Of a stretch of DNA of 64,000 bases, positions 1-64,000 are shown piece by piece; positions within the stretch are counted from its first letter, which is position 1; every line of letters starts with the position of its first letter. Below the pieces are notes generated by a model. The model saw nothing but the letters and a program-made list of their open reading frames with translations. It did no database searches and had not been told where the DNA came from. Origin of the DNA: Salinibacter pepae (GTDB taxonomy: Bacteria; Bacteroidota; Rhodothermia; Rhodothermales; Salinibacteraceae); NCBI RefSeq assembly GCF_947077775.1, contig NZ_CAMTTE010000001.1, forward strand, positions 1,826,501 to 1,890,500, written 5' to 3'. The translations under genes and the position numbers were made by a program.

Positions 1-23
1 AGTTCGAGCCGACGCTCGACTAG
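1..23 (+). CDS. C-terminal tail of an upstream gene, cut by the window edge
   Basis: A frame open from the first base reads FEPTLD and stops at a TAG at 21-23. Only six residues are visible, so the protein cannot be identified from sequence. In E. coli thrS precedes infC and the rest of the operon order matches here, so thrS is the obvious guess, but this is synteny inference only. A strong terminator follows 87 bases downstream, which fits the end of a gene. Confidence 0.25.
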
Positions 24-109
24 CCGCCCGCCCCCTCCTACGAACCGCCCCAATTCAGGCGACCTTCACTGAAACCTCAAAGGGGCGCCCACGTGTATAG
101 CATGTGCCG

Positions 110-162
110 ACTCGGTCTTTCGTGCCGGAGCCTGTCATCCGCTCCGCACAGACCGAGTTTTT
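110..162 (+). terminator. Strong intrinsic terminator or attenuator upstream of infC
   Basis: A perfect 9-bp stem (ACTCGGTCT at 110-118 with AGACCGAGT at 150-158) encloses an inner stem (CGGAGC at 126-131 with GCTCCG at 141-146, extended by GTG/CAC). It is followed by a run of five T at 158-162. This is a classical intrinsic terminator. It ends only about 44 bases before the infC start, so it either terminates the preceding gene or works as a leader attenuator of the infC operon, as the L20 leader does in Firmicutes. I could not find a clear competing antiterminator. Confidence 0.8.
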
Positions 163-205
163 CACTATCCCCGCGCTCTTCTCTTAAAAAACCACCGATC
201 CCGCT

Positions 206-724
206 ATTGCTGACGTCGATAAACTCCGCGTAAATCAAGAAATTCGTGCCGACGAGGTTCGTGTGGTCGAACCCGACGGCGACCACGCCGTGGTTCCGAC
301 CGGCGAGGCCCTCGACCGCGCCCGCGACCACGAACTCGATCTCGTGGAGGTTGCGCCGGACGCCGACCCGCCCGTCTGCAAGATCCTCGACTACGGCAAG
401 TACCGCTACGAGAAGCAGAAGGAGGAGCAGCGGCGCCGGAAGAAGTCGAAGTCCATGGAGATGAAGGAGCTTCGCTTCCGGCCCCGTACCGAGGAGCACG
501 ACTTCAACTTCAAGGTCGATCACGCCCGCGAATTTTTGGAGGACGGCAACAAGGTCAAGGCGTACGTCCAGTTCAAGGGACGCGACATCGTCTACAAGGA
601 CCAGGGCATGGACCTGCTGCGCCGCATGATTGAGGAGCTTCAGGAGATTGCCCGCATCGACCAGCAGCCGGAAATGGAAGGCCGGCGAATGGTGATGATC
701 CTCGCCCCGCACAAGAACAAGTAG
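206..724 (+). CDS. infC: Translation initiation factor IF-3, starting at ATT
   Basis: IF-3 binds the 30S subunit, blocks premature 50S joining and proofreads start-codon and initiator-tRNA choice. The protein is 172 aa when started at ATT 206. The N-terminal domain holds the conserved RVNQEIRADEVRVVEPDG-type segment. The central linker is Lys/Arg-rich (KQKEEQRRRKKSK), and the C-terminal domain ends with the typical EGRRMVMILAPHKNK. After the in-frame TAA at 185-187 there is no ATG, GTG or TTG until GTG 263, and starting there would delete the conserved N-terminal motif. ATT 206 is therefore the best start, matching the AUU start of E. coli infC that underlies autoregulation by IF-3. It is the first gene of infC-rpmI-rplT. 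Confidence 0.95.
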   Translation: MADVDKLRVNQEIRADEVRVVEPDGDHAVVPTGEALDRARDHELDLVEVAPDADPPVCKILDYGKYRYEKQKEEQRRRKKSKSMEMKELRFRPRTEEHDFNFKVDHAREFLEDGNKVKAYVQFKGRDIVYKDQGMDLLRRMIEELQEIARIDQQPEMEGRRMVMILAPHKNK

Positions 725-892
725 GGCGACCGCCCCCCCCGACGTGGGCCTGCCGACGCGTGCGTCGCTCCGCCCGTGCCCGGCTCCTTTTTGTGGACTC
801 TGTGCGGACAGGAACGCCCGTGCGCTCCTCTCATATGTGGCGTGTTCCACTTCTGCGTACTTCGTGAATGAATCCCTCGGGGTGTTGCTGCC

Positions 893-1090
893 ATGCCCAA
901 GATGAAATCCCACAGCGGTGCCAAGAAGCGCTTTAAGAAGACCGGCAACGGCAAGATCAAGCGCAAGAAGGCAAACAAAGGGCATCTGCTGACCAAGAAA
1001 AACGCAAAGCGCAAGCGCCAGCTGCGCAAGAGCGTGGTCGTCGACGACAAGGCGAACCGGGACCGGATCAAGCGCATGCTGTCCACCTAA
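893..1090 (+). CDS. rpmI: 50S ribosomal protein bL35
   Basis: A 65-residue, highly basic protein of the large ribosomal subunit. It begins [18 protein letters not shown], which is diagnostic for bL35, and its length is normal for the family. The start is an ATG with no recognisable Shine-Dalgarno. It lies 168 bases after infC and 156 before rplT. These gaps are long for a ribosomal operon and leave room for leader structures or internal promoters, but I could not identify one. Confidence 0.98.
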
Positions 1091-1246
1091 CCGCGCCGAA
1101 GACGCCGGGCGGCCTGCCGGAAGGCGAGCCTTGTTCGGTCCTCCATCTGTTGTTTGTGGAGTCTTTCCCGAAACGGGGTTGGCCTGTCGCCAGCACTCGC
1201 TTAGTTTGTGTTTTCGACTGTGTTGTCAAACTGACGTTTTGTTTCT

Positions 1247-1594
1247 ATGCCGCGCGCAACGAACAAGCCGGCGACCCGTCGGCGACGGAAGAAAATTCTG
1301 AACAAGGCGAAGGGCTACTGGGGCCGTCGGAGCAAGGTCTACAAGGTGGCCAAGCACGCGGTCGAAAAGGGCCTGCAGTACGCCTACCGGGACCGCCGCC
1401 AGAAGAAGCGCCGGTTTCGGCGGCTGTGGATCACCCGCATCAACGCCGCGACGCGCCAGCACGACGTGAGCTACTCCCAGTTCATGGGCCAGTACCGGAA
1501 GTCGGACCTGGACATGAACCGGAAGGTGCTCGCCGACCTGGCCGTCCACGACCCGGACGCCTTCGAGCAGATCGTGGACCACGTGATGGAATAG
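1247..1594 (+). CDS. rplT: 50S ribosomal protein bL20
   Basis: bL20 is needed early in 50S assembly and in several bacteria represses its own operon by binding mRNA. The 115-aa product begins [16 protein letters not shown] and contains [19 protein letters not shown], both family hallmarks, and its length is normal. The start is ATG after an AT-rich stretch (about 1200-1246) with no Shine-Dalgarno. The stop codon TAG at 1592-1594 directly abuts a palindromic repeat, and the Phe leader peptide of pheST follows 80 bases later. Confidence 0.98.
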
Positions 1595-1636
1595 ATGATG
1601 CGTGACTCCTGAGGAGAGGGAGGCATCACGCATCAT
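1595..1636. repeat. Palindromic intergenic repeat, family A, copy 1
   Basis: ATGATGCGTGA (1595-1605) pairs perfectly with TCACGCATCAT (1626-1636) around a 20-nt loop containing TGAGGAG. A second copy at 37397-37442 shares the TGATGCGTGA/TCACGCATCA arms and the TGAGGAG loop motif, so this is a dispersed element and not a one-off hairpin. There is no T-run on either side, so a terminator role is not obvious. Confidence 0.8.
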
Positions 1637-1673
1637 GACTCACGACCCACTCTTCCCCAGCCGTCCTGCTGCG

Positions 1674-1745
1674 ATGTCATTGATTCCGCCGACGTTTCGG
1701 TTTGCCTTTGCGGGGTCGACCGTCCGAACGCTGCAGGGGCGCTGA
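1674..1745 (+). CDS. pheST leader peptide, Phe-rich attenuator control peptide
   Basis: A 23-codon frame starts at ATG 1674 and stops at TGA 1743-1745. Its codons 8-12 read Phe-Arg-Phe-Ala-Phe, with all three Phe codons TTT. The position between rplT and pheS is that of E. coli pheM, whose leader peptide is also Phe-rich. The last codons overlap the antiterminator strand 1733-1741. A ribosome reaching the stop would hide that strand, while one stalled at the Phe codons would leave it free. The peptide itself probably has no function beyond translation-coupled control. The start has no Shine-Dalgarno, as elsewhere here. The reading is from sequence only, and no homolog search was possible. Confidence 0.75.
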   Translation: MSLIPPTFRFAFAGSTVRTLQGR

Positions 1746-1812
1746 CCGTCGACCGCCACCATTGCTGGTGACTGCATCCCGCCCCTGCCCCGCAGGCTCG
1801 GCGGGATTTTTT
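1733..1812 (+). promoter_or_regulatory. Transcription attenuator of pheS-pheT (antiterminator/terminator pair)
   Basis: The terminator is ATCCCGCC (1776-1783) paired with GGCGGGAT (1800-1807), plus an inner CCTGC/GCAGG stem (1784-1788 with 1792-1796), followed by T's at 1807-1812. The alternative antiterminator is GCAGGGGCG (1733-1741) paired perfectly with CGCCCCTGC (1780-1788). It uses the 5' arm of the terminator, so the two are mutually exclusive. A further GGTCGAC/GTCGACC pairing (1714-1720 with 1748-1754) could act as the protector stem. With the Phe leader peptide this is the complete logic of ribosome-mediated attenuation. Confidence 0.75.
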
Positions 1813-1882
1813 ATTGCCCCTTGCGTTTCGAGTCTCCGGCGCCGCGCCGCTCTCTGTGACCCTTGACTCGCGATTCCCTTCC

Positions 1883-2893
1883 ATGCCCGACGAAATCGAC
1901 CAGCTCCGTGAACAGATTGAGGCCGAATCGATCGAGAGCGCCGAGGAGGCCGAGGCCTTTCGCATCAAGTACCTCGGTCGCAATCAGGGCGCGATCCCAG
2001 ACCTGTTCGATCAGATCGGCGACCTGCCCCCGGAGGAGCGCCCCGAGTTTGGACGGCGTCTCAACGCCCTGAAGGACCGCGCCCAGGAGCGAATCGACGA
2101 GGCACAGGCGCGCCTCGAGCGACAAGAGCAGACGGGCGGCCCCGACATCGATCTCACCCTGCCGGGCCGACGCGGCTTCACGGGGTCGACGCACCCCCTC
2201 ACGCAGACGCTCGACGAGATCCTGCGCATCCTGCGCGGGCTCGGCTTTGCCACCCACGAGGGGCCGGAGGTCGAAACCGACTGGCACAACTTCACAGCCC
2301 TCAACTTTCCGCCCGACCACCCGGCGCGGGACATGCAGGACACCTTCTTCCTCGAGGACCCGCCCGAGGGGACGGAGCCCCGTGTCCTCCGCACCCACAC
2401 CTCGCCCGGTCAGATCCGGATCATGGACACCCAGACGCCCCCCATTCGGGTGGCGGTGCCGGGGCGGGTGTACCGCAACGAGGCGATCTCGTACAAGTCG
2501 TTCTGCCTCTTTCACCAGGTGGAACTGCTATACGTGGACGAGAACGTGACGATGGCCCAGCTCAAGCAGGTGCTCTACAGCCTCGCCCGCGCCCTCTTCG
2601 GGGAGGACGTGACGCTCCGCTTCCGCCCCAGCTACTTCCCCTTCACCGAGCCGAGCGCGGAGGTGGACGTGTGGTGGGACGACGAGGACGCCGACGACGG
2701 CGGGCAGTGGATGGAAATTCTGGGCTGCGGCATGGTGCACCCCAACGTCTTCGACGCCGTCGACGTGAACCCGGAGCGGTACACCGGCTACGCGGTGGGC
2801 ATGGGCGTGGAGCGGATGGCCATGCTCCGGCACGGCATCGACGACATCCGGATCTTCTACGAGAACGATGTGCGGTTTCTCGACCAATTCTGA
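1883..2893 (+). CDS. pheS: Phenylalanyl-tRNA synthetase alpha chain
   Basis: The catalytic subunit of the alpha2beta2 enzyme charges tRNA-Phe in the cytoplasm. The 336-aa product has the N-terminal coiled-coil arm (residues ~1-85) that grips tRNA, then the class II catalytic core. The core includes the motif 2 region ([20 protein letters not shown]) and motif 3 ([22 protein letters not shown]). The ATG at 1883 is preferred over an in-frame start at 1814, because [11 protein letters not shown] matches the usual N-terminus and the longer form would run into the attenuator. Its TGA stop lies inside a repeat hairpin that begins the element separating it from pheT. Confidence 0.97.
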
Positions 2894-2930
2894 CAATTGC
2901 GAAGTACGAATGTCGAATTTCGAATTGTCA
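2891..2930. repeat. Left terminal repeat hairpin of the pheS-pheT insertion
   Basis: TGACAATTGCGAA (2891-2903) pairs with TTCGAATTGTCA (2919-2930) with one bulged G, forming a 12-bp stem that includes the pheS stop codon. Bases 2907-2925 are an inverted copy, 18 of 19 identical, of 3360-3378 on the other side of the four-helix-bundle gene. Confidence 0.75.
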
Positions 2931-2936
2931 GGAGCC

Positions 2937-3281
2937 CTATTCCTCGCGGGCAGTTTTCTTGGACGCGACGATGATCGATGCAATCTGGCGTGCCTCGTCC
3001 TGTAGTTCTGAAACCTGGGAAGCGGGTCCAGCACCGAGCTCATCGAGAAGCTCCAGCCAGAACTGCGATTCATCGGCCTCTTCTTCCACAAGGGCAAGCT
3101 TGGCAATGAAATCCTTGTGGGACCGGGCATGGCACGCAGCTCGGTAATTCGCCCCTACGGATGTGGCAGACCGGAGGAGTTGCTTCCGAATAACGCGGCA
3201 TTCAGGAGCATTGGGAAGCGATTTGCAAAGGTGAATCACGTTCAGCGTGAACCGCTTTGTCCGAGGTCGGAGATCTGACAT
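2937..3281 (-). CDS. Four-helix-bundle protein, 23S rRNA intervening-sequence family
   Basis: The 114-aa product reads MSDLRPRTKRFTLNVIHLCKS at its start and contains RKQLLRSATSVGANYRAA, then EEADESQFWLELLDEL. This is the conserved layout of the four-helix-bundle/S23 family (residues ~5-110, four amphipathic helices). The biochemical role of the family is not settled. Members are found inside 23S rRNA genes and as free genes, and the Avd accessory protein of diversity-generating retroelements is a structural relative. The start at 3281 is chosen over an upstream ATG at 3329 because family members begin at this MSDLR-type sequence. It is the only minus-strand gene in this block. Confidence 0.85.
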   Translation of the reverse strand: MSDLRPRTKRFTLNVIHLCKSLPNAPECRVIRKQLLRSATSVGANYRAACHARSHKDFIAKLALVEEEADESQFWLELLDELGAGPASQVSELQDEARQIASIIVASKKTAREE

Positions 3282-3341
3282 CGGCACCAGAAGATTCCAT
3301 GACGAAAGAAGCCGTCGTGCGATAGACACGTGAGCACGATG

Positions 3342-3390
3342 GATATAACACCATTCGCCATTCGAAATTCGCCATTCGAAAATGGATATC
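3342..3390. repeat. Right terminal repeat hairpin of the insertion, overlapping the pheT start
   Basis: Three CCATTCG units occur at 3351, 3358 and 3372. The arms GATAT (3342-3346) with ATATC (3386-3390) and CCAT with ATGG fold a hairpin that includes the pheT ATG at 3382-3384. Bases 3360-3378 are the inverted partner of 2907-2925. The repeat may therefore affect pheT initiation. Confidence 0.65.
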
Positions 3391-5874
3391 AGCTACAATT
3401 GGCTCAACGAGTACGTCGATCATGACTGGAGCCCCGAGAAGTTGGCCGAGCGCCTCACCATGGCCGGGCTGGAGGTGGAGACGGTCCGCCCCCTGGGCCA
3501 GGCGCTCGACGGCGTGGTGGTCGGCGAGGTGACCACCGTCCGCGCGCACCCCAACGCCGACCGCCTCGTGCTCTGTGACGTGGACCTCGGCGACGGCGCC
3601 CCATCCCAGATTGCCTGCGGCGCGCCGAATGTGGCCGCGGGGCAGAAGGTGCCGGTGGCCACGGTGGGCACCACCCTGTCGCGCCCCGACCCGGATGCCC
3701 CCGAGGCGCGGCAGGAGCTAACCGTGGAGGCCCGCGAGCTGCGCGGCGAGGCGTCGAACGGCATGATCTGCGCGGAGGACGAGCTGGGCCTCTCCGACGA
3801 CCACGCCGGCATCATGGTGCTCGACGACGAGGCGCCCGTCGGCACGCCGTTCCCGGAGTACCTCGACGCCCATGGCATCCCGGCGACCGACGCGGTGCTC
3901 GACATCGAGCTCACCCCGAACCGCCCCGACGCCGCCAGCCACATCGGCGTGGCCCGTGACGTGTCGGCCCTCGCGGACAGCACCCTGCAGCGCCCCGCGG
4001 TGGAGACGCCCTCGGAGGGCGGCCCCGTGGCCGAGGAAATCACCGTCGACCTCCGGGACGAGGCCGGCTGCCCCCGGTACGTGGCCCTGCTGGTGCGGGG
4101 CGTAGACGTGACCGACTCGCCCCTCTGGCTGCGCCGCCGCCTCACGGCCATCGGCCTGCAGCCGCGCAACCACGTGGTGGACGTGACCAACTTCGTGCTC
4201 CACGAGTGCGGCCAGCCGCTCCACGCCTTCGACCTCGACGCGATTGCCGACGACACGATCGTCGTCCGCTCCACGGACGACGAAACGCCCTTCACGACGC
4301 TCGACGACCAGGAGCGAGAGTTGCCCGAGGATACGCTCCTCATCTGCGACGCGGAGAAGCCCGTGGCCGTGGCCGGTGTGATGGGCGGGGCCAACTCGGA
4401 GGTGTCTACGGAGACGACGGACGTACTCATCGAGAGCGCGTACTTCGACCCGTCCACCATCCGCCGCACCGCGAAGGCGCTCGACGTGCAGACCGACTCG
4501 TCGTACCGTTTCGAGCGGGGCGTGGACCGCGACGGGCAGGTGTGGGCCGCCGCGCGCGCCGCCGAGCTGATCGCGGACCTGGGCAACGGCACCGTCGTCC
4601 CCGGCATGGTCGACGAGCACCCCCATCCGCCGGACGAGGAAACGGTGTCCCTCCGCCCCGACCGGCTCACGCAGGTGCTCGGCACCGAGGTGGCGACCGA
4701 CGAGGGGACGCGCCTGCTCGGTGCCATCGGCTTCAAGATCGAGGACGGGGAGGACGCGCTCCGTTGCACCGTGCCCACCTGGCGCCCCGACGTGTCGATC
4801 GAGGAGGACCTGATCGAGGAGGTGGCGCGCCTGCACGGCTACGACCAGATTCCGGAGCCCGAGCGCGTGCCCGTGCCCAGCCGCACGCCGCAGCAGCCGC
4901 CGGAGGAGACGCTGGGGCGGCAGGCGCGAAGCCTGCTGAAGGGCCTCGGCTACCGCGAGATCTACACCAACAGCATGCTGCGCAAGGACCGCGCCGAGCG
5001 CTTCAACGCCCCCCCGGCCGGTAGCGATCGGGCGCCCGTCGTGGAGACGAAAAACCCAATCTCGGAGGAGATGGCCGCCCTGCGTCCCCGGCTGCTGCCG
5101 GGCGCGCTGGAGGTCATGCAACACAACCACAACCACGGGCAGGAGGCACTCCGCGTGTTTGAGTTCGGCCGCGTCTTTCGCCGTGCCACCGATGCCGACG
5201 CCCCACTCGTCCCCGGCTACAGCGAACACCCGGCGTTGCTGGTTGCCCTCAGCGGCCCCCACGCACCCACCGGCTGGGACACCGAGCCACGAGACGCCGA
5301 CCTCTTCGACCTCAAGGGCACCGTCGAGACCCTTCTGGAGGACCTCCGCGTGCCGGACCGTCGGGTGCGTCCCCGCGATGCGGGCGCGGTGGACGAGGCC
5401 CCGCCGGTCACGCAGCACCACATCGACGTGGCCGCCGGGGACACGCCGCTCGGCACCGTGGCCCGGGTCCGGGACGACGTGGCGGCGGACTTCGACCTCG
5501 ACACGCCCGTCTTCGTGGCCGAATTCCACTGGGCCGCCCTCGTCGGCAGTGCGACGGCAGAGCAACACCGCGACTACGAGCCGGTGAGCCGCTTCCCGGT
5601 CGTGGACCGCGACCTCGCCGTGCTCGTCCCCGCCAATCAACCGGTAGGACCGCTGCAACGCGCGATCCGCGAGGCCGGGGCGCCCCTACTCCGTCGCGTG
5701 GACGTGTTCGACACGTACGCGGGCGCGGGGATCGACGAGGACACCAAGAGCGTGGCGTTTACCCTCCGCTTCGGCGCCGACCGCACGCTGACCGACGAAG
5801 AGGTGGACGCTCGACTCGACGCCATCGTTGAGCGCCTTGCGGCAAACCACGGCGCCCGCCTGCGACAGCAATAG
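3382..5874 (+). CDS. pheT: Phenylalanyl-tRNA synthetase beta chain
   Basis: The 830-aa partner of pheS carries tRNA binding and editing. Visible domains in order are an N-terminal segment (MDISYNWLNEYVDHDWSPE), an EMAP-type tRNA-binding fold (~40-150; HPNADRLVLCDVDLG), the B3/B4 editing region (~205-385; DVTNFVLHECGQPLHAFD), B5 (~405-480), the catalytic-like core (~490-700), and the C-terminal FDX-ACB anticodon-binding domain (~735-830; EPVSRFPVVDRDLAVLV). The length is normal. It should be cotranscribed with pheS under the upstream attenuator, but the inserted four-helix-bundle element lies between the two and its repeat covers the pheT start codon. Confidence 0.97.
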   Translation: MDISYNWLNEYVDHDWSPEKLAERLTMAGLEVETVRPLGQALDGVVVGEVTTVRAHPNADRLVLCDVDLGDGAPSQIACGAPNVAAGQKVPVATVGTTLSRPDPDAPEARQELTVEARELRGEASNGMICAEDELGLSDDHAGIMVLDDEAPVGTPFPEYLDAHGIPATDAVLDIELTPNRPDAASHIGVARDVSALADSTLQRPAVETPSEGGPVAEEITVDLRDEAGCPRYVALLVRGVDVTDSPLWLRRRLTAIGLQPRNHVVDVTNFVLHECGQPLHAFDLDAIADDTIVVRSTDDETPFTTLDDQERELPEDTLLICDAEKPVAVAGVMGGANSEVSTETTDVLIESAYFDPSTIRRTAKALDVQTDSSYRFERGVDRDGQVWAAARAAELIADLGNGTVVPGMVDEHPHPPDEETVSLRPDRLTQVLGTEVATDEGTRLLGAIGFKIEDGEDALRCTVPTWRPDVSIEEDLIEEVARLHGYDQIPEPERVPVPSRTPQQPPEETLGRQARSLLKGLGYREIYTNSMLRKDRAERFNAPPAGSDRAPVVETKNPISEEMAALRPRLLPGALEVMQHNHNHGQEALRVFEFGRVFRRATDADAPLVPGYSEHPALLVALSGPHAPTGWDTEPRDADLFDLKGTVETLLEDLRVPDRRVRPRDAGAVDEAPPVTQHHIDVAAGDTPLGTVARVRDDVAADFDLDTPVFVAEFHWAALVGSATAEQHRDYEPVSRFPVVDRDLAVLVPANQPVGPLQRAIREAGAPLLRRVDVFDTYAGAGIDEDTKSVAFTLRFGADRTLTDEEVDARLDAIVERLAANHGARLRQQ

Positions 5875-6015
5875 CCTCGTGCCCGCGCCCTCATGAGCCG
5901 CCGCCTGTTATTCCCTACCTGGTGATTTTCATTCTCGCGGTCGTTCTCCTGATCTTCGGGTAGCTTCCCTCGGCGGCTGGGGCCTGCGCGGGCGGAGGCG
6001 CCGCGGGCCGAGGCA

Positions 6016-6033
6016 CGAGACGAAACCGTCTCG
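6016..6033 (+). other. Small perfect hairpin in the pheT-to-coiled-coil gap
   Basis: CGAGACG (6016-6022) and CGTCTCG (6027-6033) pair perfectly around AAAC. There is no adjacent T-run, so it is not a clear terminator. The rest of 5875-6153 shows no supported gene. Confidence 0.4.
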
Positions 6034-6153
6034 AATCGCCGGCTGTTGTTCCCTTCTACACCTTCGCGTCCGCAATCCGCTCCCGGACGGCCTCGACGGG
6101 ACGGCCGTCGCCCGCAGCCCCCGGTTCTGCGTTTCACCTGTGCGGTGCCCCCT

Positions 6154-6543
6154 ATGGACGATCCGACACGCGCATCGTTGCCCGACTCCGACCCCGCCCC
6201 GCCCGTGCCGGAGTCCATCAAACCGGACGACACGCTGCCGGACGCGGACCTGAGCCCCCTGCCGCCCGAGTACCGGGCCGTGGTGCGGCGCCTCCAGGCC
6301 GACGTGGACCGGGCCACCACCGCCCTCGATCGCCTGCAGGCCGAGAACGAACGCCTCCGGCGTCGCGTCGCGGAGCTGGAGCGGCGCCCAGCGGTGCGTC
6401 CGGACACCACCCCTCTCGTGCTCGACGACGACCCGGGGGCCCTCCGGGACCGCATCTCGGCCTTCATCGAGGCCATCGACGCGTACCTCGACAACGAAGC
6501 CGACGGGGCCCCGAACACATCTTCCTCTCCCGACTCGCCTTGA
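6154..6543 (+). CDS. Small coiled-coil protein upstream of zapA
   Basis: A 129-aa soluble acidic protein of no recognised family. It has a Pro/Asp-rich flexible N-terminus (1-45), a heptad-like coiled coil (~48-90; ADVDRATTALDRLQAENERL), and a short helical C-terminal motif (ALRDRISAFIEAIDAYL). Twenty-eight bases separate it from zapA, implying cotranscription. A small coiled-coil protein next to ZapA suggests a division-associated ZapB-like role, but this is inference from context. ATG 6154 is chosen because the upstream in-frame extension (from 6046) is low-complexity Pro/Arg-rich sequence typical of non-coding GC-rich DNA. Confidence 0.7.
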   Translation: MDDPTRASLPDSDPAPPVPESIKPDDTLPDADLSPLPPEYRAVVRRLQADVDRATTALDRLQAENERLRRRVAELERRPAVRPDTTPLVLDDDPGALRDRISAFIEAIDAYLDNEADGAPNTSSSPDSP

Positions 6544-6571
6544 CGACGCTTTCCCCCCTGCCTCCGTCTCC

Positions 6572-6937
6572 ATGGCCGACCCCGAGCCGACCAAGTCGAT
6601 TCGCGTGCGCATCCTGGGCCGGGAGTACGCCCTCCGCGTGCGGGAGGACGACGAGGCCCACACCCGGCGCATCGCGTCCTCCGTGGACGCCCGGATGAGG
6701 CAATTCAAGGACAACCACCCCGACCAGGCCGAACTGACAACCGCGGTCATGACCGCCCTTACCCTCGCCGAGGAGTTGTATCTTCAGCGTGAGGAGCACG
6801 AGGACGGCACCACGGCCCTCAACGAGGAGCTGGCCCGCCTGTCGAGGCAGCTGGAGGAGGCAACCCCCACGCCCGACGACGCCCCGGACGCGGACGGGCA
6901 GGCCGCCGGCGATTCCCCCGACGGACCTCCCCCCTGA
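6572..6937 (+). CDS. zapA: Cell division protein ZapA
   Basis: ZapA cross-links FtsZ filaments at the division ring. The 121-aa product has the N-terminal globular ZapA fold (IRVRILGREYALRVREDDEAHTRRIASSVDARM, residues ~8-45), a helical region TAVMTALTLAEELY, and a coiled-coil tail ending in an acidic, Pro-rich extension (~90-121) longer than in typical family members. The sequence and length (usually ~95-110 aa) fit ZapA. It lies between the coiled-coil gene and the ABC-F gene, all on one strand. Confidence 0.85.
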   Translation: MADPEPTKSIRVRILGREYALRVREDDEAHTRRIASSVDARMRQFKDNHPDQAELTTAVMTALTLAEELYLQREEHEDGTTALNEELARLSRQLEEATPTPDDAPDADGQAAGDSPDGPPP

Positions 6938-7000
6938 TCCGCCCTCCATCTGGCACGAACCGGTTGGACGGGCACTCATCGCAGAGCGACGCACCCCTAC

Positions 7001-9010
7001 ATGATCAAGCTCGAAGACATTACCATTGAGTTCGGGGAGGACCCGCTTTTCCAAAACCTGTCGTGGACGATCACGCCCGAGCCGCACCGCGTCGGGCTCG
7101 TGGGCCCCAACGGCGCCGGCAAAACAACCCTCCTGAAGGTGATTGCCGGCGACCAGCGGGTGGACTCCGGTACCATCACGCGGGAGGGCGTCTCCATCGG
7201 CTACCTGGAGCAGGACGTGCAGGACCTGCCCGACGACCGGACGGTGCGGGAGGAGGCGCTCCGGGCCTTCGAAGAGGTGCTGGCCCTGGAGGAGCAGGAG
7301 CAGGAGATTAGCCGCGCGCTGGAGGCGATCGACCACGAGAGCGACCGCCACGAAAAGCTTCTCAACCGGCTGCATCGGGTGCAGGAGCGACTCGACGCCC
7401 AGGACGCCCACCGCATTCGCCCCCGCACCGAGGCCACCCTCACCGGGCTCGGCTTTGCCCCGGACGAGCTCGACCGCCCCCTCCGCACCTTTTCCGGCGG
7501 CTGGCGCATGCGGGCGGCGCTGGCCCGCCTCCTGCTGAAGCAGCCCGACGTGCTGCTGCTCGACGAGCCGACGAACCACCTCGACATTGAAAGCATCGAC
7601 TGGCTCGAAGACACGCTGGAGACCTACCCCGGCGCCGTCCTCCTGGTAAGCCACGACCGCTCCGTGCTCGACCGCATGGTCACCTCCACCGCCGAGCTCG
7701 TGCGGGGCCGCCTGCTCCACTACGACGGCAACTACTCCCACTACCTGGAGGCCCGCGAGGCGCGCTACGAGCGCTGGCGCCGCAAGTACGAGAACCAGCA
7801 GAAGCGGATTGAGAAGATCCAGGAGTTTATCTCCAAGTTTCGCTACAACGCCGCCCGCGCCAGCCAGGTGCAGAGCCGGATCAAGAAGCTGGAGAAGATG
7901 GACCGGATCCCGCCGCCGCCCGATCCGGCCCCCGCCATGTCGTTCGAGTTTCCCGAGCCCCCCCGCTCCGGCGTCGTCGTGCTGGAGCTCTCCGCGTTTC
8001 GCAAGACCTACGACACGGAGCACGGCCCCGAAACCGTCTTTACCGACGCCGGCCCCCTCACCATCGAACGGGGCGACAAGGTCGCGCTCGTGGGCCCCAA
8101 CGGCGCGGGCAAGTCCACCCTCGCCCGCATCATCGGCGGCCGGGAGGACTTTGCGGGCACCCGCACGGAGGGCCACAACGTCGAGATGGCCTTCCACGCC
8201 CAGCACCAGGCCAAGACGATGGACCCGGACCAGACGGTGTTCGACACCGTCCGTGAAGCGGCCCCCGACCGGCCCAAGACCGAACTGCGCAGCCTGCTGG
8301 GGCGCTTTCTCTTTACCAGCGAGGACGCGTTCAAGGACGTGCGGGTCCTCTCCGGCGGCGAAAAGAGTCGCCTCTCGCTCGCCCGGACGCTGCTGTCGCC
8401 GGCCAACCTTCTGCTCCTCGACGAGCCGACGAACCACCTCGACATCCAGTCGCGCGAGGTGCTCATCGAGGCCCTGCAGAAGTACGAAGGAACGGTTGTG
8501 CTCGTGAGCCACGACCGCCATGTGCTCGACGCCGTGGCCGAAAAAACGTGGCGCGTGGGCGGGGGCACCGTGCGCACCTTCCTCGGCAACTACTCCGACT
8601 TCCGCTGGCAGGTGGAGGAGGGCTCGGCCCGCCCCCTGCAGGACGTGCACGAGGTGGAGCCCGCCGCCGAGCCGTCCCCCAACGGACACGATGCCGCGGC
8701 CGGCGACACGGACCCGCCCGCCGAGGACAACGACCCGGCCGCCCCCAACACCCGGCCGGACGGCCCGTTCGCCGACCTCAATTCGTATCAGCTCAAGCAG
8801 AAGCTGGAGGACACGGAGGCCCGCATCCTGGAGATCGAGGAGAAGCAGGAGGCGCTCGAAGCGGCGATGGCCGACCCGGACGCCTACGACGGCGACGGCG
8901 TGGAGGCGCGGGAGCTGTCCGACGAGTACAATGCGCTCAAGAAGGAGCTGTCCGGCCTCTACGAGGAGTGGGAGGTCCTCACCGAACACGTGATGGCGCT
9001 GGAGGACTGA
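7001..9010 (+). CDS. ABC-F family ATPase (Uup/YheS-like)
   Basis: The 669-aa protein has two fused ATP-binding domains and no membrane segments, so it is a ribosome-acting ABC-F protein and not a transporter. Domain 1 has Walker A GPNGAGKTT (~35-43), signature FSGGWRMR and Walker B LLLDEPTNHLD. Domain 2 (~330-540) has GPNGAGKST, LSGGEKSR and LLLDEPTNHLD. The inter-domain linker (~240-310) is the charged helical P-site-tRNA-interacting region. The C-terminus (~595-669) is a coiled coil like that of Uup. A low-complexity Asp/Ala/Pro linker (~550-590) precedes it. ABC-F proteins resolve stalled ribosomes or confer antibiotic protection; which applies here is not shown. Start ATG 7001 lies 63 bases after zapA. 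Confidence 0.93.
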   Translation: MIKLEDITIEFGEDPLFQNLSWTITPEPHRVGLVGPNGAGKTTLLKVIAGDQRVDSGTITREGVSIGYLEQDVQDLPDDRTVREEALRAFEEVLALEEQEQEISRALEAIDHESDRHEKLLNRLHRVQERLDAQDAHRIRPRTEATLTGLGFAPDELDRPLRTFSGGWRMRAALARLLLKQPDVLLLDEPTNHLDIESIDWLEDTLETYPGAVLLVSHDRSVLDRMVTSTAELVRGRLLHYDGNYSHYLEAREARYERWRRKYENQQKRIEKIQEFISKFRYNAARASQVQSRIKKLEKMDRIPPPPDPAPAMSFEFPEPPRSGVVVLELSAFRKTYDTEHGPETVFTDAGPLTIERGDKVALVGPNGAGKSTLARIIGGREDFAGTRTEGHNVEMAFHAQHQAKTMDPDQTVFDTVREAAPDRPKTELRSLLGRFLFTSEDAFKDVRVLSGGEKSRLSLARTLLSPANLLLLDEPTNHLDIQSREVLIEALQKYEGTVVLVSHDRHVLDAVAEKTWRVGGGTVRTFLGNYSDFRWQVEEGSARPLQDVHEVEPAAEPSPNGHDAAAGDTDPPAEDNDPAAPNTRPDGPFADLNSYQLKQKLEDTEARILEIEEKQEALEAAMADPDAYDGDGVEARELSDEYNALKKELSGLYEEWEVLTEHVMALED

Positions 9011-9162
9011 CGCGCGTCGGCGAAACGCGCCCGGCGTGCGGCAACACTTCGTTTCCGGGGGCTCGTCCATGTCCCGAGCGTTTCACTGGGCCCCGCCCGT
9101 CCCGGACCGGCGTCCCCGTGCATCCGTTAGCGTTCCGCACCCTGCTCGGAACCAGTGCCCAC

Positions 9163-10371
9163 ATGCTCCGCCCCCGCCTCCTCATGTGTCTCGGTCTCCT
9201 CCTCGGGCTCGGCCCGCTGGAGGGACACGCCCAAATCGAGGCCCTGCCCCGCCCCGACACGCTGCAGTCCGCCTCCTTCGGCGTGTCCGTCGCCATCGAC
9301 GACTCGATTGCCGTCGTCGGCGCCAGCGGGGCGTCGGTGTGCGGCGACAACGCCGGGGCCGTGTTCGTCTACGAGCGGCAGCCGGGCCCCCTCGTCACCT
9401 CGTGGGCGCTTGCGGCCCGCCTCGTCCCGACGCCCTGTCGCGCAGACGCCTTCTTCGGGGCCGACGTGGCCCTCAGCGGCGCGCGGGTCCTGGTGAGCGC
9501 CTCCAGCGAGAACTTCGTCGGGGAGGGAGAAAACGCGGCGTACGTGTTTGAGCGCTCGGCGGACAGCACCTGGCAGCAGACGGCCCGCCTCACCGGGGCC
9601 CCGGACCGGCGCGAGGGGCTCTTCGCGGCGGGCGTGGCGCTCGACGGCGACCGGGCGGCCGTGAGCACCTCCGGCAACCCCAACCGGAACGACCCCGAAC
9701 GGGCGTACGGCGGGGCCGTCTACGTCTTCGAACACGACCCCGACACCAACGCCTGGGCCCGAACGGCACGGCTCCCGTCCGATGATCGTTCGGCCTCGGG
9801 AATCATCGGGGGGGACGTGGCCCTCGACGGGCGCTACCTGGCCGTGGCGGCCTCCACCTTTTTTGAGCGGGAACCGGGCTCCGCCTACGTCTTCCGACAC
9901 GACCCGTCGACCGACCGCTGGCGCGAAGACGCCCACCTGAAGAACATCGACGCCTTCTTCATCTCCCTCGACCTGCACGGCTCGACGCTGCTCGTGGGGG
10001 AGGGCCGGGCCCGCGACGACGGCTCCGGCGCCGCCACCGTCTACACCCGCGGCGACACGTCCTGGCAACAAGCGACCACCCTCCGCCCCTCCATCCCCTA
10101 CGAGTCCGGCTCGTTCGGGGCCACCGTGGCCCTTCACGACGGACGGGCACTCATCACCGGATACGATGAGCAGCTCGGCAACGAGATCAACATCGACCGC
10201 GTGGTCTACGTCTTTCGCCGGCGGCCCGAGGGGGCATGGCGCGAGCGCACGGTCCTCGACATCGGGTCCGTCGACTTCGGCGCGTCCCTCGCCCTAAACG
10301 GGGCGGTCACCCTCGTGGGCACCGTCGCCGAGGACGAGTCGGGCACCGCCCACATCGCCCGGATTCCGTAG
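9163..10371 (+). CDS. Secreted FG-GAP/beta-propeller repeat protein
   Basis: The 402-aa product has a signal peptide (MLRPRLLMCLGLLLGLGPLEGHAQ, cleaved near residue 24). It then carries about six repeats of the form FGxxVALxGxxxLVGA...AYVF, for example FGVSVAIDDSIAVVGA, FGADVALSGARVLVSA and FGATVALHDGRALITG. Such repeats build a seven-bladed-propeller-like fold of the FG-GAP/integrin type. The protein is probably exported, and its ligand is unknown. ATG 9163 is chosen because it begins the signal peptide; the frame remains open far upstream inside the ABC-F gene, which is noise from high GC. It ends at a hairpin, convergent with the next gene. Confidence 0.8.
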   Translation: MLRPRLLMCLGLLLGLGPLEGHAQIEALPRPDTLQSASFGVSVAIDDSIAVVGASGASVCGDNAGAVFVYERQPGPLVTSWALAARLVPTPCRADAFFGADVALSGARVLVSASSENFVGEGENAAYVFERSADSTWQQTARLTGAPDRREGLFAAGVALDGDRAAVSTSGNPNRNDPERAYGGAVYVFEHDPDTNAWARTARLPSDDRSASGIIGGDVALDGRYLAVAASTFFEREPGSAYVFRHDPSTDRWREDAHLKNIDAFFISLDLHGSTLLVGEGRARDDGSGAATVYTRGDTSWQQATTLRPSIPYESGSFGATVALHDGRALITGYDEQLGNEINIDRVVYVFRRRPEGAWRERTVLDIGSVDFGASLALNGAVTLVGTVAEDESGTAHIARIP

Positions 10372-10375
10372 AGGC

Positions 10376-10420
10376 CCCCTTCCGGCTCCTCGTGCTGCGT
10401 CGGCGCTCCTACGGAAGGGG
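10376..10420. terminator. Hairpin between convergent genes
   Basis: CCCCTTCCG (10376-10384) pairs perfectly with CGGAAGGGG (10412-10420) across a 27-nt loop, five bases after the FG-GAP stop codon. There is no T-run, so it is a possible factor-assisted terminator only. Confidence 0.4.
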
Positions 10421-10545
10421 CTCGTGAAGCGTGCGGAGAAGCGCCCCGAGCCGAACGGTGTATCGACGTGGGCCCGGGTCGGGCATAGCATTCGTCGCGT
10501 GGATGAGGGAGAAGCCCCGCCTCCACGCCTCGCCAACCGCTCGAA

Positions 10546-11715
10546 TTACGCCTTCGAGGTCGCCTCCGCGAAGGCGGTCCACAGCGCGTCGTTCATGCTG
10601 CCGGCCGCGAAGAGGGTGATGCCGCTGGCGTCGCCCGCGTGCGCCTTCTCGATGAGCCGTTCCAGGCCGCCCGGCGCCACCGCCCCCACGTTGAGGCCGC
10701 TGTACAGGCGGGTGGACCGGCCCTGTCCCCGCAGCCGCTCGATGCCGGCCCGCGTCTCGTCGCGCACCCAGTTCGCCCCGGCGTGGTAGAAGTTGTGGTA
10801 CAGCATGGGATGGACGTAATCGAGGTCCCAGTGGTGCCACCGCTGGCGCACGGCCTCCCAGTTCGGAAAGGTGGCCGCCGAGACCGCCTTGCCGTTCTCG
10901 CGGGCGATGGGGATGAGGCGGTCGTTCACCAGATCCGTGATGCTCTCGTACCGGAAGAGGCGCCAGGCCGTGCTCGTGGTCGGGTCTTCAAGGTCGTGGG
11001 GGGCTGCCCCGTGGTCCCGCTCAAACTTCGACCGGCAGGCCTCGCAGTAGCAGTAGTCGTACGGGGCCTGCTCTTCGTGCTGGACGATGCCGTACTTCGG
11101 CTGAAGGGCCTCCGCGATGATGACGTCGGGGAAGCGAATGTAGTCGAAGTGAATGCCGTCCAGCCCGTCGATGGAGGTGATCTCCTCAACACGCCGCTCG
11201 ATGAAGTCTTGGGCCCCGGGGCGATTGGGACACGTGAACTTGTAGTAGTCGACGTATGCCGGATTGTCGACCGCCGACTCTCCGTTCCGGTTCACCACGA
11301 ACCACTCCTTGTGTTGGTTGACGATCTCGGGGATGGTGCAGGGCATCGATACCATCCACCCGTGCACCTCCAGGCCCACCTCCTTCGCCGGGGGGAGAAT
11401 GGTTTCGAGCCACTCGCCCTCGACCGGGAGAAAGTCGCTCCCGTAGTAGGCCGCACTGTTGGTGTACACCTGCGGCAGGATCGCGTCGATGTTGTGCGCC
11501 CGCAGGCGCTCGAAGCGTCGCCTCCACTCGTCGGGGGAGACATCGAGCTCCGGGGTCATCCACACCCAGTTCGTCGGGGCCGAGTCGGGCCCCGACGGGT
11601 CGCTCGCGTTCGTCGAGGCGGAGGGGACGCGGGCGGGCGGGGTCGAAAATCCTGTGGCGGCTGCGCCGAGGGCACCCGCCCCCAGGGTCTTCAGAAATGT
11701 GCGTCGCTCTGGCAT
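10546..11715 (-). CDS. Tat-exported GHL10-type glycosidase-like protein (DUF187 family)
   Basis: The 389-aa product opens with a twin-arginine signal (ERRTFLKTLGAGALGAAATGF). The rest is a TIM-barrel of the glycosyl-hydrolase-like GHL10 family: WVWMTPELDVSPDEWRRRFE, then DGIHFDYIRFPD, a Cys-rich CYCEACRSKFERDHG segment and DLDYVHPMLYHNFYH. Family members act on extracellular polysaccharide, but the substrate is not established. The start MPERRTFLK at 11715 is preferred over 11736 because it places the RR motif at the N-terminus. It follows the amidohydrolase on the same strand after 167 bases. Confidence 0.85.
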   Translation of the reverse strand: MPERRTFLKTLGAGALGAAATGFSTPPARVPSASTNASDPSGPDSAPTNWVWMTPELDVSPDEWRRRFERLRAHNIDAILPQVYTNSAAYYGSDFLPVEGEWLETILPPAKEVGLEVHGWMVSMPCTIPEIVNQHKEWFVVNRNGESAVDNPAYVDYYKFTCPNRPGAQDFIERRVEEITSIDGLDGIHFDYIRFPDVIIAEALQPKYGIVQHEEQAPYDYCYCEACRSKFERDHGAAPHDLEDPTTSTAWRLFRYESITDLVNDRLIPIARENGKAVSAATFPNWEAVRQRWHHWDLDYVHPMLYHNFYHAGANWVRDETRAGIERLRGQGRSTRLYSGLNVGAVAPGGLERLIEKAHAGDASGITLFAAGSMNDALWTAFAEATSKA

Positions 11716-11882
11716 GGGCAAAGGCGTGCGGTCCAACGGGCGGACCCGCCCCCACGGTGATCAACGCGCGGGACGGGGCCGCGGGCGAAAAGCGAACCGT
11801 CAAACTACGGCCCAATGGCCGGACCATACACCCTAGACCGCCCGAAACCGCTTCCAAACTTCCTCCTCCCCCAGTCGCCGCC

Positions 11883-13616
11883 CTATTCCTCCTGCACGAG
11901 CCAGGCCCGGTCGATCGCCCCGTCGGTCACGCGGTACAGCAGCACCTGAGACAAGGGCGTCTCGCGGCCGGGCAGGTTTCGGATGGTCTCGTGGGCAGTG
12001 AAGGTGGGGCCCACGGTCGTGTGGTAGTGAAACTCGGAGTGCAGGTTGGTCGCCCCCTCAAGAAGAGGCCGGTACTGCGTCGCAAGGGTGTCGCGCCCCT
12101 CCATCACGAGCGTGTTGGGGGGGCGGTACACCTTCACGTCGTCGGCGAGTGCGTCGAGAAAGGCGCCCGGATCGTGGGTGTTGTACGCATTGTGCAACTG
12201 GAACACCACCTCTGCCGGCGTCCGCGGCACGAGCCTGTCGGGGGCGTACAGGCGTCCCTCCTTCACGACCCGGTGGATGGACATGACGTGTTTGATGTCC
12301 GCGAAGGGGTCGCGGTTGAGCACCACGAGGTCCGCCATCATTCCGTCCCCAATCCGCCCGAGGTCGTCCCGCCCCATGAGCCGGGCCCCGCCCGCCGTCG
12401 CCGTTGCCAGAATCTCGCGGGGCGTGAGGCCGGCCGTGCGCATCAGCTCAAACTCGCGGACGAGGGCCGGGCCGTGCGGCGTCCCGATATTGCCCGCGTC
12501 GGTGCCGGCCACGACGTCGATGCCGGCTTCGTGGAGCCGCTTCAGGTTGCGCATGGCCGTGGTGTCGGACGGCACCGTCGGGGCCTGCCGGATGCGCCGG
12601 CGGAGGCCGGTCGGGACGAGCGAATCCGGAAGCGTGCGCAGGTCGGTGAGGGAGCTGATCACGTCCTTCTGCCCGATGCGATGCTCGGCGAGCGTCAGGT
12701 CGAGCTGCTGGGCAAACGTTTCGCCGTAGCGTTCGCCCACCACGAGCGTCGGCGTGTAGAGCACGTCGTTCTCCCGAAGGAGCTGCACGAAGGCGTCGTC
12801 GACCGGCTGGTCGGACACACTGTGCACGAGGATGTCCGCCCCGGCCTCAACGGCCGCCCGGGCGGTCGCCAGCGCGGTGGCGTGGACGGCCACCCGGATG
12901 CCCGCGTTGTGGGCCTCGTCGATGGTCGCCTCCACGACCGGGCGGTAGTCGGCCGGGGTCTCGTCCCCGCCCACGATGTACCAGATCTTGATGAGATCCA
13001 CCCCGGCCATGATTTGGTCGCGGACCTCTTTCCGGGCCGCCTCCGGCGTCGTGATCTGCAGGATGGGCGGATCGCCCTCGTCGAGCGACGGACGCGCCAC
13101 GCTGGAGAGGAGCGGGCCCGCCGTCACGACCGTCGGGGCCACGGCCGCGGTGTCGGCGCGGGCCCGCACGTCGAGGTTCCACATCGGCCCGCCCACGTCC
13201 ACCACGCTCGTGATGCCGCTGCGCAGGTAGCGCCGGAAGGTGTCGGGGAGCCGCTCCTTGATGCGGCGCAGCTCTTCGGCGTAGGGGCGTTCGGCGCGCA
13301 GGTCGATCACGTCGGGGCGCGTGTAGAGCCCGCCGCTCTGGAAGAAGTGGACGTGCCCGTCCACGAGGCCCGGGATCACGTACTTGTCGGGCATCTCGTG
13401 CACGGTCGCCCCGGGGGGCACCGCCACCTCGCTCGACGGCCCCACCGCGGCGATGCGACCGCCCTCCCACAGGACCGTCGCGTCCTCAATCACCGTCGAG
13501 TCGGCCGGGTTGAGGGCCGTGGGGCCGACCAGGGCCGTGGGCTGGGCCGCAACAGGCCCGACCCCGAGCAGAAAAAGGAAAGCAAGCGTCCAGCGTTGAA
13601 TGGGAAAGGAGGCCAT
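11883..13616 (-). CDS. Secreted amidohydrolase with C-terminal NTF2-like domain
   Basis: The 577-aa protein has a signal peptide (residues ~1-24, ending VAAQ) and a metal-dependent amidohydrolase barrel. Metal ligands are visible: HVH at 88-90 in IPGLVDGHVHFF, a Lys in GVDLIKIWY, His in VAVHATAL and ILVHSV, and Asp in VVAGTDAGN. The last ~115 residues (VVFQLHNAYNTHDPGAFLDAL onward) form an NTF2/SnoaL-like domain, an uncommon but known fusion. The substrate cannot be predicted; imidazolonepropionase- and prolidase-like enzymes are relatives. It lies 24 bases downstream of the toxin remnant on the same strand. Confidence 0.88.
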   Translation of the reverse strand: MASFPIQRWTLAFLFLLGVGPVAAQPTALVGPTALNPADSTVIEDATVLWEGGRIAAVGPSSEVAVPPGATVHEMPDKYVIPGLVDGHVHFFQSGGLYTRPDVIDLRAERPYAEELRRIKERLPDTFRRYLRSGITSVVDVGGPMWNLDVRARADTAAVAPTVVTAGPLLSSVARPSLDEGDPPILQITTPEAARKEVRDQIMAGVDLIKIWYIVGGDETPADYRPVVEATIDEAHNAGIRVAVHATALATARAAVEAGADILVHSVSDQPVDDAFVQLLRENDVLYTPTLVVGERYGETFAQQLDLTLAEHRIGQKDVISSLTDLRTLPDSLVPTGLRRRIRQAPTVPSDTTAMRNLKRLHEAGIDVVAGTDAGNIGTPHGPALVREFELMRTAGLTPREILATATAGGARLMGRDDLGRIGDGMMADLVVLNRDPFADIKHVMSIHRVVKEGRLYAPDRLVPRTPAEVVFQLHNAYNTHDPGAFLDALADDVKVYRPPNTLVMEGRDTLATQYRPLLEGATNLHSEFHYHTTVGPTFTAHETIRNLPGRETPLSQVLLYRVTDGAIDRAWLVQEE

Positions 13617-13640
13617 CGGGGTCTACTGGGGCTCAGAATT

Positions 13641-14022
13641 TTACTCGATCCATCGAGCGAGTTCGTCTTCACTCGTCTCTCCCGCCGCTACTTGTTCCAC
13701 AATCTGCACCATCTCGGCCTCGTCCGGACCAAACGGATATCCATTCCTCGCGAGAAACGCCCGGACCGTGAGGAGACCCGTTCGCGTATTCCCGTCGACG
13801 AACGGATGATTCCGAACGATGCCGTGGCAGTACACTGCGGCGAGCTCAGAGGGCGGCGGCTCCGCGAACGCATGCCGATTTCGGTCGATCAAGGGCGCTT
13901 TCCAGCCGCCCCTCCTTCCGAAGGCCCGTCGTTCCCCCGAACCGACGGAGCGTCTCGGCGTGCATCGCCCGTACAAACCTCTTCGAGAGCCACGCCGGCT
14001 CGTTGTTCTGGGCATCCTCCAT
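13641..14022 (-). pseudogene. Doc/Fic-family toxin gene broken by a frameshift
   Basis: Read from ATG 14022, the first frame gives MHAETLRRFGGTTGLRKEG followed by GRLESALDRPKSA, the N-terminal half of a Doc-type protein. It then stops at TGA 13846-13848 after 58 codons. The other half continues in the +1 frame to TAA 13641 and contains AVYCHGIVRNHPFVDGNTRT, the Fic/Doc motif HPFxDGNxR. The switch must fall near 13868-13890 and amounts to one extra base. Doc phosphorylates EF-Tu. The gene starts six bases after the antitoxin stop, as expected for a toxin-antitoxin pair. It is most simply a toxin inactivated while its antitoxin stayed intact; a sequencing error or programmed shift are alternatives. 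Confidence 0.8.
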
Positions 14023-14028
14023 GACTCA

Positions 14029-14253
14029 TCACGCAAGCTCGCGGAAGGCATTTCGATGTGGGCGCATAAACTCGCGCGCGTCTTCCATTGCCTCCGCAAA
14101 CTCCGGGTCGTACGGCGTGAGCTGACCCCCATCCGGCGTCTGGATGGCGAAGAGCTCGTCCCCGTCTTCCACATCCAGATCTTCCAGGGTCGAAGTGGGG
14201 AGAATCACACCGAGCGAGTTCCCAATTTCGCGGACTTTCAGTGTGTCGGACAT
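14029..14253 (-). CDS. AbrB/MazE-type antitoxin partner of the Doc remnant
   Basis: The 74-aa product begins MSDTLKVREIGNSLGVILPT, the swapped-hairpin AbrB DNA-binding fold found in antitoxins paired with Doc-like toxins. The C-terminal half (DPEFAEAMEDAREFMRPHRN) would be the toxin-binding tail. The start at 14253 is chosen because this sequence begins the fold; an upstream frame (from 14394) adds 47 unrelated residues. Antitoxins of this type bind their own promoter. It lies upstream of the toxin on the same strand, with six bases between stop and start. Confidence 0.85.
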   Translation of the reverse strand: MSDTLKVREIGNSLGVILPTSTLEDLDVEDGDELFAIQTPDGGQLTPYDPEFAEAMEDAREFMRPHRNAFRELA

Positions 14254-14405
14254 GCCGGGCGCTTTGATGACCGAAGGACTGTCCTCCCAAAACTCACAAC
14301 GCCCCCATCTGGCTACAGGATCCCACCGAGGCCCACTCGAATCCCGAGTACGGAATATCCTTGGTCCAATGAATTCAGAACATTCCCTTTTCACAGCGTC
14401 CCGCC

Positions 14406-14984
14406 CTACGGCTCGCTCTTCTCCGGCCTCGTCTCATCCACCAGCCGCGCCAGGGCATCGTCGAGCGCCCACTTGAGGATCACGCCGCTGTGCTCGTACC
14501 GGATGCGCCCTTGCTTGTCGATCAGGTACGTCCGCGGCACCGCCTCCCCCGGAAAGTGACGCGCCGCCACCGCCGGGTTGGCAATCTGTGGAAAGTTGAT
14601 CCCCTGTTTCTCCACGAACGGACGCACCGCGTCCGCCCCGTCCCGGTCCACCGCGATCCCGACGAACTGCACGCCCGCGTCCGCAAACTCGCGCTGCAGG
14701 TCCACGAAGCCGGGCATCTCCACGCGGCACGGCGGGCACCACGTGGCCCACACGTTCACCACCACGACCGTCCCGCGGTGGTCCTCGAGCCGAAAGCGAT
14801 CGCCCGCCAGCGTCTCGGCCGCCACCGTCGGCGCCGGACGCCCCTCGTCGGCCAGGTCGATGCTCGGCATGTACTGCTGATAGACGTAGATCCCCATCAC
14901 CAGGAGCACGGGCCAGTGCCAGTAGGCCTTGGTGTAGGCCCAGACGGTGTGCCAGGGGGAGCGGTCGCGATCGGAATCCGGCAT
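14406..14984 (-). CDS. Membrane-anchored TlpA/ResA-like thioredoxin
   Basis: The 192-aa protein has one N-terminal membrane segment (YWHWPVLLVMGIYVYQQYM, ~20-40) and a periplasmic thioredoxin fold with VNVWATWCPPCRVEMPGF carrying the redox CPPC. The cis-Pro lies in AVPRTYLID. Such proteins reduce disulfides, often in cytochrome c maturation. No cytochrome genes are visible here, so the client is unknown. MPDSDRDRSPW at 14984 is chosen over 15029 as the more natural N-terminus. A second TlpA-like gene lies upstream on the same strand beyond a repeat element. Confidence 0.85.
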   Translation of the reverse strand: MPDSDRDRSPWHTVWAYTKAYWHWPVLLVMGIYVYQQYMPSIDLADEGRPAPTVAAETLAGDRFRLEDHRGTVVVVNVWATWCPPCRVEMPGFVDLQREFADAGVQFVGIAVDRDGADAVRPFVEKQGINFPQIANPAVAARHFPGEAVPRTYLIDKQGRIRYEHSGVILKWALDDALARLVDETRPEKSEP

Positions 14985-15076
14985 ACGGGCGAATCCGGGG
15001 GGGGTCGGTGCGCGGGCGTTGAGGGACAAGGCCGAGACGCAGCTATGTAAGCACGCAGAAATACGTTTATTCGAGG

Positions 15077-15257
15077 GTCATTCTGAGCGACCGACGACCG
15101 GAGGGAAGAGCGAGTCGACGAATCTTACTGGGTCCAGCGCGAACGCTGATTTGGGCATATACCGGCCTGAAGGTCGCCTCTGCTGATCTTCGAAGAGATT
15201 GATTTCATCAGTCGCTTCGATCGCGTCTCGACCCCGCTTCGCTGCGCTCGGAATGAC
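15077..15257. repeat. Intergenic element bounded by 13-bp inverted repeats
   Basis: GTCATTCTGAGCG (15077-15089) and CGCTCGGAATGAC (15245-15257) are inverted copies with one mismatch, bounding about 180 bases between the two thioredoxin genes. The terminal sequences resemble dispersed intergenic repeats seen in many bacterial genomes. The interior shows no gene. Confidence 0.65.
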
Positions 15258-15286
15258 TTGTTGGGAAGGGTCTTTTGCGTGTCTAC

Positions 15287-15841
15287 TTACAACGTCTCTC
15301 GCAGGAGCGCCTCCAGCAGGGGACGGATCCGGTCCTCGGTGGTCATGCCCGGAATGTGCTTGCGGATCTGCCCGTCCGGGCCGATCACGAACGTCATGGG
15401 CAGCCCCCGCACCCCGCCGTATTTCTCCGCGATGGCGCCGTCGCCCAGCCCAATCGGGTAGTTGATGTTCATTTTCTCGGCAAAGGCCCGCACCTCCTCG
15501 GGGCCGGCGCTCCGTTCGAGCGCCACGCCCACGAACTGGAGGCCCCGGTCGCCGAGGTCGTTCTGCAGCGACACGAAGTCCGGAATTTCGCGGCGGCACG
15601 GCGGGCACCATGTCGCCCAGAAGTTGAGCACGATGACCTCGCCACGGTGGTCGCCGAGGCGGAAGGTGTCGCCGTCCAGGGTGTTGAGGGCAAAATTGGG
15701 GGCGTCCTGTGCGGTGTCGCCCCCCGTTGTTTGGGCAGGCGAGGCGGGCTGTTCGGCCATCACGAGGGCCACGAGCCCCCCGACGACGAGCAGACCCGCT
15801 GCGAACGAGCCCACCCAGTTGGGAAAAGAAAAGGATAGCAT
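15287..15841 (-). CDS. TlpA-like thioredoxin, second copy
   Basis: A 184-aa protein with an N-terminal membrane anchor (VGSFAAGLLVVGGLVALVMA, ~9-29) and a periplasmic AhpC/TSA-type thioredoxin fold. The redox centre is WATWCPPCRREIPDF and the cis-Pro lies in GLPMTFVIGPDG. It is similar to the neighbouring 14406-14984 product in the active-site region but diverged elsewhere, suggesting an old duplication. The start ATG 15841 gives a clean signal-anchor; the frame continues upstream without recognisable sequence. Confidence 0.87.
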   Translation of the reverse strand: MLSFSFPNWVGSFAAGLLVVGGLVALVMAEQPASPAQTTGGDTAQDAPNFALNTLDGDTFRLGDHRGEVIVLNFWATWCPPCRREIPDFVSLQNDLGDRGLQFVGVALERSAGPEEVRAFAEKMNINYPIGLGDGAIAEKYGGVRGLPMTFVIGPDGQIRKHIPGMTTEDRIRPLLEALLRETL

Positions 15842-15941
15842 GGGGATACAGGAGTCGTCTCCAAAGAATCGAACCGAGAACGAGCCGACCGGGCGGCCGG
15901 CGCACGACCCTCCGGCGCCAGCGGAGGGCGGACGGAGACGA

Positions 15942-16292
15942 CTAAATTTGGAGGACGACCGGACGCAAGGCGTCCAGCGTTGGCGAGATGGGCGGTGACG
16001 GGGGCCGCTGCGCATCCAGGCGGACGGGGGGAAGCTCGGCGGAGGCCTCTCCAATCGCCTCGCCCCCCGACAGGCCGTCGAGCGAATTCGCTGTCCCCTC
16101 CGGCGACACCGCACGAACCATTGCCCCGGCGTCCGTCGCCGAACAGGACCACTGCGCGCTCGACGCGACGGTCGTTACGACGGGCGCCGACGCCGCGTCG
16201 GCGCCTCCCCCGGCCCCGAGGCACGGCGTAGCGGCCTGCGCCAGGGGCCCCATAACCAAGATGAGGCCAAGGGCGACGGCCCAGCGGCCCAT
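15942..16292 (-). CDS. Small secreted protein of unknown function
   Basis: A 116-aa product with a convincing signal peptide (MGRWAVALGLILVMGPLAQA, cleaved near residue 20-21). A mature Ala/Ser/Pro-rich region follows with two Cys. I recognise no family. It lies 100 bases upstream of a TlpA-like thioredoxin on the same strand, so its two cysteines could be a substrate of that protein, but this is a guess. Confidence 0.5.
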   Translation of the reverse strand: MGRWAVALGLILVMGPLAQAATPCLGAGGGADAASAPVVTTVASSAQWSCSATDAGAMVRAVSPEGTANSLDGLSGGEAIGEASAELPPVRLDAQRPPSPPISPTLDALRPVVLQI

Positions 16293-16445
16293 GGTACTGG
16301 ACGACCGGAGGCGGTGCATGCCAACAGGGGAAGTTGATACAAGGTGCTAGACAAACCTTTGGTTGACAGATCGGGTTCCTCCGTCGGCCCTGCACGTCCC
16401 TGAACTCCACCCGGTTCGGCCCGGTAGGACCGCCCTCGGTCCGTC

Positions 16446-17576
16446 ATGCCAAGCCCCCTCTTTCCTATGCCGTCGCCCTCGCCGGTCACCTCGCTCCGTT
16501 CGTCGGGCCGTACGCCGCTCCTGTTCACCGTCAACATGGGACTGGAGGACGTGGTCGTGGACGAGTTTCGGGAGCGGGCGGCGGCTGCAGGCCTCAACGT
16601 GATCAACACCGACGACGCCCCCTTCGGCCTGCAGAGCTACGCCCTCGTGGGGGTCGACGCGGCCCCCGACGATGTCCTCGACGTGGCCCGCCGGATGCGC
16701 TTGGTGCACCACGTGTTGGCGCCCCTCTACACGTTCACGCTCCCTGCGGACGGGGAGGATGCCCTCCAGGCGATCCACGACACGGTGGCAACGCTCGACG
16801 TCGATGCGATGGAGACCGCGGACACCTTCCGCGCCTCGTCGGTCCGGCAGGGCGAGCACGACTTCACGAGCGTCGACGTGCAGACGCGGGCGGGCGGGGC
16901 CCTCGATGCCCGCTACGACGCGTCCGTCGACCTGGAGGACTACGACGTGGAGGTGCGGGTGGACGTCCGTGAGGACCAGTGCCTCGTGAGCGTCCAGCAC
17001 ACCCGCGAGGCCCTGAGCCGCCGGCAGCTGGAGGGCTACCAGCCCCGGGCCGCCCTCAAGGCGAACGTGGCCTACGCCCTCCTCCGCCTCGCCCACCTCG
17101 ACGCCCCGCCCAGCGCGCTGCTCGACCCCTTCTGCGGCTCCGGTACCATCCTGCTGGAGGCCGCCGACCTGTGGGCCGACACGCAGTGCTACGGCAGCGA
17201 CTGGAACGAGGAGGCCGTGTCGGGCGCCCGCACGAACGTCGACCTGGCGGGCCTGAGCGACCACATTGCGATTCGGAAGGGCGACGTGTGGCAGCTCGCC
17301 GACACGTTCGCGGACGTGACGGCCGACCTGATCGTCACCAATCCCCCCTTTGGCGTGCGCATGGCCAGCAGCATGGACTTTTATCCCTTCTACCGGCGCG
17401 TCCTGGGACAGATGGCCGAGGTGCTACGGCCCGGCGGCCTCGTGGTCATGCTGGTGCTGCGGCAGGGCCCCTTCAACACAGTCCTCGACGAGTCCGATCG
17501 GTTCGCCAGCCGTCACGTGCGGGCCATCGAGATCGGGGGGCTGTATCCGTACGTCTTCGTGCTCGAACGCCTGTAG
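16446..17576 (+). CDS. THUMP-domain RNA N2-guanine methyltransferase
   Basis: The 376-aa protein has a THUMP RNA-binding region (~25-165) and a Rossmann methyltransferase core. Motif I is LLDPFCGSGTILLEA (~225-240) and the catalytic TNPPFG (~297-302) is the N(D/P)PY/F-type motif used to methylate guanine N2. This layout matches the RlmL/Trm14 group that modifies 23S rRNA or tRNA. The C-terminal RlmK half of E. coli RlmKL is absent. The first ATG (16446) or the one at 16467 could be the start; both precede the fold. Confidence 0.88.
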   Translation: MPSPLFPMPSPSPVTSLRSSGRTPLLFTVNMGLEDVVVDEFRERAAAAGLNVINTDDAPFGLQSYALVGVDAAPDDVLDVARRMRLVHHVLAPLYTFTLPADGEDALQAIHDTVATLDVDAMETADTFRASSVRQGEHDFTSVDVQTRAGGALDARYDASVDLEDYDVEVRVDVREDQCLVSVQHTREALSRRQLEGYQPRAALKANVAYALLRLAHLDAPPSALLDPFCGSGTILLEAADLWADTQCYGSDWNEEAVSGARTNVDLAGLSDHIAIRKGDVWQLADTFADVTADLIVTNPPFGVRMASSMDFYPFYRRVLGQMAEVLRPGGLVVMLVLRQGPFNTVLDESDRFASRHVRAIEIGGLYPYVFVLERL

Positions 17577-17667
17577 GCCGGCCGTGCCCCCACCAGGGCC
17601 GCGTAGCCGGCCTCATCAAGACCCGCCGTGTTCGGCTCGGTCTGGCGCCCACCGGCGCCCCTCCCAA

Positions 17668-17693
17668 AAATCGTCAGCGTAAATCGTCAGCGT
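17668..17693. repeat. Perfect 13-bp tandem duplication upstream of the DUF885 gene
   Basis: AAATCGTCAGCGT occurs twice in tandem (17668-17680 and 17681-17693), ending 21 bases before the start codon at 17715. It could be an operator or a slippage product. Confidence 0.7.
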
Positions 17694-17714
17694 ACTCCGC
17701 ACCGGCTCGCTTCC

Positions 17715-19550
17715 ATGCACCTGCACCTCTCCCCCGTGTCCCCTCTCGTTTCGTCCCACGGCCGGCCGCCGGCCCGCCCCAGTAGCGCTCACACTGCCGT
17801 CCTGGCCGTCGGCCTGCTCTTGCTGGCGGGGCTGGTGGCCCCACAGGCCTCCCCGGCCCAGCCGGCCTCCCCCCCGGCGGCAAACGCCCTTCTCCAGAGC
17901 GACTCCAGCGCGATGATTCCGGTCGTCGAGCGGTTCGCCGAGGACCGCGCGGCCCTTCGCCGCCGCTACGACGCCGCAGGGCCGACGCGGTGGGCGCGGA
18001 TGCGGACGTTTTACACCCGGTGGCTCGACGAACTGGACGCCGTCCGCTTCGATCGGCTCGGCGTGGAGGGGCGCATCGACCACGTGCTCCTCCAAAACGA
18101 GATCCAGGGGGCGCTGCACCGGCTGGACCGGACGGAGCGCCGCCACGCCGAGATGGAGCGGTACCTGCCCTTCGCCTCCACGATCACGTCCCTCTACTAC
18201 CGGTGGCGGGCAGACCCTGCCCTCGACCCGCGCGCCGCGGCCGACACGCTGGCTGCCCTCCGAGACACGATCGAACACGTCCGGGAGCGCCTCTCGGAGC
18301 AGAGCATCGATACAGCATCGGAGCGTGTCGTGGCCCACCGGGCGGCCACCGCCGTCAGGGACCTCCGCGGTAATGTGCGGGAGTGGTATGAGTTTTACGA
18401 CGGCTACCATCCTAAATTTACCTGGTGGGCGGAGACCCCGTACGAGGCCGTCCAGGACGACCTGGAGGCATACGCACAGTTTCTCCGCCGGGAGATTGTG
18501 GGCGTTGAGGAGGGGGCGGCCGATCCCCTCATCGGGGACCCGATTGGGGCCGAGGCGCTCAAGACGGCCCTCCGGCACGCCATGATTCCGTACTCGCCGA
18601 AGGAGCTGATCGCCCTGGCCGAGCAGGAGCTCGAGTGGGGCCGGCGGCAGATGCGGGCGGCGGCCCGGGAGATGGGGCACGGGGACGACTGGCGTGCCGC
18701 CCTGAAAGCGGTGAAGAGCCGTCACGTGGCGCCGGGCCAGCAGCCAACACTCGCCCGGGACCTGGCCGAGGAGGCCGTGTCGTTTCTTCGGGATCGGAAT
18801 CTGGTGACGATTCCCCCGATGGCCGAGGAGGTTTGGCGCATGCAGATGCTGTCCCCCGAGAGGCAGCGCATCGCGCCGTACTTCCTGGGCGGCGAAGTCG
18901 TCCGGGTGGCCTTTCCCGCGCAGAAGATGTCCCACGAGAACAAGCTGATGAGCATTCGGGGCAACAACCGGCACTTCTCCCGGGCGGTCGTCCACCACGA
19001 ACTCATTCCGGGCCACCACCTGCAGGGCTTCATGACGGACCGGTACAACGCCCACCGCGACCTGTTCGCCACGCCGTTTTGGGGCGAGGGGTGGGCCCTC
19101 TACTGGGAGATGCAGCTCTGGGACCTCGGCTTTCCCCAATCGCCGGCGGACCGGATTGGGATGCTGTTCTGGCGGAACCACCGGGCGGCGCGCATCCTCT
19201 TCTCCCTCCGCTTTCACCTGGGGACGATGTCGGGGCCGGAGGCCGTGGACTTCCTGGTGCGGGAGGTCGGGCACGAGCGGGCCAACGCAAGGGCGGAGGT
19301 GCGGCGCTCCATCATCGGCACGTATCCCCCGCTGTACCAGGCCGCCTACATGCTCGGCGGCCTCCAATTCCGTGCGCTCCACGAGGAGCTCGTCGAGAAC
19401 GGCGACCTGTCCGACCGCGCATTTCACGACCGGATTCTGCGGGGCGGGCGCATGCCGGTCGAGATGGTGCGCGCCCGGCTCCAGCAGCGGCGCCTCCCGA
19501 AAGACTACACGCCGCACTGGCGGTTCGCCGGGGCTCCGCAGGCGGAGTAG
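17715..19550 (+). CDS. DUF885 family secreted metallopeptidase-like protein
   Basis: The 611-aa product has an N-terminal signal (hydrophobic core AVLAVGLLLLAGLVAP, ~30-45, ending near PAQPA). The long helical body is typical of DUF885. The zinc-site motif HHELIPGHHLQ (HExxPGHH) lies near residue 435, with the downstream GEGWALYWE glutamates. Family members resemble M2/M3-type gluzincin peptidases. The signal suggests a periplasmic or extracellular peptidase. The start at 17715 is chosen because the upstream in-frame stretch from 17628 lies before the signal and is not protein-like. No partner is evident. Confidence 0.85.
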   Translation: MHLHLSPVSPLVSSHGRPPARPSSAHTAVLAVGLLLLAGLVAPQASPAQPASPPAANALLQSDSSAMIPVVERFAEDRAALRRRYDAAGPTRWARMRTFYTRWLDELDAVRFDRLGVEGRIDHVLLQNEIQGALHRLDRTERRHAEMERYLPFASTITSLYYRWRADPALDPRAAADTLAALRDTIEHVRERLSEQSIDTASERVVAHRAATAVRDLRGNVREWYEFYDGYHPKFTWWAETPYEAVQDDLEAYAQFLRREIVGVEEGAADPLIGDPIGAEALKTALRHAMIPYSPKELIALAEQELEWGRRQMRAAAREMGHGDDWRAALKAVKSRHVAPGQQPTLARDLAEEAVSFLRDRNLVTIPPMAEEVWRMQMLSPERQRIAPYFLGGEVVRVAFPAQKMSHENKLMSIRGNNRHFSRAVVHHELIPGHHLQGFMTDRYNAHRDLFATPFWGEGWALYWEMQLWDLGFPQSPADRIGMLFWRNHRAARILFSLRFHLGTMSGPEAVDFLVREVGHERANARAEVRRSIIGTYPPLYQAAYMLGGLQFRALHEELVENGDLSDRAFHDRILRGGRMPVEMVRARLQQRRLPKDYTPHWRFAGAPQAE

Positions 19551-19769
19551 CGTGCCGCAGGGGCCGCAGGCCCGCCCTGGTCTGTTCGGATGAGATCCCC
19601 CCTGCGTCCTGCGGCGGTTAACATTCCAGCCCCCGCGTTCGATAACTGTTGTGGACCATAGGTCTTGCCCGCCGACGGCCTCGGAGGGCGACCTCCACCG
19701 GCCCGCGACCAGTTCACTCTAGGGGGGCGGGACCCACCGCATGCACCCAAACAACCTCGTGGCGGCGTG

Positions 19770-21614
19770 ATGACTGCGTTTCTCGACTTCTTCCTGCCAG
19801 ACGCCCTCCCTGAACATTCTGATCAGCGACGGAAGGCGCGCCTGACGCTGTCAATCACGCTTCTCATCATCGGGGCCTGCCTCGCCTACACCGGGGCGCA
19901 CTACCGATGGGCGTTTTGGAGCGGGATTCCTGTGCTTCTGGGCGCGGCGGCCCTCCTAGCGGGGGTCCCGATTGCCCTGCGCCAGGGCGCCGCCCCGTCC
20001 CTCATGGCGAAGGTGACCGCCGTGGTGATGCTGGGGCTCATCACACTGCTCACAGTTCGCTCCGGGGGGACCGCGTCCACGTCGGCCCCCTGGTTCATGG
20101 TCGCGCCGCTGATTGGACTTCTGCTCGCGGAGCAGTGGTTTGCCGTTCTCCTTACGGTGGTGAGCATCGCGGAGCTGTCCGTCATCTACGGCCTCGAACT
20201 GAGCGGCTACGCCTTCCCGACGCCCATGTCCGAATCCATGGCCGGCGAGTCGCTCTTTTTCTCCTACGTCGGCCTCATCACCGTCGTGCTCCTCATCGCA
20301 CGGGTGTTCAAGCAGGAACAGGGCCGCGCGCTGCGGCGGGCCGAGTCCGCCGTGGAGGAGGCCAAGGCGCAGAAGCAGGAGACCGAGGAGATGGCCGAGC
20401 GACTCAAGCAGCAAAAAGACTCCGTCGAGGAGCAGGTGGAGGAGGCCACCCGGGAGCTTCAGGCACAGAAGGAGGCGCTCGCCCGCCACACGAGCGAGAT
20501 GCTCGACGCGATGAACCGGTTTGCCGACGGGGACCTCAGTGTTCGGGTCGACACGGACCGCGACGACGAGATTGGCGATCTCTTCGACGGGTTCAACCGG
20601 GCGGTCGCGAGCGTCCGGCAGACCCTCGTCTCCGTCCGCGACGCGGCCGAGGAGACCGCCCGAACGACCGAGGAGATCAGCGCCTCTTCCGAGCAGATGG
20701 CGACCGCCGCCGAGCAGCAGTCCGCCCAGGCCGAGGAGGTGGCCGCGGCCGTCGAGCAGATGAACCAGACGATTAGCGAAAACGCGCGCAGCGTCCAGCG
20801 GGCCGCCGAGGCCACCCGGGACGCCGCCCAGCAGGCCGAGCGCAGTGGTGAGATCGTCGCGGAGGCGACGCAGCAGATCCGACAGATCGCCGAGGGGGCC
20901 CGGGCCACGGCCGACACCATCGAGGGCGTGGGCGACGCGAGCGAAGAGATCATCCAGATCGTCGACACGATCGACGAAATTGCGGGGCAGACCAATCTCC
21001 TTGCCCTGAACGCGGCGATCGAGGCGGCGCGCGCCGGGGACGAGGCCGCCGGACAGACCGGACAGGGGTTCGCCGTGGTCGCCGAGGAGGTGCGCGAGCT
21101 GGCGGAGGAGGCCGACGCGGCCACGACCGAAATCGAACAGATGGTTCAGGGGACGACCGGCGAGATTGAGGACGCGGTCGGCGCCGCCCGCCGGAGCAGC
21201 CAGCGGGCCCAGCAGGGGCTGGAGCTGGCCGGCGAGGCGGACAGCGCCCTGGACGACGTGGCCGCCGCCATCGACCGCGCCCAGCAGAAGGCCGACGAGA
21301 TTGCGGCCGCCTCCGAGGAGCAGTCGACCACCAGCAACGAGATCGCCCGGAGCGTGCAGTCCATCTCGACGGCGGCCCGGGAGTCGGCGGCCGGCGTCAC
21401 GCAGGTCTCCGACTCGGCGGAGGACCTGGAGGCAACCGTCCAGCGCCTGCGGGCGAGCGTCGAAACGTTTGAGCTTGGGCGGGGCGACCGCACGAGCCCG
21501 TCCCCCCGCCCCGCCCACCCTCCTCACTCGACGGAGGACCGGGCCGACGACGCTTCCGCCGCCGGTCCGCACGCCGACCCGGCGCGCCCCGCAATGAGCT
21601 CAACAGGCGATTAG
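19770..21614 (+). CDS. Methyl-accepting chemotaxis protein with six-TM sensor and altered tip
   Basis: A 614-aa chemoreceptor. Residues 26-180 contain about six membrane helices with almost no periplasmic loop, so it probably senses membrane or intracellular state. A coiled coil (185-245) and HAMP-like segment (~246-295; [20 protein letters not shown]) follow. The cytoplasmic signalling hairpin (~300-575) contains [20 protein letters not shown]. At the tip it reads [15 protein letters not shown] where the consensus is ARAGEx(2)GF-like, i.e. about five extra residues in the CheA/CheW contact region. The C-terminal tail is Pro/Ala/Asp-rich and lacks the NWETF-type CheR pentapeptide. No chemotaxis kinase genes are nearby. 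ATG 19770 begins just before the first helix. Confidence 0.9.
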
Positions 21615-21926
21615 GGCGTCACGGACGGAGCGAGAACGAAGCGGGGCCCCGCGAAGAAGCGACGACCGGCCGGCCCCGTATCGCGCCTCCGTATTGCCCC
21701 GAATACGTCTTCGTCTCTCTTCGGGATCGTGACGACGCGTCTGGGTGACGGGCCCAATGGGTCGCCTGTCGCGGCCCGCCGACGATGCCCCTGCTCGCCC
21801 CCCGGCTGCGCGGCTCTAATCGAACTCTAACCCGTCTCTCACCGCCCTATAAGATCCCTCCGGCCGAGGAGGCGTGGGTACGACTGACAGATCAACCGCC
21901 GCCCCCTGCTCAGTCGTCGCCACTCC
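21615..21926. other. Intergenic stretch before the metal-efflux cluster
   Basis: No gene is supported in these 312 bases. A TATAAG hexamer at 21848-21853 about 75 bases before the CusC-like start could be a -10 element, but no matching -35 is visible, and I see no clear metal-regulator operator. Confidence 0.4.
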
Positions 21927-23282
21927 ATGGTCTGCCTGCCACCAAAAACGCACTGGGGCCTCGGGCTTGCCCTTCTGCTGGGGACGCTCGCCGTTCTGGA
22001 CGGGCCCGTCGTTCGTGTCGCACAGGCCCAGACGGCTGGGGGGCCGGACACGCTCACGTTCGAGCGCGCCACCCGCCTGTTGCTGGACCACAACCCGCAG
22101 CTCCGCGCCGCCCGTGCTCGGGCCCAGGCCGACGAACAGAGGGCTCAGGCCGCGGCCCTCTTTCCCAACCCGACCCTGGAGGGCTCCGCCGAGCATACCC
22201 CGCTGCCCAACGGCGGGGCCGACGACGAATGGTTTCTGACCCTCACCCAGCCCCTTCACTACCCGGGCGAGCAGCGCGCCCGGCGGCAGTCGGCCGACGC
22301 CGCCACACGGGCCGCAAAGGCACGGCTCCGGGAGACCCGCACGGCCCTCTACCGGAACCTGCGCCACCGCTACCTCGCCGTCGTGGCCGCGGACGCCCGC
22401 CGTCGCCTCCTGCGCCGGTACGCCGACGCGGTGCGGCAGGCCGCCCGGGCCGCCACCGTGCGGTACGAGGAGGGCGACCTAAGCCCGATCCGGCGCACGC
22501 GCCTCCAGAGCGCCGAGGCAACCTTCGCGAACGACCTGGCCGACGCGGAACAGCAGCATCGGGCCGCGCGGCGGGAACTGGCCGCCCTGCTCCGTCCCCC
22601 CCGGGCGACGCAGTCGGAGGGGCTCCCCTACGCGGTTGTGGACTCCCTCTCGTTCCGGGCGGTCGCCGTGGACGCGCAGGCCGCCCTGTCGGTCGCCGCG
22701 GCCCAGCGGGATCGGCTTCGGGCCCGGCGTGCGCGGGTTGAGCGCGCACGCCGGGCCCTCGACCGCACGCGCTACCAGCGGTATCCGGACCTAAGTCTGT
22801 CGGCGGGGCCGAAGCAGCTGTCCACCCCGGGCGGCACGGCCCTCGGCTTTACGGCCGGCCTCCAGGTGGAGCTCCCGCTCTGGGACGGGGGCCGCACGGC
22901 CGTCGCGGCCCGGGACGGTCGTCGCAGCCAGGCCGAGGCCGCCCTCGACGCCACCCGGCGTGCCGTGGAGGTGGACGTGCGCAACGCCCTAGACCGCCTT
23001 CGGAGCTACCGGGCCCGCCTGCAGGACACGGCGGACTCTCCGCCCCGGAAGGCCGACGAGCACCTTCAGGACGCACTGTTCACCTACGAGCAGGGCGGGC
23101 TGACCCTCTTCGAGCTGCTGGATGCCATCGAGGCCGCCCGGCAGACGAAATTGCTCCGTGTGCGCCTCACCGCAGAGTACCTGCGAGCGCTCTACGACCT
23201 GGAGGCCGCCATGGGCGTGGGGCCGCAGGACGCGCCCGTCGTCGTTGAGGGCGCCCTCTCTCCCCGCGCCCCCGACCTGTGA
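21927..23282 (+). CDS. CusC/CzcC-like outer-membrane efflux channel
   Basis: A 451-aa TolC-family protein forming the outer-membrane exit of a tripartite metal pump. It has a signal peptide ending VAQAQ (~35), then two OEP repeats of long coiled coils: LTFERATRLLLDHNPQLRAARARA (repeat 1) and the second half ending RVRLTAEYLRALYDLEAAMGV. The VELPLWDGGRTAVA segment is typical. There is no lipobox, unlike CusC. It opens an operon with the adaptor (97 bases downstream) and the RND pump. Confidence 0.9.
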   Translation: MVCLPPKTHWGLGLALLLGTLAVLDGPVVRVAQAQTAGGPDTLTFERATRLLLDHNPQLRAARARAQADEQRAQAAALFPNPTLEGSAEHTPLPNGGADDEWFLTLTQPLHYPGEQRARRQSADAATRAAKARLRETRTALYRNLRHRYLAVVAADARRRLLRRYADAVRQAARAATVRYEEGDLSPIRRTRLQSAEATFANDLADAEQQHRAARRELAALLRPPRATQSEGLPYAVVDSLSFRAVAVDAQAALSVAAAQRDRLRARRARVERARRALDRTRYQRYPDLSLSAGPKQLSTPGGTALGFTAGLQVELPLWDGGRTAVAARDGRRSQAEAALDATRRAVEVDVRNALDRLRSYRARLQDTADSPPRKADEHLQDALFTYEQGGLTLFELLDAIEAARQTKLLRVRLTAEYLRALYDLEAAMGVGPQDAPVVVEGALSPRAPDL

Positions 23283-23379
23283 GGACTACAGGCCTTCCCT
23301 CCGCACCGCCCCGGCATTGTCCCGACGCGGCCCCTCCCCCAGCGGACCAGACTCCCCTTCCAAAACCGCTTTCCCACAC

Positions 23380-24489
23380 ATGCACCGCCGCCTCCGTCCC
23401 CCACTCGTTCTGGTTCTTGCCCCTGCACTCTTCCTCATCGGCTGCGGAGAGGCCGACGCGCCTCCCGCCACCGCCACGGCGGAGACGCCCCCCACCCCAA
23501 ACGTTATTACACTGAGCAAGGCTGAACTTGAGGAGGTCGGGGTCGAAACCGTCAAGGTCACAGAGCGCCCGGTCACGACACCCCTCGAGCTCCCGGCCCG
23601 GGTGCGCCCGGCGGCCGACCAGGAGGCCTTCGTGACGTCGCTGGTGGACGGGCGGGTGGAGCGGCTCCGCGTGAGCCCCGGGACACGGGTGGCGCAGGGC
23701 GAGGTCGTGGCCGATGTGGCCGCCCCGGACCTGAGCCGGATGGTAGCCGACCTCCGGCAGGCGCGCAACGACCTTGACCGCCAACGCCGCCTGGACGAGC
23801 GGAGCGTGGCCGTCGAGAAGAACGTGCGGGCCGCCGAGCGCAACTGGCAGGCCGCGCGCCAGCGGCTTCGCGCCGTCGGGGTCCGACCGACCCGCATCGA
23901 ACAGGTCGCCACCGGCGCCCGGGACATGCGGACGCTCCCACTGGAGGCCCCCCTCGACGGCATCGTTCTGGACCGGATGGGGGTCCTCGGGGCCCCTGTG
24001 CAACAGGGCGATACGCTCTACCGCATCGTCGACCTGCAGCCGATCCGCGTGGTGGCCCGCGTCTTCGAGCAGTCCCTCGACAAGGTGCGTACCGGCCAGC
24101 CCGCCACCATCACCACCCCGATGGCCAACCGCCGCTACCAGGGCACCATCGACCGGATCACCCCTCAGGTCGACGACGAGAGCCGGGCGGCCAGCGCGCG
24201 GATCGTGCTCGACAACACCGACGGCACGCTCCGCCCCGGCATGTACGCCTCGGTGCAGGTGCAACGGACGGGCGCCCCGCAGGCCGCCCTCCCCGCCGAC
24301 GTCCTGCTGACCGACGATTCCGGCGCCTACGTGCTCGTCCGCGAAGGGCCCCGCCGCTTTCGGCGCGTCTACGTGGACGCGGAGGCCGAGACGGAGGGGG
24401 ACGTGCCCGTCCCCTCGCTTGACGTAGGCACCGAGGTCGCTGCCGAGGGGGCGTATCAGATTGCTAGTGCCCTCAATCAGAGAGGGTAG
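23380..24489 (+). CDS. CusB/CzcB-like periplasmic adaptor lipoprotein
   Basis: A 369-aa membrane fusion protein. The signal ends in a lipobox (LFLIGC, Cys ~22), so it is lipid-anchored. Lipoyl/barrel-sandwich halves (~75-115 and ~185-225; VDGRVERLRVSPGTRVAQGE and LEAPLDGIVLDRMGVLGAPV) flank a short helical hairpin (~120-165). Beta-barrel and membrane-proximal domains follow. It bridges the RND pump to the outer-membrane channel. I see no N-terminal Met-rich copper site as in E. coli CusB, so metal specificity is uncertain. The start at 23380 is chosen by the signal peptide; the frame extends upstream inside the preceding gene. Confidence 0.9.
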   Translation: MHRRLRPPLVLVLAPALFLIGCGEADAPPATATAETPPTPNVITLSKAELEEVGVETVKVTERPVTTPLELPARVRPAADQEAFVTSLVDGRVERLRVSPGTRVAQGEVVADVAAPDLSRMVADLRQARNDLDRQRRLDERSVAVEKNVRAAERNWQAARQRLRAVGVRPTRIEQVATGARDMRTLPLEAPLDGIVLDRMGVLGAPVQQGDTLYRIVDLQPIRVVARVFEQSLDKVRTGQPATITTPMANRRYQGTIDRITPQVDDESRAASARIVLDNTDGTLRPGMYASVQVQRTGAPQAALPADVLLTDDSGAYVLVREGPRRFRRVYVDAEAETEGDVPVPSLDVGTEVAAEGAYQIASALNQRG

Positions 24490-24539
24490 TAGGCCTCCTC
24501 GCCCCTCGATCCGCCCCCCTCGAAGCCCTCAGCCCCTCG

Positions 24540-27500
24540 ATGTTTGACCGCCTCGTTACCGCCGTCGTCAAAAACCGGGTCCTCGTCCTGCTCCTCATGG
24601 CCGTGCTGGTCGGGTGGGGCCTCTACAGCTGGCAGCAGGTGCCGGTGGACGCCTATCCGGAGCTTACGAACAACCAGGTGCAGATCCTGACGCGCGTGCC
24701 GGGCATGTCGCCGGTGGAGGTGGAAAAGCTGGTGTCCTACCCCATCGAGACGAGCATGACGAACCTCAACGGGGTGACGGACAACCGCTCGCTGAGCCAG
24801 TTCGGCCTGAGCGTCGTCACGCTCGTGTTTGAGGAAGACATGGATCCGTATTTCGTCCGTCGCCTCGTTTCCCAGCGCCTCTCGAAGGTGAAGGAGGACC
24901 TGCCCAAGACGGCCGAGCCGGGGCTGGGGCCGCTCTCGACGGCCCTGGGACAGGTGTACCAGTACACCCTCACCGACGAGCCGGGCGACGGGCGTTCCTA
25001 CTCCGCCCGGGAGCTCCGCACGATGCAGGACTGGATCCTCGCCCCCGAGCTCCGCACGGTGGAGGGCGTGGTGGAGGCCAACGCGCTCGGCGGCTTCGTG
25101 AAGCAGTACCACGTGCGGTTCGACCCGGACCAGCTGACGAACCACGGCCTCTCGCTCGACGAGGCCTACGCGGCGCTGCGGGAAAGCAATCAGAACGTCG
25201 GCGGCAGCTACATCACCCGCAACGACCAGCAGTACGTGGTCCGGGGGGTGGGCCGCCTCGGGGACGGCGACGGAAACGTCGTGGAAGACATCGCGAACAC
25301 CGTCATCACGAGCCGGGACGGGACGCCGGTCCTGACGAGCGACGTGGCCGACGTGGAGGTGGGCCACGCCGTGCGCTACGGCGCCGCCACCGCCGACGGC
25401 GAGGGGGAGACGGTCGTCGGCATCGTCATGATGCGCCGCGGGGCCAACGCCCAGAAGGTGGTCAACAGTGTGCAGGCCAAGATGGACGAGCTGAAGCAGG
25501 CCCTGCCGCCCGGCGTGGGCGTCGACGTGTACTACAACCGCAACGAGCTGACGAGCGCGGCGATCTCGACGGTCACGACGAGCCTGCTGATTGGGGGCCT
25601 GCTCGTGCTCCTCGTCCTCATCGGCTTCCTCGGGGACTGGCGCTCGGCCCTCATCGTGAGCCTCGTGCTGCCGATGACGGCCCTCATCACGTTCATTCTC
25701 ATGAATTACTTCAGGTTCAAGGCCAATTTGATGAGCCTGGGCGGCCTGGCGATCGGCCTCGGGATGTTCGTGGACGGGGCCATCGTGATGGTCGAGAACA
25801 TCTACCGCCTCCGCGAGCAGAACCCGGACGCGTCGATCGGCCTCATCGTGGTGCGGGCCGGGCGGGAGGTGGCGCGTCCCATCGCCTTCTCCGTGTGCGT
25901 GGTGATCGCGGTCTTCCTCCCCCTCTTCACCCTGCAGCAGATGGAGGGGCGCATGTTTCGGCCCATGGCGTTTACGGTGTCGTTCGCTATGATGGCCGCG
26001 CTGTTCCTGGCGCTCACGATGGCACCGGCCCTGAGCTCGTACCTGCTCGCGTCCGTCGGGGGCTCGACGGACGAGGCCACTCCGACCGACGACACGTCCA
26101 GGAGCAATGGAACGGCCCCCCTGCCCGAGAAGGGCGCCCCCGAAGGGACGGACGGATCGTCGACCCGCGTGGTGGCGGCCCTCCAGTCGGTGTACGAGCC
26201 CCTGCTCGACACCGCCCTGGCCCACCGCTGGGCGACGGTGGCCACCGCGATCGCGGTGGCCGGCCTGGGCGTCGGGCTCTTCACGACGCTCGGGACCGAG
26301 TTTGCACCGGACCTGGAGGAGGGATCGGTGGCCATCCAGGTGGCCCTGGAGCCGGACGCCGCCCTCGAAACGTCGACCGAGGTGCAGACGAAGGTCGAGC
26401 GCGCCCTCATGGAGTTCCCCGAGGTGACGACCGCCGTGAGCAAGACCGGCCGCCCCGCCGTCGCCTTCGACCCGATGGGCCAGAACCTGACCGACATGTT
26501 CGTCGGCCTCGCCCCCCGCGACACGTGGTCCTTCGACTCGAAGACAGCGCTCGTGGACTCGATGCGGGCCCGCGTCAACCAGATCCCTGGCGCCAACTTT
26601 GCCTTCACCCAGCCCATCGCCCTGCGCCTCGACGAGATGGTAAGCGGGGCCAAGAGCGAGATCGCGCTCAAGATCTTCGGCGACGACCTCGACGCACTGC
26701 GCCGCCTGCAGTCGGAGGCCGCCGACGCGGTGTCCGGCATCGAGGGCGTGGCGGACGTGCTGCCCTCCCAGATTGCCGGCTACGGCTACGTGGAGGTCGA
26801 CATCGACCGCGACCGGGCCGCCCGCCACGGCCTCAGCGTGGGCACCATTCAGCGGGCCATCGACGTGGCCATCGGGGGCGAGCAGCTGAGCACCATCCGG
26901 GAGGGGGACCGGCGCTTTGCCCTCGTCGGGAAGTTTCGGGCCGCCGCCCGCGGCTCCGTCGAGTCGATCCGCAACCTGCCGCTGACGACCGCCGAGGGCT
27001 CGCGGGTTCGGCTGCAGGACGTAGCGTCCGTTGAGCTTACGGAGGCGCCGGCGGAGGTGTCTCGGGAGCAGGGCAAGCGAAAGGTGACCCTGGGCATCAA
27101 CCTCAGCGGCCGCGACGCCGGCAGCTTCGTGGCGGAGGCGAAGGAGGCGTTCCGGAGCGAGGTGGCCCTCCCCGCCGGGTACCTGGCCGAGTGGGGCGGT
27201 CAGTTCGAAAATCAGGAGCGGGCGCAGGACCGGCTCCTGCTCATCGTGCCCATCACGCTCGCCATCGTGTTCGTGCTCCTGTTCATGACCTTCAACTCCC
27301 TGGGGCAGGCGGTGCTCGTCTTCCTCAACATTCCGGCCTCGGTCGTGGGCGGCGTCGTCCTGCTCTGGGCGATGGGCCTCTACATGAGCGTGCCGGCTTC
27401 GGTCGGCTTTATCGCCGTGCTCGGGATCGCCGTTCAAAATGGCGTGGTGATGGTGAGCTTTATCGACAACCTCCGCGAGCGGGGGCGTTCCCTCACCGAG

Positions 27501-27788
27501 GCCGTGCGAACGGGCGCGCTGCTGCGCCTGCGCCCCATCCTCATGACGACGCTCACGACGCTGCTCGGCCTGCTGCCGCTGCTGGTGGCCACCGGCATCG
27601 GCGCGAACGTGCAGCGCCCCCTCGCGGCCGTGGTCGTGGGGGGCATCTTCACGCTCGTCCCCTCCACCCTTCTGCTGCTGCCCACCCTCTACGGCTGGTT
27701 CAACCCCCCGGCACAGTCCAAGCGGGCAATCGCCCGGGCGGTGGAGGCCCGCGATCAGGCCCAGCTTCGGGGCAGCGTGACTGCCTAA
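24540..27788 (+). CDS. CusA/CzcA-like heavy-metal RND efflux pump
   Basis: A 1082-aa inner-membrane proton antiporter with the RND layout: TM1, a large periplasmic loop, TM2-6, a cytoplasmic linker, TM7, a second periplasmic loop and TM8-12. The TM4 motif reads GLAIGLGMFVDGAIVMVEN. It resembles the Cu/Ag (CusA) form with one central Asp more than the two-acid DFGIIVDG form of Zn/Co/Cd pumps, so monovalent copper or silver is the better guess. A Ser/Thr/Asp-rich insertion (~500-545) lies in the cytoplasmic linker between the two halves. It is preceded by channel and adaptor genes and followed by the PII-like gene after 28 bases. Confidence 0.93.
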   Translation: MFDRLVTAVVKNRVLVLLLMAVLVGWGLYSWQQVPVDAYPELTNNQVQILTRVPGMSPVEVEKLVSYPIETSMTNLNGVTDNRSLSQFGLSVVTLVFEEDMDPYFVRRLVSQRLSKVKEDLPKTAEPGLGPLSTALGQVYQYTLTDEPGDGRSYSARELRTMQDWILAPELRTVEGVVEANALGGFVKQYHVRFDPDQLTNHGLSLDEAYAALRESNQNVGGSYITRNDQQYVVRGVGRLGDGDGNVVEDIANTVITSRDGTPVLTSDVADVEVGHAVRYGAATADGEGETVVGIVMMRRGANAQKVVNSVQAKMDELKQALPPGVGVDVYYNRNELTSAAISTVTTSLLIGGLLVLLVLIGFLGDWRSALIVSLVLPMTALITFILMNYFRFKANLMSLGGLAIGLGMFVDGAIVMVENIYRLREQNPDASIGLIVVRAGREVARPIAFSVCVVIAVFLPLFTLQQMEGRMFRPMAFTVSFAMMAALFLALTMAPALSSYLLASVGGSTDEATPTDDTSRSNGTAPLPEKGAPEGTDGSSTRVVAALQSVYEPLLDTALAHRWATVATAIAVAGLGVGLFTTLGTEFAPDLEEGSVAIQVALEPDAALETSTEVQTKVERALMEFPEVTTAVSKTGRPAVAFDPMGQNLTDMFVGLAPRDTWSFDSKTALVDSMRARVNQIPGANFAFTQPIALRLDEMVSGAKSEIALKIFGDDLDALRRLQSEAADAVSGIEGVADVLPSQIAGYGYVEVDIDRDRAARHGLSVGTIQRAIDVAIGGEQLSTIREGDRRFALVGKFRAAARGSVESIRNLPLTTAEGSRVRLQDVASVELTEAPAEVSREQGKRKVTLGINLSGRDAGSFVAEAKEAFRSEVALPAGYLAEWGGQFENQERAQDRLLLIVPITLAIVFVLLFMTFNSLGQAVLVFLNIPASVVGGVVLLWAMGLYMSVPASVGFIAVLGIAVQNGVVMVSFIDNLRERGRSLTEAVRTGALLRLRPILMTTLTTLLGLLPLLVATGIGANVQRPLAAVVVGGIFTLVPSTLLLLPTLYGWFNPPAQSKRAIARAVEARDQAQLRGSVTA

Positions 27789-27816
27789 CGTCCTCTGCCA
27801 CAGACAACATTCCGCC

Positions 27817-28155
27817 ATGAAGATGATCGTCGCCTACATTCGGCCCGTGAAGCAAGACGAGGTCGCCGAGCGCCTGCGCCGGATGGGGGTGCCCGGCGCC
27901 AGCATGCACCCCGTCGAGGGGTTTGGGCGGGAGGCCGACCCGAGCGGGCGGGCCTCTTACGGGCCGCAGGTAACGCCCTACGCGGAGATGGTGCGAGTCG
28001 AGATCGCCTGCGCGGACGACCGCGTGGAGGACTGGACCCGGGCCCTCGCGGAGGCCGCCCGGACCGGGCGGCGGGGCGACGGCAAAGTGTTCGTGCTTCC
28101 GGTCGCCGACGCCGTGGACATCCGAACCCTCCACACGGGAGATGCGGTCGTCTGA
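27817..28155 (+). CDS. PII-like protein associated with metal efflux
   Basis: A 112-aa GlnB-fold protein: MKMIVAYIRPVKQDEVAERL, the T-loop region (PVEGFGREADPSGRASYGPQ), YAEMVRVEIACADDRVEDW and the C-terminal DGKVFVLPVADAVDIRT. The T-loop lacks the classical uridylylated Tyr context, so it belongs with the PII-like group known to sit beside CzcA/CusA-type pumps. These proteins form trimers binding nucleotides, and a link to metal or pump control is suspected from gene context. It lies 28 bases after the RND gene, probably cotranscribed. Confidence 0.85.
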   Translation: MKMIVAYIRPVKQDEVAERLRRMGVPGASMHPVEGFGREADPSGRASYGPQVTPYAEMVRVEIACADDRVEDWTRALAEAARTGRRGDGKVFVLPVADAVDIRTLHTGDAVV

Positions 28156-28211
28156 GCTGCGCTCCGCGTCCCGCCCCCACACGCCCCCCAATCTTCGTTG
28201 CCACATCTGCC

Positions 28212-28706
28212 ATGACCGCCGCGCACCTCCACCTCGCCCTCAACCACATTCCCGTCCTCGGCACGCTCTTCGGCACCGGCCTCCTTGCCTACGGGCTCTG
28301 GCAGAGACAAGAGACCATTCAGGACGTCGGTCTCGGCCTCCTCGTCGGGGTCGGGGCTGTCGCCGTGGCGGTGTACTGGACCGGCGAGCCCGCCGAGGAG
28401 ATCGTCGACGGTGTGGCGGGGGTCTCCCACGACGCGATCGAGGTGCACGAGCAGTGGGGATGGTACGCGTTTCTTGCGAGCATCGTGACGGGTGTCGCCT
28501 CGCTCGGCGCCCTGCTGTACGGCCGGTCTCGACGCACACTCGCGCGATGGGCCGCCCAACTTGTGCTCGTGCTCTCCCTGCTCACGACCGGCGTGATGGC
28601 CTACACCGCAAACCTGGGCGGAAAGGTGCACCACCCTGAGCTCCGTGCCGACCCGACGGCCGTGGGGACGCCCGACGGCCCGGGGCCGGACGTGCACGAC
28701 GAGTGA
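28212..28706 (+). CDS. Small four-TM membrane protein with conserved-looking His (DUF2231-like)
   Basis: The 164-aa product has about four membrane helices (~10-27, ~38-57, ~82-102, ~110-130) and histidines at membrane edges: HLHLALNHIP, HDAIEVHEQWGWYA and GGKVHHPEL. The pattern resembles DUF2231 membrane proteins, whose function is not settled. The His placement would suit heme or metal binding, but this is inference. It sits 56 bases after the PII-like gene and before the HiPIP gene. Confidence 0.7.
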   Translation: MTAAHLHLALNHIPVLGTLFGTGLLAYGLWQRQETIQDVGLGLLVGVGAVAVAVYWTGEPAEEIVDGVAGVSHDAIEVHEQWGWYAFLASIVTGVASLGALLYGRSRRTLARWAAQLVLVLSLLTTGVMAYTANLGGKVHHPELRADPTAVGTPDGPGPDVHDE

Positions 28707-28869
28707 GGCGCCGCCGCGCCGCATCGACGAACGGCCCCCGCCGGAGGACGGGATTGGGGGGATTCCACCACACGAGCGCCCGTCAGAGCTCCCCTAACAC
28801 CCTTTCTCCTCGTACACAATCTTGTGGATTGCATCTACACTCTCTCCGTTCACAACCACGTACAGTCCC

Positions 28870-29265
28870 GTGACCGATACACACTCAGACCCTGTGTCCC
28901 GACGACAATTTCTTCGCTCGCTCGGCCTCGCCGGGGCCATGGGCGCGAGCGGCACGCTCCTGGTGGCCTGCGGGGGCGGCTCCGACGGCTCCGGGAATGG
29001 GGCCGGCGGCACCGACAGCGAAAGCGCGACGGCGGCGGCGGACTGCTCCGACCTGTCGCGCCTCTCGGACGCCCAAAAACAGCGGCGCAAGCAGCAGGTG
29101 AACGCCCTGAACTACGTGGAGGCGTCCCCCAAACCGAACAAGAACTGCGCGAACTGCCAGCTCTACCAGCAGGAGAAGTATGGCTCGGGCTGTGGCGGGT
29201 GCCAGCTCTTTCCCGGCCCGGTTGCCGGAGAAGGGTACTGCAGCTCCTGGGCCAAACAGAGCTAG
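28870..29265 (+). CDS. Tat-exported high-potential iron-sulfur protein (HiPIP)
   Basis: The 131-aa product has a twin-arginine signal (SRRQFLRSLGLAGAM) ending at a possible lipobox-like LVAC, a Ser/Gly/Asp-rich spacer, and a HiPIP fold. Cluster cysteines are in NCANCQLYQQEKYG, CGGCQLFPGPVAG and GYCSSW, matching the family C-x-x-C ... G-Y-C-x-x-W signature. HiPIPs carry electrons in the periplasm. The start is uncertain: GTG 28870 puts the RR motif close to the N-terminus, while an in-frame TTG lies at 28822. Its place in a metal-efflux cluster is unusual. Confidence 0.82.
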   Translation: MTDTHSDPVSRRQFLRSLGLAGAMGASGTLLVACGGGSDGSGNGAGGTDSESATAAADCSDLSRLSDAQKQRRKQQVNALNYVEASPKPNKNCANCQLYQQEKYGSGCGGCQLFPGPVAGEGYCSSWAKQS

Positions 29266-29478
29266 GCCCGGCGCCCGCTCGGTTGCCCTTTCGGGAGGAC
29301 GGCCCGCCCCCACCGCCATCACGAACCGGGGGAAGGGCCGTCCCCTACATTTCTGGCCCGCACACGGCACGGTTTCCCAGAACGCCGTTGTGGGGGCGCC
29401 GTGTGGGTCGGCACGACCGAACCACGGGGTTCGTACAACACGAGTGCATCTGCAGGCCACACACCGCACGCCCCGTCG

Positions 29479-30225
29479 ATGAGTGACGCCCCCCATCTTT
29501 TGCTTGTCGAGGACGAGCCCGACGTCGCCTCGTTCGTGCAGCAGGGGCTCAACGAAGAGGGGTACGAGGTGAGCTGGGTCGAGGCCGGCCGGCGTGGGCT
29601 CGACTACGCCCGGCAGGGCGGCATCGACCTCGTGCTGCTGGACATCCGTCTCCCCGATCTGTCCGGGCTGGAGGTGTGCGAGCGCCTGCGCCTGCACCGT
29701 CCCGAGCTGCTGATCCTGATGCTCACCGCCCTCGACGCCGTGGAGGACCGGGTGCGAGGCCTCCGGGCGGGGGCGGACGACTATCTCCCCAAGCCGTTCG
29801 CCTTCGACGAGCTTCTGGCGCGCATCGAGGCCCTGCTGCGCCGTGTGGACCGGCCTTCGGAGTCGGGGCGGGTGGAGGACGGGCCGCTCGTGCTCGACCC
29901 GGCGGCCCGTACCTGCACCTTCGACGGGGACGACGTCGACCTTACGCCCACCGAGTTCGACCTGCTGGCCTTCCTCATGGCCCGCAACGGCCAGGCGTTG
30001 AGCCGCGACACGATCCATCAGGAGGTGTGGGGGCATGATTTCGATCGCGGGACGAACCTGATCGACGTGTACGTAAACTACGTCCGCCGCAAGCTCGACG
30101 AGGTTGGCTGCGAGGCGCCCATTGAAACCGTGCGGGGCATCGGCTACCGGTACACCGCCTGCTCAGACACAGACGCCTCCGCCGACGACCGCCCCTCCCC
30201 CACCGATTCCGCGAGCCCGCGATGA
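29479..30225 (+). CDS. OmpR/CusR-family response regulator
   Basis: A 248-aa regulator. The receiver domain has acidic residues near 11-13, phospho-acceptor Asp55 in LVLLDIRLPDLSG, and Lys in ADDYLPKPFAFDELLARI. The winged-helix domain (~135-230) includes LTPTEFDLLAFLMARNGQ and NLIDVYVNYVRRKLDE. It probably controls the metal-efflux genes upstream, by analogy with CusR and from position. ATG 29479 (MSDAPHLLLVEDE) is preferred over an open frame from 29401. Its TGA overlaps the kinase ATG (ATGA at 30222-30225), so the two are translationally coupled. Confidence 0.93.
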   Translation: MSDAPHLLLVEDEPDVASFVQQGLNEEGYEVSWVEAGRRGLDYARQGGIDLVLLDIRLPDLSGLEVCERLRLHRPELLILMLTALDAVEDRVRGLRAGADDYLPKPFAFDELLARIEALLRRVDRPSESGRVEDGPLVLDPAARTCTFDGDDVDLTPTEFDLLAFLMARNGQALSRDTIHQEVWGHDFDRGTNLIDVYVNYVRRKLDEVGCEAPIETVRGIGYRYTACSDTDASADDRPSPTDSASPR

Positions 30226-31727
30226 CGGCCCTCTCCTCCCGGCCCGGCTCCCCTGACGCACCGCCAGACGAACGCCCGTCCTTTCGGCGGCGCCTGCTGA
30301 TGCGGATCGGCCCCGCGGTCGTGCTCGCCCTCGGCGTCCTGGCTGCCATCGCCTGGGGCGGGGCCTACCTGACCGTCCATCAGAGCGCGACCAACGCGCT
30401 GGCGACGGAGGTGAATGAGATGCGCGCCGACGTGGGCGGTGAGGACACACTGGACCTGTCCCGGTACGCGTGGGACGAGGCCCACCACCGCCTGGCAGTC
30501 GACCGGGTCGACCCCATTTTCGTGCAGGTCTTCACGCCGGACGGCCGCCTCGTGCGCCGGTCGGCCAACATCGACTCGCTTCCCGTACACGTTCCGGCCC
30601 GGCGCCGGCCGGTTCATGCGGAGGGGATCTGGCCCTCCCTCCATACCTTCACGCTGGGCGGCCGCTCGTTCTACTACCGCACCCGGCCCCTGCGGGCGTC
30701 CTCCGGCGGCCGACTGGGCTTCGTTCAGGTCGCCCGTCTCGTGCCCGAGCACCGCTCCCTGCTGTGGGGCTTCGGGGCGGGGCTGGGCGGCCTCTGGCTG
30801 CTGCTGTCGGGCGGGCTGATGGGCCTCGTGGCCTGGGCCGCCGGGCGCGTGCTCCGCCCGCTCCGCTCCATCACCGAGGTGGCCCGGTCGGTGACCTCCG
30901 CGGAGCTGGAGGAGCGGGTCGACATCCCCCCCACCGCCGACCGCGAGACCGCGACGCTGGGCCGCGCCTTCAATGCCCTGCTCGACCGGATCGAGGAGCA
31001 CGTGGCGGCCCTGCGGGGGTTTACCGCCAACGCGGCCCACGAGCTGCAAACCCCCCTCACCGCGCTTCAGGGCCACGTCGAGCTGGCCCTGCGCCGCGAG
31101 CGCACCCCGGAGAGCTACCGCGAAACCCTTCGCCTCCTGGACCGCAAACTCGGGGGGCTGGTGCGGACGCTCCGCGCCCTGCTCACGCTGACCCGCCTCG
31201 ACCGGGAGGGCGCCTTCGAGCGAAGCCCCGTGGACCTGTCCGCCCTCGCCGCCGACGAGGCGGATGCGGTGCAGCCCGCGGCCGAGAAGAAAGGACTTGC
31301 CCTCACGGTCGACGCCGATGCGTCCGTCCGCACCTCCGGGCAGCCGGCCCTGCTCCGGAAGGCGGTCCGGAATCTTCTCGACAACGCCGTCAAGTACACC
31401 CGCGAGGGGGCCGTCCGCGTCGATGTCGGGACGACCGCGGACGGGCAGGCGCGCCTCACCTGCACCGACACGGGGGTGGGCATGTCCGACGAGGAGTGCG
31501 CCACGGCGACGGAGCGCTTCTACCGGGGCACCGAGGCCGGCCGCATGGCTCAGGGAAGCGGGCTCGGCCTCTCGCTCATCCGCCGCATCGTGGAGGAGCA
31601 CGACGGCGAGCTGCGGCTCGACTCCACCCCAGGGGAGGGCACCCGGGTCACCATCATTCTTCCAGCACCCTCGTCGTCCGTCCCCTCGCTTGAGCCTGAG
31701 CACAAGCCGGCGCCCGACGTCGCGTAG
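30222..31727 (+). CDS. Sensor histidine kinase, CusS-like
   Basis: The 501-aa membrane kinase has TM1 (~30-50), a periplasmic sensor (~51-182), TM2 (~183-207), a HAMP domain (~208-262), and a HisKA domain with His273 in GFTANAAHELQTPLTALQ. The ATPase domain has N box NLLDNAVKYT, G1 TDTGVGMS and G2 GSGLGLSLIRRI. The Met/His density of the sensor is not striking, so copper sensing is inferred from the neighbouring pump genes only. It overlaps the regulator by four bases. Confidence 0.92.
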   Translation: MTALSSRPGSPDAPPDERPSFRRRLLMRIGPAVVLALGVLAAIAWGGAYLTVHQSATNALATEVNEMRADVGGEDTLDLSRYAWDEAHHRLAVDRVDPIFVQVFTPDGRLVRRSANIDSLPVHVPARRRPVHAEGIWPSLHTFTLGGRSFYYRTRPLRASSGGRLGFVQVARLVPEHRSLLWGFGAGLGGLWLLLSGGLMGLVAWAAGRVLRPLRSITEVARSVTSAELEERVDIPPTADRETATLGRAFNALLDRIEEHVAALRGFTANAAHELQTPLTALQGHVELALRRERTPESYRETLRLLDRKLGGLVRTLRALLTLTRLDREGAFERSPVDLSALAADEADAVQPAAEKKGLALTVDADASVRTSGQPALLRKAVRNLLDNAVKYTREGAVRVDVGTTADGQARLTCTDTGVGMSDEECATATERFYRGTEAGRMAQGSGLGLSLIRRIVEEHDGELRLDSTPGEGTRVTIILPAPSSSVPSLEPEHKPAPDVA

Positions 31728-32454
31728 CCCTTGTCTCCCAACGGCTGCGCCCGTGGCAGGGGGACGAACGGGGGGGCCGGTGCGCGGCGGCCCTCTTGGG
31801 AAAACCGGGCAGGACTCGGACGCGCCCCAAACGAGGCCCCCGCCTACGACACTCTTCCGGTCGGTTCGGCGGACACACCTGCCCAGTTCCTTTCGCTTCT
31901 CCGTTCCCACCCGCGGACTTCAATCCCGGCTTCCGGCCGGGACGGTGCCCCGCGGTCCACAAAACCCTTTTCTCAGGGACGGGGCGATTCGTGCGCGTTT
32001 CTGGCCCTCGGTGCCCCGACGCCGGACGAGACACACCGCCACATAGAAAACGCCCGGCACCCCCACCAGAGGGCCGGGCGTCGGCGCTTCAAGGCGCCGT
32101 TGGGAGAAATGACTGCAATACGAGTCCCACCAGGAACTCGAAGTGCGCCTCAAAGACACGTCTATACCCGCAACCCTAACGTCGCCCGCCCCTGCTTCAG
32201 ATACTCTTCACCTTGGGGGCCTCAGCGTCGGAGACGGCCCCGGCGCGCTTCCCGCCATTCGCGTGGACGAGGGGCCGTCTCCCAGCGCCCGTCGGCCCTG
32301 TGGGGTCCCACGACACGGAGGGGACTGGCCGCGCCCCTTTAATACATCCTTTATGAACGATGCCGTTATAGTGCCCCGCACGCGTTTAATACGCGTCTGC
32401 TGCCCGACGATAACTCTACTCATGCCTGATTTTTGTAACAAAGGTGTTTTTCTT
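31728..32454. other. Long intergenic stretch between the kinase and a chemoreceptor
   Basis: No protein gene is supported. The stretch contains a hairpin at 31924-31942 (TCCCGGC/GCCGGGA), a cluster of three hairpins at 32050-32140 described separately, and an AT-rich tract at 32337-32454 that probably holds the chemoreceptor promoter. Confidence 0.5.
32047..32140 (-). ncRNA. Candidate structured RNA 3' end with intrinsic terminator
   Basis: On the minus strand three hairpins follow one another: CGAGTTCC/GGGACTCG (arms at 32133-32140 and 32121-32128), CGGCGC/GCGCCG (32094-32099 with 32082-32087), and ACGCCCGGC/GCCGGGCGT (32073-32081 with 32050-32058). The last is a 9-bp stem followed by TTTT, an intrinsic terminator. 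No minus-strand protein gene feeds into it, so an untranslated transcript is possible. Its 5' end is not defined and no known RNA family was recognised. Confidence 0.3.
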
Positions 32455-34425
32455 ATGTGTTCGTTCGCCGACGACACCCCCAAGGCCGAACGGTCCGCGC
32501 CAGCGTCCTCCCCGCAGCCGTCCGCCGACGGCCCAACGTCGTCTCCCGCCCGACGCATCTTTGTTGCCTTCGGGGCGGCCACACTGTCCGCCAGCGCCGG
32601 GGTCGCAGGGGCCTTCGCACTGTCATCGGTCTGGATCAGCGCATTCGTTCTTGGCACGTGTGGACTGCTCGCGGCCGGAATTGCGAGCCACGTGGCGTGG
32701 CGGGTGGGCCGGTCCATCCATCGCGTCCGGCACACCGTGGAGGCCCATGAGGCGGGCGATCGAGATGCGTCACCGTCGTCCCGGCCGAGTGATTTTTTCG
32801 GCGACATTCCGGCCCGTCTCAGTACCCTGGTCGACGAGATAGAGCGGAGAGGGGCGCACATGGACGCCCTTGGGCAGATGATGATGCGCACGAGCACCGA
32901 AGAGGAGGTGCACGCGGCCTTCCGCACGTTTTTGAAGGAGGTGCGCGACGTGACACAGGCCCAGTACGCGGCCCTCAGCATCTTCGATGAGGACGGCGAG
33001 ATCGTGGAGTTCTTCACGCTCGGCCTGACCGACGAGCAGGAGGCGGCCATCGACCATCCCCCGGAAGGAGAGGGCCTGCTCGGATACATTCCCGAGCAAC
33101 AGGTCACGCTGCGGCTCGACGACATGACCACCCACAGCGAATCGGTCGGCTTTCCCGACGGGCACCCGCCCATGCAGTCGCTGCTGGCGGCGCCCATCAC
33201 GTATCAGGACCAGGCGCTCGGCAACCTCTACCTGTCGGACAAGGCGGAGGTCACGACCTTCGACGCGGCCGACGAGCAGTTCGTCGAGGCGGCCGCGGAG
33301 GCGGCGGCCGTCCTCATCAACGAGCGGCAGTCGCGGCGGCGCAACGAGCGCATTCGACAGACGCTCCGCCGCGAGACGAGGGCGCTGGCGGACGTGCTGG
33401 GCCGACTGGCCGCGGGCGACCTGTCGGTCGAGGTCCCCCAGGACAGCGACGACGAGGACCTGGCCCGCGTGTGGAGTCGGCTCGACGAGACGGTCGACAG
33501 CCTCCGGGCGCTCATCGGGCGCATCGCCGGGGCGACCCAGGAGCTCTCCGCCACGTCCACCCAGCTGTCCAACACGGCGGACGACATGTCGGCCGGGGCC
33601 GAAGAGCAGTCGACCCAGCTCGAGGATGTCGCCGCGGCGATGGAGGAGATGTCCCGCACCATCGGCGAGAACGCCGAGACCGTCGACCGCACCTCCCAGC
33701 GCGCCGAGGCCGCCCGGGCGGCGGCCCAGGAGAACGGCGACATCGTGTACCGGGCCATCGAGAAGATGGAGCAGGTCGGCGAGGTCGTCGAACACTCCGC
33801 CGAGACGATCAACCAGCTGGGCACGTCCAGCGAGGCAATTGGGGAGATCGTGGCGACGATCGACGACATCGCGGACCAGACGAACCTGCTCGCCCTCAAC
33901 GCCGCCATCGAGGCCGCCCGGGCCGGCGAGCACGGGGCCGGCTTTGCCGTGGTGGCCGAGGAGGTGCAGAGCCTCGCGGAGCGGACGGCCGAGGCCACCG
34001 AGCGCATCGAACAGATGATCACGTCCGTCCAGCGGGAGGCCAAGCAGGCCGTGGCCGCCATGGACGACGGCACGGAGGAGGCCCGACAGGGCATTGAGCT
34101 GGCCAACGAGGCCGGCGCCGCGCTCGACGAGATGATCGAGGACATTCAGGCCGTGGCCGGCGACATCGACGACATCGCCGCCGCCACCGAGCAGCAATCC
34201 GCCACGAGTGAGCGGGTCTCCCAAAACATCAAGGAGATCTCGACGGTCACCTCGCAGACCGCCCGGGACGTGACGGAGATCGCCCAGTCCGCCGCCGACC
34301 TCAGCGACCTGTCCGGACGGCTCGTCGACACGACCGACCAATTCGTTCTCGAGGGCGAGGACCAACAGTCCCCCACGGCGTCCCCGGCCCGTGGCGACGG
34401 GGCGCCGTCCGTCTCGGCACCGTAG
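32455..34425 (+). CDS. Chemotaxis transducer with internal GAF domain
   Basis: The 656-aa protein has two membrane helices (~34-60 and ~62-84), a GAF domain (~148-290; [21 protein letters not shown] ... [21 protein letters not shown]), a HAMP-like segment (~300-340), and the receptor hairpin (~345-620) with a standard tip, [20 protein letters not shown] then [17 protein letters not shown] domains bind small ligands or chromophores, so it likely senses a cytoplasmic signal. ATG 32455 is chosen because the AT-rich DNA just upstream looks like a promoter; ATG 32422 is an alternative. It pairs with the receptor at 19770-21614 only in family, not in operon. Confidence 0.9.
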
Positions 34426-34465
34426 GACTCGCTTCTGAATGAAGTCCGCGGCGCAGGGCCGGTCC

Positions 34466-34510
34466 AAAAAAAGCGCCGCCGCCCGCCGGTCCCCCGGACG
34501 ACGACGGCGC
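34466..34510 (-). terminator. Intrinsic terminator of clpB
   Basis: On the minus strand CGACGGCGC-type and CGGCGGCGC-type arms (34502-34510 with 34473-34481, one G-T pair) form a stem followed by seven T (34466-34472 on the plus strand are A). It lies 36 bases downstream of the clpB stop, between convergent genes. Confidence 0.75.
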
Positions 34511-34545
34511 CGCTGTTCCGCCCCTTGCATTCCAGGCCTCGTGGG

Positions 34546-37236
34546 TTAGGCGTCAACGGCCGCGGCCCCGTCCCCGCCGGTCGCGGCGGCGTCGGCGGCC
34601 TGCTCAGCCCCCGCCGGTGCCACGGCCTCGAACGTGAGGCCCTCCTCCTCGTCGGCCCGCTCGATGCGGACGGTGTTGCCGTCCACGATCGTGCCGTCGA
34701 GCAGCGCCTGCGAGAGGCCGTTCGACACGTGCCGCTTCATCACGCGCTTCAGCGGGCGGGCGCCGAAGGCCGGGTCGTAGCCCCGGTCGGCAAGCCAGTC
34801 CTTCGCGTCGTCGCTGAGCGTGAGCGTCAGGTCGTGGTTCTTCGCGGCGATCCGCTGGACGCGTCCGAACTGGATCTCGACGATCTCGCGGATGTGCTCG
34901 CGGCTGAGCGAGCGGAACATCACGATGTCGTCGATGCGGTTCAGGAACTCCGGCTTCACCTGGCGCCGCAGCATCTTGAGGACCTCTTCCTCCAGCTCCT
35001 GATGCTCGCGCTCCGAGAGGTACCCGCCCTCCACCTCGTCCATCCGCTCCGAGATCACGTCGGAGCCCATGTTCGAGGTCATGATGATGATCGTATTCGT
35101 GAAGTCGACCGTGCGCCCCTGGTTGTCGGTGAGGCGCCCGTCGTCGAGCACCTGCAGGAGGACGTTGAAGATCTCGGGGTGCGCCTTCTCGATCTCGTCG
35201 AGCAGCACCACGGAGTAGGGGGAGCGGCGGACCGCCTCGGTGAGCTGGCCCCCCTCCTCGTAGCCGACGTAGCCGGGGGCCGCGCCGATAAGGCGGCTGG
35301 CCGTGTGGCGCTCCTGGTATTCGCTCATGTCGATGCGCACCATCGCGTCCTCGTCGTCGAAGAGGAACGTGGCGAGCGTCTTCGCGAGCTCCGTCTTGCC
35401 GACGCCGGTGGTGCCGAGGAAGATGAACGAGCCGATCGGCTGGTCGCCCTCCTGCATGCCGGTGCGGCCGCGGCGGACGGCGTTGGAGACCACCTCGATG
35501 GCCTCGTCCTGCCCCACCACACGTTCCGACAGCTCGTCCTCCATGCGCAGGAGCTTCGCGCGCTCGCTCTCCAGCATCTTCGACACCGGAATGCCGGTCC
35601 AGTTGGAGACGATCTCGGCGATGTCCTCGCCGCCGACCTCCTCTTTCAGCAGCGCGCCGTCCTCCTGGATCTCTTCGAGCTTCTGGTTGGCCGCCTCGGC
35701 CTCCGCCTTCAGGTCCGGAATCTCGCCGTACTGAATTTCGGCGACCGCGTCGTACTTGCCCTCCCGCTCCAGGTGTTCGGCCTTCACGCGGAGCTCGTCG
35801 ATGCGCTCCTTCGCCGAGCGGACCGTCTGAATCAGGTCCTTCTCCTCCGTCCAGCGGGCCTTCAGCGCGTCGCGCTCGTCCTCGAGGTCAGCGATCTGTC
35901 GGTCGATCTCGTCGAGCTTCTCGGCCGGGTCCCCCTCGTCGCGCTTCACGGCCTCGCGCTCAATTTCGAGCTGCCGGATCTCGCGCTCCAGCTGGTCGAG
36001 GTCGGCGGGCATCGAGTCGATCTCCATGCGCAGCCGGGCGGCCGACTCGTCGATCAGGTCGATCGCCTTGTCCGGCAGCTGCCGGTCGGTGATGTAGCGC
36101 TCGCTGAGATCGGCGGCGTTGATGAGGGCGCTGTCGTTGATGCGCACGCCGTGGTGCACCTCGTAGCGCTCCTTGAGGCCGCGCAGGATCGAGACCGTGT
36201 CCTCCACACTCGGCTCCTCCACGAGCACCTTCTGGAAGCGGCGCTCCAGGGCCCGGTCGTCCTCGATGTGCTTGCGGAACTCGTCGAGCGTGGTCGCGCC
36301 GATGGCGCGCAGCTCGCCGCGGGCAAGGGCGGGCTTCAGAATGTTGGCCGCGTCCATGGCGCCCTCGGACGCGCCGGCGCCCACGAGCGTGTGCAACTCG
36401 TCGATGAAGAGGACGATCTCGCCGTCGGACGCGGCCACCTCGTTGACGACCGCCTTGAGCCGGTCCTCAAACTCGCCGCGGTACTTGGAGCCGGCCAGCA
36501 GCGCGCCCATGTCGAGCGCCACGATGCGCTTCGACTGCATCGACTCCGGCACGTCGCCCTGCACGATGCGCGTGGCGATGCCCTCCGCGATGGCCGTCTT
36601 GCCGACGCCGGCCTCGCCGACGAGCACCGGGTTGTTCTTCGTGCGCCGGCTCAGGATCTGGAGCACGCGGCGGATCTCCTGCTCGCGCCCGATCACGGGG
36701 TCGATGTCGCCCTCGCGGGCCATCGCGTTCAGGTCCTGGGCAAACCGGTCGAGCGCCTCGTAGCGACTCTCGGCGTGGGGGTCGTCGGCGCCCTGCCCGC
36801 CGCGCACGTCGTCGAGCGCCTCCATCACGTGCTCCTTCGAGGCGCCCTGGTCGCGCAGGGCCTGCCCGATCTCGTTCTGGCCCTCGACGAGGCCGATGAG
36901 GAGGTGCTCGGTCGAGACGTACTCGTCGTCCATCACGTCCGCCTCGGCGCGGGCCCGGTCGAACACCTTCTTCAGCTCCTCGCCGACGTACTGGTCGCCG
37001 GCACTCGCGCCCGTCACCGTGGGCAGCGACTCCAGGGCCGCCTCAACATCGGTGCGGAGGCGATCGAGGCTCACGCCCACGCGCCGCAGGATCGACACGG
37101 CCACGCTGTCGGGGTCGCTCAAAAAGGCCTCCAGCAGGTGCGGGGGCTCGATGCCCTGGTGGTTCTTGGAGGCCGCCAGCTCCATCGCCTTCTGCACGGC
37201 CTCCTGGGCCTTGACGGTAAATTTTTGCAGGTTCAT
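34546..37236 (-). CDS. clpB: ClpB disaggregase chaperone
   Basis: ClpB is a hexameric AAA+ ATPase that works with DnaK to rescue aggregated proteins. The 896-aa protein has the N domain (1-150; [20 protein letters not shown]), AAA1 (~175-400; Walker [14 protein letters not shown]), a middle coiled-coil domain (~410-535), AAA2 (~560-770; [15 protein letters not shown]), and a C-terminal domain. A ~40-residue Ala/Asp-rich tail makes it longer than the usual ~860 aa. The start at 37236 (MNLQKF) matches the family; the frame from 37440 does not. No CIRCE operator is visible upstream, so control may be by an alternative sigma factor. Confidence 0.96.
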
Positions 37237-37396
37237 AGGTCCATCTTGGGGCTGGTCAAACGGCAACGGGAGTGCGGCGTGGCCCTCGGCCCAAGCGGGC
37301 GTCCCTGGACGAGCCTCCACGCTATGCATCCCGTGGAATAGACGAAAAGTGTACCAGCCGGCAGTGATCTGACAGGATGACAGAGAGTTGTTGGAT

Positions 37397-37442
37397 CCGT
37401 GATGCGTGAAGCATGAGGAGGAAAAAACGTCACGCATCACGG
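37397..37442. repeat. Palindromic intergenic repeat, family A, copy 2
   Basis: CCGTGATGCGTGA (37397-37409) pairs perfectly over 13 bp with TCACGCATCACGG (37430-37442). The 20-nt loop contains TGAGGAG, as does copy 1 at 1595-1636. Confidence 0.8.
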
Positions 37443-37566
37443 TTCACGCTTCTGCCAGTGTGCGGAGCGTTCTGCCATCCCGCAATATCCCCACTCAATT
37501 CGTGCCGCGTTTCCTTCCAGCCCGGAACCAATGACGCGCTGCGTTATTATCATATTTGCAGTGTCT

Positions 37567-37585
37567 CACACATTGCAATTGTGTG
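37567..37585. promoter_or_regulatory. Dyad operator candidate upstream of the phasin gene
   Basis: CACACA (37567-37572) and TGTGTG (37580-37585) flank a TTGCAA core. The dyad lies about 40 bases before the phasin start. It could be a repressor site; PhaR-type regulators of phasins favour TGCA-containing sequences, but no such regulator is visible here. Confidence 0.35.
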
Positions 37586-37625
37586 TTCTTCGCAGGCCCC
37601 TCCATCAACGAGTTGACGGACTGCC

Positions 37626-38285
37626 ATGACGGCCACAAACGACGAGACGCCCACGAACGACCGGAAAGGCTTCTCCCTGACGACGCTGCCCGACGAGGTA
37701 TCGGGACGGGCGCGCGAGATTTGGCTCGCCGGCCTCGGGGCGCTGGAGCGGCTCGAACAGGAAGGCGACAAGGTGTTTGAGACGCTCGTTGAGCGCGGCC
37801 GGAACTACGAAGACGCGCGCCGCGACCAGATCGAAAAGGCCACTGAGACCGTCCGCGAGCAGCAGGAAACCCTTACCGAAGACGTGACCCGGCGGCTCGA
37901 CGACGCCACGCAGTCGGTGGAGCAGGCCGTCTCGGACACCCTCAGCGGCACGCTTGGCCAGCTCGGGTTGGCCAGCCGCAGTGAGGTGCGCAACCTGTCT
38001 CGGCGCGTGGGGGAGCTGTCGAAAAAGCTGGACGCCCTCTCGGAGATGCTCACCGCCCAGCAGACGGCCGTCGAGCCCCGTGTCTTTCACGTCGCGCCTA
38101 GCGACGACGGGTGGAGCATCACGGTGGAGGGGGAGGAGGCCCCTGTCGGCGCCCACGACACGAAAAAGGCGGCCGTCAGCACGGCCCGCACCACGGCCAA
38201 GGAGCAGGCGCCCAGCCAACTCGTCGTCCACAAGCAGGACCGCTCGGTGCAGGAGAGCTTCTCCTACGAGGCGGACGGGGCGTAG
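37626..38285 (+). CDS. Phasin-like protein fused to a DUF2188-like domain
   Basis: A 219-aa protein. Residues ~15-145 are a helical phasin region (EVSGRAREIWLAGLGALERLEQEGDKVFETLVERG), which in other bacteria coats polyhydroxyalkanoate granules. Residues ~150-215 read RVFHVAPSDDGWSITVEGEE then HDTKKAAVSTARTTAKEQAP, the pattern of DUF2188 (~60 aa, function unknown). Their union in one chain is uncommon as far as I know. No PHA synthase lies in this window. ATG 37626 is the first start after an AT-rich promoter-like region, and a terminator follows 34 bases downstream, so it is monocistronic. Confidence 0.8.
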   Translation: MTATNDETPTNDRKGFSLTTLPDEVSGRAREIWLAGLGALERLEQEGDKVFETLVERGRNYEDARRDQIEKATETVREQQETLTEDVTRRLDDATQSVEQAVSDTLSGTLGQLGLASRSEVRNLSRRVGELSKKLDALSEMLTAQQTAVEPRVFHVAPSDDGWSITVEGEEAPVGAHDTKKAAVSTARTTAKEQAPSQLVVHKQDRSVQESFSYEADGA

Positions 38286-38319
38286 CCTTCGGTTCGGCCT
38301 GACCATCCCGTACGGCACG

Positions 38320-38355
38320 AAAGCGGCCATCCCTCCAGGGTCGGCCGCTTTTTTA
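38320..38355 (+). terminator. Intrinsic terminator of the phasin gene
   Basis: AAAGCGGCC (38320-38328) pairs with GGCCGCTTT (38343-38351) around 14 bases, followed by a T-run to about 38354. The A-rich upstream flank may make it bidirectional. Confidence 0.85.
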
Positions 38356-38408
38356 TACGTGTCTCCGCCGCCACACCGCTCAATGCCATCGACGCGTCCC
38401 CCCGCCTC

Positions 38409-38774
38409 ATGCACGCCGGAAGCCTCCGCGAGAAGCTGGAGCAGTTCGACGAACAGTGGGCGCCCCGCATCGTTGCGGCAGTGAACGACCAACACGTCAA
38501 GCTCGCCAGGCTGGAGGGGCCGTTCGACTGGCACCACCACGACGGCGCCGACGAGTTTTTTCTCGTCCTCCATGGGCGACTAGTGATCGAGTTTCGGGAC
38601 GCGGAGGATCGGCGGCTCAACGCGGGCGACTTTTGCGTCGTCCCGAGCGGCACCGACCACCGACCGGTCGCCCCCGAGGGGGAGGCGCACGTGCTCCTCG
38701 TGGAGCCCGCCGCCACCCGCAACACCGGGAATCTCGACACCGACCGCACGGTTGAGGATCCCGAATGGATTTGA
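38409..38774 (+). CDS. Small single-domain cupin
   Basis: The 121-aa protein has one cupin barrel. Motif 1 is WHHHDGADEFFLVLHGRLVI (metal-binding His triplet and Glu) and motif 2 is NAGDFCVVPSGTDHRPVAP. Such proteins bind a metal and may be isomerases or sugar/ligand-binding proteins; the substrate is unknown. A monocistronic position after a terminator is likely. Confidence 0.85.
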   Translation: MHAGSLREKLEQFDEQWAPRIVAAVNDQHVKLARLEGPFDWHHHDGADEFFLVLHGRLVIEFRDAEDRRLNAGDFCVVPSGTDHRPVAPEGEAHVLLVEPAATRNTGNLDTDRTVEDPEWI

Positions 38775-38899
38775 GCCGCCGGCTCGGGGCGGGGCGGACC
38801 GCCGGGAGCGGCCCCGCGAGGCGCGCGCCGCCGCGTCTCCTCCACCGAGGGCAACGCGTTTTTCTTTTCCAGTTTCTTTTCCAGAGCGCCCGCCTCCTC

Positions 38900-39370
38900 A
38901 TGATCCACCAGGACGTGCTCATGCGGCAGATCCGCCAGTTCACGAAGGCGATCGCCACGCTGCTGGGCCAGTCGTCCCGCGAACAGCCCGACGGCCTGCT
39001 GCAGGGGATCGATGAGGCCTGCCGCACCCACCTCGACGGGCGGGCCGAGGACCTGCGCACGCTGCCGCCCGACGCGCTGCTGGAGCTGTGCCACGAGAAC
39101 GACCGGTTTGTGCCGGACGTGGCCCAGACCCTCGCCCGCGCCCTCCACCGGATGGGCGAAACCTACGAGTACCGGGACGACGCCGAGAAGGCCGGGGGCT
39201 GCTTCGCCCGGTCCCTCCTCCTCTACCGCCACCTCCTCCACGACCCGGACGCCCCGGTCTCCTGGCAGGCCGGCACGACCGTCGCCGCGCTGTCGAAACG
39301 GGTCGACGCGTTGCCCGTCGACGACGCCACCCTGGAGGCGCTGGCGGCGCTGCGGAACGGCGCGGAGTAA
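38900..39370 (+). CDS. DUF6483-like helical protein
   Basis: A 156-aa, mostly helical soluble protein starting MIHQDVLMRQIRQFTKAIAT, which is typical of the DUF6483 family of unknown function. The second half (ARALHRMGETYEYRDDAEKA) resembles a TPR-like helical hairpin. ATG 38900 is chosen because the family begins with this motif; the 45 upstream in-frame residues are Arg/Phe-rich and not protein-like. Confidence 0.75.
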   Translation: MIHQDVLMRQIRQFTKAIATLLGQSSREQPDGLLQGIDEACRTHLDGRAEDLRTLPPDALLELCHENDRFVPDVAQTLARALHRMGETYEYRDDAEKAGGCFARSLLLYRHLLHDPDAPVSWQAGTTVAALSKRVDALPVDDATLEALAALRNGAE

Positions 39371-39452
39371 GGCGTCACAGCCAGAACGGGAAAGAATCGG
39401 AGACGCCGTCGTACGAAGTGCACGTCAACTATTGGTCACCACCGAAATAGTC

Positions 39453-39725
39453 ATGCCTGATGACACCGCAGAACTCGCTGAACGCGCCAACGAAATCTTC
39501 GACCGCGTGATACGTCCGCAGGTCGACGTGGAGGAAGACGCCCAAAAGTACGTCGCCATCGACACCGAATCGGAAGACTTCGAAATCGACGCCGACCAGC
39601 GGGCCGCGTCGGATCGTCTGCTCGAACGCCATCCGGAAGCCCGAGGCCGCATCTTCTTTCGCCGCGTCGGCAGTCCCTACGCCCATTACTTCGGGGGAGG
39701 ACTGCGGGAGGAGCGCGGTAAATGA
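39453..39725 (+). CDS. Partner protein of the retropepsin-like protease
   Basis: A 90-aa acidic protein. Visible segments are ANEIFDRVIRPQV, KYVAIDTESEDFEIDADQRA (a YVAID...G/D-YEID type strand pair) and FFRRVGSPYAHYFGGG at the end. I recall similar small proteins encoded immediately before clan AA proteases in cyanobacteria and others, but the function is not known to me. Its stop overlaps the next start by four bases (ATGA, 39722-39725), so the two products are made together. A toxin-antitoxin-like or protease-plus-substrate/chaperone arrangement is possible. Confidence 0.7.
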   Translation: MPDDTAELAERANEIFDRVIRPQVDVEEDAQKYVAIDTESEDFEIDADQRAASDRLLERHPEARGRIFFRRVGSPYAHYFGGGLREERGK

Positions 39726-40099
39726 CCACCGGCTTCATCACCCCCGACCAGGAGCCCGCTCTGCGACTGGAGGTTGTCGGCCCGGAGGGGGCCCGTTCGT
39801 TCGAGGCGATCATCGATACCGGCTTCAATGGCGGTCTCGCCATTCCTCCAGCGTGGATCGAGGCCCTCGGTCTGCCCCGAGCTGGACACGAACAGATGGT
39901 GCTGGCGGACGGAAGCGTCACCGGCGCCTACCTGTACGACGGCTACGTGCTTCTCGATGAGGAGGCCCACGATGTCGTTGTGACCGAAGCGCCGGGAACG
40001 CCCCTTGCCGGGACGGACCTTCTCTGGGGATTCTCCCTCTGTATTGAGTTCCAGGTTGATGGGAGCGTCGAAGTCGACCCACTGCCGTCCCCTTCCTGA
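39722..40099 (+). CDS. Clan AA retropepsin-like aspartic protease
   Basis: A 125-aa single-lobe aspartic protease. The catalytic motif is EAIIDTGFNGGLAIPPAW (DTG near residue 33), followed by LADGSVTGAYLYDGYV flap strands and the second hydrophobic strand GTDLLWGFSLCIEF. Single-lobe enzymes work as dimers, as retroviral proteases do. There is no signal peptide, so it acts in the cytoplasm. It overlaps the preceding small gene by four bases and is probably its functional partner. The target is unknown. Confidence 0.8.
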   Translation: MTTGFITPDQEPALRLEVVGPEGARSFEAIIDTGFNGGLAIPPAWIEALGLPRAGHEQMVLADGSVTGAYLYDGYVLLDEEAHDVVVTEAPGTPLAGTDLLWGFSLCIEFQVDGSVEVDPLPSPS

Positions 40100-40278
40100 A
40101 GGACCGTTCAGCGCAAAGTCGAGACATCTTCCGGGACCTGTGTCGCGCATTCATGTCTCCTCTCACAGGACTCTGACGCCCCGATGTTGTGGCAGGTGGG
40201 CACCCACTGTCGCGGCGCTCGCGGAGCGATCCGATCCTGTTCGTAGCATCAAAGAAGAATTGAGGACCGGTCGACTGG

Positions 40279-40722
40279 TCAGATGTCTTGAGAATTGAGA
40301 TTCTCAATGATGTCTTCGGGGTCTGATATCTGGTGAATTTCCTCTTCTAAAGTTTCGCCATCGCTTTCCGAGAGAAAGAACAGTGCCAGGAACAAAGCGA
40401 AGAGAGCTGTTGCTATCGCGTTTCCTGTCGTCGCTATCTCCATCGTCGGATCTACTACTGGTCTCAAGACCACTCCGAGAGAGGTTGAGGCTAAGACTCC
40501 ATATATTTTTCTCCACTTGCTGAGCTGCCGGATTGATGTGATTGCTGCTTTCGAGGGCCGCCCTTTATCCAAGAGATACTGTATTTCAAGTGTAGTCAGT
40601 GCATATCCAAGCCGTCCAGGAACCTCTGTGCTCCCAGTTTCGGGATCAAAGGATAGAGGAATGCTTGGATCTCGATCTCCTTCCCCGCTGTCAGTGGGAT
40701 GGTTTGACTGTTCGGTAACCAC
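40279..40722 (-). CDS. Unrecognised small membrane protein of a low-GC islet
   Basis: A 147-aa product starting at GTG. It has a cytoplasmic-looking N-terminus (EVPGRLGYALTTLEIQYLLD), then two hydrophobic segments (~73-90 and ~97-117; ATALFALFLALFFLSES), and an acidic tail. I recognise no family. Base composition is clearly poorer in G+C than neighbouring genes and codon use is unlike theirs (many ATA, TCT, AAG), suggesting recent acquisition. It follows 40772-41110 on the same strand after 49 bases; the start codon lies in a perfect 16-bp palindrome. Confidence 0.6.
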   Translation of the reverse strand: MVTEQSNHPTDSGEGDRDPSIPLSFDPETGSTEVPGRLGYALTTLEIQYLLDKGRPSKAAITSIRQLSKWRKIYGVLASTSLGVVLRPVVDPTMEIATTGNAIATALFALFLALFFLSESDGETLEEEIHQISDPEDIIENLNSQDI

Positions 40723-40733
40723 TGCGCAGTGGT
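40718..40733. promoter_or_regulatory. Perfect 16-bp palindrome over the start of the islet membrane protein
   Basis: ACCACTGCGCAGTGGT is a perfect palindrome at 40718-40733 and includes the GTG start codon at 40720-40722 (minus strand). It could be an operator or an mRNA hairpin hiding the start. Confidence 0.5.
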
Positions 40734-40771
40734 GAGTCTTGTCGCCTTATCTCGGAGTGAGTGTGGTATAA

Positions 40772-41110
40772 CTAACTGTTTTCGGTTTCGAATGCTATTT
40801 CCCTCTCTTCCCGCAACACTTTCGTGTTGGCAATCTCCTCAGAGAATAAAATTTCCTCCAGGCTATCGGATGGTCGTTCCTGGCCGTCAACAGTTACCTT
40901 CCAGAACGAGGAGTCGAACTCGTCTAGGTCAATAGAATTGGGTTTGGGACCAGCATTTACCCGAAATACCAAGAGGTTCTCCCCTGTCCCCACACGTTGG
41001 TAGGTCACGAGGAACCTGTCTTGAGAGATACGGACCACCTTCACTTTGAGGGTTTCGTCTTCGTAGGGAACTACAGTATCTCCGACGGAGATGTCAGCCT
41101 GTTCCATCAT
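40772..41110 (-). CDS. Unrecognised small soluble protein of a low-GC islet
   Basis: A 112-aa product. The N-terminal half (ISVGDTVVPYEDETLKVKVV) looks like a small beta-barrel (SH3/KOW-like pattern by eye), and the C-terminal half is acidic and helical (SDSLEEILFSEEIANTKVLR). I recognise no family. It shares the low G+C and atypical codons of the next gene and probably heads a two-gene operon. An inverted repeat lies about 34 bases upstream of its start. Confidence 0.55.
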   Translation of the reverse strand: MMEQADISVGDTVVPYEDETLKVKVVRISQDRFLVTYQRVGTGENLLVFRVNAGPKPNSIDLDEFDSSFWKVTVDGQERPSDSLEEILFSEEIANTKVLREEREIAFETENS

Positions 41111-41143
41111 TTCCTGGGCCGTCTAGAGGTTGAATTTATGTGC

Positions 41144-41163
41144 TACGGTGGAAAATTACCGTA
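41144..41163. promoter_or_regulatory. Inverted repeat upstream of the islet operon
   Basis: TACGGT (41144-41149) and ACCGTA (41158-41163) flank an AT-rich 8-nt spacer just upstream of the minus-strand gene starting at 41110. Position and spacing fit an operator. Confidence 0.35.
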
Positions 41164-41232
41164 CGATTTTACTTCCAGCGTTGTTGGCTCACTAACGCAT
41201 TAACTTCGGTCGAGACCTGCACACTCCTACAT

Positions 41233-43026
41233 TCACCCCTCCACCGCACTCGGCGCCCGAAACTGATACGACGCGAGGCGCCGATAGAGCCCGCCTGCCT
41301 CCATCAGCTCCGCATGCGTGCCGCGCTGCACGATGCGGCCGTCGTCGAGCACGAAGAGGCGGTCGGCCGTCTGGACGGTGGAGAGGCGATGCGCGATGAT
41401 GAACGTGGTGCGCCCCTCCATGAGCCGCTCCAGGGCCTCCTGCACGAGCGCCTCCGAGGCGGAGTCGAGGGACGAGGTGGCCTCGTCCAAGAGCAGCAGG
41501 CGCGCGTCGCGCAGCAGGGCCCGGGCGATGGCGACGCGCTGGCGCTGCCCCCCACTCAGCTTCACGCCCCGCTCGCCCACCTCGGCGTCGTAGCCGTCGG
41601 GCAGGTCCACGATGAAGTCGTGCGCGTTGGCGGCGCGGGCCGCCTCGGCCACCGCCTCGTCGGACGCGTCGAGCCGCCCGTAGCGGATGTTCTCCCCGAT
41701 GGTGGCGTTGAAGAGGTGCACCTCCTGCGAGACGGACGCGATCTGGGCACGCAGGGACCGCCGCGTGACGCGGCGCAGGTCATGGTCGTCGACGCGGACA
41801 CGCCCCTCCTGGGGGGCGTAGAAGCGAGGGATCAGGCTCATGAGGGTCGACTTGCCCGCACCGCTCGGCCCCACGAGGGCGACCGTCTCGCCCGCCGCCA
41901 CGTCGAGCGAGAGGTCCTTGAGCACCGGCTGGCCCTCGTCGTAGGCGAAGGTCACGTCGTCGAGGCGCACCCGGCCGTCGATCGGGGGCAGGTCGACGGC
42001 GTCCGGGGCGTCGCGGAGGTGGGGCTCGGTGTCGAGCAGGTCGAACAGGCGCTCCGTGGCCCCCGCGGCGCTGTTAAACGTGGAGTAGAGCTGCGACATG
42101 CTGCTCACGCTCCGCGCGATGTTGAAGGCGTAAAACACGAACGCCACGAGGTCCCCCTCCGTGAGCCGCCCAGCCAGCACCTCGATGCCGCCGTACCAGA
42201 AGATCGCCACGAGGGCGGCGAAGAAGAGCAGCCCCACCGTCGACTCGAACAGGGCCGTCACGACCACGCGGTAGCGCGCCGTGCCGAAGAGGTCCTCCAC
42301 CGCCTCGTTGTAGCGGTCCACCTCGTAGTCGGACCGCGCAAACGCCTTGACGACGCGGACGGACGCAAGGGCCTCCTCCGCCACGGCCGTCGTGTCGGCC
42401 AGCCGGTCCTGGATGTCGCGGGCGAGCGTCCGAATCTTGCGCCCGAAGTAGATCGCAAACCCGGTGACGGCCGGCACGATGAGGAAGATGATGAGGCTGA
42501 GGCGCCAGTTGAGCACCACCATGAGCGCCACCGACCCCACCAGCGAGAGCGACTGGGTCAGGAAGTTGGGAAGCGCGTCCGTCACCGCGCTCCGCACCGA
42601 GCCTACGTCGTTGGTGAGACGCGAGGTGAGGTCGCCCGTCCGGCGGTCGGTAAAGAACCGCAGGCTCTGCCGGTGGAGGTGCCGGTACACCTTCTTGCGC
42701 AGGTCCGCAACCACGCGCTCGCCGGTCCACCCCAGCAGGTACTTGCCCCCAAAGGCCGCCGCGGAGCGGGCCAGGAAGAGGCCGATCAGCACCAGGGTGA
42801 GAAGGTCGAGCAGGGCCCGGTTCTCTTGCTGAAAGACTGCGTCTACGAGCTCGCGCAGGCCCAGCGGCACGACGAGCGCCACCGCCGCCCCCACCACGGT
42901 GAGCACCACGGCCCCGACGAGGCGGGCCCGGTAGGGCCACCCGAGGCGAAGGATGCGCCGGAGGGACGTCCACAGCCGCTCGGGGCGGAGCGACGGCTCT
43001 TCGGACGTGGACTCGGACTCCGGCAT
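41233..43026 (-). CDS. ABC exporter half-transporter, MsbA-like
   Basis: The 597-aa protein has a six-helix membrane domain (~35-335) fused to an ATPase (~355-597): Walker A LVGPSGAGKSTLMS, Q-loop region QIASVSQEVHLFNATI, signature [17 protein letters not shown], Walker B LLLLDEATSSLD and H-loop IAHRLSTV. It works as a homodimer exporting lipids, peptides or drugs; MsbA/BmrA-type relatives are the closest in layout. MPESESTSEEP at 43026 is chosen as the start; the frame continues far upstream without meaning. Confidence 0.92.
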   Translation of the reverse strand: MPESESTSEEPSLRPERLWTSLRRILRLGWPYRARLVGAVVLTVVGAAVALVVPLGLRELVDAVFQQENRALLDLLTLVLIGLFLARSAAAFGGKYLLGWTGERVVADLRKKVYRHLHRQSLRFFTDRRTGDLTSRLTNDVGSVRSAVTDALPNFLTQSLSLVGSVALMVVLNWRLSLIIFLIVPAVTGFAIYFGRKIRTLARDIQDRLADTTAVAEEALASVRVVKAFARSDYEVDRYNEAVEDLFGTARYRVVVTALFESTVGLLFFAALVAIFWYGGIEVLAGRLTEGDLVAFVFYAFNIARSVSSMSQLYSTFNSAAGATERLFDLLDTEPHLRDAPDAVDLPPIDGRVRLDDVTFAYDEGQPVLKDLSLDVAAGETVALVGPSGAGKSTLMSLIPRFYAPQEGRVRVDDHDLRRVTRRSLRAQIASVSQEVHLFNATIGENIRYGRLDASDEAVAEAARAANAHDFIVDLPDGYDAEVGERGVKLSGGQRQRVAIARALLRDARLLLLDEATSSLDSASEALVQEALERLMEGRTTFIIAHRLSTVQTADRLFVLDDGRIVQRGTHAELMEAGGLYRRLASYQFRAPSAVEG

Positions 43027-43284
43027 GGGCGATGCGGACGGCGTTTTGATCGTACGTGTCGGACTCAGTGAGTCAACCTTTTCTGCGACGGCAGGGATTC
43101 GCGGGGGGCGTTCTCGTTTGGGAAAAAGACGCCAAACCAGTTGCCTAGCGCCGCGAATGGAGGCAGGTCGGCGCCCTGACTCGTTTCTCCAAACGGCCCC
43201 TCGACTGTGAAGCTGTGCGCAACAACCACGGGGCGTGCGTGTGCAAAGGCCAGGCTCGTGTCCCCCGCCCACTACCGCCCCCCC

Positions 43285-43683
43285 ATGCGCTTCCCTACGC
43301 CATTTGTCTTGCTTCTCCTCGCGGTCGGACTCCTCGGGGCCTGTGCCACCGCCGGCGGCGCCCTGTTCGACGACGGCCGCGGGTCGTACGTCCAGGAAAA
43401 CGCGCTGTCGGGCAAAGACAGCGTCCACGTGATGGAGGGCCGCATCTACCGCGGCATGCCGATCGACCACGCGCTGGCGGCCCTGGGGCCGCCCGCCAGC
43501 CAAGACACGACGACGGCCGACGGCGAGACGCGCGTCGAGTACGTGTACCGGTCCCGCCCCAATGCCTTCGACCCCGGCAACGTCCCCCGGGCGTACGTCT
43601 ACGCGGAGGAGCAGACAGTGACCGACTGGACGGGCCTCGACCGGATCCCCCGCTTCGACGCGTACTACGAGGGCGGGATGTAG
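43285..43683 (+). CDS. Small lipoprotein, possibly BamE/SmpA-like
   Basis: A 132-aa product with a lipoprotein signal (FVLLLLAVGLLGACAT, Cys ~20). The mature part, GRIYRGMPIDHALAALGPPA then VEYVYRSR and a YVYAEEQTVTDWTGL hairpin, follows the strand-helix-strand pattern of BamE-like folds (G-M-x-x-x-x-V/A-x-x-x-LG-x-P). Identification is by pattern only. ATG 43285 starts the signal; the upstream in-frame sequence is not signal-like. It ends 20 bases from the convergent DUF5686 gene. Confidence 0.6.
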   Translation: MRFPTPFVLLLLAVGLLGACATAGGALFDDGRGSYVQENALSGKDSVHVMEGRIYRGMPIDHALAALGPPASQDTTTADGETRVEYVYRSRPNAFDPGNVPRAYVYAEEQTVTDWTGLDRIPRFDAYYEGGM

Positions 43684-43702
43684 GGGCACCTCCCCACCCG
43701 GC

Positions 43703-46237
43703 CTACCAGAACCGCAGCAGACTCACGCCGACGCTCAGGCCGGACGCGTCGAGCCGCTTGGTGAGGTCGAGGCGCAGGGTATCCTCAAGCAGGCCGTTGA
43801 CCGAGAGGCCCACCTCGTGGTGGAATCCGTCCGCCCGTTGAACCGCCGTGCCGCGCCGTTGAAGCCGCTGCTCGGTGCCGTCGTCAATCCAGGTGCGCCC
43901 GTGGCCGCCGTGCAGGAGGAGCTCAATGTCCTGCTCGACCGGCGCCTGCCACCCAAGGAGCTCGAAGGGCACCGTGCGGAAGTTGTGCTCCCAGAACAGG
44001 GCCACGTGGTGCTCGCCCTGGTACGGGCGATCGTCGAGCGTGCGGAGCGCCCCGAACGGCGTGTAGGGCTGCGGGCTCGCCTCGATCACGCCGAAGCGCT
44101 GTAGGGGGAGGGCCCCGAACGACGCCCCGGCGTCGATCCGAAGATCCAACGCGTTGGGACGGAAGCGGCGCTGGAAGAAGGTTTCGATGCGGGCATCGGC
44201 CACCGCCTCCACTCGCGTGAAGTCGAAGTCGCTCGCCGCAAGCCCTGGATCGCTGTGCTCCACGGACCCCTGCAGGCGGTTGATCGGGAGAACGCCGAGC
44301 AGCCCGCCGTCGCCCAGCGTGGCGGTGAGCGCGACCGACCGCAACCAGCCGTCCCCCACCGCGGGGTTCACCGGCTGCGTGACGGAGCGGCCGAGGGCAT
44401 TGTAGTCTGTGCTCTTCGCGACGGAGAAGTGGCGCTCGTTGCGAAGCCGGAGGGCGAGGCCCAGGTTGGGACTGGAGAAAGCGTGCCGGACGGACACGTG
44501 GAGGCGCTCATTGCCGAAGTAGTCGAAGTAGTCCGGCGCCCCTGCGAGCGTCCAGAGGCTGTTTGAGAGGCGTGCCCAGAGCGGGGCGATGCGGGAGCGG
44601 GCCCGGTAGCGCGGCTCGATGCCGTAGTGGTACCCGGCGGACAGGGTCGTATTGTCGCCCAATGGCAGGGTGGCGTCGCCCCCGTACGACCACTGCGTGG
44701 ATCCCGACGGGCCGGTGTTGTAGCCGCCCCGCCCCGTGACGGCGAGCGGCCCGACGCCGAGGTCGAGTCGCAGGCCAACGTGCCCCCCCTCCACGCGGTT
44801 GAAGCGAAGAATCGGAAGCCCGCCCTCTACGTCGACGAACGAGGCAGTTGCCTCGTCGCCGGCCCCATCCGTCGTGTCGGACGCGGCCGTCTCGTCCGCG
44901 TCCCCTCCAAAGCTGATCCCTCCCTCCTCGACGAGACCGAGGTCTTGAAGCCATCCGTAGAGCCCGCCCGGGTCGAATGCGTCCTGCACCGTATCGGTGC
45001 TGTCGATCTGCTCGTACGCCGTCTGCTCGTCCTGCGAGTACGGCACGAACGGGCCGCCCTCCAGCGAGTCGGGCTGGGCGCTGGAAAGGGCCGGAATGCC
45101 CACTGTGCTATCGGCACGCACCGCGACCTCGTCGGTCTCGCCGTCGGCGCCGTAGAGCGAATCGGGAAGCGGCTCGTTGATCTGATACTCGTTCAGGCGG
45201 CTGACCTGACGAATGCGAATGTCGGAGAGCGAAATAAGCGCGGACAACTGCACGTCTAGGTCGCGGCGGGCCCGGAAGTCGACGGGCAGCCAGTACGGCC
45301 CGCCGAAGTTGGAGAATTGCTGCTCGAAGGTGATATCGACCTCCTTTAGCACCCGCGACGTGCTCAGCGAGGGGGTGGGGCGGAGTTGGGCTTCGAGCAG
45401 GGCGTAGGCGCTGTCGAGCACCGTCACGGTGCCCCGGAACGTGGACGAGAGGCGATTGGCCGGCTCCACCTCGATGCGGAAGGCCTGCCGTCCGTCGATG
45501 GCGCGCGTGGTGTCGAGCGTAAAGTCGTAGTAGTCGAGCGCGTCCGGGTGGGTGACGCCGACCATCTGATTCCCGAAGACCCCGACGTTGTCCTCGTACA
45601 GGTTGAGGACCGTCGCGGCGGCGGGGAGGGCCGACTCGGCAATGCCCTGCAGGTTGGCGGTGCCGCGCTGGGAGCGCACCACCTCTCGGGTGCCCCGCTC
45701 CGCGTCCCAGAACGCGGTGGTCTGGCTTTCGGCCACGGCGACAATCGCCGTGTCATTGGCCAGCGTGAACCGGTTGTACGCCTCCACCGAATAGCGTTTG
45801 AGCGCCGGCCACCACGCCTGCTTGTTCTCAATCACGCGCCGCATGATGGTCTCGCCGGGGTTTCCGGAGCCCGTCACCTGGACCTCGTCCATCTGCACGG
45901 TCGAGGGCGCTAGGCGAAAGGTCTGCCGCGGCGGCGTGTCGGTAGTGATGCGGCGGCGGGCGGACTCATAGCCGACGTAGCGCACGACGACGGTGGCCGG
46001 CAGGCTGTCGAGCGCCAGGGTGTACTGCCCGTCCACGTTCGTGATGGTGCCCTGGTACGTGTCCGCGATGCGGAGATTGGCCTGCGGCAGGGGGTCGCCG
46101 GTCTCCGCGTCCACCACGCGTCCCTCCAGGAGGGCGGCGGTTGTGTCCTGCGCGTGGGCGGCGGTCGGGCCGACTGCCAGCGGGAGAAGGGGCAGTAGGA
46201 CAAGGTAGAAAAGACGCAGGGCGGTGCGTCGGGCCAT
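43703..46237 (-). CDS. DUF5686-family outer-membrane protein with carboxypeptidase-like domain
   Basis: The 844-aa product has a signal peptide (~1-29, AAHAQ) and a CarboxypepD_reg-like beta-sandwich (~36-112; LEGRVVDAETGDPLPQANLR). The DUF5686 region then begins GETIMRRVIENKQAWWPALK, and the C-terminus is a long transmembrane-barrel-like region ending in Phe-Trp. Such proteins are common and uncharacterised in Bacteroidota. It follows the export ATPase gene on the same strand after 58 bases, so it may be cotranscribed with that operon. Confidence 0.85.
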   Translation of the reverse strand: MARRTALRLFYLVLLPLLPLAVGPTAAHAQDTTAALLEGRVVDAETGDPLPQANLRIADTYQGTITNVDGQYTLALDSLPATVVVRYVGYESARRRITTDTPPRQTFRLAPSTVQMDEVQVTGSGNPGETIMRRVIENKQAWWPALKRYSVEAYNRFTLANDTAIVAVAESQTTAFWDAERGTREVVRSQRGTANLQGIAESALPAAATVLNLYEDNVGVFGNQMVGVTHPDALDYYDFTLDTTRAIDGRQAFRIEVEPANRLSSTFRGTVTVLDSAYALLEAQLRPTPSLSTSRVLKEVDITFEQQFSNFGGPYWLPVDFRARRDLDVQLSALISLSDIRIRQVSRLNEYQINEPLPDSLYGADGETDEVAVRADSTVGIPALSSAQPDSLEGGPFVPYSQDEQTAYEQIDSTDTVQDAFDPGGLYGWLQDLGLVEEGGISFGGDADETAASDTTDGAGDEATASFVDVEGGLPILRFNRVEGGHVGLRLDLGVGPLAVTGRGGYNTGPSGSTQWSYGGDATLPLGDNTTLSAGYHYGIEPRYRARSRIAPLWARLSNSLWTLAGAPDYFDYFGNERLHVSVRHAFSSPNLGLALRLRNERHFSVAKSTDYNALGRSVTQPVNPAVGDGWLRSVALTATLGDGGLLGVLPINRLQGSVEHSDPGLAASDFDFTRVEAVADARIETFFQRRFRPNALDLRIDAGASFGALPLQRFGVIEASPQPYTPFGALRTLDDRPYQGEHHVALFWEHNFRTVPFELLGWQAPVEQDIELLLHGGHGRTWIDDGTEQRLQRRGTAVQRADGFHHEVGLSVNGLLEDTLRLDLTKRLDASGLSVGVSLLRFW

Positions 46238-46295
46238 GGGTCAGCTCCAGGGATCGTCCACGGGAATCCAGTCGAGGGCGAGTGGGTCGCGTCGC

Positions 46296-47060
46296 CTATC
46301 CAATCGAGATGTCCGCGCCCGCCAGCGCCGGTTCCTCCACCGTTTCCTCGCGCTCCAGCTTTCCGTCGCGGAGGTGGATGACGCGGCGGGCGTGATGGGC
46401 GATGGCCTTCTCGTGGGTCACGAGCAGAATGGTATTGCCCTGCCGGTGGAGCCCCTCCAGGAGCTCCATGATCTCGTCGCCGGTCTCGGTGTCGAGGTTG
46501 CCAGTCGGCTCGTCGGCCAGCAGGAGCGCGGGGCGGTTCACGAGGGCCCGGGCCGTCGCCACGCGCTGGCGCTGCCCCCCCGACAGCTCGTTGGGGCGGT
46601 GGTCCAGGCGGTCGCCGAGCCCCACGCTGCGGAGCGCCTCCGCCGCCCGCTCGCGCCGGTCGCGCTTCGACATGCCGGCGTAGATGAGCGGCAGCTCGGC
46701 GTTGCGCAGGCAGTTGACGCGGGGCAGCAGGTTGAACGTCTGAAAGACGAACCCAATCTCGTGGTTGCGGATCTCCGCGAGCTCATCGTCGGAGAACGTG
46801 CTCACGTCCTCGCCCCGGAGGTGATAGGTGCCGCTCGTGGGCGTGTCGAGGCACCCGAGCATATTCATGAACGTCGACTTCCCCGAGCCGGAGGGCCCCA
46901 TGACGGCCACGTAGTCGCCTTCTTCGATCGAGAGCGTGACGCCATCGAGCGCCCACACTTCCTGGCTCCCCATCATGTATCGCTTCTTCAGCCCGTTCAC
47001 TTCGATGAGGGCCCGGTCCGACGCGTTGGTCGGGGCCCCGTTGGCGGCGAGTGCTTCCAT
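46296..47060 (-). CDS. MacB/LolD-type ABC ATPase
   Basis: A 254-aa ATPase of the MacB/LolD/FtsE class: Walker [21 protein letters not shown], signature [17 protein letters not shown], Walker [13 protein letters not shown] and H-loop [11 protein letters not shown]. It powers the two separate FtsX-like permeases encoded upstream in the same operon. The start at 47060 (MEALAANG) fits; the upstream in-frame segment is Arg/Pro-rich noise. Confidence 0.92.
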
Positions 47061-47183
47061 GGCGGTCGCGGATGTGCTATGAGCAAAACGGGTGCGCGGA
47101 CGTCGTGTGTCCAGTCTCGGTCGCCCTCGGCTGTAAGGTTGGCCCCCCGGCGGGGCCATGCACCGGCCCTCGCCGGGCTCCTC

Positions 47184-48548
47184 CTACTGGGTCATGGCGA
47201 TGGTTTCGCCCGACGGGCCGCCCTCGTCGCCGGTTTGGATCTTCATCCCGGGCTCCAGCTCGCGGCTGACGGCACTGTACGGCCCGGTGATGACCGTCTC
47301 GCCCCCCTCCAGGCCGGCCGTAATTTCCATGTACGTGTCGTCGGCGATGCCGGTGTTCACCTCCACCATCCGGGCCGAGTCGCCCGCCGCCACGAACACG
47401 ACGCGGCGCAGGTCCTCCACCGCCCCGTCGCCCTGTGCGGCCGCGCCGGACGCGTCGCCGGAACGCGTCTTGGCGAAGTCGCGCACGGTGACGGCCTGGA
47501 TGGGCACGGCCACCGCCTCCTCCGCGGTCTCGGTGTAGATGTCGACCGCCCCACTCATGCCGGGGCGAATCACCGGCGAGCGTGCGCCCTCGCGTGGGAC
47601 CTCGGGGCGCGCAATGGCGCCCTCATCGCCGCTCGTAAGCCCGGTGTTGGGGTTGTCGAGCACCCGGATCGTGACGGGGAAATTGGTCACCTCGTTCTGG
47701 CTTCCCTCGTTCTGGATGCGGGCCGAGTTGGCGATCTCCGTGACGGCCCCCTGGAAGGAACGGTCGGGGTGCGCGTCGAACTCGATCGTGGCGGAGTCCC
47801 GTGACGCAACGTTCACCACGTCGCCCTCGTTGACGTCCACCTCCAGCTCCATCTGCCCGAGCCGCGACACGCGCATCATTTCGGTTCCGGCCCGCTGCTG
47901 GGTCCCCACCACGCGCTCGCCCTCCTCCACTTCGAGCCGCGTGAGCGTGCCCGACATGGGGGCGTAGATGCGGGTCTTCTGGAGCTGCTCGCGGGCGTCC
48001 TGCAGGTCGGCCCGCGCGCTCTCGACCCGGAAGCGCGCCGCCCGCAGCTGCGCCACGGCCTGCTCGTACGTGGACTTGGCGTCCTCAAAGTCGCTCGCCG
48101 AGACGACCTCCTTCTCGTACAACTTCTTCTGTCGGTCGTAGGTGCGGCGGGCCTGCACCGAGTCGGCCTTGCGCTGGGCGAGGGTGGCCTTCGCCTCCGA
48201 GACGCCCGCCTCGGCCCGCTCCACGGCGGCCCGGTAATCGTCGGCCTTGAGGCGGGCGAGCAGGTCGCCCTGCTGCACCACGTCGCCCTCCTTCACGGGG
48301 AGCTCCACGATCTCCCCCGACACGTCGGGGCTGATCTCGACCTCCACCTCGGGCTGGGCGCGGCCGAAGGCCGTCACCACCTCGGTGATGGTGCGGCGCT
48401 CGGCCCGCTCCGACTCGACCTGCAGGCCGCGCTCACCGCCGCCAAACCACCCCAGTTGCCACCCGAGGCCCCCAGCAACGAGGAGGACGAGCAGCAGGCC
48501 GCCGCCCGCGTACAACATGCGATTCGAGGTGCTCTTCGAGGAGGCCAT
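47184..48548 (-). CDS. HlyD/MacA-like periplasmic adaptor
   Basis: The 454-aa protein has one N-terminal membrane helix (~12-32), a barrel-sandwich domain (~60-95 and ~190-225; SGEIVELPVKEGDVVQQGD and IYAPMSGTLTRLEVEEGE), a long helical hairpin (~95-185), beta-barrel strands, and a membrane-proximal domain. A Gly/Ala/Asp-rich insertion (~375-395) interrupts the last domain. It links the ABC permeases to the TolC-like channel encoded directly upstream. Confidence 0.9.
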   Translation of the reverse strand: MASSKSTSNRMLYAGGGLLLVLLVAGGLGWQLGWFGGGERGLQVESERAERRTITEVVTAFGRAQPEVEVEISPDVSGEIVELPVKEGDVVQQGDLLARLKADDYRAAVERAEAGVSEAKATLAQRKADSVQARRTYDRQKKLYEKEVVSASDFEDAKSTYEQAVAQLRAARFRVESARADLQDAREQLQKTRIYAPMSGTLTRLEVEEGERVVGTQQRAGTEMMRVSRLGQMELEVDVNEGDVVNVASRDSATIEFDAHPDRSFQGAVTEIANSARIQNEGSQNEVTNFPVTIRVLDNPNTGLTSGDEGAIARPEVPREGARSPVIRPGMSGAVDIYTETAEEAVAVPIQAVTVRDFAKTRSGDASGAAAQGDGAVEDLRRVVFVAAGDSARMVEVNTGIADDTYMEITAGLEGGETVITGPYSAVSRELEPGMKIQTGDEGGPSGETIAMTQ

Positions 48549-48599
48549 GGCTGAGAAAATCTCTGTTCTGTAGAGAGGCACGAAAAGGACGGTGGGGCT

Positions 48600-50012
48600 C
48601 TACGGCTCGGCCGGCGCGCCCAGGAGGGGCGCAGACGGGGAGAGCCGTCCCACATTGTAGTCGATCCGCTTCTGCTGGAAGAAGAGCTCGTATCGGGCCC
48701 GCACCTGCTGGCTGGCCGCATCGACGTAGTCGCGAATCGCATTCTGCAGCTCCACGATGTCGGCGGACCCGAGCTCGTAGCGCTCCTGGGCGGCCGTGCG
48801 GGCCCGCTCGGCGGCCCGGAGGCGCTTGTTCGCCGCCTCCAGCTGCTGCACCGCATTCCGGTAGTCGAGGTACGACTGCCGCACCTGCAGGGCAATCTCC
48901 TGGCGCTGGTCCTGGAGCGCATACTCGGCGTCCTGCGCCTGCACCTGGGCCTGCTCCACCTGGTTGCTGCGCTGGAGCCGGTCGAAGAGGGGAATGCTGA
49001 TGGACAGCGAGAGGCCGCCGCCCCGGTTTACGTCGAGCTGGTTGGCGAAGTCGTCGCTCGCATTTCCCGCCACCCCCCTGCTCGACCAGTCCGTCCCGTA
49101 GCTTCCGCTCAGCGACAGGGTGGGGTAGTAGGCCGACCGCGCAGACCGGACGCCCTGTTCGGCCGCCCGCCGCTCGGCCTCCGCCACGCGCAGGTCCAGG
49201 CGCTTCCGGAACGCCTCGTCGATCAGGGCGGGCAGCTCCTGCCGGCTGGAGTCCAGGGTTGCCCCCTCCAAATCGGGCACGCGGAAGTCGTAGGCCTCCC
49301 GGGGGTTGAGCTGGAGGGTCTGGATGAGCCGGGTCTGGGTGACCTCCCGCTCCCGCTTCCCCTGCAGGAGCTGCTGCTCGGCATCGGCCAGGTCGGCCTC
49401 GGCGGTGAACAGGTCCGACTCGGGCCGGGAGCCCGCCTCCACGAACTGCTCAATCTGCCGGAGGCGCTGGCGCTGGGCCGCCACCTGCTCCCGCCGCACC
49501 CGCACGATCTCGCGGCTCTCGACCAGCGCAATGAACCGGTCCATCACGTCGAACACGACCTCCCGCCGCGTGCGCTTCAGGTTGGTCTGGTCCGCCCCCG
49601 CCTGCTCGCGGGCCCCCCGGAGGGAGGAAATGTTCTCGAACCCGTTGAAGAGCGTGATGCTCGACCGGCCGCTCAGGTTGAAAAAGTCCGTCGACTGCGT
49701 GGTGAAATCGCCCGTCACCTGACTAAAGTTGCGCCCGACGCGCCGCGTGACGTCCGAATCGATACTCAGATTGGGCGCAAAGTCCATCCACTCGGACCGC
49801 ACCTGCACGTTGGACTGCCGGGCCTGGGCCTGGGCCCGCTTGATGTTGGTGTTCTGGTCGAGGGCGGTGCGCACCGCCTCGTCGAACGTGACCTGCGTGG
49901 TGTCTTGCGGCGGCTGCATCTGCGCGGTCGCCGGGGCGACCCCGAACGCGAGGAGGACGGCGAGGAGGCTCAGCCCAGCCGAGACGGGACGGAAGAGGGG
50001 AAGTCGTCGCAT
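48600..50012 (-). CDS. TolC-family outer-membrane channel
   Basis: The 470-aa protein has a signal peptide (~1-31, ATAQ) and two OEP repeats (QVTFDEAVRTALDQNTNIKR in the first; ELPALIDEAFRKRLDLRVAE in the second), with GGGLSLSISIPLFDRLQRSN before the last strands. It is the outer-membrane exit of the MacAB-like exporter. It lies between the permease and adaptor genes with gaps of about 50 bases, so one operon. Confidence 0.92.
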   Translation of the reverse strand: MRRLPLFRPVSAGLSLLAVLLAFGVAPATAQMQPPQDTTQVTFDEAVRTALDQNTNIKRAQAQARQSNVQVRSEWMDFAPNLSIDSDVTRRVGRNFSQVTGDFTTQSTDFFNLSGRSSITLFNGFENISSLRGAREQAGADQTNLKRTRREVVFDVMDRFIALVESREIVRVRREQVAAQRQRLRQIEQFVEAGSRPESDLFTAEADLADAEQQLLQGKREREVTQTRLIQTLQLNPREAYDFRVPDLEGATLDSSRQELPALIDEAFRKRLDLRVAEAERRAAEQGVRSARSAYYPTLSLSGSYGTDWSSRGVAGNASDDFANQLDVNRGGGLSLSISIPLFDRLQRSNQVEQAQVQAQDAEYALQDQRQEIALQVRQSYLDYRNAVQQLEAANKRLRAAERARTAAQERYELGSADIVELQNAIRDYVDAASQQVRARYELFFQQKRIDYNVGRLSPSAPLLGAPAEP

Positions 50013-50060
50013 AGAAAATGTCGAGAATGAGGTAAGAACACGAAGGGTCGGCGCCGACCG

Positions 50061-51281
50061 CTACTCGTACCGGAGGGACTCGATGGGGTCGAGGCGGGCG
50101 GCCTTGTAGGCCGGGTAGCCGCCGAAGACGATGGCCAGCAGGGTGACGCCCCCCACGGCAATGGCCGCCCACATCCACGGGAAGGAGGGACTGATGTCCC
50201 AGTAGAGGGCCGCCAGGTTGCCGCCCAGCCCCCCCAGCACAATGCCGATCAGGCCCCCAATCTGGCACAGGATGATCGCCTCCAGCAGAAACTGGCCCAG
50301 GATGTTGCGCCACTTCGCCCCCACCGCCTTGCGGATGCCAATCTCTTTCGTTCGTTCGGTCACGGAGACGAGCATGATGTTCATGATGCCCACCCCGGCG
50401 GCCAGCAGGGAGATGAGCCCCACGAGCGCCCCGCCCGTCGTGAGCGTGCTCGTGAACTGGCCGAAGGTGCTGCGGAGAAAGTCGCTCGACTCGATGTTGA
50501 ACGTGCTGGGGGCGCCGGGCGCCACCTGCCGAATGACCCGCAACTGGCTTCGCACCTCGTCTTCCGCGGCCGTCAGTTGGCGGGGCGAGGCGGCCCGGAT
50601 GCGCGTGTCGTCCATGTTGCGGCCGCCGCTTCCGTACGCCCCCGCAAGGTGCGTGAGGGGGGCGTACACCCGCGTGTTCGGGCTCCGAAACAGCCCCGCC
50701 TTCTCGGCCAGGACCCCCACCACCTCCAGCCGCACCCGCCCGATTCGCACCTGCTGGCCGAGTGGGCTGACGGCCGGGAAGAGCACGTCGGCCACCTCCG
50801 ACCCAAGAAGGGCCACCGGGCGCCCCCCCTGCACGTCCTGCTCCACGAAGGGGCGCCCCGCCCGCATCTCGTAGCCGAAGTTGGACAGGAACGCCTCGTC
50901 GGTGCCGTAGAGCGACACGTTCGGGTTCGTCTCCTGCCGGTCCGACTGGGCCTTGACCCCGCCGTCGTACCGCTCGCTCACGCTGACCGTCAGGTCGGTG
51001 CCCACCCGTTCCTTGAGGCGCAGCACCTGGTCGTGCGTGATGGGCGGATGGTAGCGCCCGGGCCCGTCGCCGCCCCCGTAGTCGTACCGCTCCACCGAGA
51101 ACGTAGACGCCCCGAAGCCCTGGATCGAGCTCTTGAAGTACTGGTCGATCACGTCCACGGCCGTCACGGCGGCGATGACCGCGAAGACCCCGATGACGAT
51201 GCCGAGCAGGGTGAGGGCGGAGCGCAATTTGTTGGCCCGGAGCGCCTGAAGGGCCTCCCGGATGGTCTCGAGTCCGCTCAT
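50061..51281 (-). CDS. MacB-like ABC permease, copy 1
   Basis: The 406-aa permease has TM1 (~20-45; LRSALTLLGIVIGVFAVIAA), a large periplasmic domain (~50-275), and three C-terminal helices containing the FtsX/MacB motif ERTKEIGIRKAVGAKWRNIL. It lacks a fused ATPase, unlike E. coli MacB; the ATPase is encoded separately at 46296-47060. It is 93 bases downstream of the paralogous permease, and the two may form a heterodimer. Confidence 0.9.
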   Translation of the reverse strand: MSGLETIREALQALRANKLRSALTLLGIVIGVFAVIAAVTAVDVIDQYFKSSIQGFGASTFSVERYDYGGGDGPGRYHPPITHDQVLRLKERVGTDLTVSVSERYDGGVKAQSDRQETNPNVSLYGTDEAFLSNFGYEMRAGRPFVEQDVQGGRPVALLGSEVADVLFPAVSPLGQQVRIGRVRLEVVGVLAEKAGLFRSPNTRVYAPLTHLAGAYGSGGRNMDDTRIRAASPRQLTAAEDEVRSQLRVIRQVAPGAPSTFNIESSDFLRSTFGQFTSTLTTGGALVGLISLLAAGVGIMNIMLVSVTERTKEIGIRKAVGAKWRNILGQFLLEAIILCQIGGLIGIVLGGLGGNLAALYWDISPSFPWMWAAIAVGGVTLLAIVFGGYPAYKAARLDPIESLRYE

Positions 51282-51373
51282 GGAAACAGTGATCTCATTC
51301 GGAAAGTGCAGGGGCCCTGCCCAGCCGGCCCGCCCCCTGCAGCGCCGCAAGGGGGCCCGCACGGCACGGGCCG

Positions 51374-52618
51374 CTACTCGTATCGGAGCGCGTCGATGGG
51401 GTCGGCCGTGGCGGCCTGCCAGGCCGGCGCGATGCCGAACAGGATGCCCACCCCGACGCAGATGGCGAAGGCCAGGCCCACCGTCTGGGCCGGCAGGGAG
51501 GCGTTGAGCCCCAACGCGCTCACCCCCATCGTCCCGAGGGCGGAAAGCCCGAGCCCGAGCACGCCCCCGATCAGGCACACAATGACGGCCTCGACGAGAA
51601 ACTGGAACAGAATGGTGCGCCGCTTCGCTCCCACCGCCTTGCGGATGCCGATTTCTTTCGTGCGCTCCCGCACCGACACGAACATGATGTTCATTACCCC
51701 GATGCCCCCGACCACCAGCGCGAGCCCGGTCAGGAACAGTCCCACCCCGTAGATGGCGATGCGCACGCTCGCGAAGCTGTCCATGACCTGCTGCTGGTCG
51801 TTGATCGCAAAATTGTTCTCCTCCCCCGGCCCCACCCCGCGGGCCGTCCGCACGATGCCGGTCAGTTCCTCCTCGGCCCGGCTCATCAGGGCCGAGTTCC
51901 CGACCTTCGCCATGACGGTCACTCCCTCTCGGCGACTGACCCCGAAGACCTTGTCGTAGGTGCGAAACGGCATGAGAATGCGCTCGTCCGGCGAGCCGGG
52001 CCCCCCGAACATGCTTTCTCCCTTCTTTGTCTGCACCCCCACCACCGTGCAGGGGACCCCTCCCATCTTGACGTCTTTCCCGAGCGGGGTGATGGCCGGA
52101 AAGAGCTCCTCGGCAATGGTGGCCCCGATTACGCAGACCTGCCGGCCCGCCCGTTCCTCGGCTTGGGTGTAGAACCGCCCCTGGCTGAGTTCGACGTTTC
52201 GGATGCGCCCGTACTGGGGCGGCGACCCCATAACCTCAGCCTCCACCTCTCGCCCCCGGTAGGTCGTCTGTTGATCCGTGTCGATCATCGGCGCCGCGGC
52301 CTCGGCAAAGCGCGAGCGCTCCTGGATGGTCTCGGCCAGGGCCGGCTGAATGGCGGGGCGATTGCGCAGCCGCCACCATTCGCGATCGGCGTTTTGCCCC
52401 CACGGAAACTGGTCCACGTACAGCACGTCCGTGCCGAGCTGCGAGAGGGCCTTCTCAAACTCCTGGTCGAGCCCGTTGATGACGGTCGCCATCAGCGTTA
52501 CCGCCGCGATGCCGATGATGACGCCGAGCGTGGTGAGCGTCGACCGCATCTTGTTGGCCCAGATGGCCTGCCCGGCAATGCGGACCCCCTCCACGACTTC
52601 GAAGACAAAACGGCGCAT
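51374..52618 (-). CDS. MacB-like ABC permease, copy 2
   Basis: A 414-aa paralog of the neighbouring permease: TM1 (MRSTLTTLGVIIGIAAVTLM, ~24-44), a periplasmic domain, and three C-terminal helices with ERTKEIGIRKAVGAKRRTIL. Its periplasmic region differs from copy 1, pointing to an asymmetric transporter. The start at 52618 (MRRFVFEVVEG) is chosen because it precedes the amphipathic helix before TM1. It is the first gene of the five-gene exporter operon, possibly also read from the lipoprotein gene upstream. Confidence 0.9.
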   Translation of the reverse strand: MRRFVFEVVEGVRIAGQAIWANKMRSTLTTLGVIIGIAAVTLMATVINGLDQEFEKALSQLGTDVLYVDQFPWGQNADREWWRLRNRPAIQPALAETIQERSRFAEAAAPMIDTDQQTTYRGREVEAEVMGSPPQYGRIRNVELSQGRFYTQAEERAGRQVCVIGATIAEELFPAITPLGKDVKMGGVPCTVVGVQTKKGESMFGGPGSPDERILMPFRTYDKVFGVSRREGVTVMAKVGNSALMSRAEEELTGIVRTARGVGPGEENNFAINDQQQVMDSFASVRIAIYGVGLFLTGLALVVGGIGVMNIMFVSVRERTKEIGIRKAVGAKRRTILFQFLVEAVIVCLIGGVLGLGLSALGTMGVSALGLNASLPAQTVGLAFAICVGVGILFGIAPAWQAATADPIDALRYE

Positions 52619-52794
52619 GGGCTCTCGCAAGCGTTCAACAAGCACGAAACGGCATTTCCTCCTCTTTCTCGTCGGCTTTCTCCTCGGCCGCGCCCCCACC
52701 GGAAGGGGAGGAACGCCGCCTGGCGCACCGGTCGCGGGCTGCTCTCGTTATGGTGCCCCCTCTCCAACACCAACGCCCCCCGCGTGATGCCCCC

Positions 52795-53979
52795 CTATCG
52801 ACGAATCGCCCGGTTCGCCCGACGAATCGAAGCCACCGACCGACGAGCCGCAGGCGCCCCCCGACCGGCCCGGACCGTCTGCCGGAACTGCTCGCGGCCG
52901 ACCGCAAACTGCGCGTGCACGATCGGGCCGTCCCGGTCGATGGTTACGTCGTTGAGCACCCCCCGCAGGCCGTCGGTCTCCGCGTCGTCCCCGGACAGCC
53001 GGAGCGCCGCCATCACGCCCTTGGACACGTCCACGACGTTGGCGGCACTGGTCTCGTCCTGCATCGTGAGGTACGCCTCCCCCTCCATCGACTCGGCGCT
53101 CAGGGTGATCGAGACGGCCTGCTCGCGCACCTGACGCCGCAGTCGCTCGAACCGACTGTCGTCCGGGGCCTCGAAGGACGAGGGGGCGTCGATCCCCAGC
53201 GTGCGGTCGGCCCAGGCCCCAAGCATTCGCTGGAGCCCGGCCTCGTTGGGATCAGACGCCCGCTCTGTCGTGTCGCCCCGTCCCGCCGTGGAGTCGCGGA
53301 GTGCAGTCTGCAGGACGTCGCGTCCCACGAGCCACGCCGTGCTGCCGTGGCCCACCCGCTCTATGAGCGTCATATACGACTCGTTGCCCCGGAGGCCGGT
53401 CGCCGCGTTCCGGTGTCGGTCCACCATGGCCTCAACGCGCCCGGCGTCCGGGGCCGCGGCGATCACCCCGTCGCGCACAAACCCCATCGTGAGGGTGTCG
53501 GGGGCGGAGGCCTCGTCCGTCTGGGCCCCCGAGACGAGGTGGTAGACGGGGACCTCCCGGTAGGTCGTTGCGCGGCCCGCCTCCGGCACGCGGTCCAGGT
53601 ACCGGTCCATCTGAGACGGCGTCAGGTCCGCAAACACCACCGCACTGAACGACTGGCCGCGGCCGCCGGCCCCGTATACTGCCTTCAGGTCCGTCTCCGG
53701 CGCCATGCCCGTCGCGTCCAGGAACGTACCTAGGCGGGTGCCTTCTGCCTGCTGGAGCTGCTCCTGCAGGTCCATCTCCGTCCACCCCCCAAGCTGCCCG
53801 GTCGCCGCTTCCAGGTCGACCATGCCGGCGAAGCGGGGCGCCTCCGGCAGGAGGGCCGTTGCCTGCCGCGTCTGCGTGGGAATGCGGTCGGTGAGGCTCA
53901 TGTAGGGCTCGCAGCCGGCGAGTCCCACGGCGGCGACGAGCAGGAGAAGCCCCCAGAGCGGTGGGCGGCGGGCAGTCAT
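52795..53979 (-). CDS. Lipoprotein of unknown function
   Basis: A 394-aa acidic protein with a lipoprotein signal (LLLLVAAVGLAGCEPY, Cys ~23). The mature part alternates strands and helices (APRFAGMVDLEAATGQLGGW; YREVPVYHLVSG; YMTLIERVGHGSTAWLVGRD), resembling large periplasmic DUF3352-like proteins, but I cannot assign a family. The C-terminal ~35 residues are Arg/Ala-rich. It lies 176 bases upstream of the exporter operon on the same strand. Confidence 0.7.
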   Translation of the reverse strand: MTARRPPLWGLLLLVAAVGLAGCEPYMSLTDRIPTQTRQATALLPEAPRFAGMVDLEAATGQLGGWTEMDLQEQLQQAEGTRLGTFLDATGMAPETDLKAVYGAGGRGQSFSAVVFADLTPSQMDRYLDRVPEAGRATTYREVPVYHLVSGAQTDEASAPDTLTMGFVRDGVIAAAPDAGRVEAMVDRHRNAATGLRGNESYMTLIERVGHGSTAWLVGRDVLQTALRDSTAGRGDTTERASDPNEAGLQRMLGAWADRTLGIDAPSSFEAPDDSRFERLRRQVREQAVSITLSAESMEGEAYLTMQDETSAANVVDVSKGVMAALRLSGDDAETDGLRGVLNDVTIDRDGPIVHAQFAVGREQFRQTVRAGRGAPAARRSVASIRRANRAIRR

Positions 53980-54183
53980 GGCGGCCGGGATTATTCAGGA
54001 GACAAGAGCGGCACGCAGGGCAGCGTCGTGCCGTGCGCCTCTCCCATATGCTTTTTGCCCGTCCGTGATGCCGGTCCTGCGACGAACCGGCCGTGTGGTG
54101 CGACGAATGCCCGAGCGGCGGCGATCGGTGGGGCCGCTCCTCGCATTCCGCCTCCGCCCCCCGGCCAGCTCCCTCCTGCATTC

Positions 54184-54221
54184 GGGCCGCCCGTTCCTCC
54201 ACGATGCGGGACGGGCGGCCC
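54184..54221 (-). terminator. Strong hairpin downstream of a minus-strand gene
   Basis: GGGCCGCCCGT (54184-54194) pairs perfectly with ACGGGCGGCCC (54211-54221). It lies 10 bases beyond the stop of the gene at 54231-54665. There is no T-run, so termination would be of the non-canonical kind. Confidence 0.45.
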
Positions 54222-54230
54222 ACGACGAGA

Positions 54231-54665
54231 CTACGTCATGGTGATGTGCTTCCGGAGGCGGTCCTCCGAAATGGAAAGTTGGCCTTCGTCATTCACTTTC
54301 TCGTACAGCGTTTCGGAGCACACCCGGGTGCTCATCTCCTCGCACCAGCAGGCAAACTCGTACCCGACGGCCCCGTGGTCGTCCCCGAACGCCTCAAACT
54401 TGGCCGTCCGCAGGCTCTCCTCCGGCGACGTGCCGACGCCCCAGACGATGCCGGTCGTTCCGTCGAACGTGACCCAGTAGGCCGGCGTGGCGACGCGCTC
54501 AAACTCGTCGAGCTTCGCCCCGAAGGCCGCGCCTCCTCGTTCGACCTCTCTGAATTCCGCGTCGGAGGAATCCCAGACCAGGTCCTTGGGGGCCACTCGT
54601 CCGTCCGTCTTTTCGACGTATCCGTTGGGGAGGCGCTCGGAGTGCGTGGCGTGGGAATCGGGCAT
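54231..54665 (-). CDS. Hypothetical acidic soluble protein
   Basis: A 144-aa product with no signal or membrane segment. The central part YWVTFDGTTGIVWGVGTSPE then AVGYEFACWCEEMSTRVCSE has three Cys. I recognise no family. The protein is coherent (acidic, normal composition) and ends just before a strong hairpin, which supports a real gene. No functional context. Confidence 0.6.
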   Translation of the reverse strand: MPDSHATHSERLPNGYVEKTDGRVAPKDLVWDSSDAEFREVERGGAAFGAKLDEFERVATPAYWVTFDGTTGIVWGVGTSPEESLRTAKFEAFGDDHGAVGYEFACWCEEMSTRVCSETLYEKVNDEGQLSISEDRLRKHITMT

Positions 54666-54802
54666 GGCGTGTGCGGTTGACCTGAGCGGAACGGTGTGCG
54701 GTGCGAGCGGGCATCACAGAATTGTACCCCGCTTAGGGCTGCACCGCCGGCCTTCGCTGGTGATTCGCCCCGAACGGCCCGTCCGCCTGCAGGCGCCCCT
54801 TT

Positions 54803-54840
54803 CCCACTACTTCGTTACGAGCCCACTACTTCGTTACGAG
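54803..54840. repeat. Perfect 19-bp tandem duplication
   Basis: CCCACTACTTCGTTACGAG occurs twice in a row (54803-54821 and 54822-54840), 22 bases downstream of the minus-strand gene ending at 54862. Confidence 0.85.
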
Positions 54841-54861
54841 AACCGTGGCCCCTCGGGGGCC

Positions 54862-55227
54862 TCAGCCGCCCGCCAGGAACTCCTGCTCCAGATCCCGAAG
54901 CTCACCGAGCACCGTCTCGCGGTCGCCCGAATTGTCCAGGTCCACCGTGCGGAGGTTCGTCGAGGCCGTGTGCACGTCGAGGGCCGTTCCGTTCTCCGCC
55001 GTTACGATGAGCCCGAGCCGCAGTGCCGACGTGGCGTCGGCGGGGGCCTGCGCCTGCCGCACCCGCATCTCGCGGAGGGCGTCGTCGAGGGCCCGGAAGA
55101 GCCGCCGCGCCTCGGTTCCGTGCACCGAGGTCGGCAGGGCGGTATCCGTCAGGTCAAGTGGGGATCGGTCCGCCCCTTCCACGGGGTGGGAAGACCGGCG
55201 GCCGACCACGGCAAGATACGCGTTCAT
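54862..55227 (-). CDS. Hypothetical small protein upstream of the LytTR region
   Basis: A 121-aa product with no signal. It has a helical middle (EARRLFRALDDALREMRVRQ) and an acidic C-terminal part (DRETVLGELRDLEQEFLAGG). I recognise no family. It follows the LytTR regulator on the same strand after 51 bases, so it may be cotranscribed with it. Confidence 0.55.
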   Translation of the reverse strand: MNAYLAVVGRRSSHPVEGADRSPLDLTDTALPTSVHGTEARRLFRALDDALREMRVRQAQAPADATSALRLGLIVTAENGTALDVHTASTNLRTVDLDNSGDRETVLGELRDLEQEFLAGG

Positions 55228-55278
55228 GGGGGTGTAGACGATAGGCGGGTTCTGGCGAATGGCGATGGTCGTTCTCTT

Positions 55279-56052
55279 CTAGCCCGTGGCGTCGAGCAGC
55301 GCGTCGATGTTGTCGCTATAGCCGCGACTCGTCTTCAGGGGCGTGCCGTTCGCCATGCGGAGTTGGTAGGTGCCGTGGTCGAGGGGACGCAGTTCGTCGA
55401 TGTGCTCCACGTTTACGATGTAGGAGCGATGCACGCGCAGGAACTGATCGGGATCGAGCTGCTCCTCGAGCTTCTTCATCGTCTTCCGGACCAGGTGGGC
55501 GTCGTCCCCGTCGTGCAGGGCGACGTAATCGCCCTCGGACTCGATCCACTGCACGTCCTCGACGTCCACGAAATAGATGCGGTCCCGGCTCCGAATCGTG
55601 AAGCGCTCGATGCCGCCCGTCTCCCCCCCATCCGCATACTCCCGAAGCACCCCCCGGAGCTGCTCATTCAGCGTGTCCGCCTCCACCTGGCGGAGCTGTT
55701 GGCGCGCCCGCTCCATCGCCTCCTCGAAGCGGTCCTCCTCGATCGGCTTGAGCAGGTAGTCCAGCGCGTGGGCCTCGAAGGCGTCGAGCGCGTACTGGTC
55801 GTAGGCCGTTACGAAAATGGTGAGCGGCATCGCCTCCACCCCCACCTCGCGCACGACCTCCAGCCCGCTCATTTCGGGCATCTGCACGTCGAGAAACACG
55901 AGGTCGGGCGCCTGCGCCTCGATCTGACGCACCGCCTCGTCCCCGTCGGGCGCCTCCCCGAGGATGGTCACGTCGTCGAGGGGCTCCACAAGCTGCCGCA
56001 CCCCGGTTCGGGCAAGCGGCTCGTCGTCAACGATGAGGGCACGAATGGGCAT
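55279..56052 (-). CDS. LytTR-family response regulator
   Basis: A 257-aa regulator. The receiver has acidic residues Asp9-Asp10, phospho-acceptor Asp55 in LVFLDVQMPEMSGLEVV, and Lys in DYLLKPIEEDRFEEA. The LytTR DNA-binding domain (~150-250) includes IYFVDVEDVQWIESEGDYV and FLRVHRSYIVNVEHIDEL. The cognate kinase gene lies 130 bases upstream on the same strand. Targets are unknown; no LytTR-type direct-repeat site was identified. Confidence 0.94.
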   Translation of the reverse strand: MPIRALIVDDEPLARTGVRQLVEPLDDVTILGEAPDGDEAVRQIEAQAPDLVFLDVQMPEMSGLEVVREVGVEAMPLTIFVTAYDQYALDAFEAHALDYLLKPIEEDRFEEAMERARQQLRQVEADTLNEQLRGVLREYADGGETGGIERFTIRSRDRIYFVDVEDVQWIESEGDYVALHDGDDAHLVRKTMKKLEEQLDPDQFLRVHRSYIVNVEHIDELRPLDHGTYQLRMANGTPLKTSRGYSDNIDALLDATG

Positions 56053-56182
56053 GGGGCTGTGTGTTGTGGCGTCTGAGCAGTGCGGGCGTGGAGGGGCGCG
56101 TGCACGGGCAGGATAGACAGGTAGATGTAGACAGGCAGATGCGCGTCGTCCGCTCCCGCGCGTGCTCGGTGCGGGCCCGGGG

Positions 56183-57454
56183 CTACGCGCTTGGGGCCGG
56201 GGCCGCAGGGGCCTTCCGCTGCTTTTCGGACGGGAACAGCGTGTCCCGCGGGCTGCACGGAATCCGGATTGTCACGCGCGCCCCGCCGTCCGGGGCGGGG
56301 CCGAGCTCGAGGGCGTGCGCTTCGCCGTAGAGCGTGTCGAGCCGGCGTTTCGTCGTGGAGAGGCCCACCCCCTCGCTCTCGTCCAGAAGGACCTCCGGGG
56401 GGTCCGAGAAGCCCGGCCCGCTGTCGGCCACCGTCAGCTCGACGCCCTTCTGGCCGTGCGTGGTGGCCGGGCGGGCCGTGACGCGCACCGTCCCCGGCTC
56501 GGCGTGGGGCGCGATGCCGTGGCGGACGGCGTTCTCCACCAGGGGCTGGAGCAACAGGTAGGGCACCGCCACCTCACTCACGGCCGGATCGACGTCAATT
56601 TCGGTCCGCAGTCGGTCCTCGAAGCGGATTTCTTCGATCTCCAGGTAGCGCTCCACCAGGTCGATCTCCTCCCGCAGCGGGACCGTCTGCACGTCCACCC
56701 CCTGGAAGGTGGCGCGCAGCATGTCGCTCAGCAGGCGAAGCGTGCGGCCCGCCTTCGCCGTCTCGCCCCCGCGCACCAGGACGGTGATCGCGTTGAGGGT
56801 ATTGAACAGGAAGTGCGGGTTCACCTGCATGCGCAGCGCCTGCAGCTGTGCCTGCGCCAGCTCGGCCTGGAGCGCCTGGGTCCGGGCCTCCTGCTCCCGC
56901 GACCGTGCGAAGTGCTCGTACGCAAAGCACAGCGCCGCCACGATGAAGTAGGTAAAATAGTCGGCGATCAGGCGCCGCACGAGAAAGACGGCAAGCCGCC
57001 ACCCGCCGATGCCGTAGGGGTCGATCGCCCGAAAGTCGAACGACGTCGTGAAGTTGGGGTAGATGCCCTCGCGGGTCAGCGTGGCGACGGCAAAGATGCC
57101 CCGCTCGATGGCCACGTGAACCATGGCGACCGGCGCCCCAATCACGAGCATCCAGCCCACGCCGTGCTTCAGGCCGGCCCGCACGTCGGCCCAGCGGAAG
57201 AGCGCGAGCACCCCGGGCACGAGTAGGGCCCAGAGGTGCAGGCGCGTCCAGAGCCCAACGGCGAACGTGACGAACGCAAACGGCACGCGCCCCCACAGTT
57301 GTGGGCCGGGGGTCGTCCGGAACCACTCGACGAGCCAGGGCCCGGCCCCTTCGATGAGGAGGAGGGCCCCCAGAAGCGCCACGGTGCCGTACTGCAGGTA
57401 GCGCCGCGTGAACCGGCGAAGGGCGGACAGCTCCGAGGCGGCCGGCGCGGCCAT
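56183..57454 (-). CDS. LytS-type membrane histidine kinase
   Basis: The 423-aa protein has about five membrane helices in residues ~20-200, a short coiled coil (~205-235), and the His_kinase (LytS/YehU) domain with the phospho-acceptor His in LRMQVNPHFLFNTLNAITVL. The ATPase domain has LLLQPLVENAVRHGI and DSGPGFSDPP. It pairs with the LytTR regulator downstream. ATG 57454 is chosen because the longer frame runs into the tRNA-Ser gene on the same strand. Confidence 0.92.
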   Translation of the reverse strand: MAAPAASELSALRRFTRRYLQYGTVALLGALLLIEGAGPWLVEWFRTTPGPQLWGRVPFAFVTFAVGLWTRLHLWALLVPGVLALFRWADVRAGLKHGVGWMLVIGAPVAMVHVAIERGIFAVATLTREGIYPNFTTSFDFRAIDPYGIGGWRLAVFLVRRLIADYFTYFIVAALCFAYEHFARSREQEARTQALQAELAQAQLQALRMQVNPHFLFNTLNAITVLVRGGETAKAGRTLRLLSDMLRATFQGVDVQTVPLREEIDLVERYLEIEEIRFEDRLRTEIDVDPAVSEVAVPYLLLQPLVENAVRHGIAPHAEPGTVRVTARPATTHGQKGVELTVADSGPGFSDPPEVLLDESEGVGLSTTKRRLDTLYGEAHALELGPAPDGGARVTIRIPCSPRDTLFPSEKQRKAPAAPAPSA

Positions 57455-57576
57455 GGCGGATCCCGGCGGGTGAGCAACGTCTGGAGATGGGCCTGTGCTC
57501 CGGGAGCGACCTCGCCCGCGGTTCAGCCCTACAGATGGGAAGATGGAAGGGCCCCTGATGCATGCAGGCCAAGAAG

Positions 57577-57663
57577 CGGAGGGGGAGGGATTCGAACCCC
57601 CGGGGCCTCGCGGCCCGCCGGTTTTCAAGACCGGTGCATTCGACCAGGCTCTGCCACCCCTCC
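57577..57663 (-). tRNA. tRNA-Ser (anticodon UGA)
   Basis: On the minus strand the 87-nt sequence folds with acceptor GGAGGGG/CCCCTCC, discriminator G, anticodon stem CCGGT/ACCGG around loop CTTGAAA (anticodon TGA, reading UCA and related Ser codons), a long class II variable arm, and a T-arm GGGGGTTCGAATCCC. CCA is not encoded. Confidence 0.95.
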
Positions 57664-57795
57664 GGGGACACGTGTTTGCACTTGTGCTTTCACATGGGCC
57701 TCGGGGGACGGTTTCAATCGGGGCTTGAATTGGGCGTGGGGACACGGATGCCGCGTGGAGCGCGGCCGTCTGGGCCCTTCACGACAGGGCCTTGG

Positions 57796-59316
57796 CTACT
57801 CGAGGCGAAGGAGCCACGCCCCCGACGGCAGCATCTCCGCCCGCTCCCTGAGGACCTGCTGGGCCGCCTCCGTCTCCTCAAACGGCCCGATCACCACCCG
57901 GTGTCGCCGTACGCCCCGATCATCCTCCGTCGAGCGCACGTCCACGCGCAACGCCCCCGAAAACTGCTCGCGGTACCGACGGGCCACGAGTGCCGCCTGC
58001 CCCGCCTCGCTCATGGAGGCGACGACGATCCCCCATCGCTCCTGCGCGGACGTGTCGGCCGGGGGAGCGGTCGGCTCGGGGGGCGTCGTCGTCGAATCCG
58101 TGGGGCTCGGGCCCGCCCCCGAGGCGCTCGTGTCCGCCCCGGCGGGCCGGGCCACCCGGACCGTCACCGTTCGGGTGTCGTCTCCGTCCGGGTTGGACAC
58201 CCGGAGCCGTGCGGTGTACGTGCCCGGGGTGTCGTAGGTGTGGGTGGGAGACGCCGCCTCCGCGCTTGCGCCGTCCCCAAACCGCCACTCGTACGCAATC
58301 GGATTGCCCCCCGTGGCCGCCGCACTAAACTGCACCGCCGCCCCCGCGGCCGCCGGCTCCGGTGCGGCGCGGGCCGTCGCAATGTGAGGGGGCTCCGGGG
58401 GCGGCTCGGCCACGACGGCCGTGGACGCCTCCGCCGTTCCGGCCCGGTTGCGGGCGGAGACGGAGACGACGTACCGCCCGGGCCGGTCGTAGGCATGCGT
58501 CGCCGTCCGCCCGGTCGCGGTCGCGCCGTCGCCGAAGTCCCACTGGTAGTCCAGGGGCCGGTCGGCCGCCTCCTCGTTGACAGTCGCCGCGAACGTCACC
58601 GACGTGCCAGTGTCCAGCGTATCCGGCCCCTCCAGTCGGATGATCCGCGGCGGGGTCGGGGCCGTGAGGTGTACCTTCAGCCCGAGTCCGAGAAGCTGAC
58701 CGGTCATGTCGAACCGGGTCCCGGAGTCGGATCCGTCCACGGCCCCACTCGGAACGGTCAGGTTGACACGCGACTCCACGTAGAGCGAGGCCGCCCGCCC
58801 CAGCCGGATGTCCACCCCGCCGCCCACGGAGGGGCCGGCCCCGATGCGCGTTGGGGGACGGTCCCCCCCCAGCGTGGCGTGCAGCCCCAGGTCTATGTAC
58901 GGGGCGACGGCCCCGCCCCCAATCGTGTAGCGCCCCAGTACGCGCGGGGTGTAGCGGTACGAGTCCGAGATGCCTTCGATCTCGGGGTATACCTCCACAG
59001 GGTAGTTGCCCCCTTGTACCCCGATCCCCAGGGCCCAGTGCGGCGAAAACTGGTACCCCACCTCCCCAACGAAGACGAACGGAGGGCCCGCCCCTCGCGT
59101 GAACTTCCCGCCCCCAAACGGATGCGTCGGGCGCCACGACGACAGGTCGCTCGTAAAATCGGAGAGCCCGCCCCCGAGCCTGCCGTAGAACACGTCGTCC
59201 GCCCGCTGGGATTGGGCGTGTGCGGACGGTAGGAGGACGCCAACCAACAGCCCCACAAGGAGCACCGCCCCCCCTGCCGACAGCACGAGTGGGCGCACAG
59301 AACGAAGAGCAACCAT
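57796..59316 (-). CDS. Outer-membrane barrel protein with two PKD domains and a SPOR domain
   Basis: A 506-aa protein. It has a signal peptide (~1-35, AHAQS), then an eight-strand OMP-like region (~40-215; PFVFVGEVGYQFSPHWALGI, VAPYIDLGLHATLGG). Two PKD domains follow (~225-305 and ~310-390), each with a WDFGDGA/WRFGDGA core and H-x-Y-D-x-P-G-x-Y ending. After a Pro/Thr-rich linker comes a C-terminal SPOR-like domain (~430-506; ERWGIVVASMSEAGQAALVARR). SPOR domains bind denuded peptidoglycan, so it may tether the outer membrane to the wall. ATG 59316 begins the signal. Confidence 0.8.
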   Translation of the reverse strand: MVALRSVRPLVLSAGGAVLLVGLLVGVLLPSAHAQSQRADDVFYGRLGGGLSDFTSDLSSWRPTHPFGGGKFTRGAGPPFVFVGEVGYQFSPHWALGIGVQGGNYPVEVYPEIEGISDSYRYTPRVLGRYTIGGGAVAPYIDLGLHATLGGDRPPTRIGAGPSVGGGVDIRLGRAASLYVESRVNLTVPSGAVDGSDSGTRFDMTGQLLGLGLKVHLTAPTPPRIIRLEGPDTLDTGTSVTFAATVNEEAADRPLDYQWDFGDGATATGRTATHAYDRPGRYVVSVSARNRAGTAEASTAVVAEPPPEPPHIATARAAPEPAAAGAAVQFSAAATGGNPIAYEWRFGDGASAEAASPTHTYDTPGTYTARLRVSNPDGDDTRTVTVRVARPAGADTSASGAGPSPTDSTTTPPEPTAPPADTSAQERWGIVVASMSEAGQAALVARRYREQFSGALRVDVRSTEDDRGVRRHRVVIGPFEETEAAQQVLRERAEMLPSGAWLLRLE

Positions 59317-59798
59317 GAAGCCAGTTTGGAAGTCAGTAGGCTGCAAGCAGGGGCCACCGGATGTCCCTCACGATCCACATCGTCGTCCCACATCGTCGTT
59401 TGCGCGCCGCCCCGCACAGATCACCCCGAGTGGCCTGACACTGAGGCGTGAACAATCAGAGCAAAGATCTTGCCTCTCCGTTCGACAACCGCTACCGGCC
59501 GACCGTCCGCCGCTACAGGCCCTCCCGACCAGGTCCACACCTGCACTCTCGTGGGGGCGTAGCACAGGGACCGATGACATTGATCATATATCTTCCGTTT
59601 GACCAACGAATCACTCAAAACGAGCATTCCTGACTGTTACCCCAATATTATCTACGCATTGCCAAATTATAAATCACATTGAATAATAACATTATTCTTC
59701 GTCGTAATACATCAAAATAGTCCAATCGTCACAAACGCGTCCTTCGTCTCTCCTTCCTTGGGGAAGGCGTATTGCACTCACTCGACCTCGCCTTGCCC
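59317..59798. other. AT-rich divergent regulatory region before the SusC gene
   Basis: No gene is supported. The part at 59630-59735 is strikingly AT-rich compared with the rest of the window and probably holds the SusC promoter. A 12-nt direct repeat CCACATCGTCGT occurs at 59375-59386 and 59388-59399, upstream of the minus-strand barrel/PKD/SPOR gene. Confidence 0.6.
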
Positions 59799-62700
59799 AT
59801 GCTACGGTATTCTGTACTGCTTCTGGGCGTTCTGCTCGGTGCGCTTTGCTTCTCTCCCACCAGCAGCGCGCAGGACCCCGCTACCGTCCGCGGTGTCGTC
59901 ACCGACTCCACCGGCGCGCCCCTTCCGGGGGCGAACGTACGCGTCCAGGGAACCCAGACCGGCGTCTCCGCCGACGCGGACGGGGCCTACGAACTTGCCG
60001 CCGTCCGGCCTGGCCGCCAGACAATCGTCTTTTCGTTCGTCGGCTTCGAGAAGGTGTCCCGCACCCTCGAACTCTCTGCCGGCGACACCCGGACGCTCGA
60101 CATCACGCTGGGCGCCGGGACGGTTGACCTGGAAAACGTCGTGGTAACGGCCCTCGGGGTGGACCGCGAGGAGCGCTCGCTCGGCTATTCCGTGGAGCGG
60201 GTGTCGGGAAGCGACGTAGCCGAGGCGCCGGAGCCCAACGTCATGAACAACCTGTCCGGGAAGGTCTCGGGTCTGAACGTCACGGGCGGATCCGGCGGCC
60301 TGGCCAGCACCCCACGCGTTACCATCCGCGGGGAATCCTCCCTGGCCGGCTCCAACCGCCCCCTCATTGTTGTCGATGGCATTCCAATCGACAACACGCC
60401 CAATACGCAGGGCTCCGACGCGCAGACCACGCAGGTGGACTTCGGCAACGGCCTCAGCCAAATCAATGCCCAGAACATCTCGGAGATGAGCGTGCTGAAG
60501 GGCCCGAGCGCCGCGGCCCTGTACGGCTCGCGGGCGGCGGACGGGGTCATCCTTATCGAGACGAAGGACGGCTCGGAGACGGACGGCATTGGGGCGACGG
60601 TTCGCACCAGTGTGACGGCCAGCCGCCCCCTCCGGCTGCCGGACTACCAGAACGAGTACGGCTACGGAAATGGAGGCGAATTCGCCTACGTCGACGGCAC
60701 GAACGCCCCCGGATGGAACTGGGGCGTCCGCATGGACGAAGGGGTCGAACGACCGCAGTGGCAGGGCCCCCGCAACGAGGCAGGCGAACTGGTCCCGACC
60801 GAGGTGACCTCCGCCCCCAATAAGGTCCGCAACTTCTTCAACACCGGCACCAACGTCAGCACGGACGTGGCCGTGCGGGGCGGGGGCGAGAACAGCTCGT
60901 TCCGGGCCTCCCTCTCTCGAAGCGACCGGACCGGCATCGTTCCCAACACCGATCTCGATCGCACCAGCACGTCCCTGTCGGCCAGCTACGACGTTACCGA
61001 TGCCCTGACCGTCGACGCCAACGCAAACTACGCGACCACGACGAGCGACAACCTGCCCAGCTCCGGATACGGGTCGGAGTCGATCATGTACTACTTCACC
61101 TGGGGCGCCCGCCACGTGGAGAATGATCTTCTGAAAGACTACTGGCGGGAAGAGGGGACCCAGCAGGCGCACTACGACCGCAACTGGACGAACAACCCTT
61201 ACTTCCAGGTCAACGAAAACACCAACGGCCTGGACCGCGATCGCCTCTACGGGGGCGTCTCCGCCCGGTACGAGTTTACCGATAACCTGAATCTCCGGGC
61301 CCGGACGGGACTCGACTACAGCAATCAGGGGACGAAACAGCGAAAGGCCTTCAGCTCGATTACCGCCCCCAACGGATGGCTGCAGGAGACGGACCGGACG
61401 TTCACGGAATGGAATTCCAACCTCCTGCTCAACTACACCCGCGAGGTGGGCGACTTCACGTTCGAGCCCTCGGTGGGGGCCAACTTCATGCGGCAGACCC
61501 GCCGCAACGTGCAGCTGACGGCCCAGGCCCTGAGCGTTCCCGACGTCTACAACATCGGAAACGCTCGTTCCAACGTGCAGGCCGACGAGCGAGACGAGGC
61601 CCAGGAGATTCTCGGGGTGTTCGCCTCCGGTACGGTGAGCTACCAGGACCTGCTCTTCCTGGACCTCACCGGCCGCAACGACTGGTCGAGCACGCTGCCG
61701 CTGGACAACAATTCGTACTTCTACCCTTCGGCCTCGCTCAGCGTAATTGTCTCGGACCTCGTAGAGGTGCCGGAATCCCTCCCGCTCTCGTTCGCCAAGG
61801 TGCGGGCCAGTTGGGCCCAGGTTGGAAACGACACCGACCCGTTTCGCCTCACCAACACGTACACCTTCGGTGAGGCATGGGGCAGCACCCAGACGGTGGT
61901 GTCGGAGACGGACCTGGCCAACGCCAACCTGCAGCCCGAAATCACGTCCTCCTACGAAGTCGGGACCAACCTTCGGTTTTACGGCGGCCGTGCTCAGCTC
62001 GACGTCACGTACTACCGGAGCACCACACGCGATCAGATCCTGAGCGTACCGCTCGCCCAGTCGACCGGGTACAACAGCCGCCTCGTCAACGCCGGGGAGA
62101 TCCGCAACACCGGCGTGGAGACGCGCCTCCAGCTCAGCCCGATTCAGGACTGGAGCGGCTTTGGGTGGGACGTGTCCCTGAATTGGACGCGCAACCGGAG
62201 CACGGTCGTGGAACTGGCGGACGGCATCGATACCTTTGTGCTCGGCGAGGGGCCCTTCGGGGGCTCCGCCCAGGCCCGCGAGGGCGGCCGGATGGGCGAC
62301 ATATACGGCCGGGTCTTCGACCGGGTAGAGGCCCCCAACAGCCCGCACACCGGAGAAATCATCTACGAGGACGGCCTGCCCCAGCTGACCGACAATGTCG
62401 AGAAGGTGGGGAATTACAATCACGACTGGCGGGGCGGGATCGGCAGTACGTTCAGCTACGAGAACCTGCAGCTCAACGTGCTCTTCGATGTCCGAAAGGG
62501 CGGGCTCCTCTACTCCAACACCCACGCCACCGGCATTGAAGGCGGCTCGCTGGAGGGCACCACCCGCGCCCGCAACGAGACGGTGGTGGGCGACGGGGTG
62601 GTTCAAAACGACGACGGGACGTTCTCCGAAAACACCAAGGAGGCCGAATACGTCACCTGGCTCCGCACCTACTACGACCGCCCGAACGTCGAGTCCAACT

Positions 62701-62954
62701 CCTTCGACGCCACCTACGTGAAGCTGCGGGAGTTGTCCCTCCGCTACAACTTCACCCCCGACTGGCTCACGCGGGCCGGGGTGCAGAACGTGGGGGTGTC
62801 CGTGACGGGGCGCAATCTGTTCCTCTGGACCGACGTGCCGCACGTCGACCCCGAAACGACAATCTCCGGGGGGGACGGACAGATTCCGGGCTTCGAGGTG
62901 CAGCAGATTCCGTCCACCCGCTCCTTCGGAATGAACGTGCAGCTCGACTTCTAA
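59799..62954 (+). CDS. SusC/RagA-type TonB-dependent outer-membrane transporter
   Basis: The 1051-aa protein has a signal (~1-25, SSAQ), an N-terminal CarboxypepD_reg-like domain (~30-110; VRGVVTDSTGAPLPGANVRV), a plug domain (~115-225; VVVTALGVDREERSLGYSVE ... VLKGPSAAALYGSRAADGVI), and a ~800-residue barrel ending in Phe. There is no STN domain, so it should not signal to an anti-sigma/ECF pair. It imports glycans or peptides together with the SusD-like lipoprotein encoded 54 bases downstream. ATG 59799 begins the signal; an in-frame TTG at 59772 is less likely. Confidence 0.95.
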   Translation: MLRYSVLLLGVLLGALCFSPTSSAQDPATVRGVVTDSTGAPLPGANVRVQGTQTGVSADADGAYELAAVRPGRQTIVFSFVGFEKVSRTLELSAGDTRTLDITLGAGTVDLENVVVTALGVDREERSLGYSVERVSGSDVAEAPEPNVMNNLSGKVSGLNVTGGSGGLASTPRVTIRGESSLAGSNRPLIVVDGIPIDNTPNTQGSDAQTTQVDFGNGLSQINAQNISEMSVLKGPSAAALYGSRAADGVILIETKDGSETDGIGATVRTSVTASRPLRLPDYQNEYGYGNGGEFAYVDGTNAPGWNWGVRMDEGVERPQWQGPRNEAGELVPTEVTSAPNKVRNFFNTGTNVSTDVAVRGGGENSSFRASLSRSDRTGIVPNTDLDRTSTSLSASYDVTDALTVDANANYATTTSDNLPSSGYGSESIMYYFTWGARHVENDLLKDYWREEGTQQAHYDRNWTNNPYFQVNENTNGLDRDRLYGGVSARYEFTDNLNLRARTGLDYSNQGTKQRKAFSSITAPNGWLQETDRTFTEWNSNLLLNYTREVGDFTFEPSVGANFMRQTRRNVQLTAQALSVPDVYNIGNARSNVQADERDEAQEILGVFASGTVSYQDLLFLDLTGRNDWSSTLPLDNNSYFYPSASLSVIVSDLVEVPESLPLSFAKVRASWAQVGNDTDPFRLTNTYTFGEAWGSTQTVVSETDLANANLQPEITSSYEVGTNLRFYGGRAQLDVTYYRSTTRDQILSVPLAQSTGYNSRLVNAGEIRNTGVETRLQLSPIQDWSGFGWDVSLNWTRNRSTVVELADGIDTFVLGEGPFGGSAQAREGGRMGDIYGRVFDRVEAPNSPHTGEIIYEDGLPQLTDNVEKVGNYNHDWRGGIGSTFSYENLQLNVLFDVRKGGLLYSNTHATGIEGGSLEGTTRARNETVVGDGVVQNDDGTFSENTKEAEYVTWLRTYYDRPNVESNSFDATYVKLRELSLRYNFTPDWLTRAGVQNVGVSVTGRNLFLWTDVPHVDPETTISGGDGQIPGFEVQQIPSTRSFGMNVQLDF

Positions 62955-63008
62955 CCTCTGGCCACCTGCGGTCCCTCCTTACAGCCTCTCAACGTCGTAC
63001 ACGCTCCC

Positions 63009-64000
63009 ATGCGGTCTCTCCACTTTCCCTCATCCCTTCGCGCTCCTTCTTTTCTGGCCCTTCTGGCGATATTCGCCGTGGCTGTGGCCAGCACGGGCTG
63101 CGACAGTCGATTCGAAGACGTAAACGACAACCCAAACGAGCCCAAAGAAGTGACGCCTAATCTTCTGCTTCCGGACGTCATCCGGGGCTCGGTCAACACC
63201 TCCGTGAATACGGCCCATACCACCGGCAACCTGGTGCTTCAGTACACCGCCAAGGTCTCGTTCGCCACCGAAATTGACCGGTACAACTGGGCCGGGGTCG
63301 GCTACTGGCAGCCCCTGTACGGCGACCTTCGAAACGTAGAAGACATGATCCAGATCGCCCAGGAACGGGGCCAGCCCCAGTACGAAGGGGTCGGGCTCGT
63401 GCTCAAGTCCTGGATTTTCTCGATGCTCACCAATGCGTACGGGGACGTGCCCTATTCCGAGTCGGTGGCGGTGCAGGAAGGCATTGAGACACCGAAATAC
63501 GACCGACAGGAGGCCATTTACCGGGGCATGCTCGCCGACCTTCGGCGGGCGAACGAGCTGCTCACGCCGGGCAGCGGCTCCATCCAGGGGGATATTCTCT
63601 ACAACGGCGACCTGATGAAGTGGAAGAAACTCGCCAACTCCCTGCGGCTGCGCCTCCTGATGCGGCTCTCCGAGAAGAACATTACGCTCGACCTGGAGGG
63701 GGGCGACGTGTCCGTTTCCGAGGCCTTCCAGTCCATCACGAGCGCCCCGGAGACGGCGCCCGTCTTCACGTCCAATGACGACAACGCGGCGCTGGAGTAC
63801 CTCGACTCGCGCCCGAACGAGTGGCCCCGCCACACGTCACGGATCGGAACGTTCCGGACCTTCAGGCTGAGCGAGACGCTCACCGACACCCTGAAGCACT
63901 TCGACGACCCGCGTCTGTCGGTCTTCGGCGACCCGACCGCCGCCTCCGTCGAGGATGGGACTCCCAAGTTTGTGGGCGTACCGAACGGGTTAACCAACGA
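63009..64000 (+). CDS. SusD/RagB-family lipoprotein, truncated by the window end
   Basis: The first ~330 residues are present. A lipoprotein signal (LLAIFAVAVASTGC, Cys ~31) is followed by the SusD-like start SRFEDVNDNPNEPKEVTP and TPR-like helices (MLADLRRANELLTPGSGSIQ; MKWKKLANSLRLRLLMRLSE). Sequence such as WKKLANSLRLR and NDDNAALEY is typical of SusD-like proteins of the RagB/SusD-like 2 type. It sits on the cell surface as the lid of the SusC transporter and sets substrate preference, which is not deducible here. Confidence 0.93.
   Translation, partial: MRSLHFPSSLRAPSFLALLAIFAVAVASTGCDSRFEDVNDNPNEPKEVTPNLLLPDVIRGSVNTSVNTAHTTGNLVLQYTAKVSFATEIDRYNWAGVGYWQPLYGDLRNVEDMIQIAQERGQPQYEGVGLVLKSWIFSMLTNAYGDVPYSESVAVQEGIETPKYDRQEAIYRGMLADLRRANELLTPGSGSIQGDILYNGDLMKWKKLANSLRLRLLMRLSEKNITLDLEGGDVSVSEAFQSITSAPETAPVFTSNDDNAALEYLDSRPNEWPRHTSRIGTFRTFRLSETLTDTLKHFDDPRLSVFGDPTAASVEDGTPKFVGVPNGLTN

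Follow-up and report, generated by a model that had tools for sequence, protein, structure and literature searches.

A small gene coupled to a DTGF-type retropepsin-like protease in Salinibacter pepae: a candidate toxin–antitoxin-like module

The gene pair and its accessory segment

Two overlapping genes, here named A and B, lie within an accessory segment of the window, the whole stretch of 64,000 nucleotides from Salinibacter pepae that was analysed. The features are given with their positions in the window.

39370-41248, no strand: accessory segment (1.88 kb) that contains both genes and a low-GC stretch; absent from three congeners
39453-39725, + strand: gene A, partner protein of 90 aa
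39706-39713, + strand: GGGAGGAG, possible ribosome site for B, upstream of its ATG
39722-39725, + strand: ATGA overlap of stop and start, with the TGA of A at 39723-39725 and the ATG of B at 39722-39724
39722-40099, + strand: gene B, predicted single-lobe retropepsin-like protease of clan AA, DTGF type, 125 aa
39815-39826, + strand: catalytic D-T-G-F of B, residues 32-35; IIDTGF spans 39809-39826
40004-40012, + strand: L-A-G motif of B, residues 95-97
40279-40722, - strand: low-GC open reading frame of 147 aa inside the 1.88-kb segment, no family above its cut-off
40772-41110, - strand: low-GC open reading frame of 112 aa inside the 1.88-kb segment, no family match at E 0.01

The preliminary description had reported two open reading frames coupled by a four-base overlap, and both are present, with ATGA joining the stop of A to the start of B. 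The best relatives of A reached at most 77% identity over 83 residues, those of B at most 52% over the full length and 57% over 82 residues. Since relatives of both proteins were found and the pair recurs in three phyla, as detailed below, the arrangement is more than chance.

The stretch of low G+C content near the pair (about 49%, in surroundings of mostly 63-73%) had been taken as a sign of an accessory region. The islet is real, and A, B and the islet form one accessory segment. The congener G003 aligns to positions 37001-39369 and 41249-43681 of the window (94-95%), G004 and G007 align to nearly the same stretches, and between these flanks the three genomes have 25, 49 and 34 bases, respectively, instead of the 1.88-kb segment. 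As both flanks are kept in all three congeners, positions 39370-41248 represent a single segment that is present here and absent there. The empty site was located via the neighbouring cupin gene, which was matched in six of the 13 genomes of the genus: the own genome, G003, G004 and G007, together with G008 and G001, in which the alignment covers part of the cupin gene only. No target-site duplication was found at the segment ends, only 7-base repeats at chance level.

Outside the segment, a phasin-like protein with a C-terminal DUF2188 domain is encoded at 37626-38285 (+), beside a long open reading frame at 34546-37440 (-) that by eye resembles ClpB. At another locus (L009, G003:C1), the congener G003 carries an intact A together with a truncated B with the motif DTVF.

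Protein B is related to clan AA aspartic proteases

Many bacteria possess retropepsin-like proteases, most of which have no known role. The earlier assignment of B as a single-lobe aspartic protease with an intact DTG motif was confirmed at the level of sequence: B contains IIDTGF and L-A-G, the latter being the second retropepsin hallmark, and matches the NCBIfam model TIGR03698 'clan AA aspartic protease' (E 1.7e-9). The score of 38 bits lies below the curated cut-off of 57.35, and by its sequence B is classed as a relative of TIGR03698, not as a member. The Pfam family Asp_protease_2 matched B weakly. In an alignment of 14 B sequences (A7), D-T-G-F and L-x-G are invariant, and all 14 members matched TIGR03698 (E 0.01 or better). 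When a 14-sequence B profile was compared with solved structures, the ApRick protease (5c9b, 5c9d; E 5e-6) and the retropepsin DDI1 (E 2e-3) were found as relatives at the sequence level. We know of no coupled partner gene of A's type for either of these enzymes. A structure model of B built from two sequences had a pLDDT of 38, and PADLOC returned nothing convincing for B, the only hit being AbiEii (E 0.033). Since B has one lobe with only one catalytic Asp, it is probably a homodimer.

B has the DTG and hydrophobic-Gly motifs of the clan AA proteases of TIGR03698 (COG5550 type) and is predicted to belong to their fold family. The matches to TIGR03698 and to the B profile include proteases without A; in contrast, the A-linked branch is a distinct DTGF subset. 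Little is known about prokaryotic single-domain members of the clan, according to a clan AA survey (PMC2642776). Among the studied bacterial enzymes that we found, the RloA proteases of Pseudomonas aeruginosa, which are secreted, come nearest; they are retropepsin-like enzymes with a demonstrated physiological role (PMC12239564). RloA proteases have N-terminal signal peptides, and the gene of one of them shares an operon with genes for an ATP-grasp and a transglutaminase-like protein (PMC12239564), whereas direct reading of the B sequence revealed no evident signal peptide, and B is coupled to A.

Protein A: a predicted fold without a convincing structural match, and no uniform charge

Protein A yielded no match in Pfam, NCBIfam or PADLOC at E 1. 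The best of five structure models, calculated from two input sequences, had a pLDDT of 79 and a pTM of 0.70 (pLDDT of the five models from 79 down to 44) and predicts an N-terminal helix followed by beta-beta-alpha-beta-beta. A comparison with known folds gave nothing convincing in Foldseek (best E 2.3), and FdhD, the best VIA-align result (Z 3.9 over 74 residues, 3.9 A rmsd), was not convincing either. With respect to DNA-binding domains, no family was matched in Pfam or NCBIfam and the fold searches produced weak hits only. A resemblance of A to DUF5678 was rejected: no match to this family (PF18929) was listed among 22 A members, and none was found in the own genome, in a search of little weight whose controls also gave no match.

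Classical type II toxin–antitoxin pairs tend to combine a basic toxin with an acidic antitoxin. The first protein of the pair had been described as acidic, but this did not prove to be a trait of the family: across the 23 intact pairs, the pI of the profile-matched part of A ranged from 4.6 to 9.6 and exceeded that of B in 21 pairs, while the corresponding part of B was acidic in all 23 (pI 4.1-5.4). Given this range, acidity of A as an antitoxin hallmark was rejected. In contrast to the type II tendency, the uniformly acidic partner is B. That the A of the window is acidic is probably a consequence of an acid-rich proteome, and both proteins of the window pair seem halophile-like.

In the loci examined, full-length B genes of the DTGF branch are preceded by A

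Linkage was counted starting from B, with matches at E <=1e-3, duplicates removed by shared B sequence and A sought within about 700 bases upstream; a B was regarded as full length when its match extended from model position 26 or lower to 104 or higher. Among 57 non-redundant full-length B, A was present upstream of all 23 of the DTGF type and of none of the 34 of other types. In the larger set of 83 non-redundant B matches, A preceded each of the 31 with DTGF or DTGY (23 full length, eight not) and also five B fragments without the motif. With A present at every DTGF or DTGY locus and at none of the 34 others, the link to A belongs to one branch of the protease family. Of the 23 intact pairs, which include plasmid and chromosomal ones, 15 have a four-base overlap (ATGA or GTGA) at the junction; in the other eight the two genes either overlap further or are separated by a few bases.

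Searches in defined sets of genomes gave the following distribution. In single searches of 100 related genomes, the own genome included, B was found in eight and A in 11; each of the ten B places was immediately preceded by A in the same orientation, although a contig end truncates one of these A copies. In 297 genomes of Acidobacteriota, profile A7 detected 34 B places in 29 genomes. The loci were read for 30 of these, and A was located upstream of B in six of six DTGF/DTGY loci versus none of 24 others, mostly DTGA or DSGA (Fisher p 1.7e-6). Profile A2 applied to the 297 acidobacterial genomes revealed ten A places in seven genomes, accompanied by an intact B (three), a broken B or a trace of it (five), a DUF433 gene (one) or nothing recognisable (one). 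In the window's own phylum, TIGR03698 was matched in 36 of 296 genomes and A, with profile A2, in five of 296; 15 TIGR03698 loci read by eye had no A-like open reading frame upstream, whereas three further loci from this search, in G000, G003 and G328, have A. In the phylum of G367, profile A8 had no match in 299 genomes, a set without positive control. The earlier statement that similar pairs occur in other phyla was substantiated: Acidobacteriota and plasmids of cyanobacteria have the two genes in the same order as the window's own phylum.

These counts bear on the possibility that A and B are ordinary accessory genes, a housekeeping-type clan AA protease following a small open reading frame with no functional link. 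Such an arrangement would fit the 34 full-length clan AA proteases of other motif types, all of which stand without A. It is at odds with the contrast of 23/23 to 0/34, with its acidobacterial counterpart of 6/6 to 0/24 at the p value given above, with the same gene order across three phyla and with the matched divergence of the two proteins (Mantel r 0.91). The linkage data largely refute the absence of a functional link, which we consider highly improbable.

A persists without B

A second count started from A, with matches at E <=1e-5 and duplicates removed by shared A sequence. By its design this count cannot show B without A, and its set of 23 pairs may differ slightly from the 23 of the B-started count. 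A was taken as intact when its match began no later than position 12 of the 88-position model and reached at least position 72; for B, the match had to begin no later than position 25 of 128, reach at least position 104 and include D[TS]G. The 54 non-redundant A loci comprised 23 with both genes intact, 23 with an intact A but no intact B, and eight with a non-intact A.

In 17 of the 23 loci that lack an intact B, a broken, truncated or fused B was recognised; some of these traces span only a few codons beyond the junction, and that of L077 is the weakest. The remaining ones are L019, which lies at a contig end, L014 and L070, with DUF433 instead of B, and L025, L072 and L151, with no clear trace of B, the A of L072 having an internal stop. 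A start at the four-base junction was retained in 15 of the 22 loci read for this purpose, and in 12 of these the frame is B-like by eye. One such locus without B is in the own genome, where a second A (L025, G000:C1:2443099-2443350; 68% identical) is followed by neither B nor a recognisable trace of it. The eight non-intact A were found at L006 (contig end), L028 (two pieces of one frameshifted A), L051, L081, L083 (two) and L097; at L051 a near-whole B is paired with a shorter A. At L005 (G011:C101), the B sequence ends beyond the catalytic region, and its frame reads through into what by eye resembles the C-terminus of a tyrosine recombinase.

The preliminary description had named frequent separation of the two genes, together with a protease harmless on its own, as evidence against its toxin–antitoxin reading. 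The genes are indeed often apart in one direction, with A lacking an intact B at 23 of 54 loci, but not in the other, as B of the full-length DTGF type was found without A in none of 23 cases. A toxin that is lost before its antitoxin would leave this one-way pattern, and so would other dependences of B on A.

The distances among A and among B sequences were closely matched (Mantel r 0.91 for the 23 pairs, 0.90 for the 12 first-branch pairs). Such co-divergence is expected of a unit that is inherited together, and the shared descent of the hosts contributes to it. Two Gloeothece plasmids, both without B, match each other downstream of A (95% over 1.7 kb), so that the loss of B probably dates back to their ancestor. 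The comparison of their A genes gave a dN of 0.018 and a dS of 0.181 (dN/dS 0.10), and selection on A thus probably continues in the absence of B. For a loss of more recent date, L087 (B lost) compared with L157 (B kept), dN/dS of A was 0.38 and less clear, so that purifying selection on A after loss of B is clear in one case only. A binomial test of L090 versus L091 gave p 7e-5 with an assumed non-synonymous share of 0.79 and serves only as a guide, as does the chance estimate for the one-way loss, in which loci were treated as independent.

DUF433 was encountered repeatedly next to A. In G008 (L014, G008:C96), A is fused in frame to a DUF433 domain (PF04255, E 1e-22), and a frameshifted frame matching DUF5615 (E 1.5e-15) follows; a DUF433 gene lies after A in L070 and after a broken B in G025. 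For A and 21 aligned relatives no match to PF04255 was listed (E limit 10, HMMER filters on). Judged by sequence, A itself is not DUF433, and only the fused or neighbouring domains match PF04255. DUF433 corresponds to COG2442, described by Makarova et al. (2009, PMC2701414) as a predicted antitoxin family associated with PIN domains. The PIN-COG2442 (DUF433/DUF5615) pairs likewise have a small first gene and an enzyme as the second, and A occurs beside or fused to DUF433. They differ from A-B in that their enzyme is a PIN nuclease, whereas B is a protease and A has no convincing Pfam match.

Copies on plasmids and their neighbourhood

A of the first branch was found in nine plasmid records, all cyanobacterial. 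The A and B frames were read in six of them, and in three B adjoins A according to match coordinates or the gene table; on the Oscillatoria plasmid, B breaks off within the catalytic motif. A second, more divergent branch contributed A in 27 plasmid records and B in 23, with both in 22. Plasmid records with B also had A in 22 of 23 cases in the second branch and in nine of 11 in the first, and the three exceptions (L092, L093, L094) hold B fragments only. Conversely, A is whole in all five second-branch records without a match to B; four of these have a junction frame of 16-36 aa with at most the first codons of B.

ParA, resolvase-like recombinases and toxin–antitoxin genes are the usual company of plasmid-maintenance genes. 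We read 19 distinct plasmid loci of the second branch. In seven of them the pair adjoins ParA or ParB (Pfam recognised one of these), and in nine the stretch read contains a site-specific recombinase near the pair. ParD, RelE/ParE, PIN or BREX genes occur near other copies, and RelE/ParE, ParD and PIN near first-branch copies. On plasmid pNSMS101 of Nostoc sp. MS1 (L060), the pair is situated inside a BREX cluster, between pglX and pglZ on the opposite strand. Two Nostoc plasmids (L094 and L063) have similar neighbourhoods with a helicase, RelE, a DUF1156 gene and a PIN gene; one carries an intact pair and the other only a C-terminal B fragment.

The BREX cluster, the toxin–antitoxin genes near the pair on other plasmids and a B fragment adjoining hsdR in L092 could indicate a module for phage defence or plasmid competition, in which B would be activated upon invasion and A would act as sensor or restrainer; a retained A could then protect against related incoming modules. 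PADLOC, however, gave no convincing match, and the second-branch plasmid loci display partition genes beside the pair (7/19) and recombinases near it (9/19). Moreover, a search of phage records with a single acidobacterial A as query detected no relative, and no viral carrier was found in IMG/VR contigs with A1 or A3 as query. We judge a defence function improbable.

Discussion

The layout of the pair, a small protein first and a coupled enzyme second, had been likened to that of toxin–antitoxin systems, and the present analysis supports this. A and B share several features with type II systems: they are two small coupled genes, they form one mobile module (overlap, empty sites, plasmid copies), and the candidate toxin gene is not kept without its partner, as none of the 23 full-length DTGF-type B examined stands without A. 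In our estimate, the chances are about even that A-B is a mobile toxin–antitoxin-like module of the addiction or maintenance type, with B as effector or toxin and A as the restraining partner. B would act as a cytoplasmic retropepsin-like protease. A would be made first and B translationally coupled to it, and B would not be tolerated without A, which most simply may bind B and restrain it. When such a module decays, B would be lost first and an orphan A could persist. In the simplest reading, B would be harmful or useless without A, and A harmless alone. We disfavour the reverse assignment, with A as toxin and B as antitoxin, since whole copies of A survive where B is absent.

If A served B as substrate, chaperone or adaptor, B would show the same one-way dependence, and where A persists without B it may have an independent function. 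A may accordingly be cleaved by B, or deliver it, in a coupled regulatory pair devoid of toxicity, with A as the effector or regulator and B as its processing enzyme. The coupling, the dependence of B on A and the matched divergence fit a substrate or adaptor equally well, and both the selection on A without B in Gloeothece and the A-DUF433 fusion look as if A had its own function. On its own, such a relationship leaves the patchy, plasmid-borne, accessory distribution and the frequent loss of B alone unexplained. We hold it to be a somewhat unlikely yet serious alternative to a toxin–antitoxin-like module.

A more specific version of the toxin–antitoxin-like module is tentative and, taken as a whole, rather unlikely. 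The toxin would resemble the HIV protease: B would pair with itself to form the active site, A would block this pairing, for example by capping the dimer interface, and loss of the module would free B to cleave essential proteins. Orphan copies of A would then confer anti-addiction immunity against B-carrying plasmids.

In the open-access literature searched, with subscription journals mostly outside its coverage, no combination of a retropepsin or aspartic protease with a toxin–antitoxin or plasmid addiction pair was found. The available text of Makarova et al. (2009, PMC2701414) does not contain 'aspartic', 'aspartyl' or 'pepsin', and that of an inventory of Synechocystis toxin–antitoxin systems (PMC4963859) contains neither 'aspartic' nor 'aspartyl'.

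The conserved partner that the DTGF branch seems to need offers a direct way into a role of bacterial retropepsin-like proteases. Should B prove to be a toxin, the toxin–antitoxin toxins known to us would gain a proteolytic enzyme of the aspartic type, and A could represent a naturally occurring, genetically encoded retropepsin inhibitor.
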